Source: Aphanomyces cochlioides
Lineage: Eukaryota > Oomycota > Saprolegniomycetes > Saprolegniales > Verrucalvaceae
NCBI GenBank assembly: GCA_019828595.1
Contig: JAHQRK010000021.1
Location: 310,001 to 374,000, forward strand
Length of the DNA: 64,000 nucleotides
Reading direction: 5' to 3'
Shown here one piece after another: positions 1 through 64,000 of this stretch; positions within the stretch are counted from its first letter, which is position 1; each line of letters begins with the position of its first letter. A program made the translations under genes and the position numbers. Below the pieces are notes generated by a model. It ran no database searches. It was not told the origin of the DNA and was given only the letters and a program-made list of their open reading frames with translations.

Positions 1-109
1 CACATGTGCTTGCTATATCAACGAAAAACACTGTCCAGTTTACGAGTCACCATTGAAAGACGCCACCCATGTCCTCCTTGGCGTAGGAAACTGTACATGG
101 GTCCTGTGA
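1..109 (+). pseudogene. C-terminal tail of an orphan membrane-family gene, cut by the window start
   Basis: The frame ending in the stop at 107-109 reads ATHVLLGVGNCTWVL, which matches the C-terminus of the family genes ending at 4461 (VHVGDSNCPWVM) and 8247 (IHVGELGCPWVL). The rest of the gene lies outside the window, so whether it is intact cannot be judged. The same tail occurs in inverted orientation at about 11598-11650, so this is the outermost visible part of the left side of the inverted duplication. Confidence 0.5.
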
Positions 110-308
110 CTTAACATGTCGTTTCCCACGTAAGAGCACTCTTTTCGCTGAAAGATTCTGGTTTGAGGACAACAATGAACGTTACGTCAGACACTCTGCC
201 GTTGCTGACGACTCGCGCCGTTGAAGAACCATGTGAGCATGATAAGCCATCAAGAACATGTTGCTTCGTTGCTTCAGGCCAACTCAAGAAATTTATTTTG
301 CGTTGAAC

Positions 309-2523
309 CTCGACATTGTATTGTGATTGGCATTTGCTTGGTAATGTCCTGTGCACGATTTCATTGGCTAAATTGTGTGATAAATATTTTCACGTCCATT
401 TGGCTTTCACCCGTGAAGCGCTCGCACCGACGACAGAGGTCCTTTCAAGTGGAGTCAAGATGCCCGTCCATCGGAGGCAAAGAGGTCAATGTTGTCAACT
501 CAATATATCAAGAAATCATTCTTCATCAAGTTTACGTCGCTTTGCTGCTGCTCGAACATCCCTGACAATTGACATGAATTTGAGTTGTGGAATCCGTCGT
601 TGCCGTTTGGATGCGTTGGATGCACAGACCCGTTGGATGTACTCTGCTATACATCTTGTTGATGTTGCTAACTCATCGTCGTTTGGGTTTTTCGACATAG
701 ATATGCCTTAATCGAGGCAAATTGATGTGAAATGACGCATGACGAACTTCCAGTCGACGAGTTGGTTACGCTGTGTGGAAATCTTGAGATCTTCGGGATG
801 AAGAAGCCTGAATGGAGGCTGGTTTAAAGTGGGGTTGCCCTTCCACCAAAGCTGCCATGCAGTCGCCGTATCAACCGACGGAAATTTAAAGTCGATGGGA
901 AGCCTACGAAAACGATCGCCCCATGCGTGTAGCGCAAACGTAGATGAATGTGATGTTGTTGGATCTGAGTGGCTTCGCACGGTAGTCTGGGTTTCTTTGA
1001 TTACTTCAGCCAATGTAGACTTGAGTAGAGCATGAGTTACATTTCCAGCGGCTACGCCTTTCTCTTCAATAAGCTGACCGACGCTTTGTACAATAATGTC
1101 GGGCATTTTTTAATAGCATTTTGGCTTTCCTGCAATTTTGCGTACAGTGATACATGTGGAGGTATACCAGTGGGTTTGAGGTAGTTTGACACCAAAAGCA
1201 CTTCACTCCGAAGACTACTCTATACATCATCCCTACGAAAGATCATTGTGGATAACAAGGGATGTCGTTGAGGCAAATTCGCAATGAGATATTCGCTGTG
1301 ATTGACAAGTGACGCAAGACACAGTCCAAGAATTACACGCATTTTGGTATTGTCATACAACGATGGAAACATAGACTTCAGAGCATGGTCGATGAGTAAT
1401 GATTCTTTCAAGGCAAAATGAGGGGGCAATTGGGCAAAACGAGCGTCATCCATGGGAAGGCCTGCAACAACACGGCCCAAAAACTGATCGCCTGCACGTT
1501 CGTAGTGCATATAACGTTCCAAGACATGGCCAATGCTCCAACCACAACGGATACAAACGCTGACAATTGATGGACCAGAAGTGCTGCCAGAACATGCAAA
1601 GGTTGCAACACCTTTGCGTATCGAGTGTGTACCAATATTCTTACTTGCATCGTGCGATTCAAGAGAAACAAGTTGACAAAGTTTCTTGTCAAATCGATCA
1701 CGCTGGTTTGAACCAGAAAAGAGAGGTCCGCCAGCTAGTGTAGGATTGCATGCAAAATAGACTCCAGACGCCAGAATCACACAAACAGATGGCTCAAAGG
1801 GTTCGCATATATATGCTTGGGGTCTCTGCGCTTTAGACCAGCTTGGTCGGTCTTGCTCTTGTAGAAGACATAACTTGAATATCCAAGAGACTTTTTGCCA
1901 CTATCCTTCAAGTCTCCACATTGTGTGGATTCGGCATGAACCCTCCGTATGCCTAGACACTACTTTTGATTCTGTTACACCCTCAAGCATCTTACCTTGA
2001 AAAATTTCCTTCATATCGTCATCGAATTCAATAGGATACGGCATGCGTTTTTGCTTGTAAAAATCCTTTAATGCTGAACGATATCCACATAGCGTACCAG
2101 GCTTCTTATTTGTGTTTTGGACTGTCCATTCTATGAACATTAGAAAGGTATCGTAGCCAAACATGCTCAGGTTGATTTCGCCGTTCATATCACCGACAGG
2201 ACTGAGCATTTCTGGGCGTCCATGAGTCGCTATCCACTTCTTTATGATGTTCAACCCACTGAGATACATCCTCTTTGTCGACTTTGAGACTCTGTTCTCT
2301 CTGAGCTCCTGAATGGTAGTCGTGCTTCGCTCGTGGTTGCTGTCCATTGCGACTTTGATCCAATGACGAAGTGCTGGGCAAATGAACAAGCAAATATATT
2401 AAATTAGAGATTGATTCGACAATATATAAAATTTGTATACTGTAAACTTTTTATTTGTGCGAAATACATGGTGGCTCACCGAGCAAGTGAATCCTGCATA
2501 ATGGAGGAGCAAAAACCGGAGAA
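309..2523 (-). mobile_element. Crypton-like tyrosine-recombinase element (decayed)
   Basis: The limits come from comparison with the inverted sister copy at 11380-11420, which reads straight through the site. Sequence matching that empty site stops at 308 (cgttgaac) and resumes at about 2524 (tggacaattg), leaving about 2.2 kb of extra DNA. No terminal inverted repeats or clear target duplication are visible, as expected for Cryptons, which integrate through a tyrosine recombinase. The minus strand carries the recombinase and a GCR1_C-like DNA-binding region. Confidence 0.75.
516..2389 (-). pseudogene. Crypton tyrosine recombinase with GCR1_C-like C-terminus, frameshifted
   Basis: The N-terminal segment (2389 to about 1900) resembles the helical core-binding domain of Crypton recombinases (SKSTKRMYLSGLNIIKKW and GTLCGYRSALKDFYKQKRMP). 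About 1920-1220 carries the catalytic region: a DPKHIYANP-like stretch, then THSIRKGVATFACSG (the H-x-x-R motif) and GWSIGHVLERYMHY (likely holding the nucleophilic tyrosine). About 1106-708 contains WGDRFRRLPIDFKFPSVD, the typical oomycete Crypton GCR1_C-like motif. At least two frame changes (near 1900 and near the YANP stretch, about 1800) and one between the catalytic and C-terminal parts break the reading, so this copy is probably inactive. Family membership is established knowledge; the breaks are seen in the sequence. Confidence 0.72.
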
Positions 2524-2575
2524 TGGACAATTGCATGGAAGGTAACGACGACCATCTATTTTTGTGATTGTCACA

Positions 2576-4461
2576 ATGGCCAAAGTGCACGTAGCTCGAC
2601 GCCATGAGCCGACGGTACAACTCAACCGATGGTCAGTGGCGTACAATGTCTTGTTTGTCATGAATTTGGCCACTACGGTACGTTCATTCCTCAGCTTCCT
2701 TCTTACAGTCGTCTCTGTAGCCTTTCATGGCGTATATGACGGAGCCACTACCTGGTGTGATTCAACGGATGAATATTCCCGACTGGCATTCGTTTCAAGA
2801 GTACACGCAGATCATGACGACAGTCTTTCAATCTGTGTACCACAAGATCAACTCGACGTCGACTGTCGTCTTGGTGCAAGACGCATCAAGCAATACATTT
2901 GCCGTGCGGTACACATTAGATTTGCCATATTCGATTCCTGACGATCAAATCCAAGACTACCTGCTTCGTCTACCTGGTACTTCTGAACCACACACAGCCA
3001 CGTCATGACATATGCTAGGCTCTATGTATCATGCAGCTGGCGTACTATCGTATTTGACTAAGTTTCTTACCTCAAATGTTGAGCCTCGAGCTACGATGAA
3101 ACCATGGCAAATATGTGAACACGAGTACGTGGCCGGGATCATCTTCGGCGAGATGTGCTTCTGGGTGGAAGAAATCGAACCTGTTTCAGAATCGACGTCT
3201 CCTCGCTACTATGCTTGGGTAGCGCTCTACTGGTTTGAAACGCCGCAATTCAGTTGGTTCAAGTTTGTCTTTCGATCTCTCGTCACGACTTATGTCTTGT
3301 ACGTGCTTTGGACTCGTTATTACCGTCATTTTCGAATTCTTGTACACAATCTACGTTTTGTGGGATTTGGCCAAAAGTATATTCATTACCAAGTCGTGTT
3401 GGGCGATCCTGGATATGCCGTCTTGACGGATCCTTTTGTATCTTTGGCCATGTCCGTTGATATTTGGTGTGGCCCTCCATATATGATGATCGTTGTCATG
3501 CGAGTGAGTCAATTGCAAGACTTGTGGGCCTACGCGTTGGGTTGCATGTATCTTTCTCGAACGGTATGTACTAATCTCATGGAATGACTAATTCTGTGGC
3601 TGGGTGGTAGGTCTGGTTTGCATATCTCTGTATGCGATGCCTTTCTTCACTTGTCAAGTGGCGCCGTTGGGAGGCTTCCTTTGCTCCGGTCGATCCTGGT
3701 TTTCTCGCAATCACTGCCTATGTGTATGGCGGGCCATTAACAAGCTTTATTACAATGACTCCAGTCGTGTGGATATTTCGACAATTGTGGGACGTGCTCC
3801 TTCCACAGGCGCAGAAGAACGAAGGGATTGAAGGCATCCTGGGTACGTTTCCCGACGAGATCCATTCAAATATTCACGGCGGCCATTAGGAATTATTCTC
3901 TTTGCTTTGATCATGTCCAGTTTTCCACTCGTATACTCGCGAGGGGCTGTTCTGTGGAGTCACTTCCGACAGCGAGCACCGCTTGAGCGTGATATTGACA
4001 ACACTGGCTGTGCTAAAGATCGTCGTATAAAATCGGGACCAGAATTGTCGAGAACTGCATTTGGTCATCCGTTCTATAACGACTTGAAAGCGGTGATTCT
4101 CCTGTCTTTGGTCATGCGAAAACATCACGCAGCGTGTCCCTCCATCGGTGGCTCGTTGCACAAATTGTATTGCAAGAACCCACGCTACAGGTCGATGCCG
4201 CTCTTTAGTCATCGCGCGGCGGATGTCTTTGTCGTGTGCTACGATGCTGATGGAAGAGCGGACAAACAAGTGCGATTGAGCTTATTGTCATGGCTAGATC
4301 GTCAACCACGGGACGCCCAGCTTGAGATTCCATTGTGCTCGAGATTGCATACCACCAGCGTTTGCCGTATTGATGGCAAACCCTGCGAAGGATTCAATCC
4401 TTCATCAAGCACTGGCTGGTGCGTTCATGTCGGCGACTCCAATTGTCCATGGGTAATGTGA
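2576..4461 (+). CDS. Orphan multipass membrane protein, family gene A (intact)
   Basis: Five exons join in frame: 2576-2677, 2721-2976, 3019-3563, 3611-3842 and 3890-4461, giving about 568 residues. All four introns are GT-AG and 42-47 bases long. The family is not one I can name. Features visible are an N-terminal hydrophobic segment (VAYNVLFVMNLATT), a soluble region, then several hydrophobic spans (for example FVFRSLVTTYVLYVLWTRYY, VSLAMSVDIW, YMMIVVM, LGIILFALIMS), followed by a conserved soluble C-terminal domain with RKHHAACPSIGGSLHKLY and PLFSHRAADVFVVCYDADG. This makes it a likely integral membrane protein of an oomycete-restricted family. The paralogue at 6371-8247 has the same first four intron positions. 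Most of the gene lies in the left arm of the inverted repeat. Confidence 0.72.
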
Positions 4462-5673
4462 AGTCGCTTCGTGAATGTCATGACATAGAATTGATGCGAT
4501 ACCAGCCAGTCCAGGGTATAGAGGACCATGCTAAAAGCGAAGGCTCTTGAACTTTGCAATGATAGATTGGCAAATGAAGTCCCATTTCCATCAACCATAG
4601 ACATTTGGAAAGTCCTATTGGTGTAGAATGATCTGCCGAGACACCAGAACCTTTGAATGGAAAACTTACCACAGCAGGATTCACAACCCATCATGATATT
4701 TTATTCCTTCTCCCAAAACGCTACGTTGTTGCATGGACAAGAGGAGTGTGCATTTCGAGTGTCGCGATTCCCCTGAAAGAACGTCTGCATGAGGATTTGG
4801 TATGGCTTGATGACGTCTAGAGTCCAAGCGAAAATATCCCTCGGCTGGTGAGATTGAACAGTTTTCCGAATGAAGTGGACATGGAGGACTCATCGCACAA
4901 ATGGTGCTACATGACATAGTCTTGTACGATGAGTCGACCGAAGCTTCAGGTCGTGTCCAAATTCACCAGTTAAACTGCATTGGACACTGGGTAGACTCAC
5001 AATGATGCGTTGCCGCTTTTCGTTGCGTCGAATACTTCAGTGAGCGTCGTCCATTATGGCTCACGATGACTCTTTGGTCGAGTGAAATGAGATACCGCAA
5101 GTACTGGCTGCGTGGGATCACAAAAGCCCCAAGTCATCTCGTTGTAGGTCGAGGGAGAGAGTGCTAGAGCCACAATGATTTCACCAAACGAGCGAGTGTA
5201 CTTTAGCTAGCAACTACGCATTTGGGCCATTTTGGATAATAATTCGCTCCCACGACGAGTTGGGCGTTCTTATGTGTTGACAATGGCTGCCTGGTCGCAT
5301 CGTTGTTTGATAATTCATCATGCAGCAAACGAAAACAATGGTAAATGTCGCCGATCGTGTCGACTTCTACTGCAAAAATCACTTTCCCAACTTATTTATG
5401 CAAGTTACCCTGCCATCGAGAGAAGAGAGAGCAGACGCCAATGTATCAGAGGTAGATTCAAATTTGCAGCATCCAGAGCCTTCAAGTTTGTGCGGTGAAT
5501 TTAATCACCAAGCTCTCTCAACTTGCGTGCTCACGAAAGCAAGGTGGAACCTCCACACCGTGAAGGCTACGGTAGTTTGGCAACCTAGCACACGCGCGCT
5601 GTGTGCAAGCTTGGCGATCATGTGCATTGACGTCATGTTGAAATGAAGAAATCGAGAACTCCAGACAAGCAGT
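4462..5673. other. Intergenic part of left arm, with possible unrecognised exons on the minus strand
   Basis: This 1.2 kb lies between the 3' ends of family gene A and the inverted fragment of gene B. The minus strand from about 5182 to 4676 has open stretches (for example TYNEMTWGFCDPTQPVLAVS and FAWTLDVIKPYQILMQTFFQ) that look better than random, but no continuous gene model emerged. I could not recognise a product. The same sequence lies inverted at 8248-9459. Confidence 0.3.
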
Positions 5674-6215
5674 TCATAGGACCCATGGGCAACCCAACTC
5701 GCCAACATGAATGTACTTGGGAGCTGGACGTGATGGCTGGAGCGTTGAACAATGTCGGGTGTCGATGTGGCCCACACTGGTGGCATGGAAAGCTGTGCAC
5801 AATTGTATGGCTAGCACCGAGTCTTGGGCCTGACGATCGAGCCACGACAACAAGCTCAGACGCACTCGCTGTGTCACGACTCCGTCCACGTTGCAGCACA
5901 GGACAAAGCAGTCTGCCGCGCGATGACTGAACAGCGGCAGCGATTGGTAGCGAGGATTCTTGTCGTACAATACATGGAGAGAGCCTCCCCTCGACCGACA
6001 TGTTGAGTTGTACTTTCGCATGGTCACCGACAAGAGAATCGCGTTTTTCAAGTCGTTGTGCGATGGAAGACTGAATTTTGTACTCGACAGGCTTCGTTCA
6101 GACCTGACGCGGCGACCTAAAGAGTCCATGTCAGAGCAAATAAGGATCATGTTGCTCACCATGATGGCGGCGCTTCCAGACGACAGCAACCCGCGAGCAG
6201 ATGACCGGAATATTG
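5674..6215 (-). pseudogene. Inverted 3' fragment of membrane-family gene B
   Basis: This is the mirror image of the last part of gene B (end of exon 5 at 6215-6160, intron, exon 6 at 6116-5674). The open frame of 171 codons is identical to that at 7732-8247. The fragment stops at the inner arm edge (6215), so it lacks the N-terminal four fifths of the gene and has no evident promoter. It is a by-product of the inverted duplication, not a functional gene. Confidence 0.8.
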
Positions 6216-6370
6216 GCTTATAAATCTATCGAATTCGATTGCCACCACACTTCTGTCGTCATTGTGTGCCAATACCCGAAGGATCTAAAAGCTCACATCC
6301 ATTGCTGCTAAAAGTAGACGAGCGACGGTTTTCTTTCGACGGTTATCTCGACCACCATCGCGGCGGCAAC

Positions 6371-8247
6371 ATGGCCAAAGTCTCCGTCGCTCGTCCGCAC
6401 AAAGCGAGTGTTCGGTTCAGTCGTTGGTCTGTGGCTTTCAACCTCTTGGCTGCCGTCAACTTGGCCTCGACGGTAAGATCTGTCATCTCTCGGGTATGAC
6501 CACGCTGTGTGTAGCCATTCATGGCGTACTTGACTGAGCCACTGCCTGGACGCGCCGCATCGACGCGGTTTCCACCGTGGACTTCGTTCCAAGGGTACAC
6601 ATACACCATGCTGGTATTTTTTGAAACCTTGTACAACAATTCCATGCCATCCAACGTTGTTTGCAAGCAAGACAGAGCGACGAACACTTTTGCGATGCGC
6701 TACATCTTGGATTTACAACCTGCAATCCATCCCGACGACGTCCAAGACTTTCTCCTGCGTCTACCTGGTTCACCACTACATTGTTCCTTGCATACTAAAA
6801 ATGCTGCTGTAGGCTCTGGGTTCTATGGAGCTGGGGTCGTGACGTACATGACGAGCTTCCTCACGTCGAATGCGTCCTCTCGCAATACCTTGAAGCCATG
6901 GCGAATCTGTGAGCATGGATATGTCGTCGGGGTTCACATTGCTGACTTGTGCTTTTGGATGCATCAAGTCGATTCGTTGGACGAGACGTTGCCGCGCTAC
7001 AGCGTTTGGGCAGCCGTGTACATGCAGGAGACACCTGAACTCTGCTGGTTTAAGCTTGCCTTGCGATCTCTTCTCACGTTTCACATCTTGTATGTCCTCT
7101 GGACGCGGTATTACTGCCATTATCGCGTCCTCGTGCGGAATCTACGCTGCATTGGACTTGATCCAGCGTTTGTGCACTATCAAATTGTCGTGGGCGATCC
7201 TGGCTATGCCATCTTGACCGATCCCATCGTCTCGCTGGCCATGTTTGTTGATATCTGGTCTGCTGGATCCTACATGATCATTGCGGCGATGCGAATGAGC
7301 CAATTCCACGACATCTGGGCTTATGCGCTCAGCTGCATGTATCTTTCACGGACCGTTGGAACAATTCTTGGGCGACTTGCTGACAGGCTCTGTCTCGTAG
7401 GTCTGGTTTGCCTATCTTTGTATGCGTGGCGTTTCGTCGCTCGTCAAGTGGCGTCGATGGGAGGCTTGGTTTGCCCCGGTAGATCCAACCATTCTAGCCA
7501 TCTGTGCCTACCTCTATGGAGGACCGATGACAAGTTTACTCTTCATGACGCCAGTGGCTTCGATCTTTCGTCAAACTTGGGATGTCTGCCTGACACCGTC
7601 GCTGACGAATGAAGCGATCGAAGGCATCCTAGGTACACGCGTTGAGATTGACCATCCGATGCCCAACACTTGACTAGGTATACTCATTTACTCGTTGATC
7701 ATGGCCAATATTCCGGTCATCTGCTCGCGGGTTGCTGTCGTCTGGAAGCGCCGCCATCATGGTGAGCAACATGATCCTTATTTGCTCTGACATGGACTCT
7801 TTAGGTCGCCGCGTCAGGTCTGAACGAAGCCTGTCGAGTACAAAATTCAGTCTTCCATCGCACAACGACTTGAAAAACGCGATTCTCTTGTCGGTGACCA
7901 TGCGAAAGTACAACTCAACATGTCGGTCGAGGGGAGGCTCTCTCCATGTATTGTACGACAAGAATCCTCGCTACCAATCGCTGCCGCTGTTCAGTCATCG
8001 CGCGGCAGACTGCTTTGTCCTGTGCTGCAACGTGGACGGAGTCGTGACACAGCGAGTGCGTCTGAGCTTGTTGTCGTGGCTCGATCGTCAGGCCCAAGAC
8101 TCGGTGCTAGCCATACAATTGTGCACAGCTTTCCATGCCACCAGTGTGGGCCACATCGACACCCGACATTGTTCAACGCTCCAGCCATCACGTCCAGCTC
8201 CCAAGTACATTCATGTTGGCGAGTTGGGTTGCCCATGGGTCCTATGA
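6371..8247 (+). CDS. Orphan multipass membrane protein, family gene B (intact, central)
   Basis: Six exons join in frame: 6371-6472, 6515-6767, 6813-7354, 7401-7632, 7678-7761 and 7805-8247, giving about 551 residues. It parallels gene A throughout (MAKVSVARPHK start, AYLTEPLPG, PWRICEHGYVVG, LYVLWTRYYCHYRVLVRNLR, HYQIVVGDPGYAILTDPIVS, PLFSHRAADCFVLCCNVDG), with an extra intron at 7762-7804. The third intron has a weak donor (gttgga), and reading through it leaves the frame open, so retention there is possible. Its promoter and first four exons lie in the unique spacer, but the final 542 bases (7706-8247) lie inside the right arm. Function is unknown; hydrophobic spans suggest a membrane location. 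Confidence 0.72.
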
Positions 8248-11200
8248 ACTGCTTGTCTGGAGTTCTCGATTTCTTCATTTCAACATGACGTCAATGCACA
8301 TGATCGCCAAGCTTGCACACAGCGCGCGTGTGCTAGGTTGCCAAACTACCGTAGCCTTCACGGTGTGGAGGTTCCACCTTGCTTTCGTGAGCACGCAAGT
8401 TGAGAGAGCTTGGTGATTAAATTCACCGCACAAACTTGAAGGCTCTGGATGCTGCAAATTTGAATCTACCTCTGATACATTGGCGTCTGCTCTCTCTTCT
8501 CTCGATGGCAGGGTAACTTGCATAAATAAGTTGGGAAAGTGATTTTTGCAGTAGAAGTCGACACGATCGGCGACATTTACCATTGTTTTCGTTTGCTGCA
8601 TGATGAATTATCAAACAACGATGCGACCAGGCAGCCATTGTCAACACATAAGAACGCCCAACTCGTCGTGGGAGCGAATTATTATCCAAAATGGCCCAAA
8701 TGCGTAGTTGCTAGCTAAAGTACACTCGCTCGTTTGGTGAAATCATTGTGGCTCTAGCACTCTCTCCCTCGACCTACAACGAGATGACTTGGGGCTTTTG
8801 TGATCCCACGCAGCCAGTACTTGCGGTATCTCATTTCACTCGACCAAAGAGTCATCGTGAGCCATAATGGACGACGCTCACTGAAGTATTCGACGCAACG
8901 AAAAGCGGCAACGCATCATTGTGAGTCTACCCAGTGTCCAATGCAGTTTAACTGGTGAATTTGGACACGACCTGAAGCTTCGGTCGACTCATCGTACAAG
9001 ACTATGTCATGTAGCACCATTTGTGCGATGAGTCCTCCATGTCCACTTCATTCGGAAAACTGTTCAATCTCACCAGCCGAGGGATATTTTCGCTTGGACT
9101 CTAGACGTCATCAAGCCATACCAAATCCTCATGCAGACGTTCTTTCAGGGGAATCGCGACACTCGAAATGCACACTCCTCTTGTCCATGCAACAACGTAG
9201 CGTTTTGGGAGAAGGAATAAAATATCATGATGGGTTGTGAATCCTGCTGTGGTAAGTTTTCCATTCAAAGGTTCTGGTGTCTCGGCAGATCATTCTACAC
9301 CAATAGGACTTTCCAAATGTCTATGGTTGATGGAAATGGGACTTCATTTGCCAATCTATCATTGCAAAGTTCAAGAGCCTTCGCTTTTAGCATGGTCCTC
9401 TATACCCTGGACTGGCTGGTATCGCATCAATTCTATGTCATGACATTCACGAAGCGACTTCACATTACCCATGGACAATTGGAGTCGCCGACATGAACGC
9501 ACCAGCCAGTGCTTGATGAAGGATTGAATCCTTCGCAGGGTTTGCCATCAATACGGCAAACGCTGGTGGTATGCAATCTCGAGCACAATGGAATCTCAAG
9601 CTGGGCGTCCCGTGGTTGACGATCTAGCCATGACAATAAGCTCAATCGCACTTGTTTGTCCGCTCTTCCATCAGCATCGTAGCACACGACAAAGACATCC
9701 GCCGCGCGATGACTAAAGAGCGGCATCGACCTGTAGCGTGGGTTCTTGCAATACAATTTGTGCAACGAGCCACCGATGGAGGGACACGCTGCGTGATGTT
9801 TTCGCATGACCAAAGACAGGAGAATCACCGCTTTCAAGTCGTTATAGAACGGATGACCAAATGCAGTTCTCGACAATTCTGGTCCCGATTTTATACGACG
9901 ATCTTTAGCACAGCCAGTGTTGTCAATATCACGCTCAAGCGGTGCTCGCTGTCGGAAGTGACTCCACAGAACAGCCCCTCGCGAGTATACGAGTGGAAAA
10001 CTGGACATGATCAAAGCAAAGAGAATAATTCCTAATGGCCGCCGTGAATATTTGAATGGATCTCGTCGGGAAACGTACCCAGGATGCCTTCAATCCCTTC
10101 GTTCTTCTGCGCCTGTGGAAGGAGCACGTCCCACAATTGTCGAAATATCCACACGACTGGAGTCATTGTAATAAAGCTTGTTAATGGCCCGCCATACACA
10201 TAGGCAGTGATTGCGAGAAAACCAGGATCGACCGGAGCAAAGGAAGCCTCCCAACGGCGCCACTTGACAAGTGAAGAAAGGCATCGCATACAGAGATATG
10301 CAAACCAGACCTACCACCCAGCCACAGAATTAGTCATTCCATGAGATTAGTACATACCGTTCGAGAAAGATACATGCAACCCAACGCGTAGGCCCACAAG
10401 TCTTGCAATTGACTCCTCGCATGACAACGATCATCATATATGGAGGGCCACACCAAATATCAACGGACATGGCCAAAGATACAAAAGGATCCGTCAAGAC
10501 GGCATATCCAGGATCGCCCAACACGACTTGGTAATGAATATACTTTTGGCCAAATCCCACAAAACGTAGATTGTGTACAAGAATTCGAAAATGACGGTAA
10601 TAACGAGTCCAAAGCACGTACAAGACATAAGTCGTGACGAGAGATCGAAAGACAAACTTGAACCAACTGAATTGCGGCGTTTCAAACCAGTAGAGCGCTA
10701 CCCAAGCATAGTAGCGAGGAGACGTCGATTCTGAAACAGGTTCGATTTCTTCCACCCAGAAGCACATCTCGCCGAAGATGATCCCGGCCACGTACTCGTG
10801 TTCACATATTTGCCATGGTTTCATCGTAGCTCGAGGCTCAACATTTGAGGTAAGAAACTTAGTCAAATACGATAGTACGCCAGCTGCATGATACATAGAG
10901 CCTAGCATATGTCATGACGTGGCTGTGTGTGGTTCAGAAGTACCAGGTAGACGAAGCAGGTAGTCTTGGATTTGATCGTCAGGAATCGAATATGGCAAAT
11001 CTAATGTGTACCGCACGGCAAATGTATTGCTTGATGCGTCTTGCACCAAGACGACAGTCGACGTCGAGTTGATCTTGTGGTACACAGATTGAAAGACTGT
11101 CGTCATGATCTGCGTGTACTCTTGAAACGAATGCCAGTCGGGAATATTCATCCGTTGAATCACACCAGGTAGTGGCTCCGTCATATACGCCATGAAAGGC

Positions 11201-11259
11201 TACAGAGACGACTGTAAGAAGGAAGCTGAGGAATGAACGTACCGTAGTGGCCAAATTCA
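7706..11259. repeat. Right arm of the ~3.55 kb inverted repeat
   Basis: Mirror image of 2661-6215, beginning within exon 5 of family gene B and ending just inside exon 1 of the mirror copy of gene A. The one-base deletion relative to the left arm sits near 10416 (gcgaggagtc against gcgagtgagtc when both are read in the gene direction). Confidence 0.9.
8248..9459. other. Intergenic part of right arm, possible unrecognised exons on the plus strand
   Basis: Mirror of 4462-5673. Open stretches on the plus strand at about 8739-8870 and 9010-9245 could be exons of a small unrecognised or decayed gene lying between convergent genes B and A-prime. No initiation codon and splice set gives a convincing full protein. 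Confidence 0.3.
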
Positions 11260-11344
11260 GGACAAACAAGACATTGTACGCCACCGACTATCGGTTGAGT
11301 CGTACCGTCGGCTCATGGCGCCCAACTACGTGTACTTTGGTCAT
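9460..11344 (-). pseudogene. Mirror copy of membrane-family gene A (nonsense and frameshift)
   Basis: Exons map as mirror images of gene A: 11344-11243, 11199-10944, 10901-10358, 10310-10079 and 10031-9460. Two lesions are visible. In exon 1 the codon that is TGG in gene A reads TAG (near 11288), just outside the near-identical tract. In exon 3 one base is missing near 10416, turning MRVSQLQDLWAYAL into an out-of-frame tail. Paralogue B retains MRMSQFHDIWAYAL, so gene A has the ancestral frame and this copy carries the deletion. The C-terminal exon is still perfect, consistent with recent copying from or to the left arm. Confidence 0.78.
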
Positions 11345-11597
11345 TCTAGCAATGACAAAAATAGATGGTCACAGTTACCTTCCATTCAATTGTCCACGTT
11401 CAACGCAAAATAAATTTCTTGGGTGGCCTGAAGCAACACGGCATTATGTTCTGGATGCTGTGAATTGGCATATCATGCTTCTCCAACCGCGCGAGTCGTC
11501 AGCAACGACAGAGCCTCTGACGTAACGTACATTGTTGTCCTCAAACCTGAATCTTTCATCGAAAAGAGGGCTCTTATGTGGGAAACGACATGTCAAG

Positions 11598-11935
11598 TCA
11601 CTGGACCCATGGACAGTTTCCTAGACCAAAATGGACATGGGTGGCGTCTTTCAATGGTGCGTAGAGATATTTCAAGCGTGGCGTCTTTACACCTGTCGAT
11701 CCAGCCATGACAATATGCTCCGTCGCTGAGCATCATTTCCATCGAACTTAGAACACACGACGAAGCAGTCCGTAATGCGATGGCTAAAGAGAGGCGTATA
11801 TCTCTAGCAAGGACTGCTTTGACATAATTTGTGCAACGAGCATCCCAAGGATCGGCATACTGAACGATGTTTTCGCATGAGGATTGACAGGAGTAAGACA
11901 ACAAGGTGGTTGCACCTCTTGACAGGTCTGAAAAC
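11598..11935 (-). pseudogene. Relic of a third membrane-family gene (C-terminal part)
   Basis: On the minus strand, pieces in shifting frames match the family's C-terminal domain: MRKHRSVCRSLGCSLHKLC, then PLFSHRITDCFVVCSKFDG and SILSWLDRQ, ending in THVHFGLGNCPWVQ with a stop at 11598-11600. Frameshifts and internal stops break it. Its 5' side runs directly into beta-lactamase-family coding sequence at about 11935. The tail is the inverted counterpart of the fragment at 1-109. Confidence 0.65.
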
Positions 11936-12446
11936 CAATTCATACTCGGAAGTATACACGTCCATGCTCCACGTCGCCTTCGCACGCTCCAAAGACTGAA
12001 TTCATGGCCAAGAGATCGCCGAGCGTTGTGTATTGCCCAGCATACTTGTCTTGGAGAGAAAACCACGCCAAGTTTTGCTTCACAGGGTCCGACCATTGCA
12101 TCTTGCCGTCGTCAACGAATTTCGCAATCGCCAACGTGATAAATGTCTTGGTGAACGATCCGATTTGGAACATTGTGTCGGCCGTCACGGGGATATCGGC
12201 ATGTCCATGGGCCTTGGTACCAAATCCGTGCGCGAGGATTGTTTCATTCTTGTAGACGACGGAGAGCGCGATGCCTGGAATCGAGTAGCGTTTCATTTGC
12301 ACTTCAATAGAGGTGACAGCCTTGGCCGTCTTGTCGTCGAGACTCAAGCGTGGAGCAGTTGGTGGCGACGCGTTGGTAGCATTTGACTGTGCGGCGAGGC
12401 AAAGAGCCGATGTGAAGAGGAGAGCCCAAGCTAGACGTCGAGTCAT
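11936..12446 (-). pseudogene. Serine beta-lactamase-family protein, truncated copy 1
   Basis: Starts at 12446 with a clear signal peptide (MTRRLAWALLFTSALCLAAQ), so the ancestral product was probably secreted. The beta-lactamase/penicillin-binding-protein-like fold (PF00144 type) is shown by IPGIALSVVYKNETILAHGFG and FQIGSFTKTFITLAIAKFV; the catalytic S-x-x-K tetrad is SFTK, with the serine codon TCG at 12156-12158. The frame runs to LLAMNSVFGACEGDV and is then lost. A further stretch in another frame (MDVYTSEYELVF) still matches copy 2 before the sequence switches to membrane-family DNA. The Y-x-N and H/K-x-G motifs are missing, so the copy is dead. Confidence 0.7.
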
Positions 12447-12611
12447 GCCAACCCAAACGTATATGCGAATTGTCGATGCAAACATCTCGGTGGCTCCAAG
12501 TGCATCCTGGTTGGCGGCAATTGACCACTCTACAAGTTGAAGAAATCACGGGAAATACTCAAATCGGTTGAGGTTACCTAGTAGTTGTGATACGGGAACG
12601 ACTACATTTGC

Positions 12612-12676
12612 CATCCCAACGCCCCCATCCAGTCCCCCCTTCGCCCCCCAAGGCCCCCCGCAAAGTCCCCCACGTC
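12612..12676 (+). repeat. C-run cluster (G-quadruplex-prone on the minus strand)
   Basis: Five to six runs of five or six C are spaced by 3-6 bases. The complementary strand therefore has repeated G5-G6 tracts. Similar clusters occur at 50268-50292 and 50996-51060. It lies between the two beta-lactamase relics. No function is shown. Confidence 0.6.
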
Positions 12677-12745
12677 ACCATGTTCCAAGTTGACCAACGT
12701 CATGTTAATCGTCATGGTTGACTTCAACTGATGAGGTAGCACTGC

Positions 12746-14312
12746 TTACGCCCTTGTGAATTGTATATCTTGGACGACAATCAAGTCAGGAGTGAGCACT
12801 GTCACAATGGAGGTCATTTTGCCACCAAGTGGAACATCCCAGATCAATACTGCAGCATCTGACGTGGCAAACAAGCGGCCACCGTACGCTCCATACTGCA
12901 GCCACAAGTCATCTTTGTCTTGGAAGACCCGCACGCGGCCATAGAACGGCTCGACGCCTTGGAACGTACCAACCAAAGCTTGCTTGATCTTGTCAGGGAT
13001 GGTCAAACCACGAGTTTTGACCGACTGGCCGTCCAACAAGGCTGCCTCGCACGCTTTGGGTGGAAGGAACGACTTGGCAAAGTGAGTCGCCTTGTCAAAT
13101 GAAGCTTGGAGCTCGGTTTCAGGGACATCCAAGCAGATCCCCATGATGTACGACCGCATGACGTCCAAGATAATTCTAGCATCGCCAGAACCACCAACAG
13201 CTTCAGCGTTGGAGAGCAAGACAACACCAAGAGCATGGCTAAAAACCCATCCGTTGCGCGTCTTGAACGCAACAGTGTCGCCGCCCTTGTCGACATAGTC
13301 GTAGTCGTACAAGACATGGCCGACGACATCAAATCCATACCCAGCGCCCATGACTTCGCCATCAGGTTTGTACGAGTAATAGCCGATAAGAGGCGCCGAC
13401 GAAGCAAACATTGACTGAATTTTGTGACCTGTGATCATGTCCGAGATCGGGCGAGAGGATGCAAAGAGGCCATCGCCTTTGTTGAGCAAGAAGCGAGAAA
13501 ACTTGGACAAGTCGTTGGCGGTCGACAACATCGATCCTGCTGCTAGGTAGTTATTCTGTGGCCGCAGCGCAATGATCGAGTCGTTGAGGAGATTGAATGG
13601 CCCAGCGACGTTGTCTTGGCAGATTCAATGGCCGCTGGACATTTGGCTGACATCGCCCATGGTTTCTTGGCTTGGGCTTCAATGACTTGGCCGAGGATTT
13701 CAAAATTGAGATTCGCATAGGCGTAGCCAGGTCGAAGGGGTCGCGTCGTGTTGAAAATGGACAAATTGCGGACCAAGTCGTACTCGGTGGCGAAGACTTC
13801 AAGGGCCCACGCCACGTCACCTTCGTACGCTCCAAAGACTGAATTCATGGCCAAGAGATCGCCGAGCGTTGTGTATTCCTCGGCGTATTTGTCTTGGAGA
13901 GAAAACCACGCCAAGTGTTGCTTCACAGGGTCCGACCATTGCATCTTGCCGTCATCAACGAATTTCGCAATCGCCAACGCGATAAATGTCTTGGTGAACT
14001 ATCCGATTTGAAACATTGTGTCGGCTGTCACGGGGATATCGGCATGTCCATGGGCCTTGGTACCAAATCCGTGCGCGAGGATTGTTTCATTCTTGTAGAC
14101 GGCGGAGAGCGCGATGCCTGGAATCGAGTAGCGTTTCATTTGCTCTTCAATAAAGGCGACAGCCTTGGCCTTCTTGTCGTCGAGACTCAAGCGTGGAGTT
14201 CCTGGCGAATCGACCGCGCGGTTGGAAGGTTGACGAAAAGTCGTCCGGTCGACGGCATGGCCACGAGGCAAAGCAGAGCCACAAAGAACGCTGTCCAGGA
14301 TCGTCGAGTCAT
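12746..14312 (-). pseudogene. Serine beta-lactamase-family protein, copy 2, with stop at the catalytic serine
   Basis: A signal peptide begins at 14312 (MTRRSWTAFFVALLCLVAMP) but is out of frame with the mature domain. The mature part has IPGIALSAVYKNETILAHGFG. Where copy 1 reads GSFTK, this copy reads G-stop-FTK: the catalytic serine codon TCG is TAG at 13999-14001. Downstream are the Y-x-N motif (YAYANLNFEILGQV), a frame change with apparent loss of sequence near 13590-13640, and an intact 261-codon C-terminal half with KGGDTVAFKTRNGW, matching the family's third motif. At least three lesions make this a pseudogene. Copy 1 lies head to tail beside it, so this was a tandem pair. Confidence 0.78.
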
Positions 14313-14620
14313 GGCGTGTCGAGGCTGCAACTTTGACAATGAATGGGTGAGAGGATGGTTGACAGATTGTCATCCATGTGGAATGTTTGTGGAGTTTACT
14401 TGACTCCCACCCCAGACGCGGCGTCAGTTGTCACGGCTCGGCAGCAGCTTTCTTGACGTCGAGAGAGCTCTCAGTGACTTGTCCCAAGGCCACACAACCC
14501 AGCAGAGGGACGCTATCGATGCCAGCCACGACAGGATTGCATCATGGACGCAGAGGGCACTTTAGAGTGACTGAATGTGTGCAACACAGTCACTCTGGTC
14601 TACTTCATGCACAGTCTGCA
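14313..14620. other. Intergenic spacer upstream of the TPR gene
   Basis: About 300 bases between the divergent beta-lactamase relic and the TPR gene. I see no gene; it must hold the TPR gene promoter, but no clear motif stands out. Confidence 0.4.
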
Positions 14621-15823
14621 ATGCCGAGTCGTGTGGATAGTCGGTATGGCGCGCCGCCTCTCATTGCTGAGCGTTTGCCGGTGCGGAGTTGGGCTGGACT
14701 TGATTGGGATAGCTGGAGTTTGTCTGTTTCCGTCGACCAAATTGTAAAAATAGCAATGGAAGCTGCGTCGTTCCGCGACGACTTTGACGCGGCTGTGGCG
14801 GCGCGGACACCCCAAGCGTTCACAGTCCTTCACAAATACGTCGATGGATTGATCGCCCATGGAAGATTTGGACGCCATGTGACGCAAGTGGAGGAATCCC
14901 TCGCGCGACTTGTCGATTCATATGGAGTCGACGCGGTATGTTCACCTTTGGCGACTTCCACGTGACTCGCGCTTCTAGGTACAAACGATATGCGAAGAGT
15001 TTGTCCTGTGGTGCAATTCCGCGGCGATGGTTGCATTGAGTCAAGGTAGACGACGGCGCTTTGGGTTGTTTGAGCAGTGGAACTTGTAGGCGAATCGAGC
15101 GAAACGCTGGATTTACTGACTTTGGCTGACCAGCACACTACGCCAGGGACGTCGCATCTCGCTGACGACGACAAGCGCAAGCGCCTTCGTGGAATCACGC
15201 TCAATAACTTTGCATGCTATTTCAAACGGTAAGAGCTTTCGATGACTGACGACCATGATGAACAATCGCAGGCATGGCAAACTCCACACGGCGATTCAGT
15301 ACTTGGAGAAGACGCTCAAGCTGGAAGCGTCGATTTCAAACGTTGAGAATCCCGCAGGCACTCACTTGAATATCTGCGCCATTCTGTCGCAAATGGGCAG
15401 GTCCATCGCGTTTGATTCCCCTTGAAAACACTGATTGCAAGTCGATAGACACGCTCGCGCTGCAGAGCACGCTCAATGCGCGATTGAGTTGCTCAAGTTT
15501 GAGCGGACCAAAGCCAAAGACGAACTCTTGATGGAGAAGAGCAGCGATAGCATTTTAGCCATGGCGTATTACAACTGGGGAGTCGAATTGGAGCACATGC
15601 GTCGGTACGACCAAGCGATCAAGGCTTTCACGAGAGGTACGCAGTGCAACTTGGACGACTTTGTCAAAGTCTGGCATGCCATTTAGGACACGAAGTCGCA
15701 TGCAATGAGCTGGAAAACAATCATCCAATGATCCAAGCCATCTACAAAGCGCTCATTGAGGTAGAAGACCGCGTGGCGATCAAGAAGGGCTATTCCATCA
15801 CGCCGAGGGCTTCCCCGCGCTGA
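14621..15823 (+). CDS. TPR-repeat protein
   Basis: Six exons join in frame: 14621-14935, 14979-15045, 15090-15228, 15272-15400, 15449-15636 and 15687-15823. The middle and C-terminal exons contain tetratricopeptide-like helix pairs: ITLNNFACYFKRHGKLHTAI, QYLEKTLKLEASI, THLNICAILSQMGRHARAAE, HAQCAIELLKFERTK and MAYYNWGVELEHMRRYDQAI. The alternating pattern with conserved Ala/Gly/Tyr at TPR positions indicates a protein-interaction scaffold; partners cannot be inferred. All introns are GT-AG and 43-50 bases long. The start is the first ATG giving MPSRVDSRYGAPPL; an upstream in-frame extension exists but looks non-coding. The final residues (GYSITPRASPR) precede an AT-rich 3' flank. Confidence 0.72.
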
Positions 15824-15990
15824 CCTCACACTTCAAGATCTCAAAAAGAAATGATATAAAAAGTGATATTTTTGACAAATTAATTGAAAAAATAATTTGA
15901 ATTAATTCATTTTCTATTTTGAAATTCTTTTTGAACTCATTTTTTAATTTATTCGCACTTTCATTTTGGTGTGGAAGATCCAAGTCGAAA

Positions 15991-16833
15991 ATGGCGCTCG
16001 AGACATACCTCCGTTGTGCAGTCGGTATGAAGGAGACAAGACAGCTAGAGTGACTTAAACGGCGCTAGGTTGGCGCGTGATTCCTCCCGTACTGGATCAT
16101 ATCGCATCGTGCAGTCCAAATCTGCTGGAAGATCTTGTCCGTGTCCACTTTTTACCTCTTTGTTTGACGCTCTCGTAGATTGTTCGCGCGTTTGACGCGC
16201 CAAAAGCAATTGACGACCTGCTTGGAAGGGTATAACTAAAATATGCAATTGTGGGTCCTTATGCAGCAGTAGGATGCACCTCTTTTGCTCACCACGGAAC
16301 AAATGCGCAATGCAACTGCAGGTTTACAATTGATCGTCGAGTAAAGGCCCTTCTTTGTGATGCAATGTGCATATGACGAATACTTAGAGGTCTCAAACGA
16401 CAAAAGCTGACGTATCCATCGTCATCAACGCCGCAAGAGACTGAACAAGCATGGGAAGCAACATTACGCCAACTACAATCAGCTCTCGGTGCCATTCCCC
16501 ATCGAGATGCAATTTCGTGGGCATTACTCAAACAGTGGAAGCGTCAGGTCAAGCAAAAGCAACAGCAGAAGCAAGAAGGCGCAAATTCTTCGAGCTTTGC
16601 CAACTTGGATTGGAAAGTTGGCGTTGTCGTCGCGCGATCCTCGGACGTGGACAACTCTCCCAATGTTTATGTGCGTCTAAAGTGGACACTTGAGAGTGGC
16701 GAAGCATGTGTGTTGGATCTCAGTCCGTCCGAATTCCACGTAGGATTCATGTTTCGCTTTGTTCTCATTAGATTCCTGTGTCTAGGAGATGCACGAAGCG
16801 TTTAGGTCGATTGCAATTTCCATGGGCGACTAG
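15991..16833 (+). CDS. COMMD: COMM domain-containing protein
   Basis: Six exons join in frame: 15991-16024, 16069-16136, 16179-16229, 16273-16321, 16390-16739 and 16786-16833. The N-terminal helical part reads PPVLDHIASCSPNLLEDLIV and similar. After a Gln/Lys-rich linker, the COMM domain follows: ANLDWKVGVVVARSSD, YVRLKWTLESGEACVLDLSP and the closing helix SEFHEMHEAFRSIAI. COMMD proteins form the heteromeric ring of the Commander complex, which recycles membrane cargo from endosomes and touches cullin-RING ligase and NF-kB regulation in animals. Which of the ten paralogues this is cannot be told by eye. It converges on the longin-like gene with 29 bases between stops. Confidence 0.8.
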
Positions 16834-16862
16834 TTAGTGCACGGCAGTTTGATGTAGATGCT

Positions 16863-17816
16863 TCAGAAGCAAGCAAACTGATGAACCAAGTGAGTACAAC
16901 GTGTTGCTTCTGCATCAAGCGTACCTCGCTGGAGCATAATTATGGCTTCGTTAATAGCAGCTATGCACACTGCAGTATATGGTCCGCCTTGCTTGAATGA
17001 GACAACGAGCGTGGCATTCTCAATCGCCCGGACTTGGATGCTTGAGTTCCTTGCACCGAGAATTGTGATTGAATGTGCATTGTCGCCTACAAACGCCACT
17101 GCGCCATCGGTGAGACAAGAGTTCGTCAACTTTTGTACTTGTGTCCGACGCAAGCGTCCGCAATGATTGCATATTGACGAGTACACCCAATTGATCGACT
17201 TCGACCGTTGCGTAAGTGACGGCGTCGTCCGTGACCAAAATGGCTTTTTGAATGCCGCGCTGCTGCTGTACTGTTGAGAGTCGATTCATGAAGATCAAGG
17301 TGGGGATAGTCGTACATGTTGCGAGGATTGGTTTGACCGATTCACGAATCACTTCAGAGATCTTGTAATGAAATCCATGAAAATCGCGCAAGTTGTGGCC
17401 AATATTGCCTAAATCTCCGGCATATTCGTCGACAAACGCTGCGAGGATCTCCTTGGCAAGAAAGGCGCCAAACTTGGATCCATCTGCCACGTCAAAGAAG
17501 ATGGCGCAAAACACTTTGGCGCTTTCATTCACGACGATGGTAACTGCGACTAGAGTAAGCATTAGTTCGAGCACACACAGACATAAAGATGACGAACCGT
17601 TAGTAAATTCCATGTAGGACACTGGCGCGCCGGTCGTTTTTGCTGAAAACTCCAAAATGGCCGTCAACAGGGACCCGATCAACCGCGGCTATGCAAGCAA
17701 CAATGACTCGAGGGTACGAAGACAAAACATCAACGCACCTGTGGTATAGCGTGCAGAAACTCCTTGGAGAAGAGAACGAGTCCACTCGTCGCCATGACGA
17801 GCACATTCCGGAGCAT
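16863..17816 (-). CDS. Longin-like protein (tentative)
   Basis: The start at 17816 gives MLRNVLVMATSGLVLFSKEF, exon 1 ends at 17739, and following exons read LIGSLLTAILEFSAKTTGAP, VSYMEFTNVAVTIVVN, KVFCAIFFDVADGSKFGAFL, AKEILAAFVDEYAGDLGNIG, a helix SEVIRESVKPILA, then a second alpha/beta part (KAILVTDDAVTYATVE, SIQVRAIENATLVVSFKQGG). The beta-beta-alpha pattern and the 'ATSG..LFS' opening resemble longin domains of Mon1/Ccz1/Fuzzy-type trafficking proteins, but I cannot assign a subfamily. Introns are short and GT-AG. The 5' end lies about 67 bases from the 3' half of the interrupted tRNA. Confidence 0.55.
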
Positions 17817-17882
17817 TACCTTCCCAAAGATCGCTTTGGAGCGAAATTTTGAAAATGAAAAATAGACGAGTGGGAAAAATTG

Positions 17883-17926
17883 TGGTCTTACCCGGACTTG
17901 AACCGGGGACCTTCTCCACGTCAAGG
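17883..17926 (-). tRNA. 3' half of an interrupted tRNA-Val(GAC)
   Basis: Read on the minus strand, it begins with the repeated anticodon segment CCTTGACGTGGAGAA and continues with the variable loop, a T arm (CCCGG stem, TTCAAGT loop, CCGGG stem), the acceptor strand TAAGACC and discriminator A. The acceptor strand pairs perfectly over seven bases with GGTCTTA in the 5' half at 27203. The two halves together give a standard 73-base cloverleaf. The gene is split by the retrotransposon and should not yield a tRNA. Confidence 0.9.
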
Positions 17927-20363
17927 TTAACTGAGTATATTAAAGAATTAATATGGCCCAAAAGGGCCGCAAACTAGACTTTCGATTTTGGCTTCATAGG
18001 TCGCATAATAAATATGTGTTGCGAAATGTGACCTTGGAAGGTTCTTGTGGAAAATCGTCCAGTGTTGCTTAACCGAAATAGACTTGGGGTGTGGGGTAAT
18101 TTGGAGGAACCATGGCAGAAAGAAAATGTTGCATGGCGATTCAGGCTGTGAAAAAATTCAACAGTATAGAGAAGAGCCATACAAGCAACTTTCTTTTCAT
18201 GACCATCTTGATCCGAGTTGGTGGTGGCGAGATACGAGGCAATTTCGGGTTGACTGTGGAGGACTTGAAAATTTGTATACAAAAGTCTTGATAAAAATTC
18301 CAAGTGGAGGTACGCAGTGAAAAGGCCAAGTAAATAAAAGCTTGAGTTGGGGTCGATCCATGGATAAATAAATCGACAGGAGAGGAAGGCCAAAAATTGA
18401 CAAAAGGGTCGAAACAGAGTAAAATCAGGCCCAAGGAAAATAAATTGGCAAGAGGTAGGAGCCCAAAAAATCCAAAAAGGTCGTGGCCAATTTAATTCGA
18501 CCTCAGGAGGCCGAATTAAATCGCTGGATCCATGGGAAAAGCTGGGTTTGAGAGAAAAGACCATCCAAAATAAAATGTTCTTGGACGATTTGACCAGCCA
18601 AAAAAATCAACGAGGTCGGTCGTTCCATGACAAGCAAAGTTGATTTCAGGAGCGTCTTCATCGGAGTTGATGGTGGCGAGATAGAGGGAAAATCCCTTGT
18701 GGGTTGGGCTTTTGGGGTAAACCTCCCAAAAATAATAAAAAAGGGTAAAATATTTGGGAGGTGCCATTTTGACATGCGCCATGCGCGGATAGGTCTCGAG
18801 CGCGAGCATCGTCGGAGCTGGATTTCGAACGGCGCCGCGGTGCATGGAGCCACTTGGCAGAATCGTAGCGACGATACGTACGAAGGATAGCGCACCATTA
18901 GAATCGCCATAGGTAGTGTGTAGCGGGAGAGCGCTAGCCAAAACCAGTGTTTTTTCCAATCGGGCGTCTCGGCGGCCAAATTTGAAGGAGTCATAACTTC
19001 CGAACGGCTATGAGATAGATAGCCATACTTGGTGTCCTCCATCAATGGAGGCTAGCGGTGGATGCACCATATTAATCGGTGCATATAGAGTCGTGTAGCT
19101 GAAATGAGCTACGATGGTCGTTTTGGAGCCTTATCGGCTCAAAATGGTTTGGAATCGGAAGTTGGGTTCCTGTGCTGCTATCATGGTGCTTGATAGCTCA
19201 AATCCATCGCGAGGACATTCTCGAGCCTCTCCAACTCTAAGTTGGGCGATCGGAGTTGATTTGCGTTCAGGAGCCATTCCGATGAGTTTTAGCCATTTCA
19301 CCAAAAGTTGTCGGGGCGACGGCAAGTAGGTTCCAGGGCTTCAATCATCGCTCTTGATGGCTTAAAACACTCGTCTAGCCATGATAGGATGGAAAAGAGT
19401 CATAGCCGGTCGATTGGAAATGATTTGCGACCTGTAGCCGACTTAAGGTTTTGTAGCCGGTGGATAGGGGCGGTTGACATTTTGGATTGAGGATTGCGAG
19501 CAAACCAGGATGTTTCAGGGCGTTCTAACGCTTTGGCTAGTCGTAATAAGTGGTGGAGCCACCCACTAGACCCCTAGATGTCACTCGGTGACCGTAGGGA
19601 AAGCGTTCGAGTTGTCCTGGTGTTTCACCGGTTTGGGTGACAGTCCAAAATGGGTTCATGGTTTTGAACCATAGATCTGCAATATGTGCTAGTTGGTGTC
19701 GGCATAGAGCTCGATTCAACTGAGATAACAAGCCACTAAACGTAGAAATCCACGCAGTAGGTCGAGAGAAATTTCACTTTTGGTGACGGGTTGAAACCGG
19801 TTCAAAATGGGTGTCACCGGGTCGAATTTCCTTTCGAATTTTGTTTCGCGAGTTTGGAGAGGTTTGAGCACTCGCAAACTGGCACATCTTGAGGAGGAGA
19901 CATGGGAGAATCTTTTAGGCACCGTGGCGCAATTTTCCCGAACAAAAAGTGTGCACTCGATTTTGAGATTTCGCCCCCAGGGGGAGACGTCGTAACAATT
20001 TTCAAAGTGTTGTTGTGAGAGAATCACTGCACTTTTTTGCAATCTAACGCTTGCGTTTGTCTGCTTGGGATGTCTAGCAACCCTGATGACCATTAGAATG
20101 TCTGAAATGATCGTCAGAGCAATGCCAGAGTTGTCGATAGTTTTGCCATTTTGGGTGAACGGATAAAGTCAAGTCGATTTTGTGAACGACTCGGCATGAG
20201 ATAAAGTTACTTGGTGTGTTCATAGAGCTCTGTTAGCTGGGGCTAACGAGCCATCAAACGCATGAAAAGGCCAAGTGGGTCGCGAGAAAATCCACTTTGA
20301 GTTTTCCCATTGGTTTGGGTGACTTAGGTGAATTTCTTCAAAGGTTGCAATATAACATGCCTT
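17927..20363 (-). repeat. Long 3' region of the retrotransposon built of diverged repeats
   Basis: No ORF2-like coding is present. Two diverged units occur at about 18050-18330 and 18500-18780; both contain 'gagttg.tggtggcgagat' and nearby conserved words. Further towards ORF2, a landmark with catagag-(T)-AGCTG and a following TGAG/CTAAC-type block recurs near 19080, 19697 and 20221, spaced about 520-620 bases, together with repeats of ggtttgggtgac. The whole region looks like degenerate tandem units of about 0.5 kb. The extreme 3' end (sense) is atatactcagttaa. Confidence 0.55.
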
Positions 20364-23300
20364 TTAAGGTTCCAAGGTCTCGTTTTGAGATTGTGGTAAG
20401 ATTTGGGCAGAGAACCACTCATTCTGGTGCAAACTATGAAGCACCGATGTCAAGGAAGCCTTCGTGGAGTCGTCCAAGGAGGCTCGATTGACTTGGTACA
20501 GATGCCGCTTTATAATGTGTCCTGCTAAGCTGGATATCGTCATAGGTGTTTTGTTAGGTAAATCTGGACGGTAAATCCGGTCGCACCGAGTTTTCCATAT
20601 TGTATACCAAATACAAGATAAAAAAATTGGCCACAGCAAATTAAATCCAGCTTGGAGGTCTTTGTCTTGGAGTGCTATAGGAGAGAAGAATATTTTTTCC
20701 ATGGTAGTTGGCCAAGTAAAGTTAAGGGATCTGGCCATGGATTTAAATGGACTCCAACATGCTCGAGTATATGGACAGTCCAAGGTGAAATGTTTATACG
20801 TCTCCACTTCATGACAAAAAATACAAGTGTTCGGGATATCGTCCGAGTACTTGAATTTGTATCGGAGAGGTAAGGCTCGTATAAGCAGTCGATATATGAA
20901 AGCACTATACGTTGGCAGAATAAATTTGGGCTGCCTGTAGAATGCGACCACTTTAATATTTTCCTTGTGGGCATAAAAATCCGAGGGTACCAATAAATGC
21001 GCTGTAGGTAAAACCTCCTGAGCTGATTTGGATTTAAATTCATGAGTTAAATCATCCAAGGTGGCATCAATAAAGGGTAAAAAGCCATCTTTAAAATTTC
21101 CAGCCCAAGTAATTTCGGTAGCCGTTTGCCGATAAGGTGTAGGCTGACGAAAATTTATTTCTGTGTTCTCGGGTGGAGATGGTAGAATAGCTTTAAGTCT
21201 CCCGTGTAGAGCATACCACCATTTATGATCGGGAGTGGCTAAATGGCGTCTAGAGCATTGAGATTTAATCCAATCTAACAGGATTTTCCGATCCATAAGA
21301 TTGCCATTTTCATCGAGTAGGTGGCGAACATGGGTAAAATTTAATTTTGCCAGTGATACAGCATAATCATAAGTCTTTGGATAGCAGTGTTCAAAGACAG
21401 TTTTCTCCAAGGGTAAGAATTGATTGTGCCAAAGTGGAAAATTTCCATCGACTTGTACTGTGGGAAATTTAAGTGGGGTTGGAGATAAGGATAACCATAG
21501 TCGAGTAAATGCTGACCAGAGAGGTGGAACCTTATCTTGGTGTGATATGGCTTTGTACATACTAGAGTGTGGACTCATGAAAAGGAGATCATAAAAATTT
21601 CCCCATGGACTGAAGGCTCTGGAGAGTAAATATTCTCCAATGGATAGCCATGCTGGCAATTTCGTTTGACCATACGAGTTGTGAGGTGGTGCTAGGAGTA
21701 GCTTGAAGCATTTAAAGGTCATGACCCGGTGTAGTTTTGACCACCAGTGGGTAGACGATTTAAATCCGAGACCACCTTGTGCTTTTGGAAGGAAAATAAT
21801 GTCCGAGTTGAATTGATGCAAATAACGTTGAGTCGAATATGGATCAATTGTATCGCCGTGAATAAATTGCTTGGCGACCTTGTCGAATAGTTTGGCATAT
21901 TCTTTGTCGATCGGAATAAATTGGAGTTGATACCAGAGCACAGGAAAACAAATTGACCTTAGGATTGTCACTTTTCCGGGTAGGGTTCGTGCTCGATAAG
22001 ACCATAGTTGTGTTCTTGAGACCAATTTCTCCAATAGCGAATTTAAACGTGTTGTGGCTGTGATGTTGGGAGAAATTAAAAGGCCCAACGATTTAGCAGG
22101 TTTGTCATCAGTAATAGCCAAAGGTGCCAGGTCTGGAGGTAAATTGGCATGGGTTAATAATTCTGTCTTGGAGAGATTTAACTTGAAACCAGAGATATCA
22201 CAGAATTTTTTGACGATGTCGAGTTGGAGTTGCAACGTCGATGTATTTTTGGAGTACAATTGGGAGTCGTCTGCATAATAGCTCCCGGTGTGAGTGTGAT
22301 GACCAATTCGTATGCCCAAATCTTTTCTCTTGCGTATGGCTAAACACATAGGTTCTAGCGCCAAGACAAATAAAAGAGGTGATAATGGGTCGCCTTGTAA
22401 AACACCACGTTGGATCTTAAATGGGTTGGATAAATGTCCATTGACAATAATTCGTCCACGACGATTTGAATAAAGCACTTTGACCATGTTGAGAAAGGAC
22501 GGTGGAAAATTAAATTCCTTCAGGGTTGCCAATAAATAGGAATGGTTGACCCTATCAAAGGCTTTTTCAAAGTCCAAGAGGGCCACAATAGACTCGGAGG
22601 AATAAAACTTCATAAAGTGATTCAGGTCTTCCAAGCGCAGTAAATTGGTTTGGATTGATCGACCACGAATAAAACCTGTTTGATCCGGGTGGACTATCGA
22701 CTGAATGATTCTCTGCATTCGTTCTGCAAGGACCATTGTGAGGATTTTCACGTCGATATTGACCAAGCTGATGGGACGGTAATTTTTTGGGAGTAGTTTG
22801 TCGTCCTTTTTGTACAGCAGTACAATTAAACTTGTCAATTGGGAGGGTGCCAAGTTGGAGTGAGAGTTGATTTGGTAATAGTATAGCATTTCCAAAGCCA
22901 GGGACCATTCATGGGGAAACATTTTCAAAATTTCGTAGGGCAGTGAATTTGGCCCAGGAGTTGAATTCCGTTTGGAGTGTTTAATGGCAAAATAAAATTC
23001 GTTTGCCGTGAGAGGAGCCCCAATAAATCTCTTGTCGTCGATATTGAGTCGGCGAGATATCAGAGTTTTTAAATACTTGGCCATTCTTTCCTTGTCAACT
23101 GCCTCATGGTCGCCATACAGGTCAGAATAAAACTCGTGGAGTGTCGAGGAAATTGATTGTTGATCAGAAGCAATATTTCCATTGGACATTTTGAGTGCCT
23201 TGAAGGGAGATTTTTGTAAAGGGATTGTGCGAGGTGGCTTCAGGTGAAATTTGGTACACCTTTCCGCTTTCTCGAGATGAGTTTGCATAGCAGTATCTTC

Positions 23301-24448
23301 CCGTAGGACTTTTTTCCTGTCATGATATTCATGTATGGCAGCTTGAATTGTTTTGATACGTGCCATCAAGGACGCACATGGGGCGTTTTGGTAATCCCGA
23401 ATCAATAAAGCCAAATCCATAGATAATTTCTTGAGAGGCCTTTGTTGATTTTCGACCAACTCGTCGTGTAGGTATTTTAATTGATTTCGCATGTTGGTGA
23501 TCATGGTGTCGAAATGTAGACCAACATTTGAGTTTAATTGGGTCTTGGTAAGGAAGGTTTCAAGTTGACGAGAGATAATTAATTTGGCCTTGTCATTGTT
23601 GAGAACCCATTGTGGTGTTTTCCATGGACCAGGTCCCATTGATACTGCTGGACGTTTGGTCAATAATTTGCAGGGAGTGTGGTCAGCATGAGGAATTAGT
23701 TCCAGGTGACGAAATTTCAGATGACGTAGGGATGCCATAGCAGACGAGATGAAAATATAGTCAAGCCGATTGACAAATTTTGGACTTGTGAAAGCACGTT
23801 TCAGTGGATTTTGTTGACGGAAAATGTCAACGAGGTGTAAATCTTGTAGCCATAGGTTGAGTTCATATGAGCCATGGGTCGCATGAGTCGAAGGACGGCA
23901 TGAATCTAATGTTGGGAGAAAATAACGTTAAAGTCGCCACCAACAATATGAAAAGCTTCGGGTGGAAAATCGCGAGGCAGATCATTAAAAAAATCCACAC
24001 GGTCGTGATAGTCGTACGGTGCATAGATGTTGTGAATAAAAACCGGGATATTGTCCAGAGTGGCCGATATAAGTAAATAACGACCACGGAGGAGAGGTTT
24101 GTCCCAAGAGTGGTTTAAATTGGTGCAATTGTCCAGAGGGCAGTCAGGATGAATAAATGTAGCAAGGCCTCCAGTAGGATGAGAGGTATGGCTGATGGAA
24201 TAAATTGGCTCCTCGTAGAAGAAAGTGCCTTGTTGGTTGGTATGTTTTTTCCAGTAGAAATTGATTTTGCCATGGTCGCTGGGGTAAGGCAGTCGAGTTT
24301 CTTGGATAAGTGAGATAGAGTTTTTGAGGAGAAAGTTCTTGAGAAGGTGGTGGAAAGAGTTGGAGAGACCATTTGTGTTGAGAGAAAACAAGCTAATATC
24401 CCAGTCGATAATGGCTTGTGGTAGCGCGTTAATTGTGGTCACGGTCAT
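20364..24448 (-). CDS. Retrotransposon ORF2: endonuclease, reverse transcriptase, zinc knuckle (one frameshift)
   Basis: Starts at 24448. The endonuclease part has LFSLNTNGL, SLIQETRLP (catalytic Glu), IVGGDFNVIF (Asp and Asn), NRLDYIFIS and ADHTPC (catalytic Asp/His region). A frame change in the C run near 23924, after GGDFNVIF, separates it from the 1124-codon downstream frame. The reverse transcriptase shows VALLDFEKAFDRVNHSYLL, RGVLQGDPLSPLLFVLALEP and YYADDSQLY (catalytic YADD at 22280-22266). The C-terminal knuckle is CIFCHEVETYKHFTLDC. About 1360 residues is normal for L1/Tx1-type ORF2. With the frameshift this copy is probably not autonomous; everything else is intact, so it looks young. 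Confidence 0.9.
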
Positions 24449-24548
24449 GATTAATATTTGGGTTTTGATTTTTTGACTTTAAGTCGTTGTGTTGGTTTGG
24501 GTCGGGGTGTGGTGATTGTGGTTTTAATTGATTTTGTGTGTTGGCGAG

Positions 24549-27076
24549 TCAATTGGAGTCTGCATTGTCACCATCGCCAAGTTCTTTGTAGTCGAGTTCA
24601 GGAGCCTTTTCGTCCGGAAGTAAAGTTAACAAGGCATCAGTATCCGAGTCAAAACACTTCGTAGGGTCAATTGTTTGGAGTGCCAGATCTTTCACAATAT
24701 GGCTCAACTCTTCTTCAATTTTATGATGTTGCACCAGGTTTCCAGCAGCAGGACTGGAAATTAATTTAATCAAGGAGGCGTCCGTGATTAAATTGCAATT
24801 GGGCCAACGGTGGACTTTGTCTTTCAGGCACAGATTAATATACTCATCGTTCGTATAAGCTTCAGGTGCTCTGTTGGACAGAAATAGATCGATTGCTGCT
24901 AGAGATCTTCTCATGTGGTAGTCTTCGTCATTTGGACACAAACTTTGGAATAGATTTGTGGGGCTGTAATTTTCAGGAGGAGGATGGCCATGCTGTTTTT
25001 GGTAGTACGAGGTAAATCGTTCTTCATCAATAGCTTGCATGGGATTTTCTCCAGCCATTAAACGTATAATTCCTCTCGAGGCAATTAAATTGGATGCGAT
25101 TTTGCGAGATTTTGGGTCCATATAGATATTTCCAATAAAGCCAGGTTGGTTGAGGGTTTCATCATGAAATACCAATGGGTTGGTAGATTCATTCAGTTTT
25201 TTCTTCAGCTCTGTGATTTGAGCCTTCACTTTGGCTCCTGCTGGTTTCGTAGAGGCTGGAATTTTTTTGGGTATCGTTGATTTTGGGGACGAAGCAGGAC
25301 GTTTTTTGGGCGTGTCGGTAGGAACGATATCAAGATGGAATCGAGGAACCGTTGTGCCTGAAGTTGTCACGTCAGAGTCGTCTGAGCTGAGGATAGCGAA
25401 TCGATTTTGTGTTGGAATCGAGGTAGCTGATATTTTGTATTGGGGACCTTGAATAAAACCGGCTCGAGTTGGTTTAAATTCGTCCTGGGATAAATTGGGT
25501 TTGTCTGTGAGAATAATATTATTCTCGCTCGAGCCCTTGGGTGATTGTGGAGGATTTAATATCTTCTTGGGTTGAGCTACCATTTCTTCCTCTTCGATAT
25601 TTGATTTCTCCTCTTGTTCCATGTCCACATCGCTTGACAGGTCGACAAAGTTTTCCTTGCCATTTTGATTTTCCTTGGGATCGGCATTAGGGGATTCGGA
25701 GTTTCCAGTTGTGCCAGTATTTTCCTTCGGGGTGTTGGGTGGTTGGTTTTCTGTCGATGGATTTTCGGGAGCATCAGTTTTTTCCTCTGTAGCGTTTTCC
25801 TCGACATGGTCTGTATTCTTTTTAGCGTCGTCTTTTTGTTTGGCTTTTTCCAGTCTAGCTTGAACGCTGGGAGGGACCGTTTGATTGAGGGACCGAATTT
25901 TATGTTGAAAAACATAAACTTGGTTTTGGATCTCGATTTCTCTCAGAGGCTCGCCTCCATCATCTGGTACCAATGCCAAAGGAGGAGTTTCGGAGTCAAA
26001 AAGGACTCGAAATTGGGTCGAGCGTAATAAATTGTCAGTACTGGGGTTAAAACCAACAATGACGCAGTGAGTGAGCTCTTCCAACTTTTTCAAAATCGCT
26101 TTTTGAATATCGTGATCCACCAGGTTGTTGAAAGTAATAAAATAAAGTTTCGAGTGGGGAGAATATTCAGGCACAGTAAATTCTTGTTTTCCCAGACGAA
26201 GGGAGGTTCCACAAGTTTTGCGCAATAGATCATCGTCATAAAACGTCAAAGAGAGAGTAGTCGGGTTTTTCTTGTGGAACAGAATTTCCTTGAATTTCGA
26301 TTCCCAAAGCGTACCCGGGTTTTGGGTAATTAAATTCGCTCGGATTTGGTAGTCCTTGACTTGACGGAAAGCTTCTCCCAGAGGAATGTCCACAGTGCAA
26401 GCCTTCGAGGATGGAGTTTTTTCAAGATGTCTTCAATGAATTCATCCATAGCAGTAGGGTTTTGGCGGAATTCTCGAGCTTGTCGAATTAATTCTTCCAA
26501 TTCAGAGTCGTCAATGGGATGCCCACCAGTGTTGCGAACCAATTGGGTTTTCACATGGCGGGCTCCTTCCCATACATTATTTTTCTTCGAGTTGGTTTTT
26601 TTGCCTTCGTTGTTGGACGAAGCTTGTTTTTTGGGGTTGGAGGGTTTGGCAGGAGAGTTTGTCCCATCTTTGGAGGGATTTTTCGAATTAGGTAAAACTC
26701 GTCCATGAGGGGTGCCGTCAGGATGGGTAATATTCTCCCCAGGCTTGTCAGAATCCTTGAGTAATTTGCCACCATTGGCGTCAGAGGCAGGTTTTTCGTT
26801 GGAACCATTAATATCCATACCCATTCCTGCATCATCGGGTCCATTTTTTTTGTCCATATTTGGACCAGTGTCACCACCTAAGTCAACACCATCTTGGTTG
26901 GAAACATTTTCCCTACGAAGAGAGTCGGACGCAGCGGCGCTGTTCCTAGAGGAAGGAGGTTTTTCAGCGGCTTCTCGGCTCGAACCGGGCGTCGCTTGGC
27001 TAGGGTCAGGCGTCGATTCACGTTGAGCGAATCGAGACACCGTCGAAAGGATGGTTTTTTCCGCGCTAGAGGCCAT
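24549..27076 (-). CDS. Retrotransposon ORF1 (two overlapping frames)
   Basis: The first frame (27076-26330) begins MASSAEKTILSTVSRFAQRE and is low-complexity, rich in Ser, Pro, Asn and Gly, then basic. The second frame (about 26420-24549) continues with LITQNPGTLWESKFKEILFH and a strongly acidic/Pro-rich middle. The change from first to second frame is -1 and maps to the A6 run in TTGAAAAAACTCC near 26420. No CCHC knuckle is obvious. By position it is the nucleic-acid-binding ORF1 product, but sequence similarity to known ORF1 proteins cannot be judged by eye. Mutation and ribosomal frameshifting are both possible. Confidence 0.65.
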
Positions 27077-27159
27077 GACGTTGTCGAAAGCACCTAAAAA
27101 GCAAGATTTTCCGTTGGGGGGCTGTGGTAGTTTAACCTACAAAGCAAAAACGAAAGTCA

Positions 27160-27203
27160 TTCTCCACGTCAAGGAGACGTGATAACCGCTACACTATAAG
27201 ACC
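27160..27203 (-). tRNA. 5' half of the interrupted tRNA-Val(GAC)
   Basis: Read on the minus strand from 27203: acceptor strand GGTCTTA, D arm with an A-box match (TAGTGTAGCGG), and the complete anticodon arm (TCTCC stem, loop TTGACGT, GGAGA stem). U33 precedes anticodon GAC, which reads valine GUC codons. After GTGGAGAA the sequence changes to the retrotransposon 5' end. The anticodon arm is repeated in the other half as the target duplication. Confidence 0.9.
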
Positions 27204-27725
27204 TCATACCTTCTGATGGGAAATTTGTATATAAGTCATATTTTGTATATTTGTATGTGCCTTGAGAGGAAGTTGTAAAATGATAAGCGATGAACTTTAC
27301 AAATTGTCATTTCACTGGTCCTCGACGTCAATCATCACGACACTCTTGATATTGCTCACTGCTGCGAAAAGACTTTGACCGAGAGTGCTACGTTCTAATG
27401 CTCCCTTTCCTCGTCAATCTTGGGTCGAAATAGGTATGGATTGTGGCTTGGAAAGCCAGTAAAGTATACGCTTTGCTTTCGCGAGCTGATTCAGAGTGAA
27501 CGGATAAGCGACGCAAAATTGTAGCCAGCGAACGCTTGTTGCTGATATATCTTCAAGCTTGTGATAAGCGCAGGGATGATTTGACGAAGAGACTGCAAGT
27601 TGGATTCGATTTCTTCTTCTTGAAGCCCCCCACGCCTGGAGGTTTTTATAGACAAGTCGACAGTATATACTACCCGTACGCTTTACATCCTACGTTAGTT
27701 CTATGGGAAGACTCTAGCTTTGTCT
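27204..27725. other. Spacer between the tRNA 5' half and the AP-3 mu gene
   Basis: About 520 bases with no convincing gene. It contains the 5' flank of the original tRNA gene and the 3' flank of the AP-3 mu gene. Short open frames here show no recognisable features. Confidence 0.4.
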
Positions 27726-29247
27726 TTATGTACGAATTTGGAATCGGCCTGCCTGGGTGAGGGTGCGCACGCCCTTGTAGGGCTTGTAGTTTTCGTTCGT
27801 CAAGATGAGCGTCTCGACGGCGAGGCCACTGACGGTCGTGAAGGGGACTTTGAAGCCAAGCTGAACGATGGGTTTCTCGTCGGGAATGGCTGCATTTTGC
27901 TGGAGCACCACCGTGCCTTTGAGTGTGGGGGAGAGGATTTTCTTGAGCTTGCCAACGTTCCACTTGAGTGTCTTCGTTGAATCGTCAAACAAACAACTGC
28001 CAGCGTCCGTGTTGGCATCTACAGTGCGCACGCTCTTGGGAAACGTGACCTCCACGGTAATGTCTTCAGCTACAGGCATGTCAAGGTCAGAAACCATTTG
28101 ATGATGATGGTTTGTACTTTGGATGGGCTTCTTGGTATTGCTTACCAATGTTGGCATGTTGCGCGTGCCAATTGTGATCTCGACAGTCCCGTTACCCTTT
28201 TCAGAGTACTTGACGTTGGGTTGGCAAAAGATAGGCGGCACCATTTGATTGACTTGCACACGGTATTGCATCAACTAGCCAAATGCTTGTCAGGCTACAA
28301 GGAGTCTATGCAAGTGTACTTCGAATTGGCCATCCGGTGGGACGAACGAAATGACACGTTCGCGTTCGTATCGAGCGTAGCGTACGCATGGATGGAAGGC
28401 ACAGTCGTCAATGACGGATGGATCGACGAACACCATTGTGAGATCAGGGACGCCTGAGAGACGACTGTGGCCATTGATCGTGCCATTGACTTCGCACGAG
28501 ATCATTTGGCCATGACTGTCGACAATCGCATCAATTTCTTCAACAATATCAAAGTAAATTTCATTCTACATAAAGAGGGTCAGCCATGGCATGCGGGGAA
28601 ACGAAGCGTCGTACCTGCGTGTACTTAACACCAGCTTTACGCCACGGGATATTCGAAATAGCTCCGTCAGGTAGTTGATCGCTGATACGTGATTTGCCGG
28701 ATACAATAGCAGCAATGCGGTTTACGGTCGAAGGTGGGGCAACCATGGCCTTCAAGGCATTTGGTTCAGTCGTCAAGGGGTATCCATTATCAAGCATTTC
28801 TTCTAGCAATTGGTACACCGTAGAGAAGTTATCTTTGATCGCGCTTTCTTCAAAGCTGCCAAAGTAGTCTCGAAAGACTGCGACGACGCGATGGAGGAAT
28901 TCAATCACAAACAACGGTGAAATCTACGGACACCCAATTACGCAAACCAGTCCCGACCAGAACCAGACTTACCTCGGTCGTAACAACAGCCAAGAGGAAC
29001 AGTCCCTCTCGAAAGACGCTGATGAAGTAGTGCTTGGCCGTACTAATGACTGGTGGCACATCCTATCGGCACAAGACACGAGGTGAGGATCGATCTTCTG
29101 ACCATCTCGACATCGTACTTCTCGCAATTTGTACTTGTTGACTTCTTCGACGAAAAAGTCGCACACATTTCGGTTCGTAATACCCCGCCAATGCTTTTCA
29201 ATGATGATTTCGCCTGTTGACGTGATGATAAACAAGCTTTGGATCAT
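27726..29247 (-). CDS. AP3M: AP-3 adaptor complex mu subunit, copy 1
   Basis: The start at 29247 gives MIQSLFIITSTGEIIIEKHW, the canonical opening of the longin-type N domain of AP mu chains. Further exons read PPVISTAKHYFISVFREGLF, FVIEFLHRVVAVFRDYFG, YQLLEEMLDNGYPLTTEPNA and ISNIPWRKAGVKYTQ. The C-terminal mu-homology domain follows (SGVPDLTMVFVDPSVIDDC, YKPYKGVRTLTQAGRFQIRT). The NIPWR..GVKY and the KPFKGVKY-like ending are diagnostic of AP-3 mu. AP-3 sorts cargo from endosomes/Golgi to lysosome-related compartments. Introns are 45-60 bases, at least five of them. The downstream copy at 30021-31552 is a diverged paralogue in the same orientation. Confidence 0.88.
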
Positions 29248-29337
29248 CTTATTGCGTGATGTCGACCACAGGCGCCGCCGCTTGTTCGATATCCTTCGAA
29301 GAATAGAAAAATGAAACCACAGAACATGTCCACCTTT

Positions 29338-29440
29338 CATTGGTCAAAATTAAAATATTATAACCAATAAACATACATTATTTCAACATTTTCCACCAAT
29401 CAAGCGTCTTCAACATTATATTTTTGCCAATAAAATACAA
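29338..29440. promoter_or_regulatory. CCAAT-box cluster in a divergent promoter
   Basis: Four CCAAT pentamers in either orientation (cattggtca near 29339, aaccaataa near 29362, caccaatca near 29394, gccaataaa near 29427) lie in an AT-rich gap between the starts of AP-3 mu copy 1 (29247, minus) and the small plus-strand gene (29540). CCAAT boxes bind NF-Y in other eukaryotes; function here is inferred from density and position only. Confidence 0.45.
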
Positions 29441-29539
29441 TTTTAACATTGAAGCCATATTTCAGGGGGGTGTAGGGTTTTTGTAGAATATGGACCTTTG
29501 TAACTGCTCCAGCATGTAACCGCTCCATCAGCTCATGGA

Positions 29540-30020
29540 ATGACGGCAAAACGGCGCGGGTCAACGTTTTTGGACGAAGCGACGGCGGCATTTACCGTCC
29601 AAGCAAGCCCAATCTTGTCAAGGACGGTTGATCCCTCCAAGGAATATGCATGGACGCAGACGGAAGAAGAACTCTACATCTACGTCCCCGTTCGGCCGCG
29701 CATTGTGCGTAAAGGAGTCAATGTCTTGGCAACACAAGCAGCTGATGGCGTACGTCCTTCTTGACGCAAGAGTCTCGATATGTCATGTGCCTTTGTAGAC
29801 ACATTGGTTCACAGTCGTCGTCGATACCATCCCACGCATCCACGCCAAACTCGCCGCGATGGTTGACTGCAAGTCGCTTGATTGGGAGATTGCCCCACAA
29901 AAGGAAGCCAGTCCATTCTACACACGAATGGACCTTCACACAACATCAGTTCCAATGGAGATATGTATCACATTGGTCAAGCATACACCAGGCGAATACT
30001 GGCCATCGCTCTTGATTTAG
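29540..30020 (+). CDS. Small CS-domain-like protein
   Basis: Two exons are joined across a 49-base GT-AG intron near 29754-29803. The product is about 143 residues. It opens MTAKRRGSTFLDEATAAFTV, then has YAWTQTEEELYIYVPVRP, a pattern typical of CS/p23 beta-sandwich domains (W-x-Q-T-E-E-E-V-x-I-x-V), continuing DCKSLDWEIAPQKEASPFY. p23/CS proteins act as Hsp90 co-chaperones or NudC-type factors; here only the fold is suggested. Its stop codon (30018-30020) directly abuts the stop codon of AP-3 mu copy 2 on the other strand, with no spacer. Confidence 0.6.
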
Positions 30021-31552
30021 TTATGTTCGAATCTGAAATCGACCAGTCTTTGCCACGGTGCGCACGCCTTTGTATGGCTTGTATTTTTCGTTCGTGAGCA
30101 CGAGCGAGTCAACTGCGAGACCGCTTACTGTACTCACTGGCACGGTGAAATGAAGAAGAACAATGGGCTTCTCGTCAGGCACGGCAGCTCCAGGCTGGAG
30201 CACGATGGACCCACGGCAAGCTGGTGAGAGCACTTTCTTGCCCCACTTGACCGTCCATTTCAAAGTCTCCTCAAAGTTGCAGAGGAATGAGAAAAAAGTC
30301 GAGCCCTACCTTGGTTGCGTCGTCAAACAAGCATGACCCGTGCTCCGTATTGGCATTCACAGTTCGCACACCTTGAGGAAATACAACTTCAACTGCTACG
30401 TCTTCAGTCTTCAATCCTTTCTTTGAGTTTGTGACCAGCGTAGGCATGTTTCGCTGAAGGAGCACCAGCTCGACCGAGCCACCTTGTTTGTCGTAGTTGA
30501 TGATAGGTTGGCAGAAAATCGGTGGCACAACTTGATTCACTTGGACTCGATATTGCATCAACTAGATTGCATTAACCAGAGAAAGGTCAGCTTTGGTACC
30601 TCGAATTGGCCATCAGGGGGCACGAAAGATAAAACGCGCTCATTTTCAAAACGAGCGATGCGAACACATGGGTGAAACGAGCAATCATCCATCACAGTCG
30701 GGTCACGAAAGATCATGGTCAAATCGGGCACTCCAGACAGGCGACTGTTGCCATTGATTGTTCCATGGATTTCACATTGAAGCATGTCACCATTGGCGTC
30801 GACAATAGCGTCGATTTCTTCAACCACGTCGAAGTAAATTTCGTTCTGCAAATTGCTCGTGAAATAGAAAAAATGGTAAAGGCTCACCTGCGTGTACTTG
30901 ACGCCAGCTTTACGCCACGGTATATTGGATAGAGTGCCATCGGGGAGGTAATCACTCACATTCGATCGACCCTATCAAAAATAGTCATCGTAAACATGTC
31001 GCCAAGGAGATATTCATACAGACACCATAGCAGCAATCCGGCCAACAGTGGAGGGTGGTGGAGCCACCATGGCCTTCAATGCGTTTGGCTCGGTCGTCAA
31101 GGGATATCCATTGTCGAGCATTTCTTCCAAGAGTTGATAGACCGTCGAAAAATTATCCTTGATCACAGACTCCCCAAACTTTCCAAAATATTCTTTGAAG
31201 ACTGACACCACACGATGGAGGAATTCAATGACAAAGAGTGGCGAAGTCTACAAGCACACTAATATCGGGCATGTGAAGGACTTCAATGTACTTCGTTTGT
31301 GACGACGGCAAGCACAAACAACTCGTCTCGGAAGGTGCTAATCAGGTAATGATTTCCCGTCGAGATGATAGGCGGTACGTCCTAGGACGAGTTATTGGCC
31401 AAAGCTTGACAGAAGGCACTTACCTCGCGCAACTTGTGGCGATTGACTTGTTCGACAAAATAGTCACAGATGTTTCGGCTTGTCGTGCCACGCCAATGCT
31501 TCTCAATGATCGTTTCTCCCGCCGATGTGATGATGAACAAACTTTGGATCAT
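30021..31552 (-). CDS. AP3M: AP-3 adaptor complex mu subunit, copy 2
   Basis: The start at 31552 gives MIQSLFIITSAGETIIEKHW. The remaining exons follow copy 1 closely: FLHRVVSVFKEYFGKFGES, YQLLEEMLDNGYPLTTEPNA, LSNIPWRKAGVKYTQ, SGVPDLTMIFRDPTVMDDC, MPTLVTNSKKGLKTEDVAVE, ending YKPYKGVRTVAKTGRFQIRT. Divergence is spread along the whole protein and introns differ in sequence, so the duplication is old and both copies appear intact. AP-3 has a single mu chain per complex, so two genes imply alternative complexes or stage-specific use; this is inference. The 5' end shares a roughly 190-base divergent promoter with the next gene. Confidence 0.88.
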
Positions 31553-31611
31553 CTTCGTCTGTCCTTTCTGGCAGTTGATAAAGTGATCGGCGATTCATTG
31601 AAAACTTTCAT

Positions 31612-31730
31612 TTAGCCAATCAAAATAATTCAATCAAATCCAGGAAAAATAAAAAGGGAAGAAACATAAAAATAAATATTTTTCAAATAAATTACGATTG
31701 GCTATTAAATGTAATTTTAGCCAATCCAGA
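31612..31730. promoter_or_regulatory. CCAAT-box cluster in a second divergent promoter
   Basis: Three CCAAT boxes with a shared extended form (agccaatcaaa near 31614, gattggct near 31697, agccaatcc near 31718) lie between the start of AP-3 mu copy 2 and the plus-strand gene beginning near 31746. The arrangement parallels that upstream of copy 1. Confidence 0.45.
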
Positions 31731-31745
31731 GCGCTTAAATTTTGA

Positions 31746-34700
31746 TTGTTTCAGAAAGGACAGTTTCAAGGTCGCCCGTTTTCAAGACCATGCAAGATGC
31801 TCTTTCATGATGCGGCACGTGAGGAAGGACAGGACGGACCAAAAGAACGCGTGGATTACGCCATGTACCTTGCAAAGAAGAAACTCCTGGAAGATGTTGC
31901 GAATAACCGATGTGGGAATGGTCCGAGGCTTCGTTGTCTAACGCTGCAGTAGATCATTTCGTAGCGGACGAAACGCGCACCGTCAAAGACGAGCGTCGCT
32001 GCGACTTTGAAATCGTAGATCTAACTTTCAAACGGAGGAAACAACAGACCAAACCTGTACAAGAAGACGAAGAGCGCGATAAAAGTGAATTGAGTGTGCA
32101 CCTGGAGGTATCCTGATATTCAGGTCCCGAGTCGTTGACAAATTGGAAAGGGGTTGGAACAAGAATGGAAAGGTCATTTGAAAATACACAAAAAGCAAAT
32201 ATTGCACGATATATGGACGGATCCACGAGATCCAGCTATGGGTCGAATGCTTGCAGCTCAGAAGATCACAAATATCCAAGGACATAACCTGATTGATCGC
32301 ATCAATGCTGCAATGGATGTGATGGCAAGAGAACTGTTTGAAAACGTGAAAGCAGCATACTCCAAGATATACCAGAACGGCATGTTCACGACTGATCAAA
32401 CGATTACACGATTGTTGTCATCGTTTAAAATCGAAATGAGGAATGTCATTACTTGTGATTCTGTTCGTCAAAAGGTATAGCATGTCACCCACGATCGTAT
32501 GACAACCATATAGGTTTTGTTGGAGTGTATGGAGGAGGTTTTTGGTGCATCTGAACAGCATATGGGGTCAGGCATGACCTTGCAACGCTTTAAATTGGAA
32601 GCCTTGGAACGCATACTAGAAAGTCGCAATATGGTTCCAAATTCGAGCCGAGATTTTAATGAGCGACGATTTCAAGCAGTCTGCGATCAAATTGAAGAAT
32701 TTGTGTGGTCCACACAGAGTCATTTACTTTCATTCTGCGGTAGTCATACATTTGAAATTGTGCTGACGTGAACAAGGTCTCAACTCAGATGCATCAGTCA
32801 AAACCTTGCGAAAAATTCTCACGTTAATTTGTCGAATACCGTTCCTCGAACTGGTTCCTTTACCTTTCAAGGTTATCGATTCATTTGATAGCTCTGATGA
32901 CGAATAAATATAGGCGGAAATGGCCAAATCTTCTGTTCTTCGTCATATGGGGCCAAACGAAAATATTGTTTGTCACGATGTCGTCGCTCAAAACATATTC
33001 ATGCTCCTTGAAGGTCGTGTAGATTTGACCGAATATTCACAGGGAGCCATGATGAGCAGGTACGATGGTTTTCTTTTCGCAAAGTCACCTTATATTAGAG
33101 GAGCTGATGACTTTGTTGTTGTTGGTGACGTGGACGTTATTTTGTCTCAAACTGGTGGTGTTGATGTCGTCACGGCTATTCCAGTGACCGTAGCCGTGCT
33201 CTCAAAGCATGACATGGAGACGGTATTAAAGCAATCGTTTCATCCAACATCTCTCTTGGACAAGAGCAGAAAAGGGCACAATGTAGCAAATCTCCACTTG
33301 GCAGCTCGACCCCACAAGAAGCTGAACCATTCTCCAGATCATATTCGTCCAAGCAACAGCATGGGACATATTGCAAAAGTTGCGAAGGCTTTGCGACCAC
33401 CCCGTTTCCACAGAGAACATGTCAAACAAGCCCGATGTGCGTCTTCTAGACAATTCACTCAAGCATACATAAAGTCCAGGCGCGAAGCAGAGGAACAGGT
33501 GCTTGCCAACTCAACTTTTGTCTGAACCTTCGGTAGACAAACGACACTACAGCAAACTTAGAAAGTCCCTCGTCAAATAATGAATCATTCTGCGACAAAG
33601 ACTCAAACTCTGACTCTGGACCTCCACTTGCAGACCAGGAGATTGCTGAAACGAAGGCAGATCTTCAAACTACAACCAGACAACCATTCGATTTTTTCCC
33701 TTCATTTCCGGATCGCTTTCACGTTGATGAATTGACAATTCTGTTTATGGTGCAGCAACTGATCAATTTGCATAATTTCTAAGTGTTGGCGTAGAATTCC
33801 AGGCCATTTCCCATGGATGCAATGAGGCTTACAGATATAGGACCTCCATGCCCTGACTCACCAAGCTTTGTCATACCTCCTCGTGTTCAAATCGATACAG
33901 CGGTGTTGCTCATGGATCAACTTCAGCTTCTGTGCAAGTCTTCTGGTGGTATTGAAGCCCGACGTCATTCCCTTGAATCAGTCATGAGTCATTCTATGAT
34001 TTTTCGTCCCCTCGACCAAGAAGATGACGAGCAGCTCGAGGCTTTGGCACCACTCTCACTCATCGCATTCGCTGATGGCCGCAAAAAGGTCACGGCGGCT
34101 GCAGTCAAAGGCCAAAAAGTTCCGTTTGCATCCGTCTCACTCTTCTGTCCTGACTGGAGCAAACCAATTCGAGACTATGTACGTTGAAAAACAAAATCTT
34201 TGCTTTTATCATTTGCAATAGTCTCCACCATCGTCAGAGGAGAGATCGCCATTAGAGGACGACGTTGCTTGGCTTGCCGCAGCAACCCAAGCTGTCGGTG
34301 ACGATGATGACAACAACCAACCGACGAAAGCACATTCCCCAGTCAAGGTTATTCAACAACCACTTGCTACCACAATTTCTGAAAATTCAAGCGATATAAG
34401 CACTAAGCCATTGACATATAGGAAGGACAATATATCATCGTCACCCTCCAGAGCAAAACTCCGAGCAATGTCTCTGGAACCAGAGAGAATTGTGGAGGAA
34501 CAAAACCAAGAGGAGTGTGCTGACGAGTCAGCACATAAGACGTTCGAAACCACAGAGATAGCATCCACCCGTTTGTTCATTGCTGATGTCCACGACAACC
34601 CAATCTTAAATGAGTCAGACGTCGACAACGACACAAAGCATGTATTTAAGATTGAGTCAAAGCGAGAGTCGAAAACCATTCGCGAGCCCAGCCGACGTCT

Positions 34701-36035
34701 AACCCCTGACGCATCATCGACAGAGAAATCTTTAACTCGCAAAGATGTCTATCGAAAGGTTGTGAAACAAATTACTCAATCGGCACCTTCCGAGACGGAT
34801 CCCAATCAGCACTTGAAGCAACTCGAAATTGAGGAAAAATTACAAGAAGAATTGGGAAAAGCAACTCTTGAAGAAGGAAAACCATGCCCGTGGCGAATTA
34901 AATTGCAGGAGCGAATGGAAGTTGTACTGACCGCCCTTGAGTTAAGCGCGCGCAAGAAACTCCAAGTTGTCATGAAGTATACTCAAACAAAATACTCGTC
35001 CAAACTGGAAGGTGCACTAGATTTGTGGGAGAAGGTAAATAGCATGTTTGCTGGAACATCTTAGCTTCGTCTCTCCAGGCTGTCAATTGTATTATGGACC
35101 GCGAAGCAACTCTCAAGCGAGTGTACGAATTTGAACTGGTTGCGAGTGATCCGCGGCGTCTTTTTCAAACGATTTCAACTCTGAGACTGAAAGTATACGA
35201 CGTCATGAAGTCTTGATATCTCTAAATGGTAATGTTAGGAACAACGCCAGCGCGATCGTCTATTCTTGCTTCTCAACAACCACACCAAATTCTGCAAAAC
35301 TATCTTGGAAGAACTCAATCAGAAATATCACGATGTCATCTTCTATGGAGATCGTCCATACTTGGCAAAAATGGAGCATGATTACACCGAACTGCTTTAT
35401 GACTTGGAGCAAGTGCGTATCCGCACATATTTTGGAGGCGTCAATCCCATTGTTCCGGCCGCAGAGGATGCTTCCCTCGATCCGACACTTCAAACTCAGA
35501 TTCAGCACCAATCCGACGCTCTCAATTTGAATTCCCTATGCAATGTTCCCACCACTGCGAGCTCCACGGCAGATGTGCCCATTGCAACGAATACCCAATT
35601 AAGTCTGCCAAAACCAAGGGATTTGACATGTGGATTTGCCTCTCCAAATGTTGCCATCAGTGTCGAAATCAAACGCCAAAACAACTCGAGTCTTACTCAC
35701 AACAAAGAAGGTTATCATGGACACTTGAAACGGATAGTAAAAGAACGAGGTGATGCTGCATTACAAGCATTGAAAGATGATCTCCATCGAAAGCATTTGG
35801 AGGAAATTGCAGCCCAAGCCCAAGTAAAACTTGAGGTTCACATTCAAACCTTCCAAGGTCACGTGCTGATACTGTGTGTTTTTAGCTTGCTCAAGAGAAA
35901 ATAAACCGCCGGCGGCAACCAACACGACCACCACAACCCAAACCAAAGCAAAAGTCCATGCAAGAAAGCCTTGCGGAGATGCTAGGCAAACTGAGACCAA
36001 CCAAACCCCAATATTCCCACGACAGCCTCATATAG
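31746..36035 (+). CDS. Large coiled-coil protein with cyclic-nucleotide-binding-like region
   Basis: Open stretches separated by short GT-AG introns run without a clear break from about 31746 to the stop at 36033-36035; I treat them as one gene, but a split into two is possible. Helical segments include KIHKKQILHDIWTDPRDPAM, DRINAAMDVMARELFENVKA and LQRFKLEALERILESRNMV. From 32920 the segment SSVLRHMGPNENIVCHDVVA, QNIFMLLEGRVDLTEYSQG resembles the start of a cNMP-binding beta-roll (regulatory-site-like G-x-I/V and gap), though the canonical phosphate-binding cassette is not evident. The C-terminal part is charged coiled coil and ends KPKQKSMQESLAEMLGKLRP. No specific function can be assigned. 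Confidence 0.5.
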
Positions 36036-36129
36036 CTATCCACGCACGAGACAATTGACACATGAAATCATAATCAAACTGGTATGCATTATTTGAAACA
36101 AATCACACTGACGTTACTTGTAAAGCCGT

Positions 36130-37641
36130 TTAAAACGAAGCAGGGCTCGTGAAGTTCTTGTGGTACGACACGTTGGTGTACACAATGCGTTGGTAGCTCG
36201 AGCCAGCCTTGCAGTATGGGAAATGCACATCGTCCCATGAAGGAGCAGCAGTTGAAGGTTCATCAGGGTTGAACAAAGGCTTCGCCGAGATGTAAGTGAC
36301 GTACACACCGAAGAAGATAGAGACGAGCACGGCAAGGTAGGCCCAGATACGTTCAGGGATGGAGAGACGGTTGCCAAAGTGCTTCAAGTAGAACACAATT
36401 GGCAAGATCATGCACGAGATGGCAATGCACGAAGCGCCGGTAAAGTCGAGCAAATCGAGGAGACGGTTCTTCCAGCCGCAAGCAATGGCGACGGCAGCAG
36501 CGACGATCACAATACGCATAGCGGCGACCTTGGCGTAGACGCCAGGTTGGCGGTAGGTGTGCGAGTCCAAGTCATGGAGAGCAACACCGTCAATCGTGCG
36601 TTCACCTTGTTCAGCAGGCTTTTCCACCTTTTCTTCGGCGGCATCAGGGGTTTCAGCACCTTCGTAGGCAGCTTCGACTTCATGGATGGCATCGAAGTTG
36701 TGCTTGTGGAGACCGAAAAGCACACGTTCCAAAATGTAGAAACCAGGAATCATAATGACAGCGAAGGCAATCGTGACGTGGAGTTGCATGCAAAGCATAG
36801 CCAAGATCACACCACCACGGTTGGCAGAGAAACCGTAAGCAGTGGGTTGACCGGCAATGGAGAAGAGCAAGTTACCAGGGATTTGGCAACCGACGACAGA
36901 CACACCGGTAATACCGACGATCAAGAAGAAGACAGAAATGATGCCCAAAGTGACGTAAATGCAGCGGGGCATGCGGGTGGGGTCCGAATGTTCACGTTGC
37001 AAGGCAGGGATGACAATACCAGCACCGTAAGCCAAGGCGTAGTTACCGAACACTGAAGCGACAGCCTTGAAGTTGGGCGAAGGGTGAGGTAGATCCAATC
37101 CATCAGGGGAGATGTTGTCGACCAACAAGTAGAGAGCAATGGCATCAGCCAAGACCGTGCCCAAAGCACCAGCAGCAGCGGCGAAAGCACCTTCCTTCAA
37201 GGTTGGGGTCAAGCACACTGGCAAGAGGGAAATGCCCATCAAGATAATCCAAGTCACTTGTCCGTAACTGTTGGGGAACATAAAGGTGCAGATCGTACCG
37301 CCCAAGACCAAGAAAGCAATAGGGACCAAGATGCAGGTCAACAATTGCGTGACGAGCATGAGCCATCGGCCCCATTGGCCAAGGCAAAAATATCCCAAGT
37401 CACCCAACGTACGGACAGACTTTGGGGCTTCAATAAGCACTTTGGACAAGCACACCGTCGAGTAAATGTTGACAGCAGCCATGAAAATCAAACCAAGGAT
37501 GGCGGCTGGCAAACCAGCACTGGCAAAGTTCTTGGGTACACCAAGCGTACCAATGCCATACACACAGCAAAAGATGGAGAAACACATCTTGAGATCCTCG
37601 AGGGTGAGGAACGGCTTGCCCATGGTTTTTTTGGAAAGCAA
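36130..37641 (-). CDS. Amino acid/auxin permease family (AAAP) transporter
   Basis: A single exon of 503 codons with high GC and strong codon bias, suggesting good expression. The start is 37641 (MLSKKTMGKPF) or the second Met at 37623. About eleven hydrophobic spans are visible, beginning with MCFSIFCCVYGIGTLGVPKN, the AAAP signature in the first transmembrane segment, followed by PAAILGLIFMAAVNIYSTVC, WLMLVTQLLTCILVPIAFLV and FGNYALAYGAGIVIPALQRE. A charged cytoplasmic loop of about 55 residues (EAAYEGAETPDAAEEKVEKP) precedes the last spans. The family transports neutral or cationic amino acids with protons across plasma or vacuolar membranes. The long antisense frame at 36379-37056 is a codon-bias shadow. 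Confidence 0.85.
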   Translation of the reverse strand: MLSKKTMGKPFLTLEDLKMCFSIFCCVYGIGTLGVPKNFASAGLPAAILGLIFMAAVNIYSTVCLSKVLIEAPKSVRTLGDLGYFCLGQWGRWLMLVTQLLTCILVPIAFLVLGGTICTFMFPNSYGQVTWIILMGISLLPVCLTPTLKEGAFAAAAGALGTVLADAIALYLLVDNISPDGLDLPHPSPNFKAVASVFGNYALAYGAGIVIPALQREHSDPTRMPRCIYVTLGIISVFFLIVGITGVSVVGCQIPGNLLFSIAGQPTAYGFSANRGGVILAMLCMQLHVTIAFAVIMIPGFYILERVLFGLHKHNFDAIHEVEAAYEGAETPDAAEEKVEKPAEQGERTIDGVALHDLDSHTYRQPGVYAKVAAMRIVIVAAAVAIACGWKNRLLDLLDFTGASCIAISCMILPIVFYLKHFGNRLSIPERIWAYLAVLVSIFFGVYVTYISAKPLFNPDEPSTAAPSWDDVHFPYCKAGSSYQRIVYTNVSYHKNFTSPASF

Positions 37642-37699
37642 AAGACAAAATGACTTTGTGGACGAGTCGTCGGGCTTGAAACCAACTTCAACTTTTTCG

Positions 37700-40600
37700 A
37701 ATTGTGGCCCTTTTTCTTAGAAGCCTGGTCCTCTCCATACAATAATCCAGTCATTTTGCAACGATTTGTCATGGGGCATATGGTACGAAAGGCATGATAT
37801 CGCCTGTTGAAAGTTGATCTGATCGCGTAGGAATGTTGAAGCTCAATGCACTTTGCATTAATACACTGTGCAAGAGGCCAGACGAGACGTTGAGAGGAAC
37901 AACCAGACATGGCGAGAACGTATATTTCTCTCTCCATCGTGCAGTGCAGTGCATGGGCTCGGGGCGCACCCATGTTCCCGAAGACGAAAGCATGGACAAT
38001 TTGAGGTTATTTTCTAGACCAAAACGCATTACCCACCGCGTGCATGTCTGGGTGGGAGATGATGAATTGCCCAGGTAAGAGAGATAATTTGACCGAATCA
38101 GTACACAACAACCTCCATGTGTGCTAGGTATTTATTGCGGGACTTTATGCAAGGAATTGTGTGTGTAGGTTGCATAGGCGCAATCGATCGCACCACACAA
38201 GCGTCAAAGTCGATGGCATTTGTTGCATTATTTGTTGAACGTCATGTGTGTGACGTAAGGCCCGTTTCGTCTTTCATTTGGCGTGGGTGAAAAGAGCCAG
38301 GAGCTGATAGCGTGGAGCCAGCTGGGCGGAATCTGGTCCAGCATACAACACGTGGAGAACCCTTGCAATCGATTGTTGACTCCCTGGCCCCTTGATTTTT
38401 TCACCTTGTTTGATTGAGATGGCGCCAAGCACAAGACCAAGTGTTTGTGTCCATGGCGATGAGCATGGCGCAATTGAGTCGACCTTCTCAGTTCTCTCAA
38501 AAGTGGGATGCCTGCCACACGTCGGCTGAGAAGTGGATTGCCTGTCGTCAACTTGGCGCGACTGGCTTTCTCGAGCCCCCCCCCGTTCGTTGACGTGCGC
38601 TACGAAACATCGTCACTCGCCACATATTCAGCGAGAGAGATCCATCTTGCCCTTGAAGTTGATTCAAACGAATTGCTACTCTTTTGGCATCGTCTATGAC
38701 GATCGTACAGTACAACGACCAAGCAAATGCCTCGAGCGCTATGATTTGCCGTTTTGGTGATCTGCATCGTCTTATTTCAACAAGAAGCTGCAATTTTCAA
38801 TTGAGCCAGCGGTATGTGGCAAGTATGAGGTTAGAATGCACCCTTTTCTCCCCTGGAGGCCCAAATCTCTCGTCTTGTTTGCCCTGCTTCGGCCTGCTTG
38901 TGCTTTTCTACCCCACGTGCGCCAACACATGGCTATGGCGGCTGTTCATGCGTTCAATGTTGCGTCAACCGACATGCTTTGTTGCACCATTCCGAAGAGA
39001 GGAACATATCGCTCGCACGGATTTCCAAAGTCAGCGCCACGGATGAAGAAATGACAAGGACCAGATCCCTCCTCTCGTGCGCAAAGATTCGCATCCTCAC
39101 GAAGAATGAATGATTCCTTTTTGTCAACTCTGCGCCGTTGGCCAACTCTTGATAAAGCGATCGTCCAAGGACTTCACTCGGCGTCTCGCGATGTCAAATA
39201 TTCACCCCGACAACATGAAGATTTCCCCATCTGCTTGCAAACGCTTTGACGATCTGGTACAATTCATGCGCGGAGCGACAAGAGTGTCTGCCAGGATGAT
39301 TCCTATGTGCTGCTTATCCATGAGCATGGAAGAAATGGATAATCCTTGAAGGCTCGCTTCCATTGCGAAAGGCTGTGCCTGTGTGTCGTGTTGTGCCTTG
39401 TGGATCAAATGAAAATTTGGCCTTTTCGAGGCTGAAACGCTGCTATACGCATGGCATCTTCCTGCACACGGAAGGACTCACGGCAGTCACGATTGTCCTC
39501 TGTCGATGGACGTGCTGATCGCAGCATCGGCGGCCACACACGTTCGACGATTTGCTTCCCAAGTCGCGAAGGAACTACAAGTGTAGCATTCCGACACAAC
39601 CTATTGCAAAAGACGATGTGGCTTCAATTCCAAGAAAAATGTCTCGGCCAGCGAAATTGACGTGGTTAGTTTCAACTTTGATCCAAATGCTGCAAGCAAA
39701 GTCGCTGTGGTGTCGTCAACCGAAGACGCATTTGCATCACTGTGGCGATGATTGCTGGCTTGTCTATTTACATTGATTTGATACCTCCTCGCGGTGGAAT
39801 CTGCCAATGTTTCTCGTCAAGATGAAACTTTGCCCATCCTGCTCAAGGACATGAGTTCGTTTTATCGTGGCGTCTCAGACCGTCCATGATTTGCATTTCC
39901 TTGACAAGACGAACGTGGCCAAGAAAGCGACAAGACACTGCTTGACCCGCCATTTTCGACAGAAGATGTGTTGAAATTGCATCCCAAGTGGAATTGAAAT
40001 TACATTCTCTACCCGCGTTGAAATTTGCCTTCACCATCAAGTTGAAATTTGCATTCACCATCACGAGAATTTTCAGCCGTTGGCGCATCAATCAATACAA
40101 TCCAAGGCGCGGGTAGAAAGTGTGCAGCATCACTTACTCTTGTCCACTGGAGCTACACACATGCGGTTGTTTGATGTGCCAAATTTTTTATCGCTCCACA
40201 CATGCTATCAAAGTCCCTCAGTTGCTGAAACGATCGAGCTTCGTCGACGTCGAGAGAGCGACATCGAGACATTTATTCCATGAAGCTCATGATGACAAGA
40301 ATGATCCAGAATCTATCAAAACGGTAGATGAAGGTCGTTTCAAAGAGCTACAATTATCGATTGAGCCCGCGATTTTCCCCGGGCGATTACATCGTTCCCG
40401 ACGGCCGTTCGAATCACAAAAGCTGGCTGTCAATGATCTACCGCAATGACAATACCAAAGATAACGAATTCCAGCTCCACATCCAACAAAAAACCATTTC
40501 CTCGTGCTATTGCTCAATAGAACGCACTGTCGTGACGACTAGATGTGCAGTTAGCACGACGGCCCAATTGGAATCGAAAGACGCATCACTTTATAGCTTG

Positions 40601-40900
40601 TTCCTGCAATACAAAGAAAGTCTAGGGCAGCACAATGTCGCCGTGATGGCGATAGACCAGACGCGCAATATCCAGCCCATCGTAGTTATCACTTCAGTCC
40701 ATGGGTGTTTGAAGATTTCTGACTGAAGAAATGCACCACAAAGCAACATGGAGCCATTAGTTGGAGTCATTCATCTCTCAACGAAGCGAAGACTCTCATG
40801 TAGCTCTTGGGCTTCTATCCGCCAGACGCATGATGGGAGCGTCAAGTGGTGCTGGAAAGGAATACTTATGTAGATCCACGCGCACGAGATCAACAACTCA
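37700..40900. other. Region of decayed coding relics
   Basis: No intact gene emerged in 3.2 kb. Plus-strand fragments look formerly coding but are broken: SYFNKKLQFSIEPA near 38775 resembles GRFKELQLSIEPAIF near 40337, so part of it is duplicated; near 39655 a stretch SFNFDPNAASKVAVVSSTED continues past stops into ESANVSRQDETLPILLKDMS. A G-rich/C-rich run is at 38576-38583. I cannot name the original families. Confidence 0.35.
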
Positions 40901-40920
40901 ATACATAGATTTTGTAACGA

Positions 40921-42452
40921 TTACGACGTTTGGTTGGAGAGACGATGTGTCGGCGTGGAGCAACTCCGACGAGGCAGCAAGAAGTCCATGTCCCGCATCT
41001 GTCGATAGAAATGCAATTGGTGTGTCTTCTCCATGTCAGACATTGCTGGCAAGACATTCGACGGCGGATCCAAAACAACTTGATTGTCGTCCTCTTCTTC
41101 CCACGACTCACTTGGTTTATACTGGGCGTACGTTGTCGACGGCGTGCTTGAACTTCTCGACTCGCGGCGTTGTTGATGTGGATGCAGCACAATGCGATCG
41201 CCGCCAACTCCACCGCCATGAATTGGACTTGGATACGACAAACCACCCGACGATGGACGTTGATGCTGCCCATACGGCGACGTGACAACGTATCGAACTC
41301 GTGGATCAACGAATTCCGACTCGGCGGTCAACCTTGACGACCGGCTTAGTCTTGGGAATGCTGTTGGCACAACGGGCGGTGTCGCTTCCGACGACGCAAC
41401 CGTGGCTGCACACGAGACACATAATGAAACACGACACAAGCCAAGCGTGTCTCGGTCAGGCACGTCGGCTTCACGACTGCAGTTGCCACACATGACTTCG
41501 CCGCACCGACGACAGTTTGCACGTTCTTGGAGCGGTTTGAACTTGACTTGACAGACACAACACCGACGACGATGGGAGACGGGAATGAGCTCTGAAGACG
41601 GGAGGATGGTCATGTGCTGCATGCGCATCACTCGGAAATGCGCTTCCATATCGGCCATCGTCCGCGCTCGCTTTTTAATCCCAATGCGAAGGATCCACCT
41701 TGGAATATTGCCGCGCAAGTCAACATGGAAGATTTGCGCCGCGCGAAGTACGCCAGGCCGATCCGTTTCTTGAAAAACTGTGCCGCAAGCCGTGAAGATG
41801 CCGCGGACGATGCCCATCGTCGAATAAAGCGACGGCACCCAGCAGAGATCGACAGAGTGAAGAACACGGGCCCATCCTTTCGTGCCATTCAGGACAAAAT
41901 CATCACAGCACTACATCAACTTTCCATCAGCATGTCCGAGTTCTGCCGCCATGGACATACCTCGACGACGCAAAAGTCACGATTTCGACAGGGCACTGGC
42001 GTTTCCTGGACAAACCACTTGAGGCCAATGTAGTTTCGTGGAAAGTCATCTGTCGGCGGCGCCAATGTCTTGAGTATCGCGCCATCAATGACATCTCGGT
42101 TGAACCGTTTGATAAACTGTCGGTACGCATCCTGTGTGTCACAACGGTGGAGTGCCGCGGCTTCATCGAGCGTGGCGTAGATTTCAGTGACGCTCATGAA
42201 GATCGTATCTTTGCCGCGACCGAGGTTGCGATCGACGTAGATTTGGACTTCTCGATTCGCGTGTTCGAGTTTCCACTTGTGTGGCCCCGAGCCATCCAGC
42301 CTTGCATTCAAGACGAGATGCTTCAGCGCTTCCACGCCAGTCTCCATGATCGCATTCGTCTGGCCTGGAGCATACGCTGGACTCTGGAAGAAGTTTGGTG
42401 GCAGCGGATGCGAGAGGCGGCGCCGATTCATCTTGACAAGTGGAAGCGCCAA
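40921..42452 (-). CDS. START-like/FYVE zinc-finger protein 1
   Basis: Two exons, 42452-41961 and 41910-40921, with a 50-base intron. The N-terminal START-like half begins HPLPPNFFQSPAYAPGQTNA and includes IYVDRNLGRGKDTIFMSVTE and FPRNYIGLKWFVQETPVPCR; after the intron CDDFVLNGTKGWARVLHSV continues it. The FYVE-type finger follows: CCVCQVKFKPLQERANCRRC, GEVMCGNCSREADV and VSLCVSC. The RR/KHHCR core is altered to ERANCRRC, so PI3P affinity may be reduced. The C-terminal tail is Ser/Pro-rich. FYVE domains bind PI3P on endosomes; START-like folds bind lipids. Start could also be the Met at 42431. Confidence 0.78.
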
Positions 42453-43795
42453 TCTGGTTTGATGGAATACCTGTAAAAATTAATAATGTCACCCAATGTC
42501 TTTATGCAATTTGATACAAAATCGTGTTAAAATAACCTCTGCAAAATGATAATGTACTTAAAAAGGCCGCAACCTCGTGGTGGAGAAATATTAATTGTGA
42601 AAGGATATATCCGAGCTTGCTTACTGCAATTTGCACATTGTGATTAGTTCAATATCAATTCTGAGAGGGAATCACCCGACAAGTAATGGTTTTTGAATCG
42701 CAGGCCATCGTGCAACAACTCGACGTACGGACCAAAGGCACAGTCCAATGACTCTTGATTTATCTTGGATATGGGCTCTATTAGCTGCGCGGAAAGCCTC
42801 TTACAAGCACAGGGTTTGTGCGACGATACAATGGAGAGTAGCGTTAAACTGATGAATATGAAACGGTCACGAGGGAGCATGCAGCTCGTTCTTTCCAAAG
42901 CTTCGTGTGAGTTCCTGAAAGAACCTCAAACTGCGTTGTGTCACCACGCATTTGTGTGCGTGCCCAGCCATATGCACGCATGGCATTAGTGCCGTGTCCA
43001 AAGGATGCACTGAGACAACGAAATATGGCCCTAAACTGATCTCCAAAAGGCCAGCCAGAGAGCAATCGATCTTGGAAATCTATGGCTACGACCTCACCAG
43101 CGTCGATTCGCTCGTTCAATTTGGTCTACAGCTAGGTGGAGTAGAGGAATGAAGTCTAGACCACGAGGCGAGACTTCAGCACCGTGTCAAGGTTACGAAT
43201 GATGTGTTTCATCAAGCAATAAACCGATGGTTTATTGGTTCAGCTTAACTCACCTTCCACGAAACTCTCTCTGCCCGCTCTTCAAGAACTCCCATGCCTT
43301 CCATGCCTTGCGTTGACTATCGTGGATATTGCTTGATTGCTCACTCATTGCATTGTCCCATTCATCTCAGGGGAACCCATGTCGATTGGACGACAGGCAT
43401 TAAACCGATGACAGAGATGTGGCTTGAGCTCTTGGCTCCCAAGTTGCATTGTGAATATCATTTCTCATTTCTCGCAAACCCCAACGCGTGCATAACCCGT
43501 ATTTGCACCCAAAAGCTGCGTGCTGCTTGCCTTCCTCCATGCCCCCCCACGAAATAGAAGTTGTCGACGAACTTCGCCGGGGGGGGAGAATTCAGCAGCG
43601 CACTGTAGCGGGGCCACCGACACATTCCAAAATGATATTACCCAATGACTCAGTCCATCTACTGACAGTGATATCAAGAGGAGGATTCAACATTCGGTCG
43701 TTGTTTTTCAACGACAATGTGAGATCGAAGGAAGCGCGATGGACATTTGAGATGTGTGAGATATGTCTTAGATTAGGATTAGATAGATATGGAGC
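42453..43795. other. Intergenic spacer
   Basis: AT-rich near 42480-42660, otherwise with short open frames on both strands that show no recognisable features. It separates the start of START/FYVE gene 1 from the end of the first PDZ gene. Confidence 0.35.
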
Positions 43796-44341
43796 TCAAA
43801 ATGGAGCAGACATGCGTGGAGCTTGTAGCGGCGAGGAGGCTGCAAACTGCGCTGCTGGCCTTGAGGCTAGCGGCGACTTGATCGGACCCTTGGAGTTTTT
43901 CGGGCTCGTGACATCGACATCAATGACTTGGTTGGGAGGATAAAACGCAAGACGTTCAGGGCGACGGGCTGGTTGGTTGGTGGGCGAGTATTGAAAGTAG
44001 TTGGTGGCATAGTCTGGCCTTGAGAAGACCAATGTCGCTGGGAGCGGGCATTCTCGCAAGAGGCGGAGGACGGCAAACGATGGCAAATCCAGCGTCGACA
44101 TGCCATTGATCGAGAGCAGTACGTCGCCTGTGCGGACATTTTCAATGCCTTGCGGACATCCCTTGCCAGTGACGCGACTCACAGCCACTGGCGTCGCATT
44201 CGTGAGCGCGAGGCCAAGGTTGCCGCCCGTCCATCGGAGCTCATACTCTTGGACATACTCGTCCCAGTCGTTGCGTTGGTTGGAGGGCAAATCGACCAGG
44301 TCAAACGAAATGCGAGGAAACGCTTTGTGTTGGCGGCTCAT
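43796..44341 (-). CDS. PDZ-domain protein 1
   Basis: One exon of 181 codons, MSRQHKAFPRISFDLVDLPS at the start. The PDZ core is clear: YELRWTGGNLGLALTNATPV (the W-x-G-G-x-L-G-L carboxylate-binding loop), then GIENVRTGDVLLSINGMSTL and LRECPLPATLVFSRPD. A proline-rich tail follows with PERLAFYPPNQVIDVDVTSP, shared with the PDZ gene at 46866-47456 (RERLAFTPP...VTSPR). PDZ domains bind short C-terminal peptides of partner proteins; partners are unknown. An upstream exon may exist, since the minus strand stays open to about 44560 in another frame. Confidence 0.65.
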   Translation of the reverse strand: MSRQHKAFPRISFDLVDLPSNQRNDWDEYVQEYELRWTGGNLGLALTNATPVAVSRVTGKGCPQGIENVRTGDVLLSINGMSTLDLPSFAVLRLLRECPLPATLVFSRPDYATNYFQYSPTNQPARRPERLAFYPPNQVIDVDVTSPKNSKGPIKSPLASRPAAQFAASSPLQAPRMSAPF

Positions 44342-46865
44342 GTGAAATTGAATTGTGATTCATTGCAACCGCCGACGAGCAGCAGCACCAGCGGCCGATC
44401 GTGGATTTCGCCCTTCATTCTTAGCTTGTCCTTGGTGAAAATTTGTCTCCAACCAATGAAACCGGAACGTCGATCGGTTGTTGATCTCGGCTGTTCGATC
44501 CAAGTCGAATCTTGCTTGGCCACCACGTGGAGCATTACAGTACGCTCTGCACAAGGCAAACATCCTGCAGCTCGTACGTGAAAACCACGTTCGCCGCCGT
44601 CGTTGTTTGGCTCGTCCGAGATTCATCGGCTGAGCAGGATCGACACCGTCCTCTTGCCCTCCACAGAGGCATTCCGAGTCGCGAGAGAGAGAGAATTCTG
44701 GCTGGATTTCAATGGCTAGACTCAGCTGTAATGCCGTTTGGGGCCAGCCTTGTGGTTTTGACCAGAGGAGCGTCATGCTGTCGGCTGGTCCAGACAGGAG
44801 CTTGTCAGGACATATCGCAAACATCACGACACCATCGAGAATCCTTCGCTTCAAGTATATAAATTTATAAGATTACCATTTACATATTAAATACCGTATT
44901 TTATAAATTCATACAGTATCATTTATTTAAATATATTATTTTATACATTACTTGTCCTGAGTCGACATATACTTTATCTCATATTCATGACCCAGTAGCA
45001 GTGAAATATATGGGGGAATTGTTGGCCTTGTCGATGCTGTCAGCAAGATTTCATGTGGCGTTCGCAATGAAAGAAAGTTGCAATATGAAATACAACATTA
45101 CTCAGTATTTTTATTCCGACATTTTAATCCAGTCTCAAAATTAGTATTGAAGTGTTCGAATTATATTAAATATGAACAACGGAGGCTGGAAATGACATGG
45201 CTGTTTGTGCTTGGCGACGTCATGAACAGCGAAACTGCTGGTGGCGACGCTCCTGTCGCACGTTCAAAGATTGTTTTGATCGTGCTAGCACTCGGACTGG
45301 ATGGCTCACGTGGAGGCCAACTGAGTCGCTATCATCACAGCTTTACGAGGTCGAAAGATCCCCACCCCCCTTGAGCGAGGTTCTATGCGATTCCACGGCC
45401 GCAGCGGCAGTCTTGATGGGTGGAAATGGTCAAAACTAGCCAAGTTGCAGCGATTTTTCCCATGACAGGATGGATTTGGAGGAAGTTCTCGGACAGGCGA
45501 TAAAAGGTTCTATCATCCAGCCACGCCCTTCGAAATTCGACAAGGATTGCAGTTCCAATCCATCGAGTGCATGCCACGATTCGAATTGGAAGCCGCGCGG
45601 GACAGAGAAATATCGTCGCGTCCATATGAAATGTTGGACGTAGCGGATCCAAATCTTCAAGGGGCCTCAACTCCCCTCGACCAATCCACTCGACTATCAA
45701 GCCAAGCTGGATGTTCTGCCAGCCGTCGGTGATATTTCGTTGGAGGACTCGTTGCCCCACGTCTAGATAGCTGGGTCGTGGGGGAAACCAAGCGATGCTC
45801 GACTGAAGGACTCGACTCTGGCGGCTTTCAAACAAGCTTGGCTTCCCCAAGGTTGGATTCCGTGCACGGCTTTCATTTCGAATGGAATCCATCGCAAGGC
45901 CATGGGGGGGGGCAATCTTACCGACGACGACGGCGGAACATTCCCGACAATCGAGTGTGGTTTTTTCGAAGGGGGGACAGGACCACTTCCACGATACTGT
46001 GCGTTCGAAAAAACGCGTTTCGACGTGGCCATGGCAGCGAGTCCGCCATGGCTTGACAGATTCTCAAAGATCCAAGTCACCGAGCGAGCGAGCGTGGTCG
46101 ATGGCAGTCGCGAAGACACGACTGTCCACCCATTGGAATCCGCAGTAGTTGAAATTTAATATGGGAATTTGTATTTTTTCACAAGTTTGAACTGACGAAA
46201 CTGCAATAAGATTGTCTCACATTTTGATTTTATATAGAAGTTTGTATACTTTTCACATTGAATGGCAACCTATCGACGCCACCACACGGTCGTCGCGACT
46301 GCTCGTTCAATTCTCGACCTAAATCAACGACAGATCGGTCGATCGATAGCTTGCATTGCGCTCTATCTACGTGGCGTTTCAAGCTCTAGCTGAGAGCTTT
46401 GGCGTTTTTTTTATTGCATCGTTGTTACAAACACGCAAAACACTCATGATAGGACCAACATTGCCATGCATCTTGGAGCTCATGGTCACTCTGTGAGCGT
46501 TCGTGGAGCTGTCGGTGGTGACTACACTGTTGTATCGAGCGTTGGACATGACTGGCCACGTTGTCCATCGAGTGCAATGTCCCGACTCGACGCTCGCCCG
46601 CGGTTTGGGGGAAATTCCCCCTCCAAATTCGCCCCGTGGCGCTTCAAACTTGCTCTTCCTGAGACGCTGCTGTCTTTCCAGACGGCGTCGGGATGGCCAG
46701 ACGCCACGTTGACCTTCATCTTTCAAACGCCAAGTCGATTTTCTTGCTTCGAATTTGACAGAGTGGACCGACACTCGGGGAAATTTTCACACTCTGGATG
46801 GATGTCGAGATCCTTGCAGCGCATGGATGGAAGCTCCAACTTGGCATTTTTCCATTTGCATTGCC
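44342..46865. other. Long region without a resolved gene
   Basis: Contains an AT-rich block (44850-45180) and, at 45380-46160, GC-rich sequence with overlapping open frames on both strands (169 and 118 codons minus; 85-92 codons plus). The plus-strand stretch FYHPATPFEIRQGLQFQSIE near 45510 and the minus-strand TRWIGTAILVEFRRAWLDD oppose each other, and I cannot decide which, if either, is coding. No domain is recognised. Confidence 0.3.
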
Positions 46866-47456
46866 ATGACACGATCTGCTTCCTCGAAGACGGCGCAGCA
46901 GTTTGCCGACTCGTACGCCAAGCTCGACGGCGCTCGCTCGCCATGGAGCCCCTTGTCGGTGTCCACGGCGTCCTCTTCGTCGTCCTCTTCCTCCTCGCCA
47001 TCGTATTCAAGACCGGAGATCTACGACGTTGTTTGGGAAGGCGGCGACTTGGGCATCGTCCTCGCGACGCCCAGTTTGGCCGTGAGCCATATTTCATCGC
47101 GAGCTTGCAGTCGCGGCATTCAATTTACGCAGCTCGGCGATGTTTTGATCGGCTTGAATGGCGTCGACATGCGTCAATTCCCACTCCGCGTTGTCCTCCA
47201 AGCGCTCCAGGAATGTCCATTTCCAGCCACGCTCCACTTGGCACGCCCCGACGTGGCGCCGATGTGCACCATGGTGGCGGCGCCCCCCAAGCGCGAACGA
47301 CTGGCATTTACACCGCCCGCTGCTGCAATCGCCAATCAAGTGACAAGTCCCCGCCGCCATGCCACCAAAGGCGTCGCAACACAGCTAGAGTCCCGACCGG
47401 CCGCCAAGTGGGCGCACAGCACGCCGCTCTACAACGCCACCCGCCATTCGTACTAG
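46866..47456 (+). CDS. PDZ-domain protein 2
   Basis: The frame from 46866 (MTRSASSKTAQQFADSYAKL) gives 196 residues; it is open back to 46755, so the start is uncertain. After a Ser-rich linker the PDZ domain reads YDVVWEGGDLGIVLATPSLA, IQFTQLGDVLIGLNGVDMRQ and LQECPFPATLHLARPD, followed by RERLAFTPP and VTSPRR as in PDZ protein 1. The two are paralogues in divergent orientation. A 331-codon frame overlapping it in another register (46466-47461) lacks these features and is rejected. Confidence 0.65.
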   Translation: MTRSASSKTAQQFADSYAKLDGARSPWSPLSVSTASSSSSSSSSPSYSRPEIYDVVWEGGDLGIVLATPSLAVSHISSRACSRGIQFTQLGDVLIGLNGVDMRQFPLRVVLQALQECPFPATLHLARPDVAPMCTMVAAPPKRERLAFTPPAAAIANQVTSPRRHATKGVATQLESRPAAKWAHSTPLYNATRHSY

Positions 47457-47814
47457 ACTAGTTTGTTCGATCAGTAGGTTTAAGCTCTCAACTTGAAGAT
47501 CCCGCCGACCGCGGTGACATTTCAAACGTGTGAAATATCCAATACCTTGACAAAATGACAAACCGATGGCTGGCGTGACTTTGGAGCGACGGCGCAGCTC
47601 TAGAGCCTTCAACGAAGCCGACCAAAGCTCGAGCATGCGTTTGTCTTGTCCAAGCGGCGAGTCCAGGTTGCGACGAGAATGCATTGGTCAAAGGAGATGC
47701 TGCCGAGTGTGCTCATTCGACCAAGCTCAGGAACACAGTAGCGAGAGGACGACGGTGCTCTGATTGCGACTCGAGCTGGCCTTGTCTGTCGTTGGTTGCG
47801 TTTTCGGCATGGCG

Positions 47815-47935
47815 ACGGATCTCGGACCTCGTCTGGGAAGGCGGCGACTTGGGCGTCGTGACGCGCAGTTGAAGCCATGTTTCAAGCAGAGCTTGCATTG
47901 GTGACTTGTCCTCGATGCCCCACTGATTCGACACC
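47815..47935 (+). pseudogene. Fragment of a third PDZ gene
   Basis: RISDLVWEGGDLGVVTR matches the carboxylate-binding loop of PDZ protein 2 (IYDVVWEGGDLGIVLA), after which a stop follows. The next bases (gccatgtttcaagcagagcttgca) still align with PDZ protein 2 DNA (gccatatttcatcgcgagcttgca) before homology fades. It is a truncated remnant only. Confidence 0.6.
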
Positions 47936-48126
47936 ATCGAGGGGGCTAAAACCTCACGTGATTTCCCAAAATAGCCCCAAGTTGCTGTATTCTCATAGGT
48001 AGAGCTGCCCATCATTCCATATTGATCACGCGTATACTCGTCGACACCATCGAGGGGGCTCAATTCTTGATTCACATTATACAGCTACATATTACTCAAA
48101 GGGGTTTCGACAGCATCGAGAGGGCC
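47927..48126. repeat. Three spaced copies of a ~20-base direct repeat
   Basis: TCGACACCATCGAGGGGGCT occurs at 47928-47947 and 48041-48060, and a variant (tcgacagcatcgagagggcc) at 48107-48126. The spacing is 113 and 66 bases. The array lies immediately 3' of START/FYVE gene 2, whose stop is at 48130. Confidence 0.7.
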
Positions 48127-48129
48127 ACG

Positions 48130-49319
48130 TTATTTATGAAACGATCTCGCGCGGCGGGGGCCGTCCGATGCAAAACTCCTCGACGCTTTCGACGAGCCTT
48201 CAATGTCGGTGCCAGTCGTGTAGGCCGAGTAGCGTCCGTGGCGGAGCGTCGGGTTGGCCGAGCAGACCAAACAGACGCGGACGTAGCGCTTCACGGGGCG
48301 GTTGCGGCCAATGCGTCGGCCGACTTCGATCGCCCACGTCAAATTGCAAGACTTGCAGAGCACTTCGCCGCACTTGTAGCAGTTGGTCTTGCGATTCACG
48401 GCCGTAAAGCCTTGCGTGCACAAGCCGCAGTGCGTCCGCGCTTCCTTGGGCACCGCTAATGCGTCGTCGGGCTGGAGTTCGTTGGCAAATTCCAAAGCGA
48501 GGACGCGCTCGTGGCGGAAATTCAGCTCGAGCGTCGCCATGCACCTCGCGACGAGGGACTTTGCAATGCGACTGACGATCCACGGCGGCAAGGCGCCCTT
48601 CAAGTCCTGCTGGTAGAGCCGAAACGCCGTCAAATAGCCCTCGCGCTTTGGATTTTGGATAAAAACGTCGCCGCCGTTGTACATGTGGCAGCGCACGACG
48701 CCGAGCGGTTTTTCGAGACCGGGGGCGACGGCAGGGAGCTCAATGGACGTCATGACGCGGCCAAAGCCTTTGATGTTGTCGAGCGTGAAGTCGTCGCAAA
48801 ACTAGCGTACTCTGTGAGCATTTCCAACGGAAAGAGCGATCGTACCTCGAGGAAAACCATGTCGCGGAGGCTCACCATGGGCGTGTTGGTCGTGAACGCT
48901 CTCCACTTGATCGTGACCGAGTTGTGCGGATGCTCTGGCACGGCTTTGGCGAGCTGATAGAGCAGTTTCAAGTCGACAATCTCGTCGCGGTTGTACGTGG
49001 CGCAGTAGTCGCGCGTGCCGTCTTCCCCGGCGCTCATGATGGCCGCCGCTTCGTCAAGCGTGGCTTCGACTTCGGTCACGTTCAAGTAGACGATTTGGTG
49101 GCCGGCAGGAAGGCTCAAATCTTTGCCGCGGTAGACCATGATGCCGTTCGCTTCGTGGTCAAACGTCCACTGGATGGGCCCGCCGCGGAGCCGCGCCTTT
49201 GCGACGAATTGCAAGAGGTTCTTTTGACCCTGGCGGATGTACTGGAAGCGCTCCAAGTCGGAGATGGGCGGCGTGTGGAAGAACCCATCGGGCAGTGGAA
49301 ACACTTTCTTCACCCCCAT
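48130..49319 (-). CDS. START-like/FYVE zinc-finger protein 2
   Basis: Exons 49319-48846 and 48801-48130 with a 44-base intron. The start MGVKKVFPLPDGFFHTPPIS is shared with gene 3. The START-like half includes GGPIQWTFDHEANGIMVYRG, IVYLNVTEVEATLDEAAAIM and HNSVTIKWRAFTTNTPMVSL; after the intron CDDFTLDNIKGFGRVMTSIE. The finger is CGLCTQGFTAVNRKTNCYKC, GEVLCKSCNLTWAI and VRVCLVC, FYVE-like but with NRKTNCYKC in place of R-x-HHC. A short Ser/Arg-rich tail ends RRARSFHK. The intact reading frame and strong similarity to pseudogene 3 indicate this is the working member of a recent pair. Confidence 0.78.
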
Positions 49320-51156
49320 CGAGGAACGAAAACTGAATCCGACATGGGTGCCACTGCTCCAGTTTACTTGATCGTTCCCTTGATGGGATTGTACGCCGTC
49401 TGTTGGCCGCTTCCTCGTAGCTTGACGGAAGATGCACCGCCGACCATGCAAGTAACGCTGGGAGGTCAACACTGCCTTGTCCTGGATATTCTCTGATAAT
49501 TTATATACTTTTATAATTAATACCTTATAAGGTTGGAGAGGTTGATGGCAAACCATCGACTACGACAATTAATGCTGCTGCAAACACCACCAAGGCTCTG
49601 ACGACTGTACCAGACTCATGGTTCAGTATCAACATAGAGAGCACTCTCCATGGACAAACGACACATGCATAAAAATGTGTGATTGTCGAGGTGGAGACGT
49701 AGCATACACCATCCTGAGCGTCTTTCTCTTCCGTTTGATGCATTACACTTATAATATAATAACCTGTATAAGAACTTACAATTCCTGTGTAAACTAATTT
49801 TGTTAGAAAAGGCTGATTTATGATTTGAATACAAACTTCAAGATAAATTGGTTACAAAAGATTGAGCAACACCACAAGTCATTACCACAAGCGGCGGAAC
49901 TTTCCTCGCTCCCTGGCGATCGTGTAAAGCGATCTAAAAGCCGACAATTGGTGGAACGAGTCGATTCCCTTCGAGGCCTCTGTAGCCTTTCGAAGAGCAC
50001 GGCGAAAGCGTTGGAATGGCGTCGTTTGCGTCGAATTCTTCGTTGTTCTTCAAAGCCTCTGAGCTTGAAATCCTCTGCAACTCAAGGGCTTGGCATAAAA
50101 TCTGACCACGAGGCGAGATGCATCACAATGAGCGACCGACTGCCAGGCGTGGCATGTTAACCCAAAATGCACCCAGGCCATTCGATGCATCCATCACGGT
50201 AGAGCGTCTGTCCTAAGCGTGACAGGGCTGCGTTTTGACGACGGCAGAGACGGATCTGTCAGCCCCGTTGCGCCCCCCTTGAAGCCCCCCTCAAAGCCGG
50301 CCAAGACACGCCTTCTCACGCATGGAATCTGGGCTTTTGCTGGTTGCCAAGCATTCATTTTCACAGGTTTGATCGATTTCCTTTGCCTTTGGCAGACGGT
50401 GTCGAGGATAGATTGAGAGGGGAATCAATCAGATCGATGTATACAGCTGCAGCGCATCTTTTGAGCGACTAGAGTGGCTTCAAACCCGCAATTCAACGCA
50501 GCCACGTGTGTCTTTCCAGACATCAAGACACACCCACAACGAAACGAGGATCCTATGACAAATTATAAAGACCAAAATTATTAATATAGAAGGATATTGT
50601 TTTATAAAGGTTATTTGCAATCAAAAGAGCTATCGTATCGTATTCGTTTGATCAAATATTGAATGTTACAGTATGAATTAGAAGAGGGTTGCTTGTTGTG
50701 CAATGTTGCCCATTGGATTTGCACTCCTGGGTTGATTCCACAGCCAAGCTCTTCTCTCCATCAAGCTACGACTGGATCAGATGAAGCTTTGCATCCTTTC
50801 TAAGAGCGGGTTGGCGTTTAAAATGCATTCAGTCTGGCCTGGCGACGGTTGGGAATCTTTTGGGGTTGTTGTTGCTCCGACACGCACGACACTCAACCGA
50901 CGACAAGCTAAGACAGACGATCTCCCTGTTATACTCCTTGAGAATTGTATGCTAGAGCCTATTCAACACGGGATTTCGTGACGACGAATTAGCCTGGCCC
51001 CCCTACCAAGCCCCTAACCCCCCCCGGTCCCCCCTTAACCCCCCCTTGGCAGCCCCCGAGGCCATCAAACTCGGACGGAGTTGCTTATAATATGGGAAAA
51101 GAGGACATAAGAAGAGGGAAAATGGCTGACATCCCGGTGGTTTACTTGGTATTACG
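49320..51156. other. Intergenic region with C-run clusters
   Basis: No gene is recognised. A 111-codon plus-strand frame at 49825-50160 (LPQAAELSSLPGDRVKRSKS) and a 66-codon frame at 50781-50981 have no recognisable features. C-run clusters lie at 50268-50292 and 50996-51060 (runs of four to seven C separated by a few bases), like the one at 12612-12676. Confidence 0.4.
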
Positions 51157-52336
51157 CTAGACTAACTTATCACGAACAACTTGATAGTTGGAGCCGACCG
51201 ACTCGACGCGGGATAGGTTGCTCGCTTCGTCGGAGCTCGTTGTCCTTGAGGAGATCATCGTGTGGCGAAGGGACGGGTTGGATGAACACACGAGGCAGAC
51301 TCGGACATTTCGCTTGACGGGGCGTTGGCGACCGACGCGGCGGCCAGTTTCAATCGCCCATTTGAGGTTGCACGCTTTGCACAGCGTCTGGCCGCACTTG
51401 AAGCAGTGGGTTTTCCGATTCACGGCGCTGAAACTGGCCGTTCAAATCGCGCAATGCGACCTCGAATCGACGGGGATGAGAGCAATCTCAGGGAGGAGCG
51501 CATGCTTGGCTTCGAGGCTCAGCACGCGTTCGTGGCGAAAGTTGAGCTCGAGCGTTGAAAAGCACTTGGTCACAAGTCACTTGGCGACGATATTGACTGC
51601 CCATGGGGGCAGCGCGCCTCGGACGTCCTGTTGATACAAGCGGAATGCAGTCAACGTGCCTTCTTTTCTCGGATTTTTGATGAAAATGTCGCCCCGCAGT
51701 GCATGTGGCAGCGCACAACGCCGAGAGGTTTGTGCATGTCGGGGACAATCTCAGGGAGCTCAATGGACGTGATGATGCGGCCAAATCCTTGGAGATTGTC
51801 GAGCGTGAAGTCGTCGCAATACTACACTCGCTAGCTTAGGGAGAAGAAACGGTGGCCCATTACCTCCAAGTAGACCATGTCGCGCACACTGACAAGGGCG
51901 TGTTGGACGTGAAAGCTCGCCACTTGATCGCGATCGAGTTGTGCGGATGCTCCGCCGTCGCTTTGGCTAAATGGTAGAGCAGTTGCATGTCGACGACTTC
52001 ATCCTTGTTGTACGTCGCACAGTAGTCGCGACTTCCGTCGTCGCCTGCAGTCATGAGCGCCGACGCTTCGTCCAGCGTCGCTTCGACTTCAGTCACGTTC
52101 AAGTAGACGACCTCTTGGCCTGGTGGAAAAGTTGGATCCATGCCGCGGTAGACCATCACGCCGTTCTCTTCGTGGTCAAATGCCCAGTTGATCGGACCGC
52201 CGCGGAGCCGCGCTTTCTTGACAAACTCCAAGAGAGCTTTCTGGCCCTGGCGAATGTACTGATACCGGTCAAAGTCCGACATGGGCGGCGTGTGGAAGAA
52301 CCCATTGGGCAATGGAAACACCTTCTTGAGCCCCAT
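51157..52336 (-). pseudogene. START-like/FYVE zinc-finger protein 3, broken
   Basis: Exon 1 from 52336 (MGLKKVFPLPNGFFHTPPMS) closely follows gene 2 until SNTPL near 51905, where one base is missing. In exon 2 a further base loss occurs near 51693 (HMHCGATFS instead of ...GGDIFIKNP). An in-frame TGA follows near 51584 (AK-stop-LV). A second TGA near 51443 replaces the second cysteine of the first finger pair (HCAI-stop-TASF against HCGLCTQGF). The remainder (NRKTHCFKCGQTLCKACNLK) is open to 51157. Four lesions make it a pseudogene, yet similarity to gene 2 is still high, so decay is fairly recent. Confidence 0.8.
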
Positions 52337-55089
52337 GATGTCTGTCTTTTTGCAAAGTGAACGCGAGAAAGATGGGTGCTTGGCTGGTTTTTTCGCGAGA
52401 GGATGTCAACTATTGATGCTTCGACGAATCTGCACAGTAGCGCGTTCTACTGAACAAGGAGGAGCTCCTCGCTTCGAAAGCATTGCAAGCAGCTCACAAG
52501 TGCACTATCGACGATAATTTTGACGACCATCGGTACTGGAATGTGCAAATATTCGTTTATACAGTATACTTAATAATTTTGACAATATATTATTTTATAC
52601 AATTTCTCGAGCAAATATTGCCGTGTTGAACGTCATTGATAGAATGAACAAAGTCGAGATCTAACTCAATCCAAGCCTTCAATAATATTCCTAATAGCTT
52701 TGGTGCACAGGCCTCTCGCTGTCAAGCAAGCGAACCAACCATTTCAAGCCCAACATACGTTGAAGTGCAAAATATCTTTCTTAATTTTATACTTCTTGCA
52801 TATTAGTTATAATAGGTTTTAAATTTAGAAGTATATATGGAGATGTCGACGAAGTAGTACTTTTGACACATAATGCAGCTGCCACGTGGAAGAACAAGCC
52901 TGACGAGGCTTCATGTGTTTTCCAGCACCCTCGGCGACCAGCATCGTCACAATTTGTATCGATGATTGGTCAGCAATGGCTATTTGGGATGGCAATCTTC
53001 GCCTCTGCCCTTTCAAGCCCCCCCTGGTGAAAAGTTCCTGATGACCGCGACGAAGCATTTTCACCGCGATATTTTGTCGCCCAGACGTCGTACTACAGGT
53101 TGAAGGACCACTGATATGAGAAGCCACGGCCAAGCTCTTTCGCGAGCCAACGCCCACGCTTGAGTACAACCTGTCACCACCTTCAGATGGCCTGACAGAT
53201 GCGATTCGTGACGCTTTCTCCGAAACTTGCTGCCTCAGATGCTGTTCATTGGTTCGTTCAGTATGCAGCCCAGCGTACAGCCACGGCACCGTCAATGGAA
53301 AGCCGAGTGAAGTTCAGCGTTGCAAGTGCCATACACCAAGCTCCTGATGCGAATGGAGAAGATTTAACGATGCGGAATGCAGTGACTGGAGTGCATGGCA
53401 TATACCGTGATTGAGGGCAACAGTTTCTTTCAATCGACTGGGATAAACATTACAGTTCCCTGATTGAAACGCCATGTCGACCAATGACAACGAAAGTGTA
53501 CACTGCGTCGTCTGGGGGGGGATGAATCGTGGTTGCAAAATACTACGTAGTATCACATGGGCGCCCATCAAACGGGACTGAATAAGAATAAACTTCTGTG
53601 GCAAATGGATGGCCTTGAAGGCTTCGGTTGATGGATTTATGGTGAAAAGATTATCGATGAGGGTATGTGAAGCCTCGGTGAATCCGCGAAAGGGAGCCGT
53701 TTCTCCAGCGAGGGCTGGCCGTATTTCACTCTTTCCACTATATGGCTTGAGGAGACGAGCAATTGCAGTCGCTCATGTGAAAATGCGATGGAAAACCCCA
53801 TGACGATGCAATCTTTGAGCTGGAATTTCCGTGACGAGCTGACGTGTCCTTTCAAGATACCATGTCCTCGATGTCAACTGTCAATTTACTTGACGTAAAA
53901 TAAACTAACTGTACAAATGAATATATTGTTTGGAGTATACAAATATAGAGTATCCAGGAAAACTCAGCGAATAGCCAATCAAAATACATTATTGGAATAT
54001 TTTTAGCCAATCAAATATTTTTATGTCCTCCTGATATCACGGATAAGCGACTCCATTTCGCCATGGCTAATGTATTTGACAATTATTAGTCACGTGAAAT
54101 TGTAAATGTTTGATTGTTCATTGTCCCCCGGGAGGACATTGGAAATCGTTTCTGTGATTTGACTGCCAGCTCGAATAAATCTACGAGCTCCTCATATGTG
54201 CATGCCACCACCTTGAAGACGATTGTTTTAGCCCAGATGCCATGGCCACAAGCAACTTCGAGTTTGCTAATAGCAAGGCGTAGTTGAAAATACGGGGATA
54301 AAGAATATGCCTTTATACCATAAGGCAAAAGTTCAATCGTTTTCTCGATCGCTCTTTTCAAGAGATGGCGAGGCCAAAAGTACGCAATTGCGACAAATCC
54401 AGGAGTAACTCACATCTACTACATAGTATTTTTTAGTAAAGCTACAATTAACCAATCAAGTTGCAGCGTTGTGTAATGTGATAAATCCACACAGTGGGCT
54501 CACCTTGAAAATGGTCTCACTGGTCAACATAAAAAGCTTATCCAGAACAAAATTCACAAACAGCTTACGCTAGATCTCTCTGATTTATTGCATAAGATCC
54601 CGGGCTTCTCATGGGTTTCCTAGTCCTAGGTCACAGCAAATCTACAAACTCCTATGTGAGTCCATGAGAGTGTCGCTTTGTTCGAACTGTTTCTCCCATG
54701 AATGCGACGTTCAAAACGTGCCATGGATAAACTCTCTGTATTACTCTCCCAATTTACATATATTGTGGTTTTGTCACTCTTTCCAATAATCTCGCAATTT
54801 TACAACATCACAACAAGGTGTGCAAGTCCAGCATTGGTAATGATTTTAAAGCGCATACCTCCACCGCGGTCTCCATCGATTAACTCATGTATGTCCTCTT
54901 ACATCATCAGTCCAGTGCTCTCTTGCCCTCTCTTCGCCGTTTGGATTGTTTCTGCCTCAGTAGACGTCATCGTCCTGTTTGAAATAAACTTGTTTTTAGT
55001 ATACTCATACAAATATTTTGTTTTGATAAAGATCCAGAGATTGCATGTGTCGCATGGTCATTTTGAGATTCACGCAAACGACGACAATT
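52337..55089. other. Long intergenic region with CCAAT motifs and one small frame
   Basis: Mostly AT-rich. A minus-strand frame at 54361-54086 (MKRAIEKTIELLPYGIKAYS ... VFKVVACTYEELVDLF) looks plausible for a 91-residue protein or exon but is not recognised. CCAAT boxes of the same extended form as at 31614 occur at 53973 (agccaatcaaaa), 54004 (agccaatcaaat) and 54450 (accaatcaag). Confidence 0.3.
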
Positions 55090-56477
55090 ATGGCGCCACC
55101 AAAGAGACGGCATGTCAAGTTTCCGCTGCCGCCAGAGTACTTTCCGCCGCCGAACTTTAACGAGACACAGAAAGAGATTTTGATCCAGACAGGGCTGGAA
55201 GCATTGACCAAGCTTGTGCGAGATACGCGCATTCGCGGCGGTCCGATCGATTGGATCTTGGACTACGACGAGGAAGGTGTGCAAATATACTGGGGTTCGG
55301 ACATTGGACAAGCGAAAGAAACAGTCTTTATGAGTGTGACCGAGCTGCAGGCCACACTGGAGGAAGCGGATGAGATTCACGAGAGCGACGACGACTTCTC
55401 GTACCGCGAATTCTCGGATAAATTCAATGACGATGTGTGCGATTGCCGTGTCATCGAGACTTTGGCGCCAAAAACTCCCACGCATCCTCACAACTACGTT
55501 GGTGTCAAATGGCTCTGTTTTGAATCGCCTCCACCCGTGCGGAATCGCGATTTCATCTTTGTTGAGGTACCTCCAATCCTTCCTTGCATGTTTTGATCAT
55601 CTTGTTCGTGTAGTGTCGTGACGACTTCAATTTGAATGGCGTGAAAGGATGGGCTCGTGTCATTCACTCTGTGGAATTACCTCAATGTGTGCCTGACTTT
55701 CGTCGATCTCTGGGTCTGGTGCGTGCAAAGTTTGTCGCGAGTGGCACAGTGTTCAAAGAGATTCCATCGCGTCCTGGATATCTCCAAGTGCTCCAATTGT
55801 TCAATGTTGATTTGGGTGGCAAAGTCCCCATGTGGATCCAACGGATTGGCATGAAGAAACGTGCCACGTCCCTCGTCAAGTTTGACAAACACTTTCGAGC
55901 AAAGCGCATGAGTCGTCGTCCACTTGTCGACGAAGAAGATCTCGTGCGCAAGTCAGCTCGCAAACGTTGCTTTCTCTGCCAAACCAAGTTTACTCCATTT
56001 GTGACGCGCCATCATTGCCGTTTGTGTGGCGAAGTTGTCTGTCGTCATTGCAGTCGGCGTTGGGAGCTAACAGACCCTCGTCGTATCACGAGGTCGATTC
56101 GTGCTTGTGTCAAGTGCTCGACAGAGACCGCATCGTCGTCAAGGGCTCGCACGGTGCGCTCTGAACCAGCAGATGTCCGCGATATTCGTGCTGTGAGCAT
56201 GCCCAGATCCTGTCCAGCGTCGCCTCCTCCAATTCTGGAGTCGACTTCTGGTGACAGGCGGCGTAGAGTTGTCTCGGCCGTCGCCCAACACGGTCTTGTC
56301 AATGACGATATAATGGTTCCATCGTCGAATGTGAAGGTCATGGAAACCGCGAGGGATTGGACAGAGATATTGACAAATTCGGCCACACCAGAGCAATTAC
56401 GTGCACTCTTTCAGCAGATGAAGAAGCTCAAGCTCGAAGAACGTTTTGGCTCGGATGCGTTAGCCGCAGCGTCATAG
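55090..56477 (+). CDS. START-like/FYVE zinc-finger protein 4
   Basis: Exons 55090-55566 and 55614-56477 with a 47-base intron. The start MAPPKRRHVKFPLPPEYFPP precedes GLEALTKLVRDTRIRGGPID, TVFMSVTELQATLEEADEIH and HNYVGVKWLCFESPPPVRNR; exon 2 begins CRDDFNLNGVKGWARVIHSV. The FYVE finger is the most canonical of the four: CFLCQTKFTPFVTRHHCRLC, GEVVCRHCSRRWEL and IRACVKC, with the R-HHCR-x-C core that contacts PI3P. The C-terminus has PEQLRALFQQMKKLKLEERF, a short coiled coil. Likely an endosomal PI3P-binding protein with a lipid-binding START-like domain. Confidence 0.82.
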
Positions 56478-56632
56478 GTGTCAGTGGATGTCACTATTTG
56501 GGGTGATGAAATCGGCTTCACTTGTCATTAACGTCAGTGAAAATGCTTGAGAAATTGCATTTGACGAGAGCTTATACCTGATAGAAAGTTGTGAAATATA
56601 ATCACATGTTTGAAATGCCCATCGTGGCGACA

Positions 56633-59397
56633 TCATGCAATCATGGGCTTCACGGATGAAAGCAAAACTTTGGCGGCTTGACGACAACCGTCATCTGGAT
56701 CAAACTGCATTTCTTGCTGTAAATAAATCACCAAGTCTTGGCGCATTTGAAGTCTCTCAACTTCTTCGCTCCAGACGAATGCCGGCAAGACCAGAAGTGC
56801 TCGGCTTAGACCAAACAAAACCTAAAACAATATAGTGTTCAGGATGGCTGTATTTCTTTCAAACAGTATTACCTGGCGTCGAACGCTTGGAATGGCATGG
56901 TTTCGCTGTGACCAGATGAGAGCCAAGAAGCGTTTGCCCATGGTAGGAATTTGAGGCGAATTCTTCCCCGTTGATTCAAGTACAACCGACAACGTGTGCA
57001 TGACATGCGCCGTTAGTAGATCGTCCAGCAAGTATTTTTCTTGGTTCCACGTCGACGCTGATTGCTGGATCAACCTGGATTCTAGTGGATTCAACAACGG
57101 GAAAAAGAAAGTCGATGGGGATTTCCCCAGAGCGGATAATCGTTGCGATGCGTCATCCACCGCCTACACTGAGATCAATCAAGAAATCATGCAGACAACA
57201 AAAACCTGCAAAATATCCAATTTGGTTTGAAAAAGCTTTTCCGAGTCGTAGACATACTCGCACAGTACAGGCGTCACGACTTGTGGCACATTGGTGCACA
57301 GTCCAGCCAACGATTCCCGACGAAGTTGTTGAAAGTTCGGTCTGCAAACTTGGCTTACAATCGAGTTGTATCGACAAGACGTACGTGTTGAATGCATCTT
57401 CGAGACGCGTGAGCATTTTGGCCAAATCAATAGCCATATCAGTCAAATCATGAGGTTGGCGAGCGATAATCCCAGGAAGTGATGCCAAGGCCAGCTCCAT
57501 TTGCTCTCTTTTGTCGTCTGCCATCAGCCCTTCGCGCACATCAAACAAGTATACGAGTGGTTTCCCCACGATCTATGGAGAAGATCAGATTCAAAATATT
57601 CAGGACATTTCAACGTACTTCATTTTGAGTCTCTTCATCATCGCTCATGTCGTACGCTTCCAGACTAATTTGTGACGCACCGTCGTCGTCATTATCGTCG
57701 TCTTCACTGTCAGTGTGCACTATTGCATCTGGATCATCCCGGTCTAGCATCGAATGCGGAGAAATTTCCCCTTGTGTGGGAGAGGTCTCTGTAAGCTGCA
57801 GTGTCAGCGTTGATTCGACACTTTGTACATCATCGGGCGGGAGGTCTTCAAACACAAGTGGCGATTCCGGTGAGAGAATTAGTGACAAGGCAGACGCGAC
57901 ACGCATGCCTAGATGCCGAATGCGGAGTAAAGAATGGCCCATGTGATCCTATTTTGTAAAGTTGCTGTGATTGTTTCTCAGGAGTATTGATTACTTGGAC
58001 ACCCTTGCACAAATATGCTGTCCAACCCTGACTGTCCAGGAAAGCCCTTGGCTCAGGAATATCTTCCCGAATGCGCTCAAGTCCGAGTTGTAGAAACCGA
58101 GCTGTGCTTTCGTTGCACTCTGTATCAGTTTGCCATGCAAATTCCATTGTCCATGTCTGGACAACTTTATGAAATATCTTTACGAATGGCGAAGATGGCT
58201 ATAAATGACATATTGAGACCAATGAGATCAATTCAGGTACATTGGGATCGAAGATTAGGGCCACCAAGAGCTTGAGCGTGCGCGAATTGAGAGGTGCTTT
58301 GGGTCGGAGAAGTAGCTTGGATGTAATGACATGCTGTAAAGTATGTAGATGTAACAACACTTGCATCCATTTGAGTTGTGGTAGTAAAGCAGTCGAATCT
58401 ACAGAATATCATGAAGAAACGAGCATAAGATTATTACTTGCCTGATTTGTCAAGCTCTTTGAATAGCTCTGAGAAGAGAGGGTCAAAGCAAGCCGCAGGA
58501 ATCGCCTGAAGTCAATTCGTGACTTAAAATTGAATGAGCTGAACAAGCACCTGGACAAATGAAGCCAAATCAATCGTTTTGTTGGTTTTCATCAAATTAA
58601 TCCACTCTACGACAAATCTCCAGCGAAAACAGCGATTCATTCAACGTTCTTACCATGCACGTATTCACGTGTATGACCTTGACGTGAGATCTTGAGCAAG
58701 ATTACCCGTGTGACAACTGGTAAGCGCTGGCTTCGAGAAGCATGATGTTTTAAGAACGAACGGGAGAGGTTCGAATAGTAAGTTGAAGGCGTAAAGCAAG
58801 GTGGAGTATCTCGCCGAAAAACATTGTGGGTCAATGCTTTTCCACATAGTTAGAACATTGAGTGAGTGCAGTCAAGGGTACCTGGAATTGCACAAACTTT
58901 GGTCAGAACAAGCTCATAAACAGTCTACAATACGGAATCTTACGACAATGAATGAAAGATCATACCTCTGTGGCTTTTTCATCTTGAAGAAGCTCGGAAA
59001 CAAGTGCACTCATGCCATCTTGTTGGACAAACGCTTCAAGTGCACGACATGCAATTCGCGAGACTATCTCATCTGCAGTATTCCACCGTGTGAGAGCAAC
59101 AACAAGCGTTCGAACGGGATTGTTGTGATATCCGGCAAGCCTTTTAGCTTGAGAGAGGCTTAAGATCGCGTCAAGTGCCTCAAGCACTGCCCCATCGCCA
59201 AAATCAAGTTGTTGTCGTGTAATCCAAGCTGGCCCAATAACTGTTAACGCGTGTATCAATACGTCCTCAAAACACGAGCCAAGAAAAGCAGGATCCATGG
59301 ATAGTAAGACACACACCGCCTTTATATCATAGCTTTCTTCCGCCGCCGCCACGGCGTCCTTCCACTCTTCCAAGGTGAACACCACCATGGAAATCAA
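56633..59397 (-). CDS. TELO2: TELO2/TEL2 homologue (PIKK maturation factor)
   Basis: A multi-exon minus-strand gene; the start near 59397 gives MVVFTLEEWKDAVAAAEESY after two extra residues. Helical-repeat segments include ALTVIGPAWITRQQLDFGDG, LLRIRHLGMRVASALSLILS and FEDLPPDDVQ. The diagnostic part is the acidic stretch followed by SLEAYDMSDDEE, then the C-terminal helical region PLVYLFDVREGLMADDKREQ, LASLPGIIARQPHDLTDMAI, LLNPLESRLIQQSAS and FVWSEEVERLQMRQDLVIYL. TELO2 forms the TTT complex with TTI1 and TTI2 and hands PI3K-like kinases (TOR, ATM, ATR) to Hsp90/R2TP for assembly. Exact exon borders in the middle (58150-58960) are unresolved. Stop near 56633. Confidence 0.75.
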
Positions 59398-59510
59398 TTA
59401 ATGCGCGAAAGTACATCCGAATATGATTTTATTATCCGGACATTTCTCCAGAAAGACTTGAAGCCACTATCGAATTTGCGCGCCACTACTAACAACGATC
59501 TCATCATCAG

Positions 59511-60450
59511 CTAAATTGATGGCAAACGCTTCTTGAGCCAGCTCTGGACATCCTCAAGCTCTTCCAAGCACGCGGAATGAGGCATATCGGGGTAAAGTTT
59601 GAATTCAGTATCGGACACGCCGGAGGCCTTTAGCACCTCGAGCGACTTTTTGGCCCATTCCAAACGCACCACATTATCCTATTGAGTCACACATCGTGAG
59701 GTTGAAAAATGCAGGGATACGCACATCTTCGCCATGACACATCAGCAACGGGACATTCTTGGACGCCTCCTCGGCGTGGAATCCCTGAGCAAAGCAATCA
59801 ATACGAGCCAACGAAGATCAGGTCAAACCGCTTGGTTTGGAAGATATCCAGAAAGGACAAGAACACCTCCCAATGGTTGGGTCATTTGATATCCCGTGTA
59901 CAGACTCATAGCGCCACCCTTAGCACAGGAGATTAAGTCGTTGTCCAGAGAGACTGCTTACCTGACTGAAACCACCCAAGACAATACGCGACAATGGAAT
60001 ACCAGCATCGACTTCATCTTGAATGAGTTTTTGAACGCGGCTTCGAGACTCTTCAATTCCACTGCATGGGTCGCCTTCCCGATCACTGAGCGATTGAATG
60101 TCATACCACGACGGCATTGGCATGCCCATGTTCAGCGACACGGGTTGCGTCTTAGCTACAAGAAAAAACCAAGTCAATACTCGAAACCAAAAGCAGACAG
60201 AAATACCCGTGGGAAGAATGCACTTGAGGTGTGGCAAGGTTTGGCTGATATGTGCAACAGAGTCAACCCAACCATAGGCCGTATCACCAAGGCCGTGGAT
60301 GAAGATGAGTGACGCCGTGTGAGATCCCTTGGGCTTGAGAGTGATATTTCTCGAGTCGTCTACTGAGATGGCATGCGTTGAAGATGCTCGGGACATGATG
60401 CTCTTCGCTGGAACTCGTCGGATGCCTCCGTGCACAAGGGTGGCCAACAT
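59511..60450 (-). CDS. LYPLA: Acyl-protein thioesterase (APT1/LYPLA type)
   Basis: Alpha/beta hydrolase with SLIFIHGLGDTAYGWVDSVA, PHLKCILPTAKTQPVSLNMG, MPMPSWYDIQSLSDREGDPC and EIEESRSR-like helix GIEESRSRVQKLIQDEVDAG. The nucleophile elbow GGFSQ|GGA (G-F-S-Q-G-G) is split by an intron. Later exons give LMCHGEDDNVVRLEWAKKSL (catalytic Asp) and KLYPDMPHSACLEELEDVQS (catalytic His). Stop at 59511-59513. The start is taken at 60450 (MLATLVHGGIRRV); 60498 or the inner Met of SIMSRASS are alternatives. The enzyme removes palmitate from S-acylated proteins and regulates membrane association. Introns are about 43-55 bases. Confidence 0.85.
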
Positions 60451-60499
60451 GATCAAATTTGACTCTTGTGTCGAGGGGTAGGTCATGAGCACTGTCAAA

Positions 60500-62320
60500 C
60501 CTTATTTGTGTTCGCAGTCTCCACTGCGTTAGGGTGAAGATTTTGGATGGGATTCACCATGTCTCTTGTAATCTCGTTCATATGCGGCATATCTAATGAC
60601 AAAATAGATAGAAATGCCAATCGTATTTATTTTATCTTTCTCTATTATACATATTTTAATTACAAAGATTGCTTCCGTTTATTAAATGAACGAAATTACG
60701 ACAATAAAACTGTCGAAATATTTTGAATTTTTTAGAGAACTAATATGAAATAGTCGCTTAATTTGAAAAACCACAAATTATTTTGAAATTTCTTTTCTGT
60801 CCCGATTTGACTTGATATTTATATATATAAAAATACGACTAATTTTAATTCGTAATTTCTTTGTAGCATATGTTGTGTGAGTGAGAAGCGTGATTTTTAT
60901 AATATTCTTTTATAAAAATATTGAGATATTTTGACAAATTAGTTCGACACATTTGAAATAGTCGATTGTGATGTTCATTTTTCTTCTTCTCAGCACATAT
61001 AATATATAAATGAGGAGCACAATTTTTATTCAAAGTCGATAGGACTAATTTGAAGTTGTCAGCTAACTGGACCAAATGGCAAACAAAAAATTTCGTCCAT
61101 TTTCATTGATTTTCGTTTGTAATTCATTAATTTACACAGTTTTGTGTTTTCCTCTTCATTTCACTGCAATTTACGAAGTATATTCCGCTTTTTGCTGACA
61201 ACACTATGGTGCATTCCGAAAAGCAGGAATCCAAATACTTGAATCGAATTAGATATAAGTAGTGCGCTCGGAATTGTTCTGATGGTATTCATTTGGCTCG
61301 ATTTCTTGCTGGATGTATTTTTACAGTTTATTCTCCCCGATTAACCAATTAATTTTTGATAACAATTATCATTGGATGATTATTTATTAATACTACTTTA
61401 AATTATCCATATAAATTTTCGTCACTTCTCTGAAGCATACTCACCTCACAACTCGCAAATAGAGAAGCTTGATGGTATTGTGAAGGTCAATATGCCAAGA
61501 ATCTTGCAGGAATTTTGTGCAGTTCGATAGAATATCATGTGAAAGCCCCCATGGTTTAAGTTTTTCCAGAAATTGATGATTAAGTTGTTGATGCAGTTAT
61601 TCATATTTGAAGTTATTAATCATTCTCCGGAAAACATCGGACAAATATTGCCGTTTGTATGCATCGACAGAAAATTTGTCCTGTATTTTCCAAAATACTC
61701 AAAATTCTTTTCATGATTTAATTATTTGTAGTACTACGTTTTGTATGAAATAAAATAAAGTTTGAGTGGAATGCAAATGGAATGCAATCCACAGAAGGAG
61801 TTTTCTGCGGGAAAATAAGCCAATCACATTTCGAGAAAATCCCAAAAATAGCATCAAGAGAACAACACAGTCTGACCTTGACTGACGTTTGACGAGTCGT
61901 AGATGGGATGCAATATGATGAAGAATCTATTGCTAAGAAGTGCAGCACAACAAGCTAAGATAGTGAGAAGCGTTGAGCAGTTGAGGTGTTGTATTCCCTT
62001 TTCTTTCTGGCCACGCAACGCGATGTTTCATTTCAACTTATGGCTGGAATCTACTAGCGTGGTTTTATCACTCATCGTTATATTAGAGATTTAACACCCT
62101 TAGAACAAACACTAAACTCTAAGGTAGTCTCAAGTGTGCTGATGATTGCCTGCCTTTTGAAGTCAATAAAGGCATTTTCGATTGCCATTTGAGACTTGCA
62201 CGTAAGAGTCGCTGTCTCATGACTTGTGTTTTTGGCCAATTAAACACCGCACAACTTTTAATAACTATTGATTGGCTGAAATATACATAGTAGGATTATT
62301 TTTTTGTGAATTCCGAAGAC
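60500..62320. other. AT-rich gene-poor region
   Basis: About 1.8 kb of strongly AT-rich DNA with no credible gene. Two loosely similar blocks near 60863 (agcatatgttgtgtgagtga) and 60994 (agcacatataatatataaat) precede an '-(g)cgtgatttttata' or 'gcacaatttttatt' run, a possible degenerate repeat. CCAAT boxes in opposite orientation lie near 62236 and 62271. Confidence 0.45.
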
Positions 62321-62440
62321 AAGTCATTCTTATGCCGCAAGGAGACTGCGCCTAAAGCGTAAGCGGTCTACAATCTTGTAGGCAAAATGGTCATGAACGC
62401 GAACACTTGTGATTCTCCTCCATTATGCGTGGAACGAAGT

Positions 62441-62805
62441 AAATTCTATCGTCAAAGAGATCTCGGTTGGAACAACCCTTCAATGTTTAGTATGTATGCT
62501 CATTGTGCTTGTCATTGCTAAATCTTGATATTGTTTCTAGGAGCGCTTGTACGAAGCCCCATTCGTAGCAGTGAGCACTTTATGAAGAAAGCTAAAAATG
62601 GTTCATGTCGGTAGCTTCATCCACAAAATTCCCTTCAAGGAGATCTCAGTTTGGACCACCCTTTCCATGCTTAGTATGTGCGCACACAGTATTGCTAGAT
62701 GTTTAAATTGATTTTAGGGGCGATCGTACGAAGCACCATGAGTGGCAGTGCGCATTCATGAAGAATAGATGAAGTGTTTCATATCGTTAGCCTTGTATAG
62801 CTTGT
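62441..62805. repeat. Two tandem ~185-base repeats containing an intron-like segment
   Basis: Copy 1 (about 62441-62625) and copy 2 (about 62626-62805) align along their length: aaattc...gagatctc, ggttggaacaaccctt against gtttggaccacccttt, ttagtatgt, then taggagcgcttgtacgaagc against taggggcgatcgtacgaagc. Each copy contains a GTATGT donor-like and a TTTTAG/TTTCTAG acceptor-like site about 60 bases apart. Confidence 0.65.
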
Positions 62806-63019
62806 CCCGGTATTGATGGGATTTCTGGGTTGGCTCGCTATTGATGTTCACGTCAAAGAGTCATTTTGATCTGGATTTCGGGTTTTCCGGATAAGTCATC
62901 TCAGGAGTCGTGAAGGATCGTTCAAGGTGTCGCAGCATCCAAGACGCCTGCTCTTACCACGACTTGAAGCACTTGGAATGCCTCTGTTGGATAAAGAAGA
63001 AGAAGGAGAAACTGAGACG

Positions 63020-64000
63020 ATGGCCAGCAGCAAAGACCATCAAGATGACGAACGGTCGCTATTAAAGGAAGAGGTCGAAGACGACGTTGATTGCAGCGTC
63101 AACAATGCAAGTGGAGACGTCGACATGGTCTGACGACTTGAAGATTACATGGGTTGTTCTAATGTGTGCATGGCGATAGGAAGTCGAAGCGATAGGATGT
63201 GGTTTTTTCCATTTCCGCATGGTTGCGTACGTACACTCGTGTCTGCAATATGCAATGAGAACTTGTTTTCGTAGCATTCTTGGCTTGGGCAATGCTTCAG
63301 ATGCCGTTGAGATCCTCGCGATGAACTATATTTTGGCCGACTATGGACGCATCACGCCGTGGGAATCCAGTTAACCATTTCTTTATATCGAAATGTCATC
63401 CAGTGTCTAGGTTTCCTCACCGCTGCTGTATTTGCTGGAATGTTAGTCGGTGGCTTGGTTGGCGGAGTGCTTGCTGACAAGTTTGGCCGCCGACCGATTG
63501 TGCTCTTGAATTTGGCTATCAATGCCACCTCTGCGCTGTTCTCAGCTGTCTCTCCAACAATTTCCGCGCTCATTTTCTTCCGCACATGTGCTGGATTTGG
63601 TAGTGTCTTGACGCTCTCAACGATACTCATTTGCCTTCTCGTTATAGGCGTCGGTGGCATTGTGTCGTGTTTGTTTGCACTCTGTGTCGAACACCTTCCA
63701 GTTGCCGCACGGGGCCGATACATTACAATTTTGTGCTCATTTTGGATGCTGGTACGTCGCTACGAAGAACACGAACCATTTCGATTTTTCCTCTTATAGG
63801 GATCCATTCTCACAGCTGCCGCAGCATGGATTATGCTGGGCAAAACTTTAACCACGCATGAACGCATCCTCCCTTGGTGCAATTGGCGCTACTTTGCCGC
63901 CTGGGCAGGTCTTCCAGCTTTCCTCTGTGGCCTGCTTGTCTTTTTCTATGTACCTGAGAGCCCTCGGTTCCTAGTCTCTCAGAAAAAGTTTGACGAAGCG
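63020..64000 (+). CDS. MFS transporter, SV2/SVOP type (partial, runs off the window)
   Basis: The start is tentatively 63020 (MASSKDHQDDERSLLKEEVE), an acidic cytoplasmic N-terminus; 62927 is an alternative. Short exons then give EVEAIGCGFFHFRMVAILGL, NASDAVEILAMNYILADYG (first transmembrane region), FLTAAVFAGMLVGGLVGGVL, ADKFGRRPIVLLNLAINATS (the MFS loop 2-3 signature G-x-L-A-D-x-x-G-R-R), RTCAGFGVGGIVSCLFALCV and, to the window end, YVPESPRFLVSQKKFDEA (the PESPR motif after helix 6). Introns are 40-55 bases. Family members carry organic ions, sugars or other small solutes with protons; the substrate is not evident. The C-terminal half is outside the window. Confidence 0.75.

Follow-up and report, generated by a model that had tools for sequence, protein, structure and literature searches.

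NeSL-type LINEs have a restriction-like endonuclease, Keno is placed in the Tx1 clade, and R1 and R2 have a precise 3′ junction. In the part of PMC4640811 available to us, three NeSL-related LINEs are reported as specific for tRNA genes (NeSL-1_TV for tRNA-Pro, LIN15_SM for tRNA-Arg and LIN25_SM for tRNA-Glu), and Keno is described as a LINE with an APE-type endonuclease that targets the U2 snRNA genes, a multicopy small RNA gene. The Dictyostelium LINE TRE5-A targets the 5S gene as well as tRNA genes, according to the accessible part of PMC5391098. Several groups of Dada DNA transposons (Dada-tV, -tD, -tA and -tL) insert around the anticodon, in an orientation opposite to the tRNA; as far as the available text of PMC8869645 goes, a Dada family is not confined to a single tRNA, and these groups use the same kinds of tRNA gene as the element described below. 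Dada elements encode a DDE transposase and produce duplications of 6–7 bp (PMC3706591, available portion).

The window analysed here, a stretch of 64,000 nucleotides from the oomycete Aphanomyces cochlioides, contains a non-LTR retrotransposon of 9,233 bp on the minus strand (17927..27159), with its ends set by a target-site duplication and by other copies sharing the same ends. The 5′ end lies at 27159 and the 3′ end, which reads ...ACTCAGTTAA and lacks poly-A, at 17927. It is bordered by the two halves of a tRNA-Val(GAC) gene, the 5′ half taking in the upstream copy of this duplication (27160..27203, minus strand) and the 3′ half the downstream copy (17884..17926, minus strand); the two copies of the duplication, CCTTGACGTGGAGAA, occupy 27160..27174 at the element 5′ end and 17912..17926 at its 3′ end, both on the minus strand. 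ARAGORN detected no tRNA in the unjoined window, and a complete 74-base tRNA-Val(GAC) once the flanks were joined by script. The 15-bp duplication starts at the penultimate base of the 5′ anticodon strand, runs through the loop and the 3′ strand, and ends one base past the latter. A perfect 15-bp repeat placed exactly at either end of the 9.2-kb element and a complete tRNA on joining jointly exclude chance. The initial annotation had proposed that a retrotransposon splits a tRNA-Val gene with a 15-bp duplication and lies in the tRNA-sense orientation; the joined flanks bear out the former, and the position and orientation of the tRNA targets, as read from the sequence, the latter. The borders it gave, 17884 and 27203, are those reached by the tRNA halves, and the element proper ends at 17927 and 27159.

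All coding regions are on the minus strand. ORF1 is present as a first piece of 248 aa (26330..27076) and a second piece of 614 aa (24549..26393, with a GTG start chosen by the tool), and ORF2 as an endonuclease piece (23906..24448) with the APE-type motifs LNTNGL, IQETR, NIYAP and GDFN, ended by a frame change, and a reverse transcriptase piece with a C-terminal CCHC (20364..23738; PF00078, E=5.3e-39; zf-RVT, E=1.8e-5, slightly under the curated cut-off). A 3′ untranslated region of 2.4 kb with an internal repeat of ~66 bp follows (17927..20363). The window copy is damaged, the two ORF2 pieces, and also the two ORF1 pieces, being in differing frames. An open frame of 1371 residues runs across the endonuclease and reverse transcriptase in 36 of the 41 best-scoring copies (window included), one of the 36 being flagged with an internal stop, and in the copy at locus L025 the frame of the first ORF1 piece continues for 377 residues, to the locus end.

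We have used the ORF2 of the copy at locus L024 for classification. Its reverse transcriptase matches RVT_1 (Pfam, E=7.4e-39), and the protein aligns with human LINE-1 ORF2p from residue 129 onwards, over both endonuclease and reverse transcriptase (E=2.8e-66; L1 endonuclease 2v0s, E=7e-7). Pfam matched no endonuclease family in this ORF2; LNTNGL, IQETR, NIYAP, GDFN, RLDYI and ADHTP, which we take to be APE-type endonuclease motifs, were located in it, as were YADD and CCHC. With a LINE-kind reverse transcriptase, an N-terminal apurinic-like endonuclease, and duplications and 5′ truncation at a constant 3′ end, the element is classified from its sequence as an L1-like LINE with an APE-type endonuclease. 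The 'Tx1-like architecture' suggested earlier is supported to that level only; with Tx1-clade LINEs the element has the APE endonuclease and reverse transcriptase in common, and it differs from them in its target, the tRNA anticodon arm. The APE motifs, and an alignment with R2 proteins limited to the reverse transcriptase part (E=1.7e-26), set it apart from the NeSL class with its restriction-like endonuclease. It differs from Dada in being a LINE in sense orientation, with a reverse transcriptase and duplications of 10–18 bp, mostly 13–18 bp, and no transposase family was found by Pfam in ORF2 and the ORF1 pieces given. The second ORF1 piece had no Pfam match at E≤0.001, a match of ORF1 to NTNH_C (E=0.055) was under the cut-off and taken as noise, and an AlphaFold model of 398 ORF1 residues had a pLDDT of 39.6, too low for use. 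No relatives were confirmed in viral contigs. For a ribozyme at the 5′ end, an Rfam scan of 521 bases (E≤1) gave two matches, both below their cut-offs and neither a ribozyme: a tRNA-like one across the 5′ junction (25.6 bits) and one sRNA (18.9 bits). The former is probably a genuine tRNA half, because a similar score was obtained at a 5′-truncated copy (L023 7990-8088, 28.0 bits). In the opening bases of the element, a putative B box was judged by eye to be due to chance.

The 3′ end of the element followed by CC has 145 matches in the 76-Mb genome (≤1 mismatch), compared with one for the control; 145 is not a number of events, since array copies may duplicate single insertions and two mini-inserts add extra 3′ ends. 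From 100 junction rows read, 41 distinct flank contexts were obtained: in 20 the junction falls within the anticodon arm of a tRNA or tRNA-like gene (Val, Ala, Asp, Thr, Phe and six degenerate), one is a 5S rRNA gene (Rfam RF00001, in L101 and L104), and 20 are unrelated. The Asp and Phe contexts, and the six degenerate ones (L041, L049, L052, L055, L066 and L118), were identified by visual reading of the 3′ flank. Bare tRNA 3′ halves are mostly missed by Rfam, which named a tRNA or 5S in four of 18 tRNA- or 5S-flanked loci (L023, L096, L101, L104) and gave sub-threshold tmRNA matches in two more (L063, L105); the naming rests on reading and on a B-box pattern immediately past the junction, present in 16 of the 20 tRNA or tRNA-like contexts and in 0 of the 20 unrelated ones. 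The four tRNA-like contexts lacking the pattern are two Ala(AGC), one Ala(CGC) and one degenerate Ala-like context. We have also considered whether the off-targets could be unrecognised RNA genes: Rfam gave no match (E≤0.1) on the 3′ side of 20 loci, a weak control comprising 19 off-targets and the tRNA-like L118, with off-target L033 left out.

The census also disposes of the idea that the tRNA halves are parts of the element. The flanking tRNAs vary among copies, and intact tRNA-Val(GAC) is not absent from the genome, where a 26-base pattern spanning the uninterrupted anticodon arm was found without mismatch 116 times; uninterrupted Ala arms number 107. Copies in unrelated sequence had been set beforehand as a test of the anticodon-arm specificity proposed in the initial annotation. 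With 20 of the 41 contexts of that sort, exclusivity falls, as does restriction to Val, in view of the several isoacceptors and 5S, while the preference itself (20 tRNA-like contexts plus 5S) stands. The flanks thus indicate a strong preference for the tRNA anticodon arm, one that admits exceptions, extends beyond Val and is looser than the strict specificity of R1 and R2, in which nearly all copies occupy one target.

The element 3′ end joins before nt 30 in tRNA-Val, nt 28 in tRNA-Ala (AGC, CGC) and nt 27 in tRNA-Thr, each of which holds more CC dinucleotides outside the junction site, and at about nt 35 of the 5S gene, given our placement of the gene start. TRE5 and TRE3 integrate at a distance outside the tRNA gene, ~47 bp upstream in the case of TRE5-A, whereas these tRNA junctions, at nt 27–30, are inside it. 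Seventeen flank pairs were rebuilt as empty sites, and a duplication was present in 15 (13–18 bp in 14 and 10 bp in one), comprising six tRNAs by ARAGORN (tRNA-Ala with TGC three times, AGC and CGC, and Thr(AGT)), two 5S and seven off-targets; the AGC and CGC pairs mix flanks of two copies from the same array kind. No duplication was found in the rebuilt Asp pair (C25), nor any tRNA by ARAGORN in the seven rebuilt off-target sites. Eight 5′ truncation points (element positions 1675, 3074, 3194, 5849, 7181, 8322, 8343 and 8687) all follow a tRNA 5′ half, and full-length copies likewise follow tRNA 5′ halves broken at the same site, which argues that the insertions are independent. A single chance insertion into a tRNA gene, copied afterwards by duplication of a tandem array, could account for the common flanks of the array copies on C15, C22 and C24 and for the 1555-bp steps at which the truncated C22 unit repeats. 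It is contradicted by the eight truncation points at one site and by the spread over several contigs and over Val, Ala (three anticodons) and Thr by ARAGORN, and Asp and Phe by eye, and we regard it as refuted.

A CC rule holds at the junction: the genome contains no copy of the exact 3′ end with a non-C base directly after it and two with C and then a non-C base, versus the 145 matches (≤1 mismatch) to the 3′ end plus CC. Both strands of 54.5 kb of the window hold 5237 CC sites and 18 CCGCTT, so that CC and CCGCTT are too frequent to account for the excess of tRNA genes. ORF2 might read a longer DNA site near CCGCTT(N)GCATGCGG, with the off-targets as partial matches. The off-targets are indeed closer to the Ala anticodon arm than background CC sites over positions 3–16 (p ~0.0005, 19 sites starting with CC, with a small bias as a few sites came from patterns selecting positions 9–10), and CCGC occurs at 6 of 20 versus 5.7% of background CC sites (p=0.0007). 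However, only 2 of the 20 begin with CCGCTT, and the Val (CCTTGACGTGGAGAA) and Phe (CTGAAGATCTG) sites have little in common with Ala past CC or C; pure DNA recognition is a tentative reading, in our view rather less likely than not. With only a weak Ala-like sequence at the off-targets, site choice is not explained by a strict rule of sequence by itself, nor by one of tRNA by itself.

A palindrome or hairpin, extruded in DNA at the anticodon arm, was considered as the signal in view of CCGC...GCGG in tRNA-Ala, and such an inverted repeat is inherent in every tRNA target. At the off-targets, though, the distal GG shows no clear enrichment (7 of 20 versus 26% of background CC sites), and the D and T arms, which are hairpins too, carry no insertions in the 41 contexts examined, making this signal quite improbable.

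Guidance by the Pol III machinery would instead have an element protein bind a factor on active Pol III genes, tethering the element to tRNA and 5S genes read as such, with the endonuclease cutting a nearby CC some 27–35 nt in. tRNA and 5S differ in sequence and have Pol III in common, the cut depth is similar (nt 27–30 versus ~35), and the use of two separate CC positions in tRNA-Asp (L044, L045) and the high frequency of CC and CCGCTT noted above count in the same direction. TFIIIB binding has been proposed for the targeting of TRE5-A, which integrates near 5S too, per the part of PMC5391098 at hand, although its insertion outside the gene speaks against a close parallel. Furthermore, 5S is one flank context, its site CCGTTCGCTC is like the Ala(CGC) site CCGCTTCGCA, so that sequence alone might suffice, and the off-target flanks yielded no further Pol III gene in a weak search by Rfam on the 3′ side and by ARAGORN on the seven rebuilt sites. 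We consider Pol III guidance somewhat unlikely; if true, it would mean that one enzyme serves many unrelated tRNA sequences, sitting within the gene rather than beside it, and would combine insertion within the gene, as in Dada and NeSL, with guidance by a factor, as in TRE5-A. The preference beyond CC may stem from a longer protein-read DNA sequence, from Pol III factors or from the two combined.

Taken together, the element is very probably an oomycete L1-like LINE of the APE type, with tRNA genes as its principal refuge, which it enters by target-primed reverse transcription. In the sequence of cuts and priming that we infer, the ORF2 endonuclease would nick the bottom strand in the anticodon arm, directly 5′ of CC as read in the tRNA-sense strand. 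The primer so exposed, with GG at its 3′ terminus, would be extended by the reverse transcriptase along the element RNA, beginning at the 3′ end of that RNA, ...CAGTTAA. The second strand would be cut ~13–18 nt further along, giving the duplication, and copies that stop early would be 5′-truncated at the same site. In the tandem tRNA-Val and tRNA-Ala arrays, intact genes persist next to the interrupted ones, much as in the rDNA occupied by R1 and R2, and these spare copies, read from the sequence like the truncations and the variety of targets, probably limit the damage from insertion. The likeness to R1 and R2 lies in this multicopy tandem target with intact spares, and the difference in tRNA instead of rRNA genes and the looser specificity.

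Anticodon-arm insertion had been put forward as a distinct specificity. The site preference is real, but non-LTR LINEs specific for tRNA genes have precedents in the available part of PMC4640811; the non-LTR type and the tRNA gene target are common to them and the present element, which differs in its APE-type endonuclease, its use of several isoacceptors and 5S, and its location elsewhere in half of the contexts. What may be new, judging from the portions of the cited papers available, is an APE-type LINE inside tRNA genes, the known tRNA-specific LINEs being NeSL-related or beside the gene. Many near-identical copies at a fixed spot in several tRNA genes constitute a natural experiment on recognition by L1-type endonucleases, in which a single protein meets several unrelated targets and the off-target sites serve for comparison, and the element could offer an APE-type scaffold for DNA writing into a multicopy safe site. 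Oomycetes have large tRNA arrays (PMC9584435, available part), and such arrays can house a mobile element.

When the outer flanks of the ~9.2-kb retrotransposon are joined, ARAGORN recovers a 74-base tRNA-Val(GAC), and in the window as it stands it detects no tRNA; the element thus lies inside a tRNA-Val gene, as the initial annotation had proposed, and the 15-bp duplication across the anticodon that it described is borne out by CCTTGACGTGGAGAA at each border. At 27128-27203, Rfam gives a tRNA match that stays below the cut-off (25.6 bits against 29); it covers the broken gene's 5′ half together with the element's first bases, and is probably due to the tRNA half alone. Lying on the minus strand with its 5′ end at 27159 and its 3′ end at 17927, the element has the same orientation as the tRNA and encodes ORF1 and ORF2, the latter carrying an endonuclease (EN) and a reverse transcriptase (RT). 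Both ORFs are interrupted by frame changes in the window copy; a 1371-residue open frame spanning EN and RT is present in 36 of the 41 best-scoring copies (window copy counted), one of these 36 being flagged with an internal stop. The 2.4-kb 3′ UTR (17927-20363) contains a repeat of ~66 bp (81%) and putative open frames of 150–210 residues, mostly found again in other copies. Neighbours of the element are an adaptor-complex medium subunit (27726-28274), an amino-acid transporter (36130-37641) and two FYVE-domain proteins (40921-41838 and 55632-56477).

The assembly holding the window comprises 76.2 Mb in 94 contigs and gave 22 elicitin-family matches above the cut-off, versus none in 14 control genomes; elicitins are oomycete proteins, and the host is accordingly an oomycete. 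A 17-base pattern of the element 3′ end plus CC (⩽1 mismatch) matched 145 genomic places (reversed control, 1), and the 5′ end (⩽2 mismatches) matched 64. Among the best 40 of 215 candidates scored in a genome search with the 3′ end, the flanks included tRNA-Val and tRNA-Ala (AGC, CGC, TGC), each split in the anticodon arm, and there was one copy elsewhere.

Flank classification covered 100 junction rows, one or more of them counted twice through overlapping loci, and gave 46 clusters; five of these (L019, the second and third L033 rows, the second L054 row and L064) were merged by hand as the same locus or array, leaving 41 contexts. Twenty are tRNA or tRNA-like, one is 5S rRNA and 20 are unrelated sequence. 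Two contexts are tRNA-Val, seven tRNA-Ala (AGC 2, CGC 1, TGC 4) and one tRNA-Thr(AGT), kinds of tRNA that ARAGORN named from joined flanks; three tRNA-Asp (two apparently being two offsets within one array), one tRNA-Phe and six degenerate tRNA-like contexts (L041, L049, L052, L055, L066, L118) were named by eye. The 5S context comprises L101, L104, L120 and L121, with Rfam RF00001 matching the first two. In 16 of 20 tRNA contexts, but in none of the 20 unrelated ones, the junction is followed by a B-box pattern, and the element is placed in tRNA sense because its 3′ end leads into the T arm in the 20 tRNA cases. The 3′-end-plus-CC places are the 100 of 145 among the matches listed, and extra places came from 5′ ends and from two patterns designed to bypass the Ala and Val arrays; since sampling was tilted to other sites, and contexts rather than copies were counted, the tRNA share is, if anything, underestimated.

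Insertion into tRNA genes is real, and the main reading of the initial annotation is correct. Anticodon-arm sites recur genome-wide (Val, Ala and others) and are favoured, but the target specificity, which that annotation thought might be new, is wider than was suggested, taking in several tRNAs and 5S, and looser, with half of the contexts (20 of 41) elsewhere. Within tRNA genes, the element starts at position 1675, 3074, 3194, 5849, 7181, 8322, 8343 or 8687, or is full length, and every such start is preceded by a tRNA 5′ half broken at the anticodon-arm site within a few nucleotides. Judged from these sequences, the varied starts mark separate target-primed insertions, not copies of one insertion. 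Array duplication has occurred too, a unit on contig C22 whose element copy starts at element position 8343 being repeated at 1555 bp intervals. Different tRNA-Ala arrays (L028, L079, L084, L092) have an upstream leader, GGTTGACGGCAAAAGTAAAAGTGGGGG, in common, perhaps a common promoter or recombination tract.

Rebuilt flank pairs, those for AGC and CGC being combined from two copies in the same kind of array, carry a duplication in 15 of 17 cases (13–18 bp in 14, 10 bp in one); the exceptions are an Asp variant on C25 and a wrong pairing of flanks on C15. The 15 duplicated sites are six tRNAs (ARAGORN), two 5S and seven off-target, ARAGORN finding a tRNA in none of the last seven. The junction falls before nt 30 in Val, 28 in Ala and 27 in Thr, and at about nt 35 in 5S, given the assumed gene start; each of the three tRNAs has additional CC dinucleotides. 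An exact 3′ end followed by a non-C base was found nowhere in the genome search, and one followed by C and a non-C base only twice (once in tRNA-Phe, by eye); the flank classification itself required C directly after the 3′ end. Two near-identical mini-inserts of ~35 nt, in a tRNA-Val unit (L054, C15:1123943) and at an unrelated site (L033, C23:520765-520832), each consist of the element's last bases present twice and linked by CCGCTTAA, which looks like RNA reading on into a tRNA-Ala target. At C23:520765-530078 of the host assembly G000 (L033, L064), the 3′ end of one element, CCAAAGCAGTGACAA and the beginning of another adjoin, suggesting that a single target is occupied by two elements in tandem.

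The CC dinucleotide is not sufficient for site choice, because 54.5 kb of the window contain 5237 such sites on both strands (~7 million when scaled to the genome). The off-target sites resemble the Ala site (CCGC in 6 of 20, p=0.0007 against a background of 5.7%; for similarity, p is about 0.0005), a few of them having come from patterns selecting on positions 9–10, and this lean argues that some sequence after CC is read. GG was sought at the far end of off-target sites, where the signal was not clear. The Val and Phe sites have little in common with the Ala site, and 5S and tRNA genes have Pol III in common. Site choice may rest on sequence reading, on Pol III guidance or on both.

The ORF2 of the genomic copy L024 contains APE motifs and matches human LINE-1 ORF2p across EN and RT (E=2.8e-66), and R2 in the RT part only (E=1.7e-26). 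In published accounts, tRNA genes are among LINE targets (NeSL-1_TV, LIN15_SM and LIN25_SM, NeSL-related; PMC4640811), Dada DNA transposons insert around the anticodon (PMC8869645), and TRE5-A sits upstream of tRNA and 5S genes (PMC5391098). Titles and abstract openings among the matches listed held no description of an APE-type LINE within tRNA genes. The novelty of such an element is tentative, the literature consulted being open-access.

Most likely, the bottom strand would be nicked 5′ of CC within the anticodon arm, the GG-3′ end would then prime cDNA, and a second cut 13–18 nt further would be followed by repair. GAC is an unusual eukaryotic Val anticodon. A tandem array of tRNA-Val(GAC) occupies C15:1085861-1461358, with neighbours often spaced about 1.18 kb apart. 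For Phytophthora infestans, PMC9584435 reports large tRNA arrays and a tRNA-Val(AAC). A tRNA gene that receives the element is broken by it; 116 Val(GAC) and 107 Ala anticodon arms are still uninterrupted, among the matches listed mostly in tandem arrays and, for Val(GAC), all on C15.
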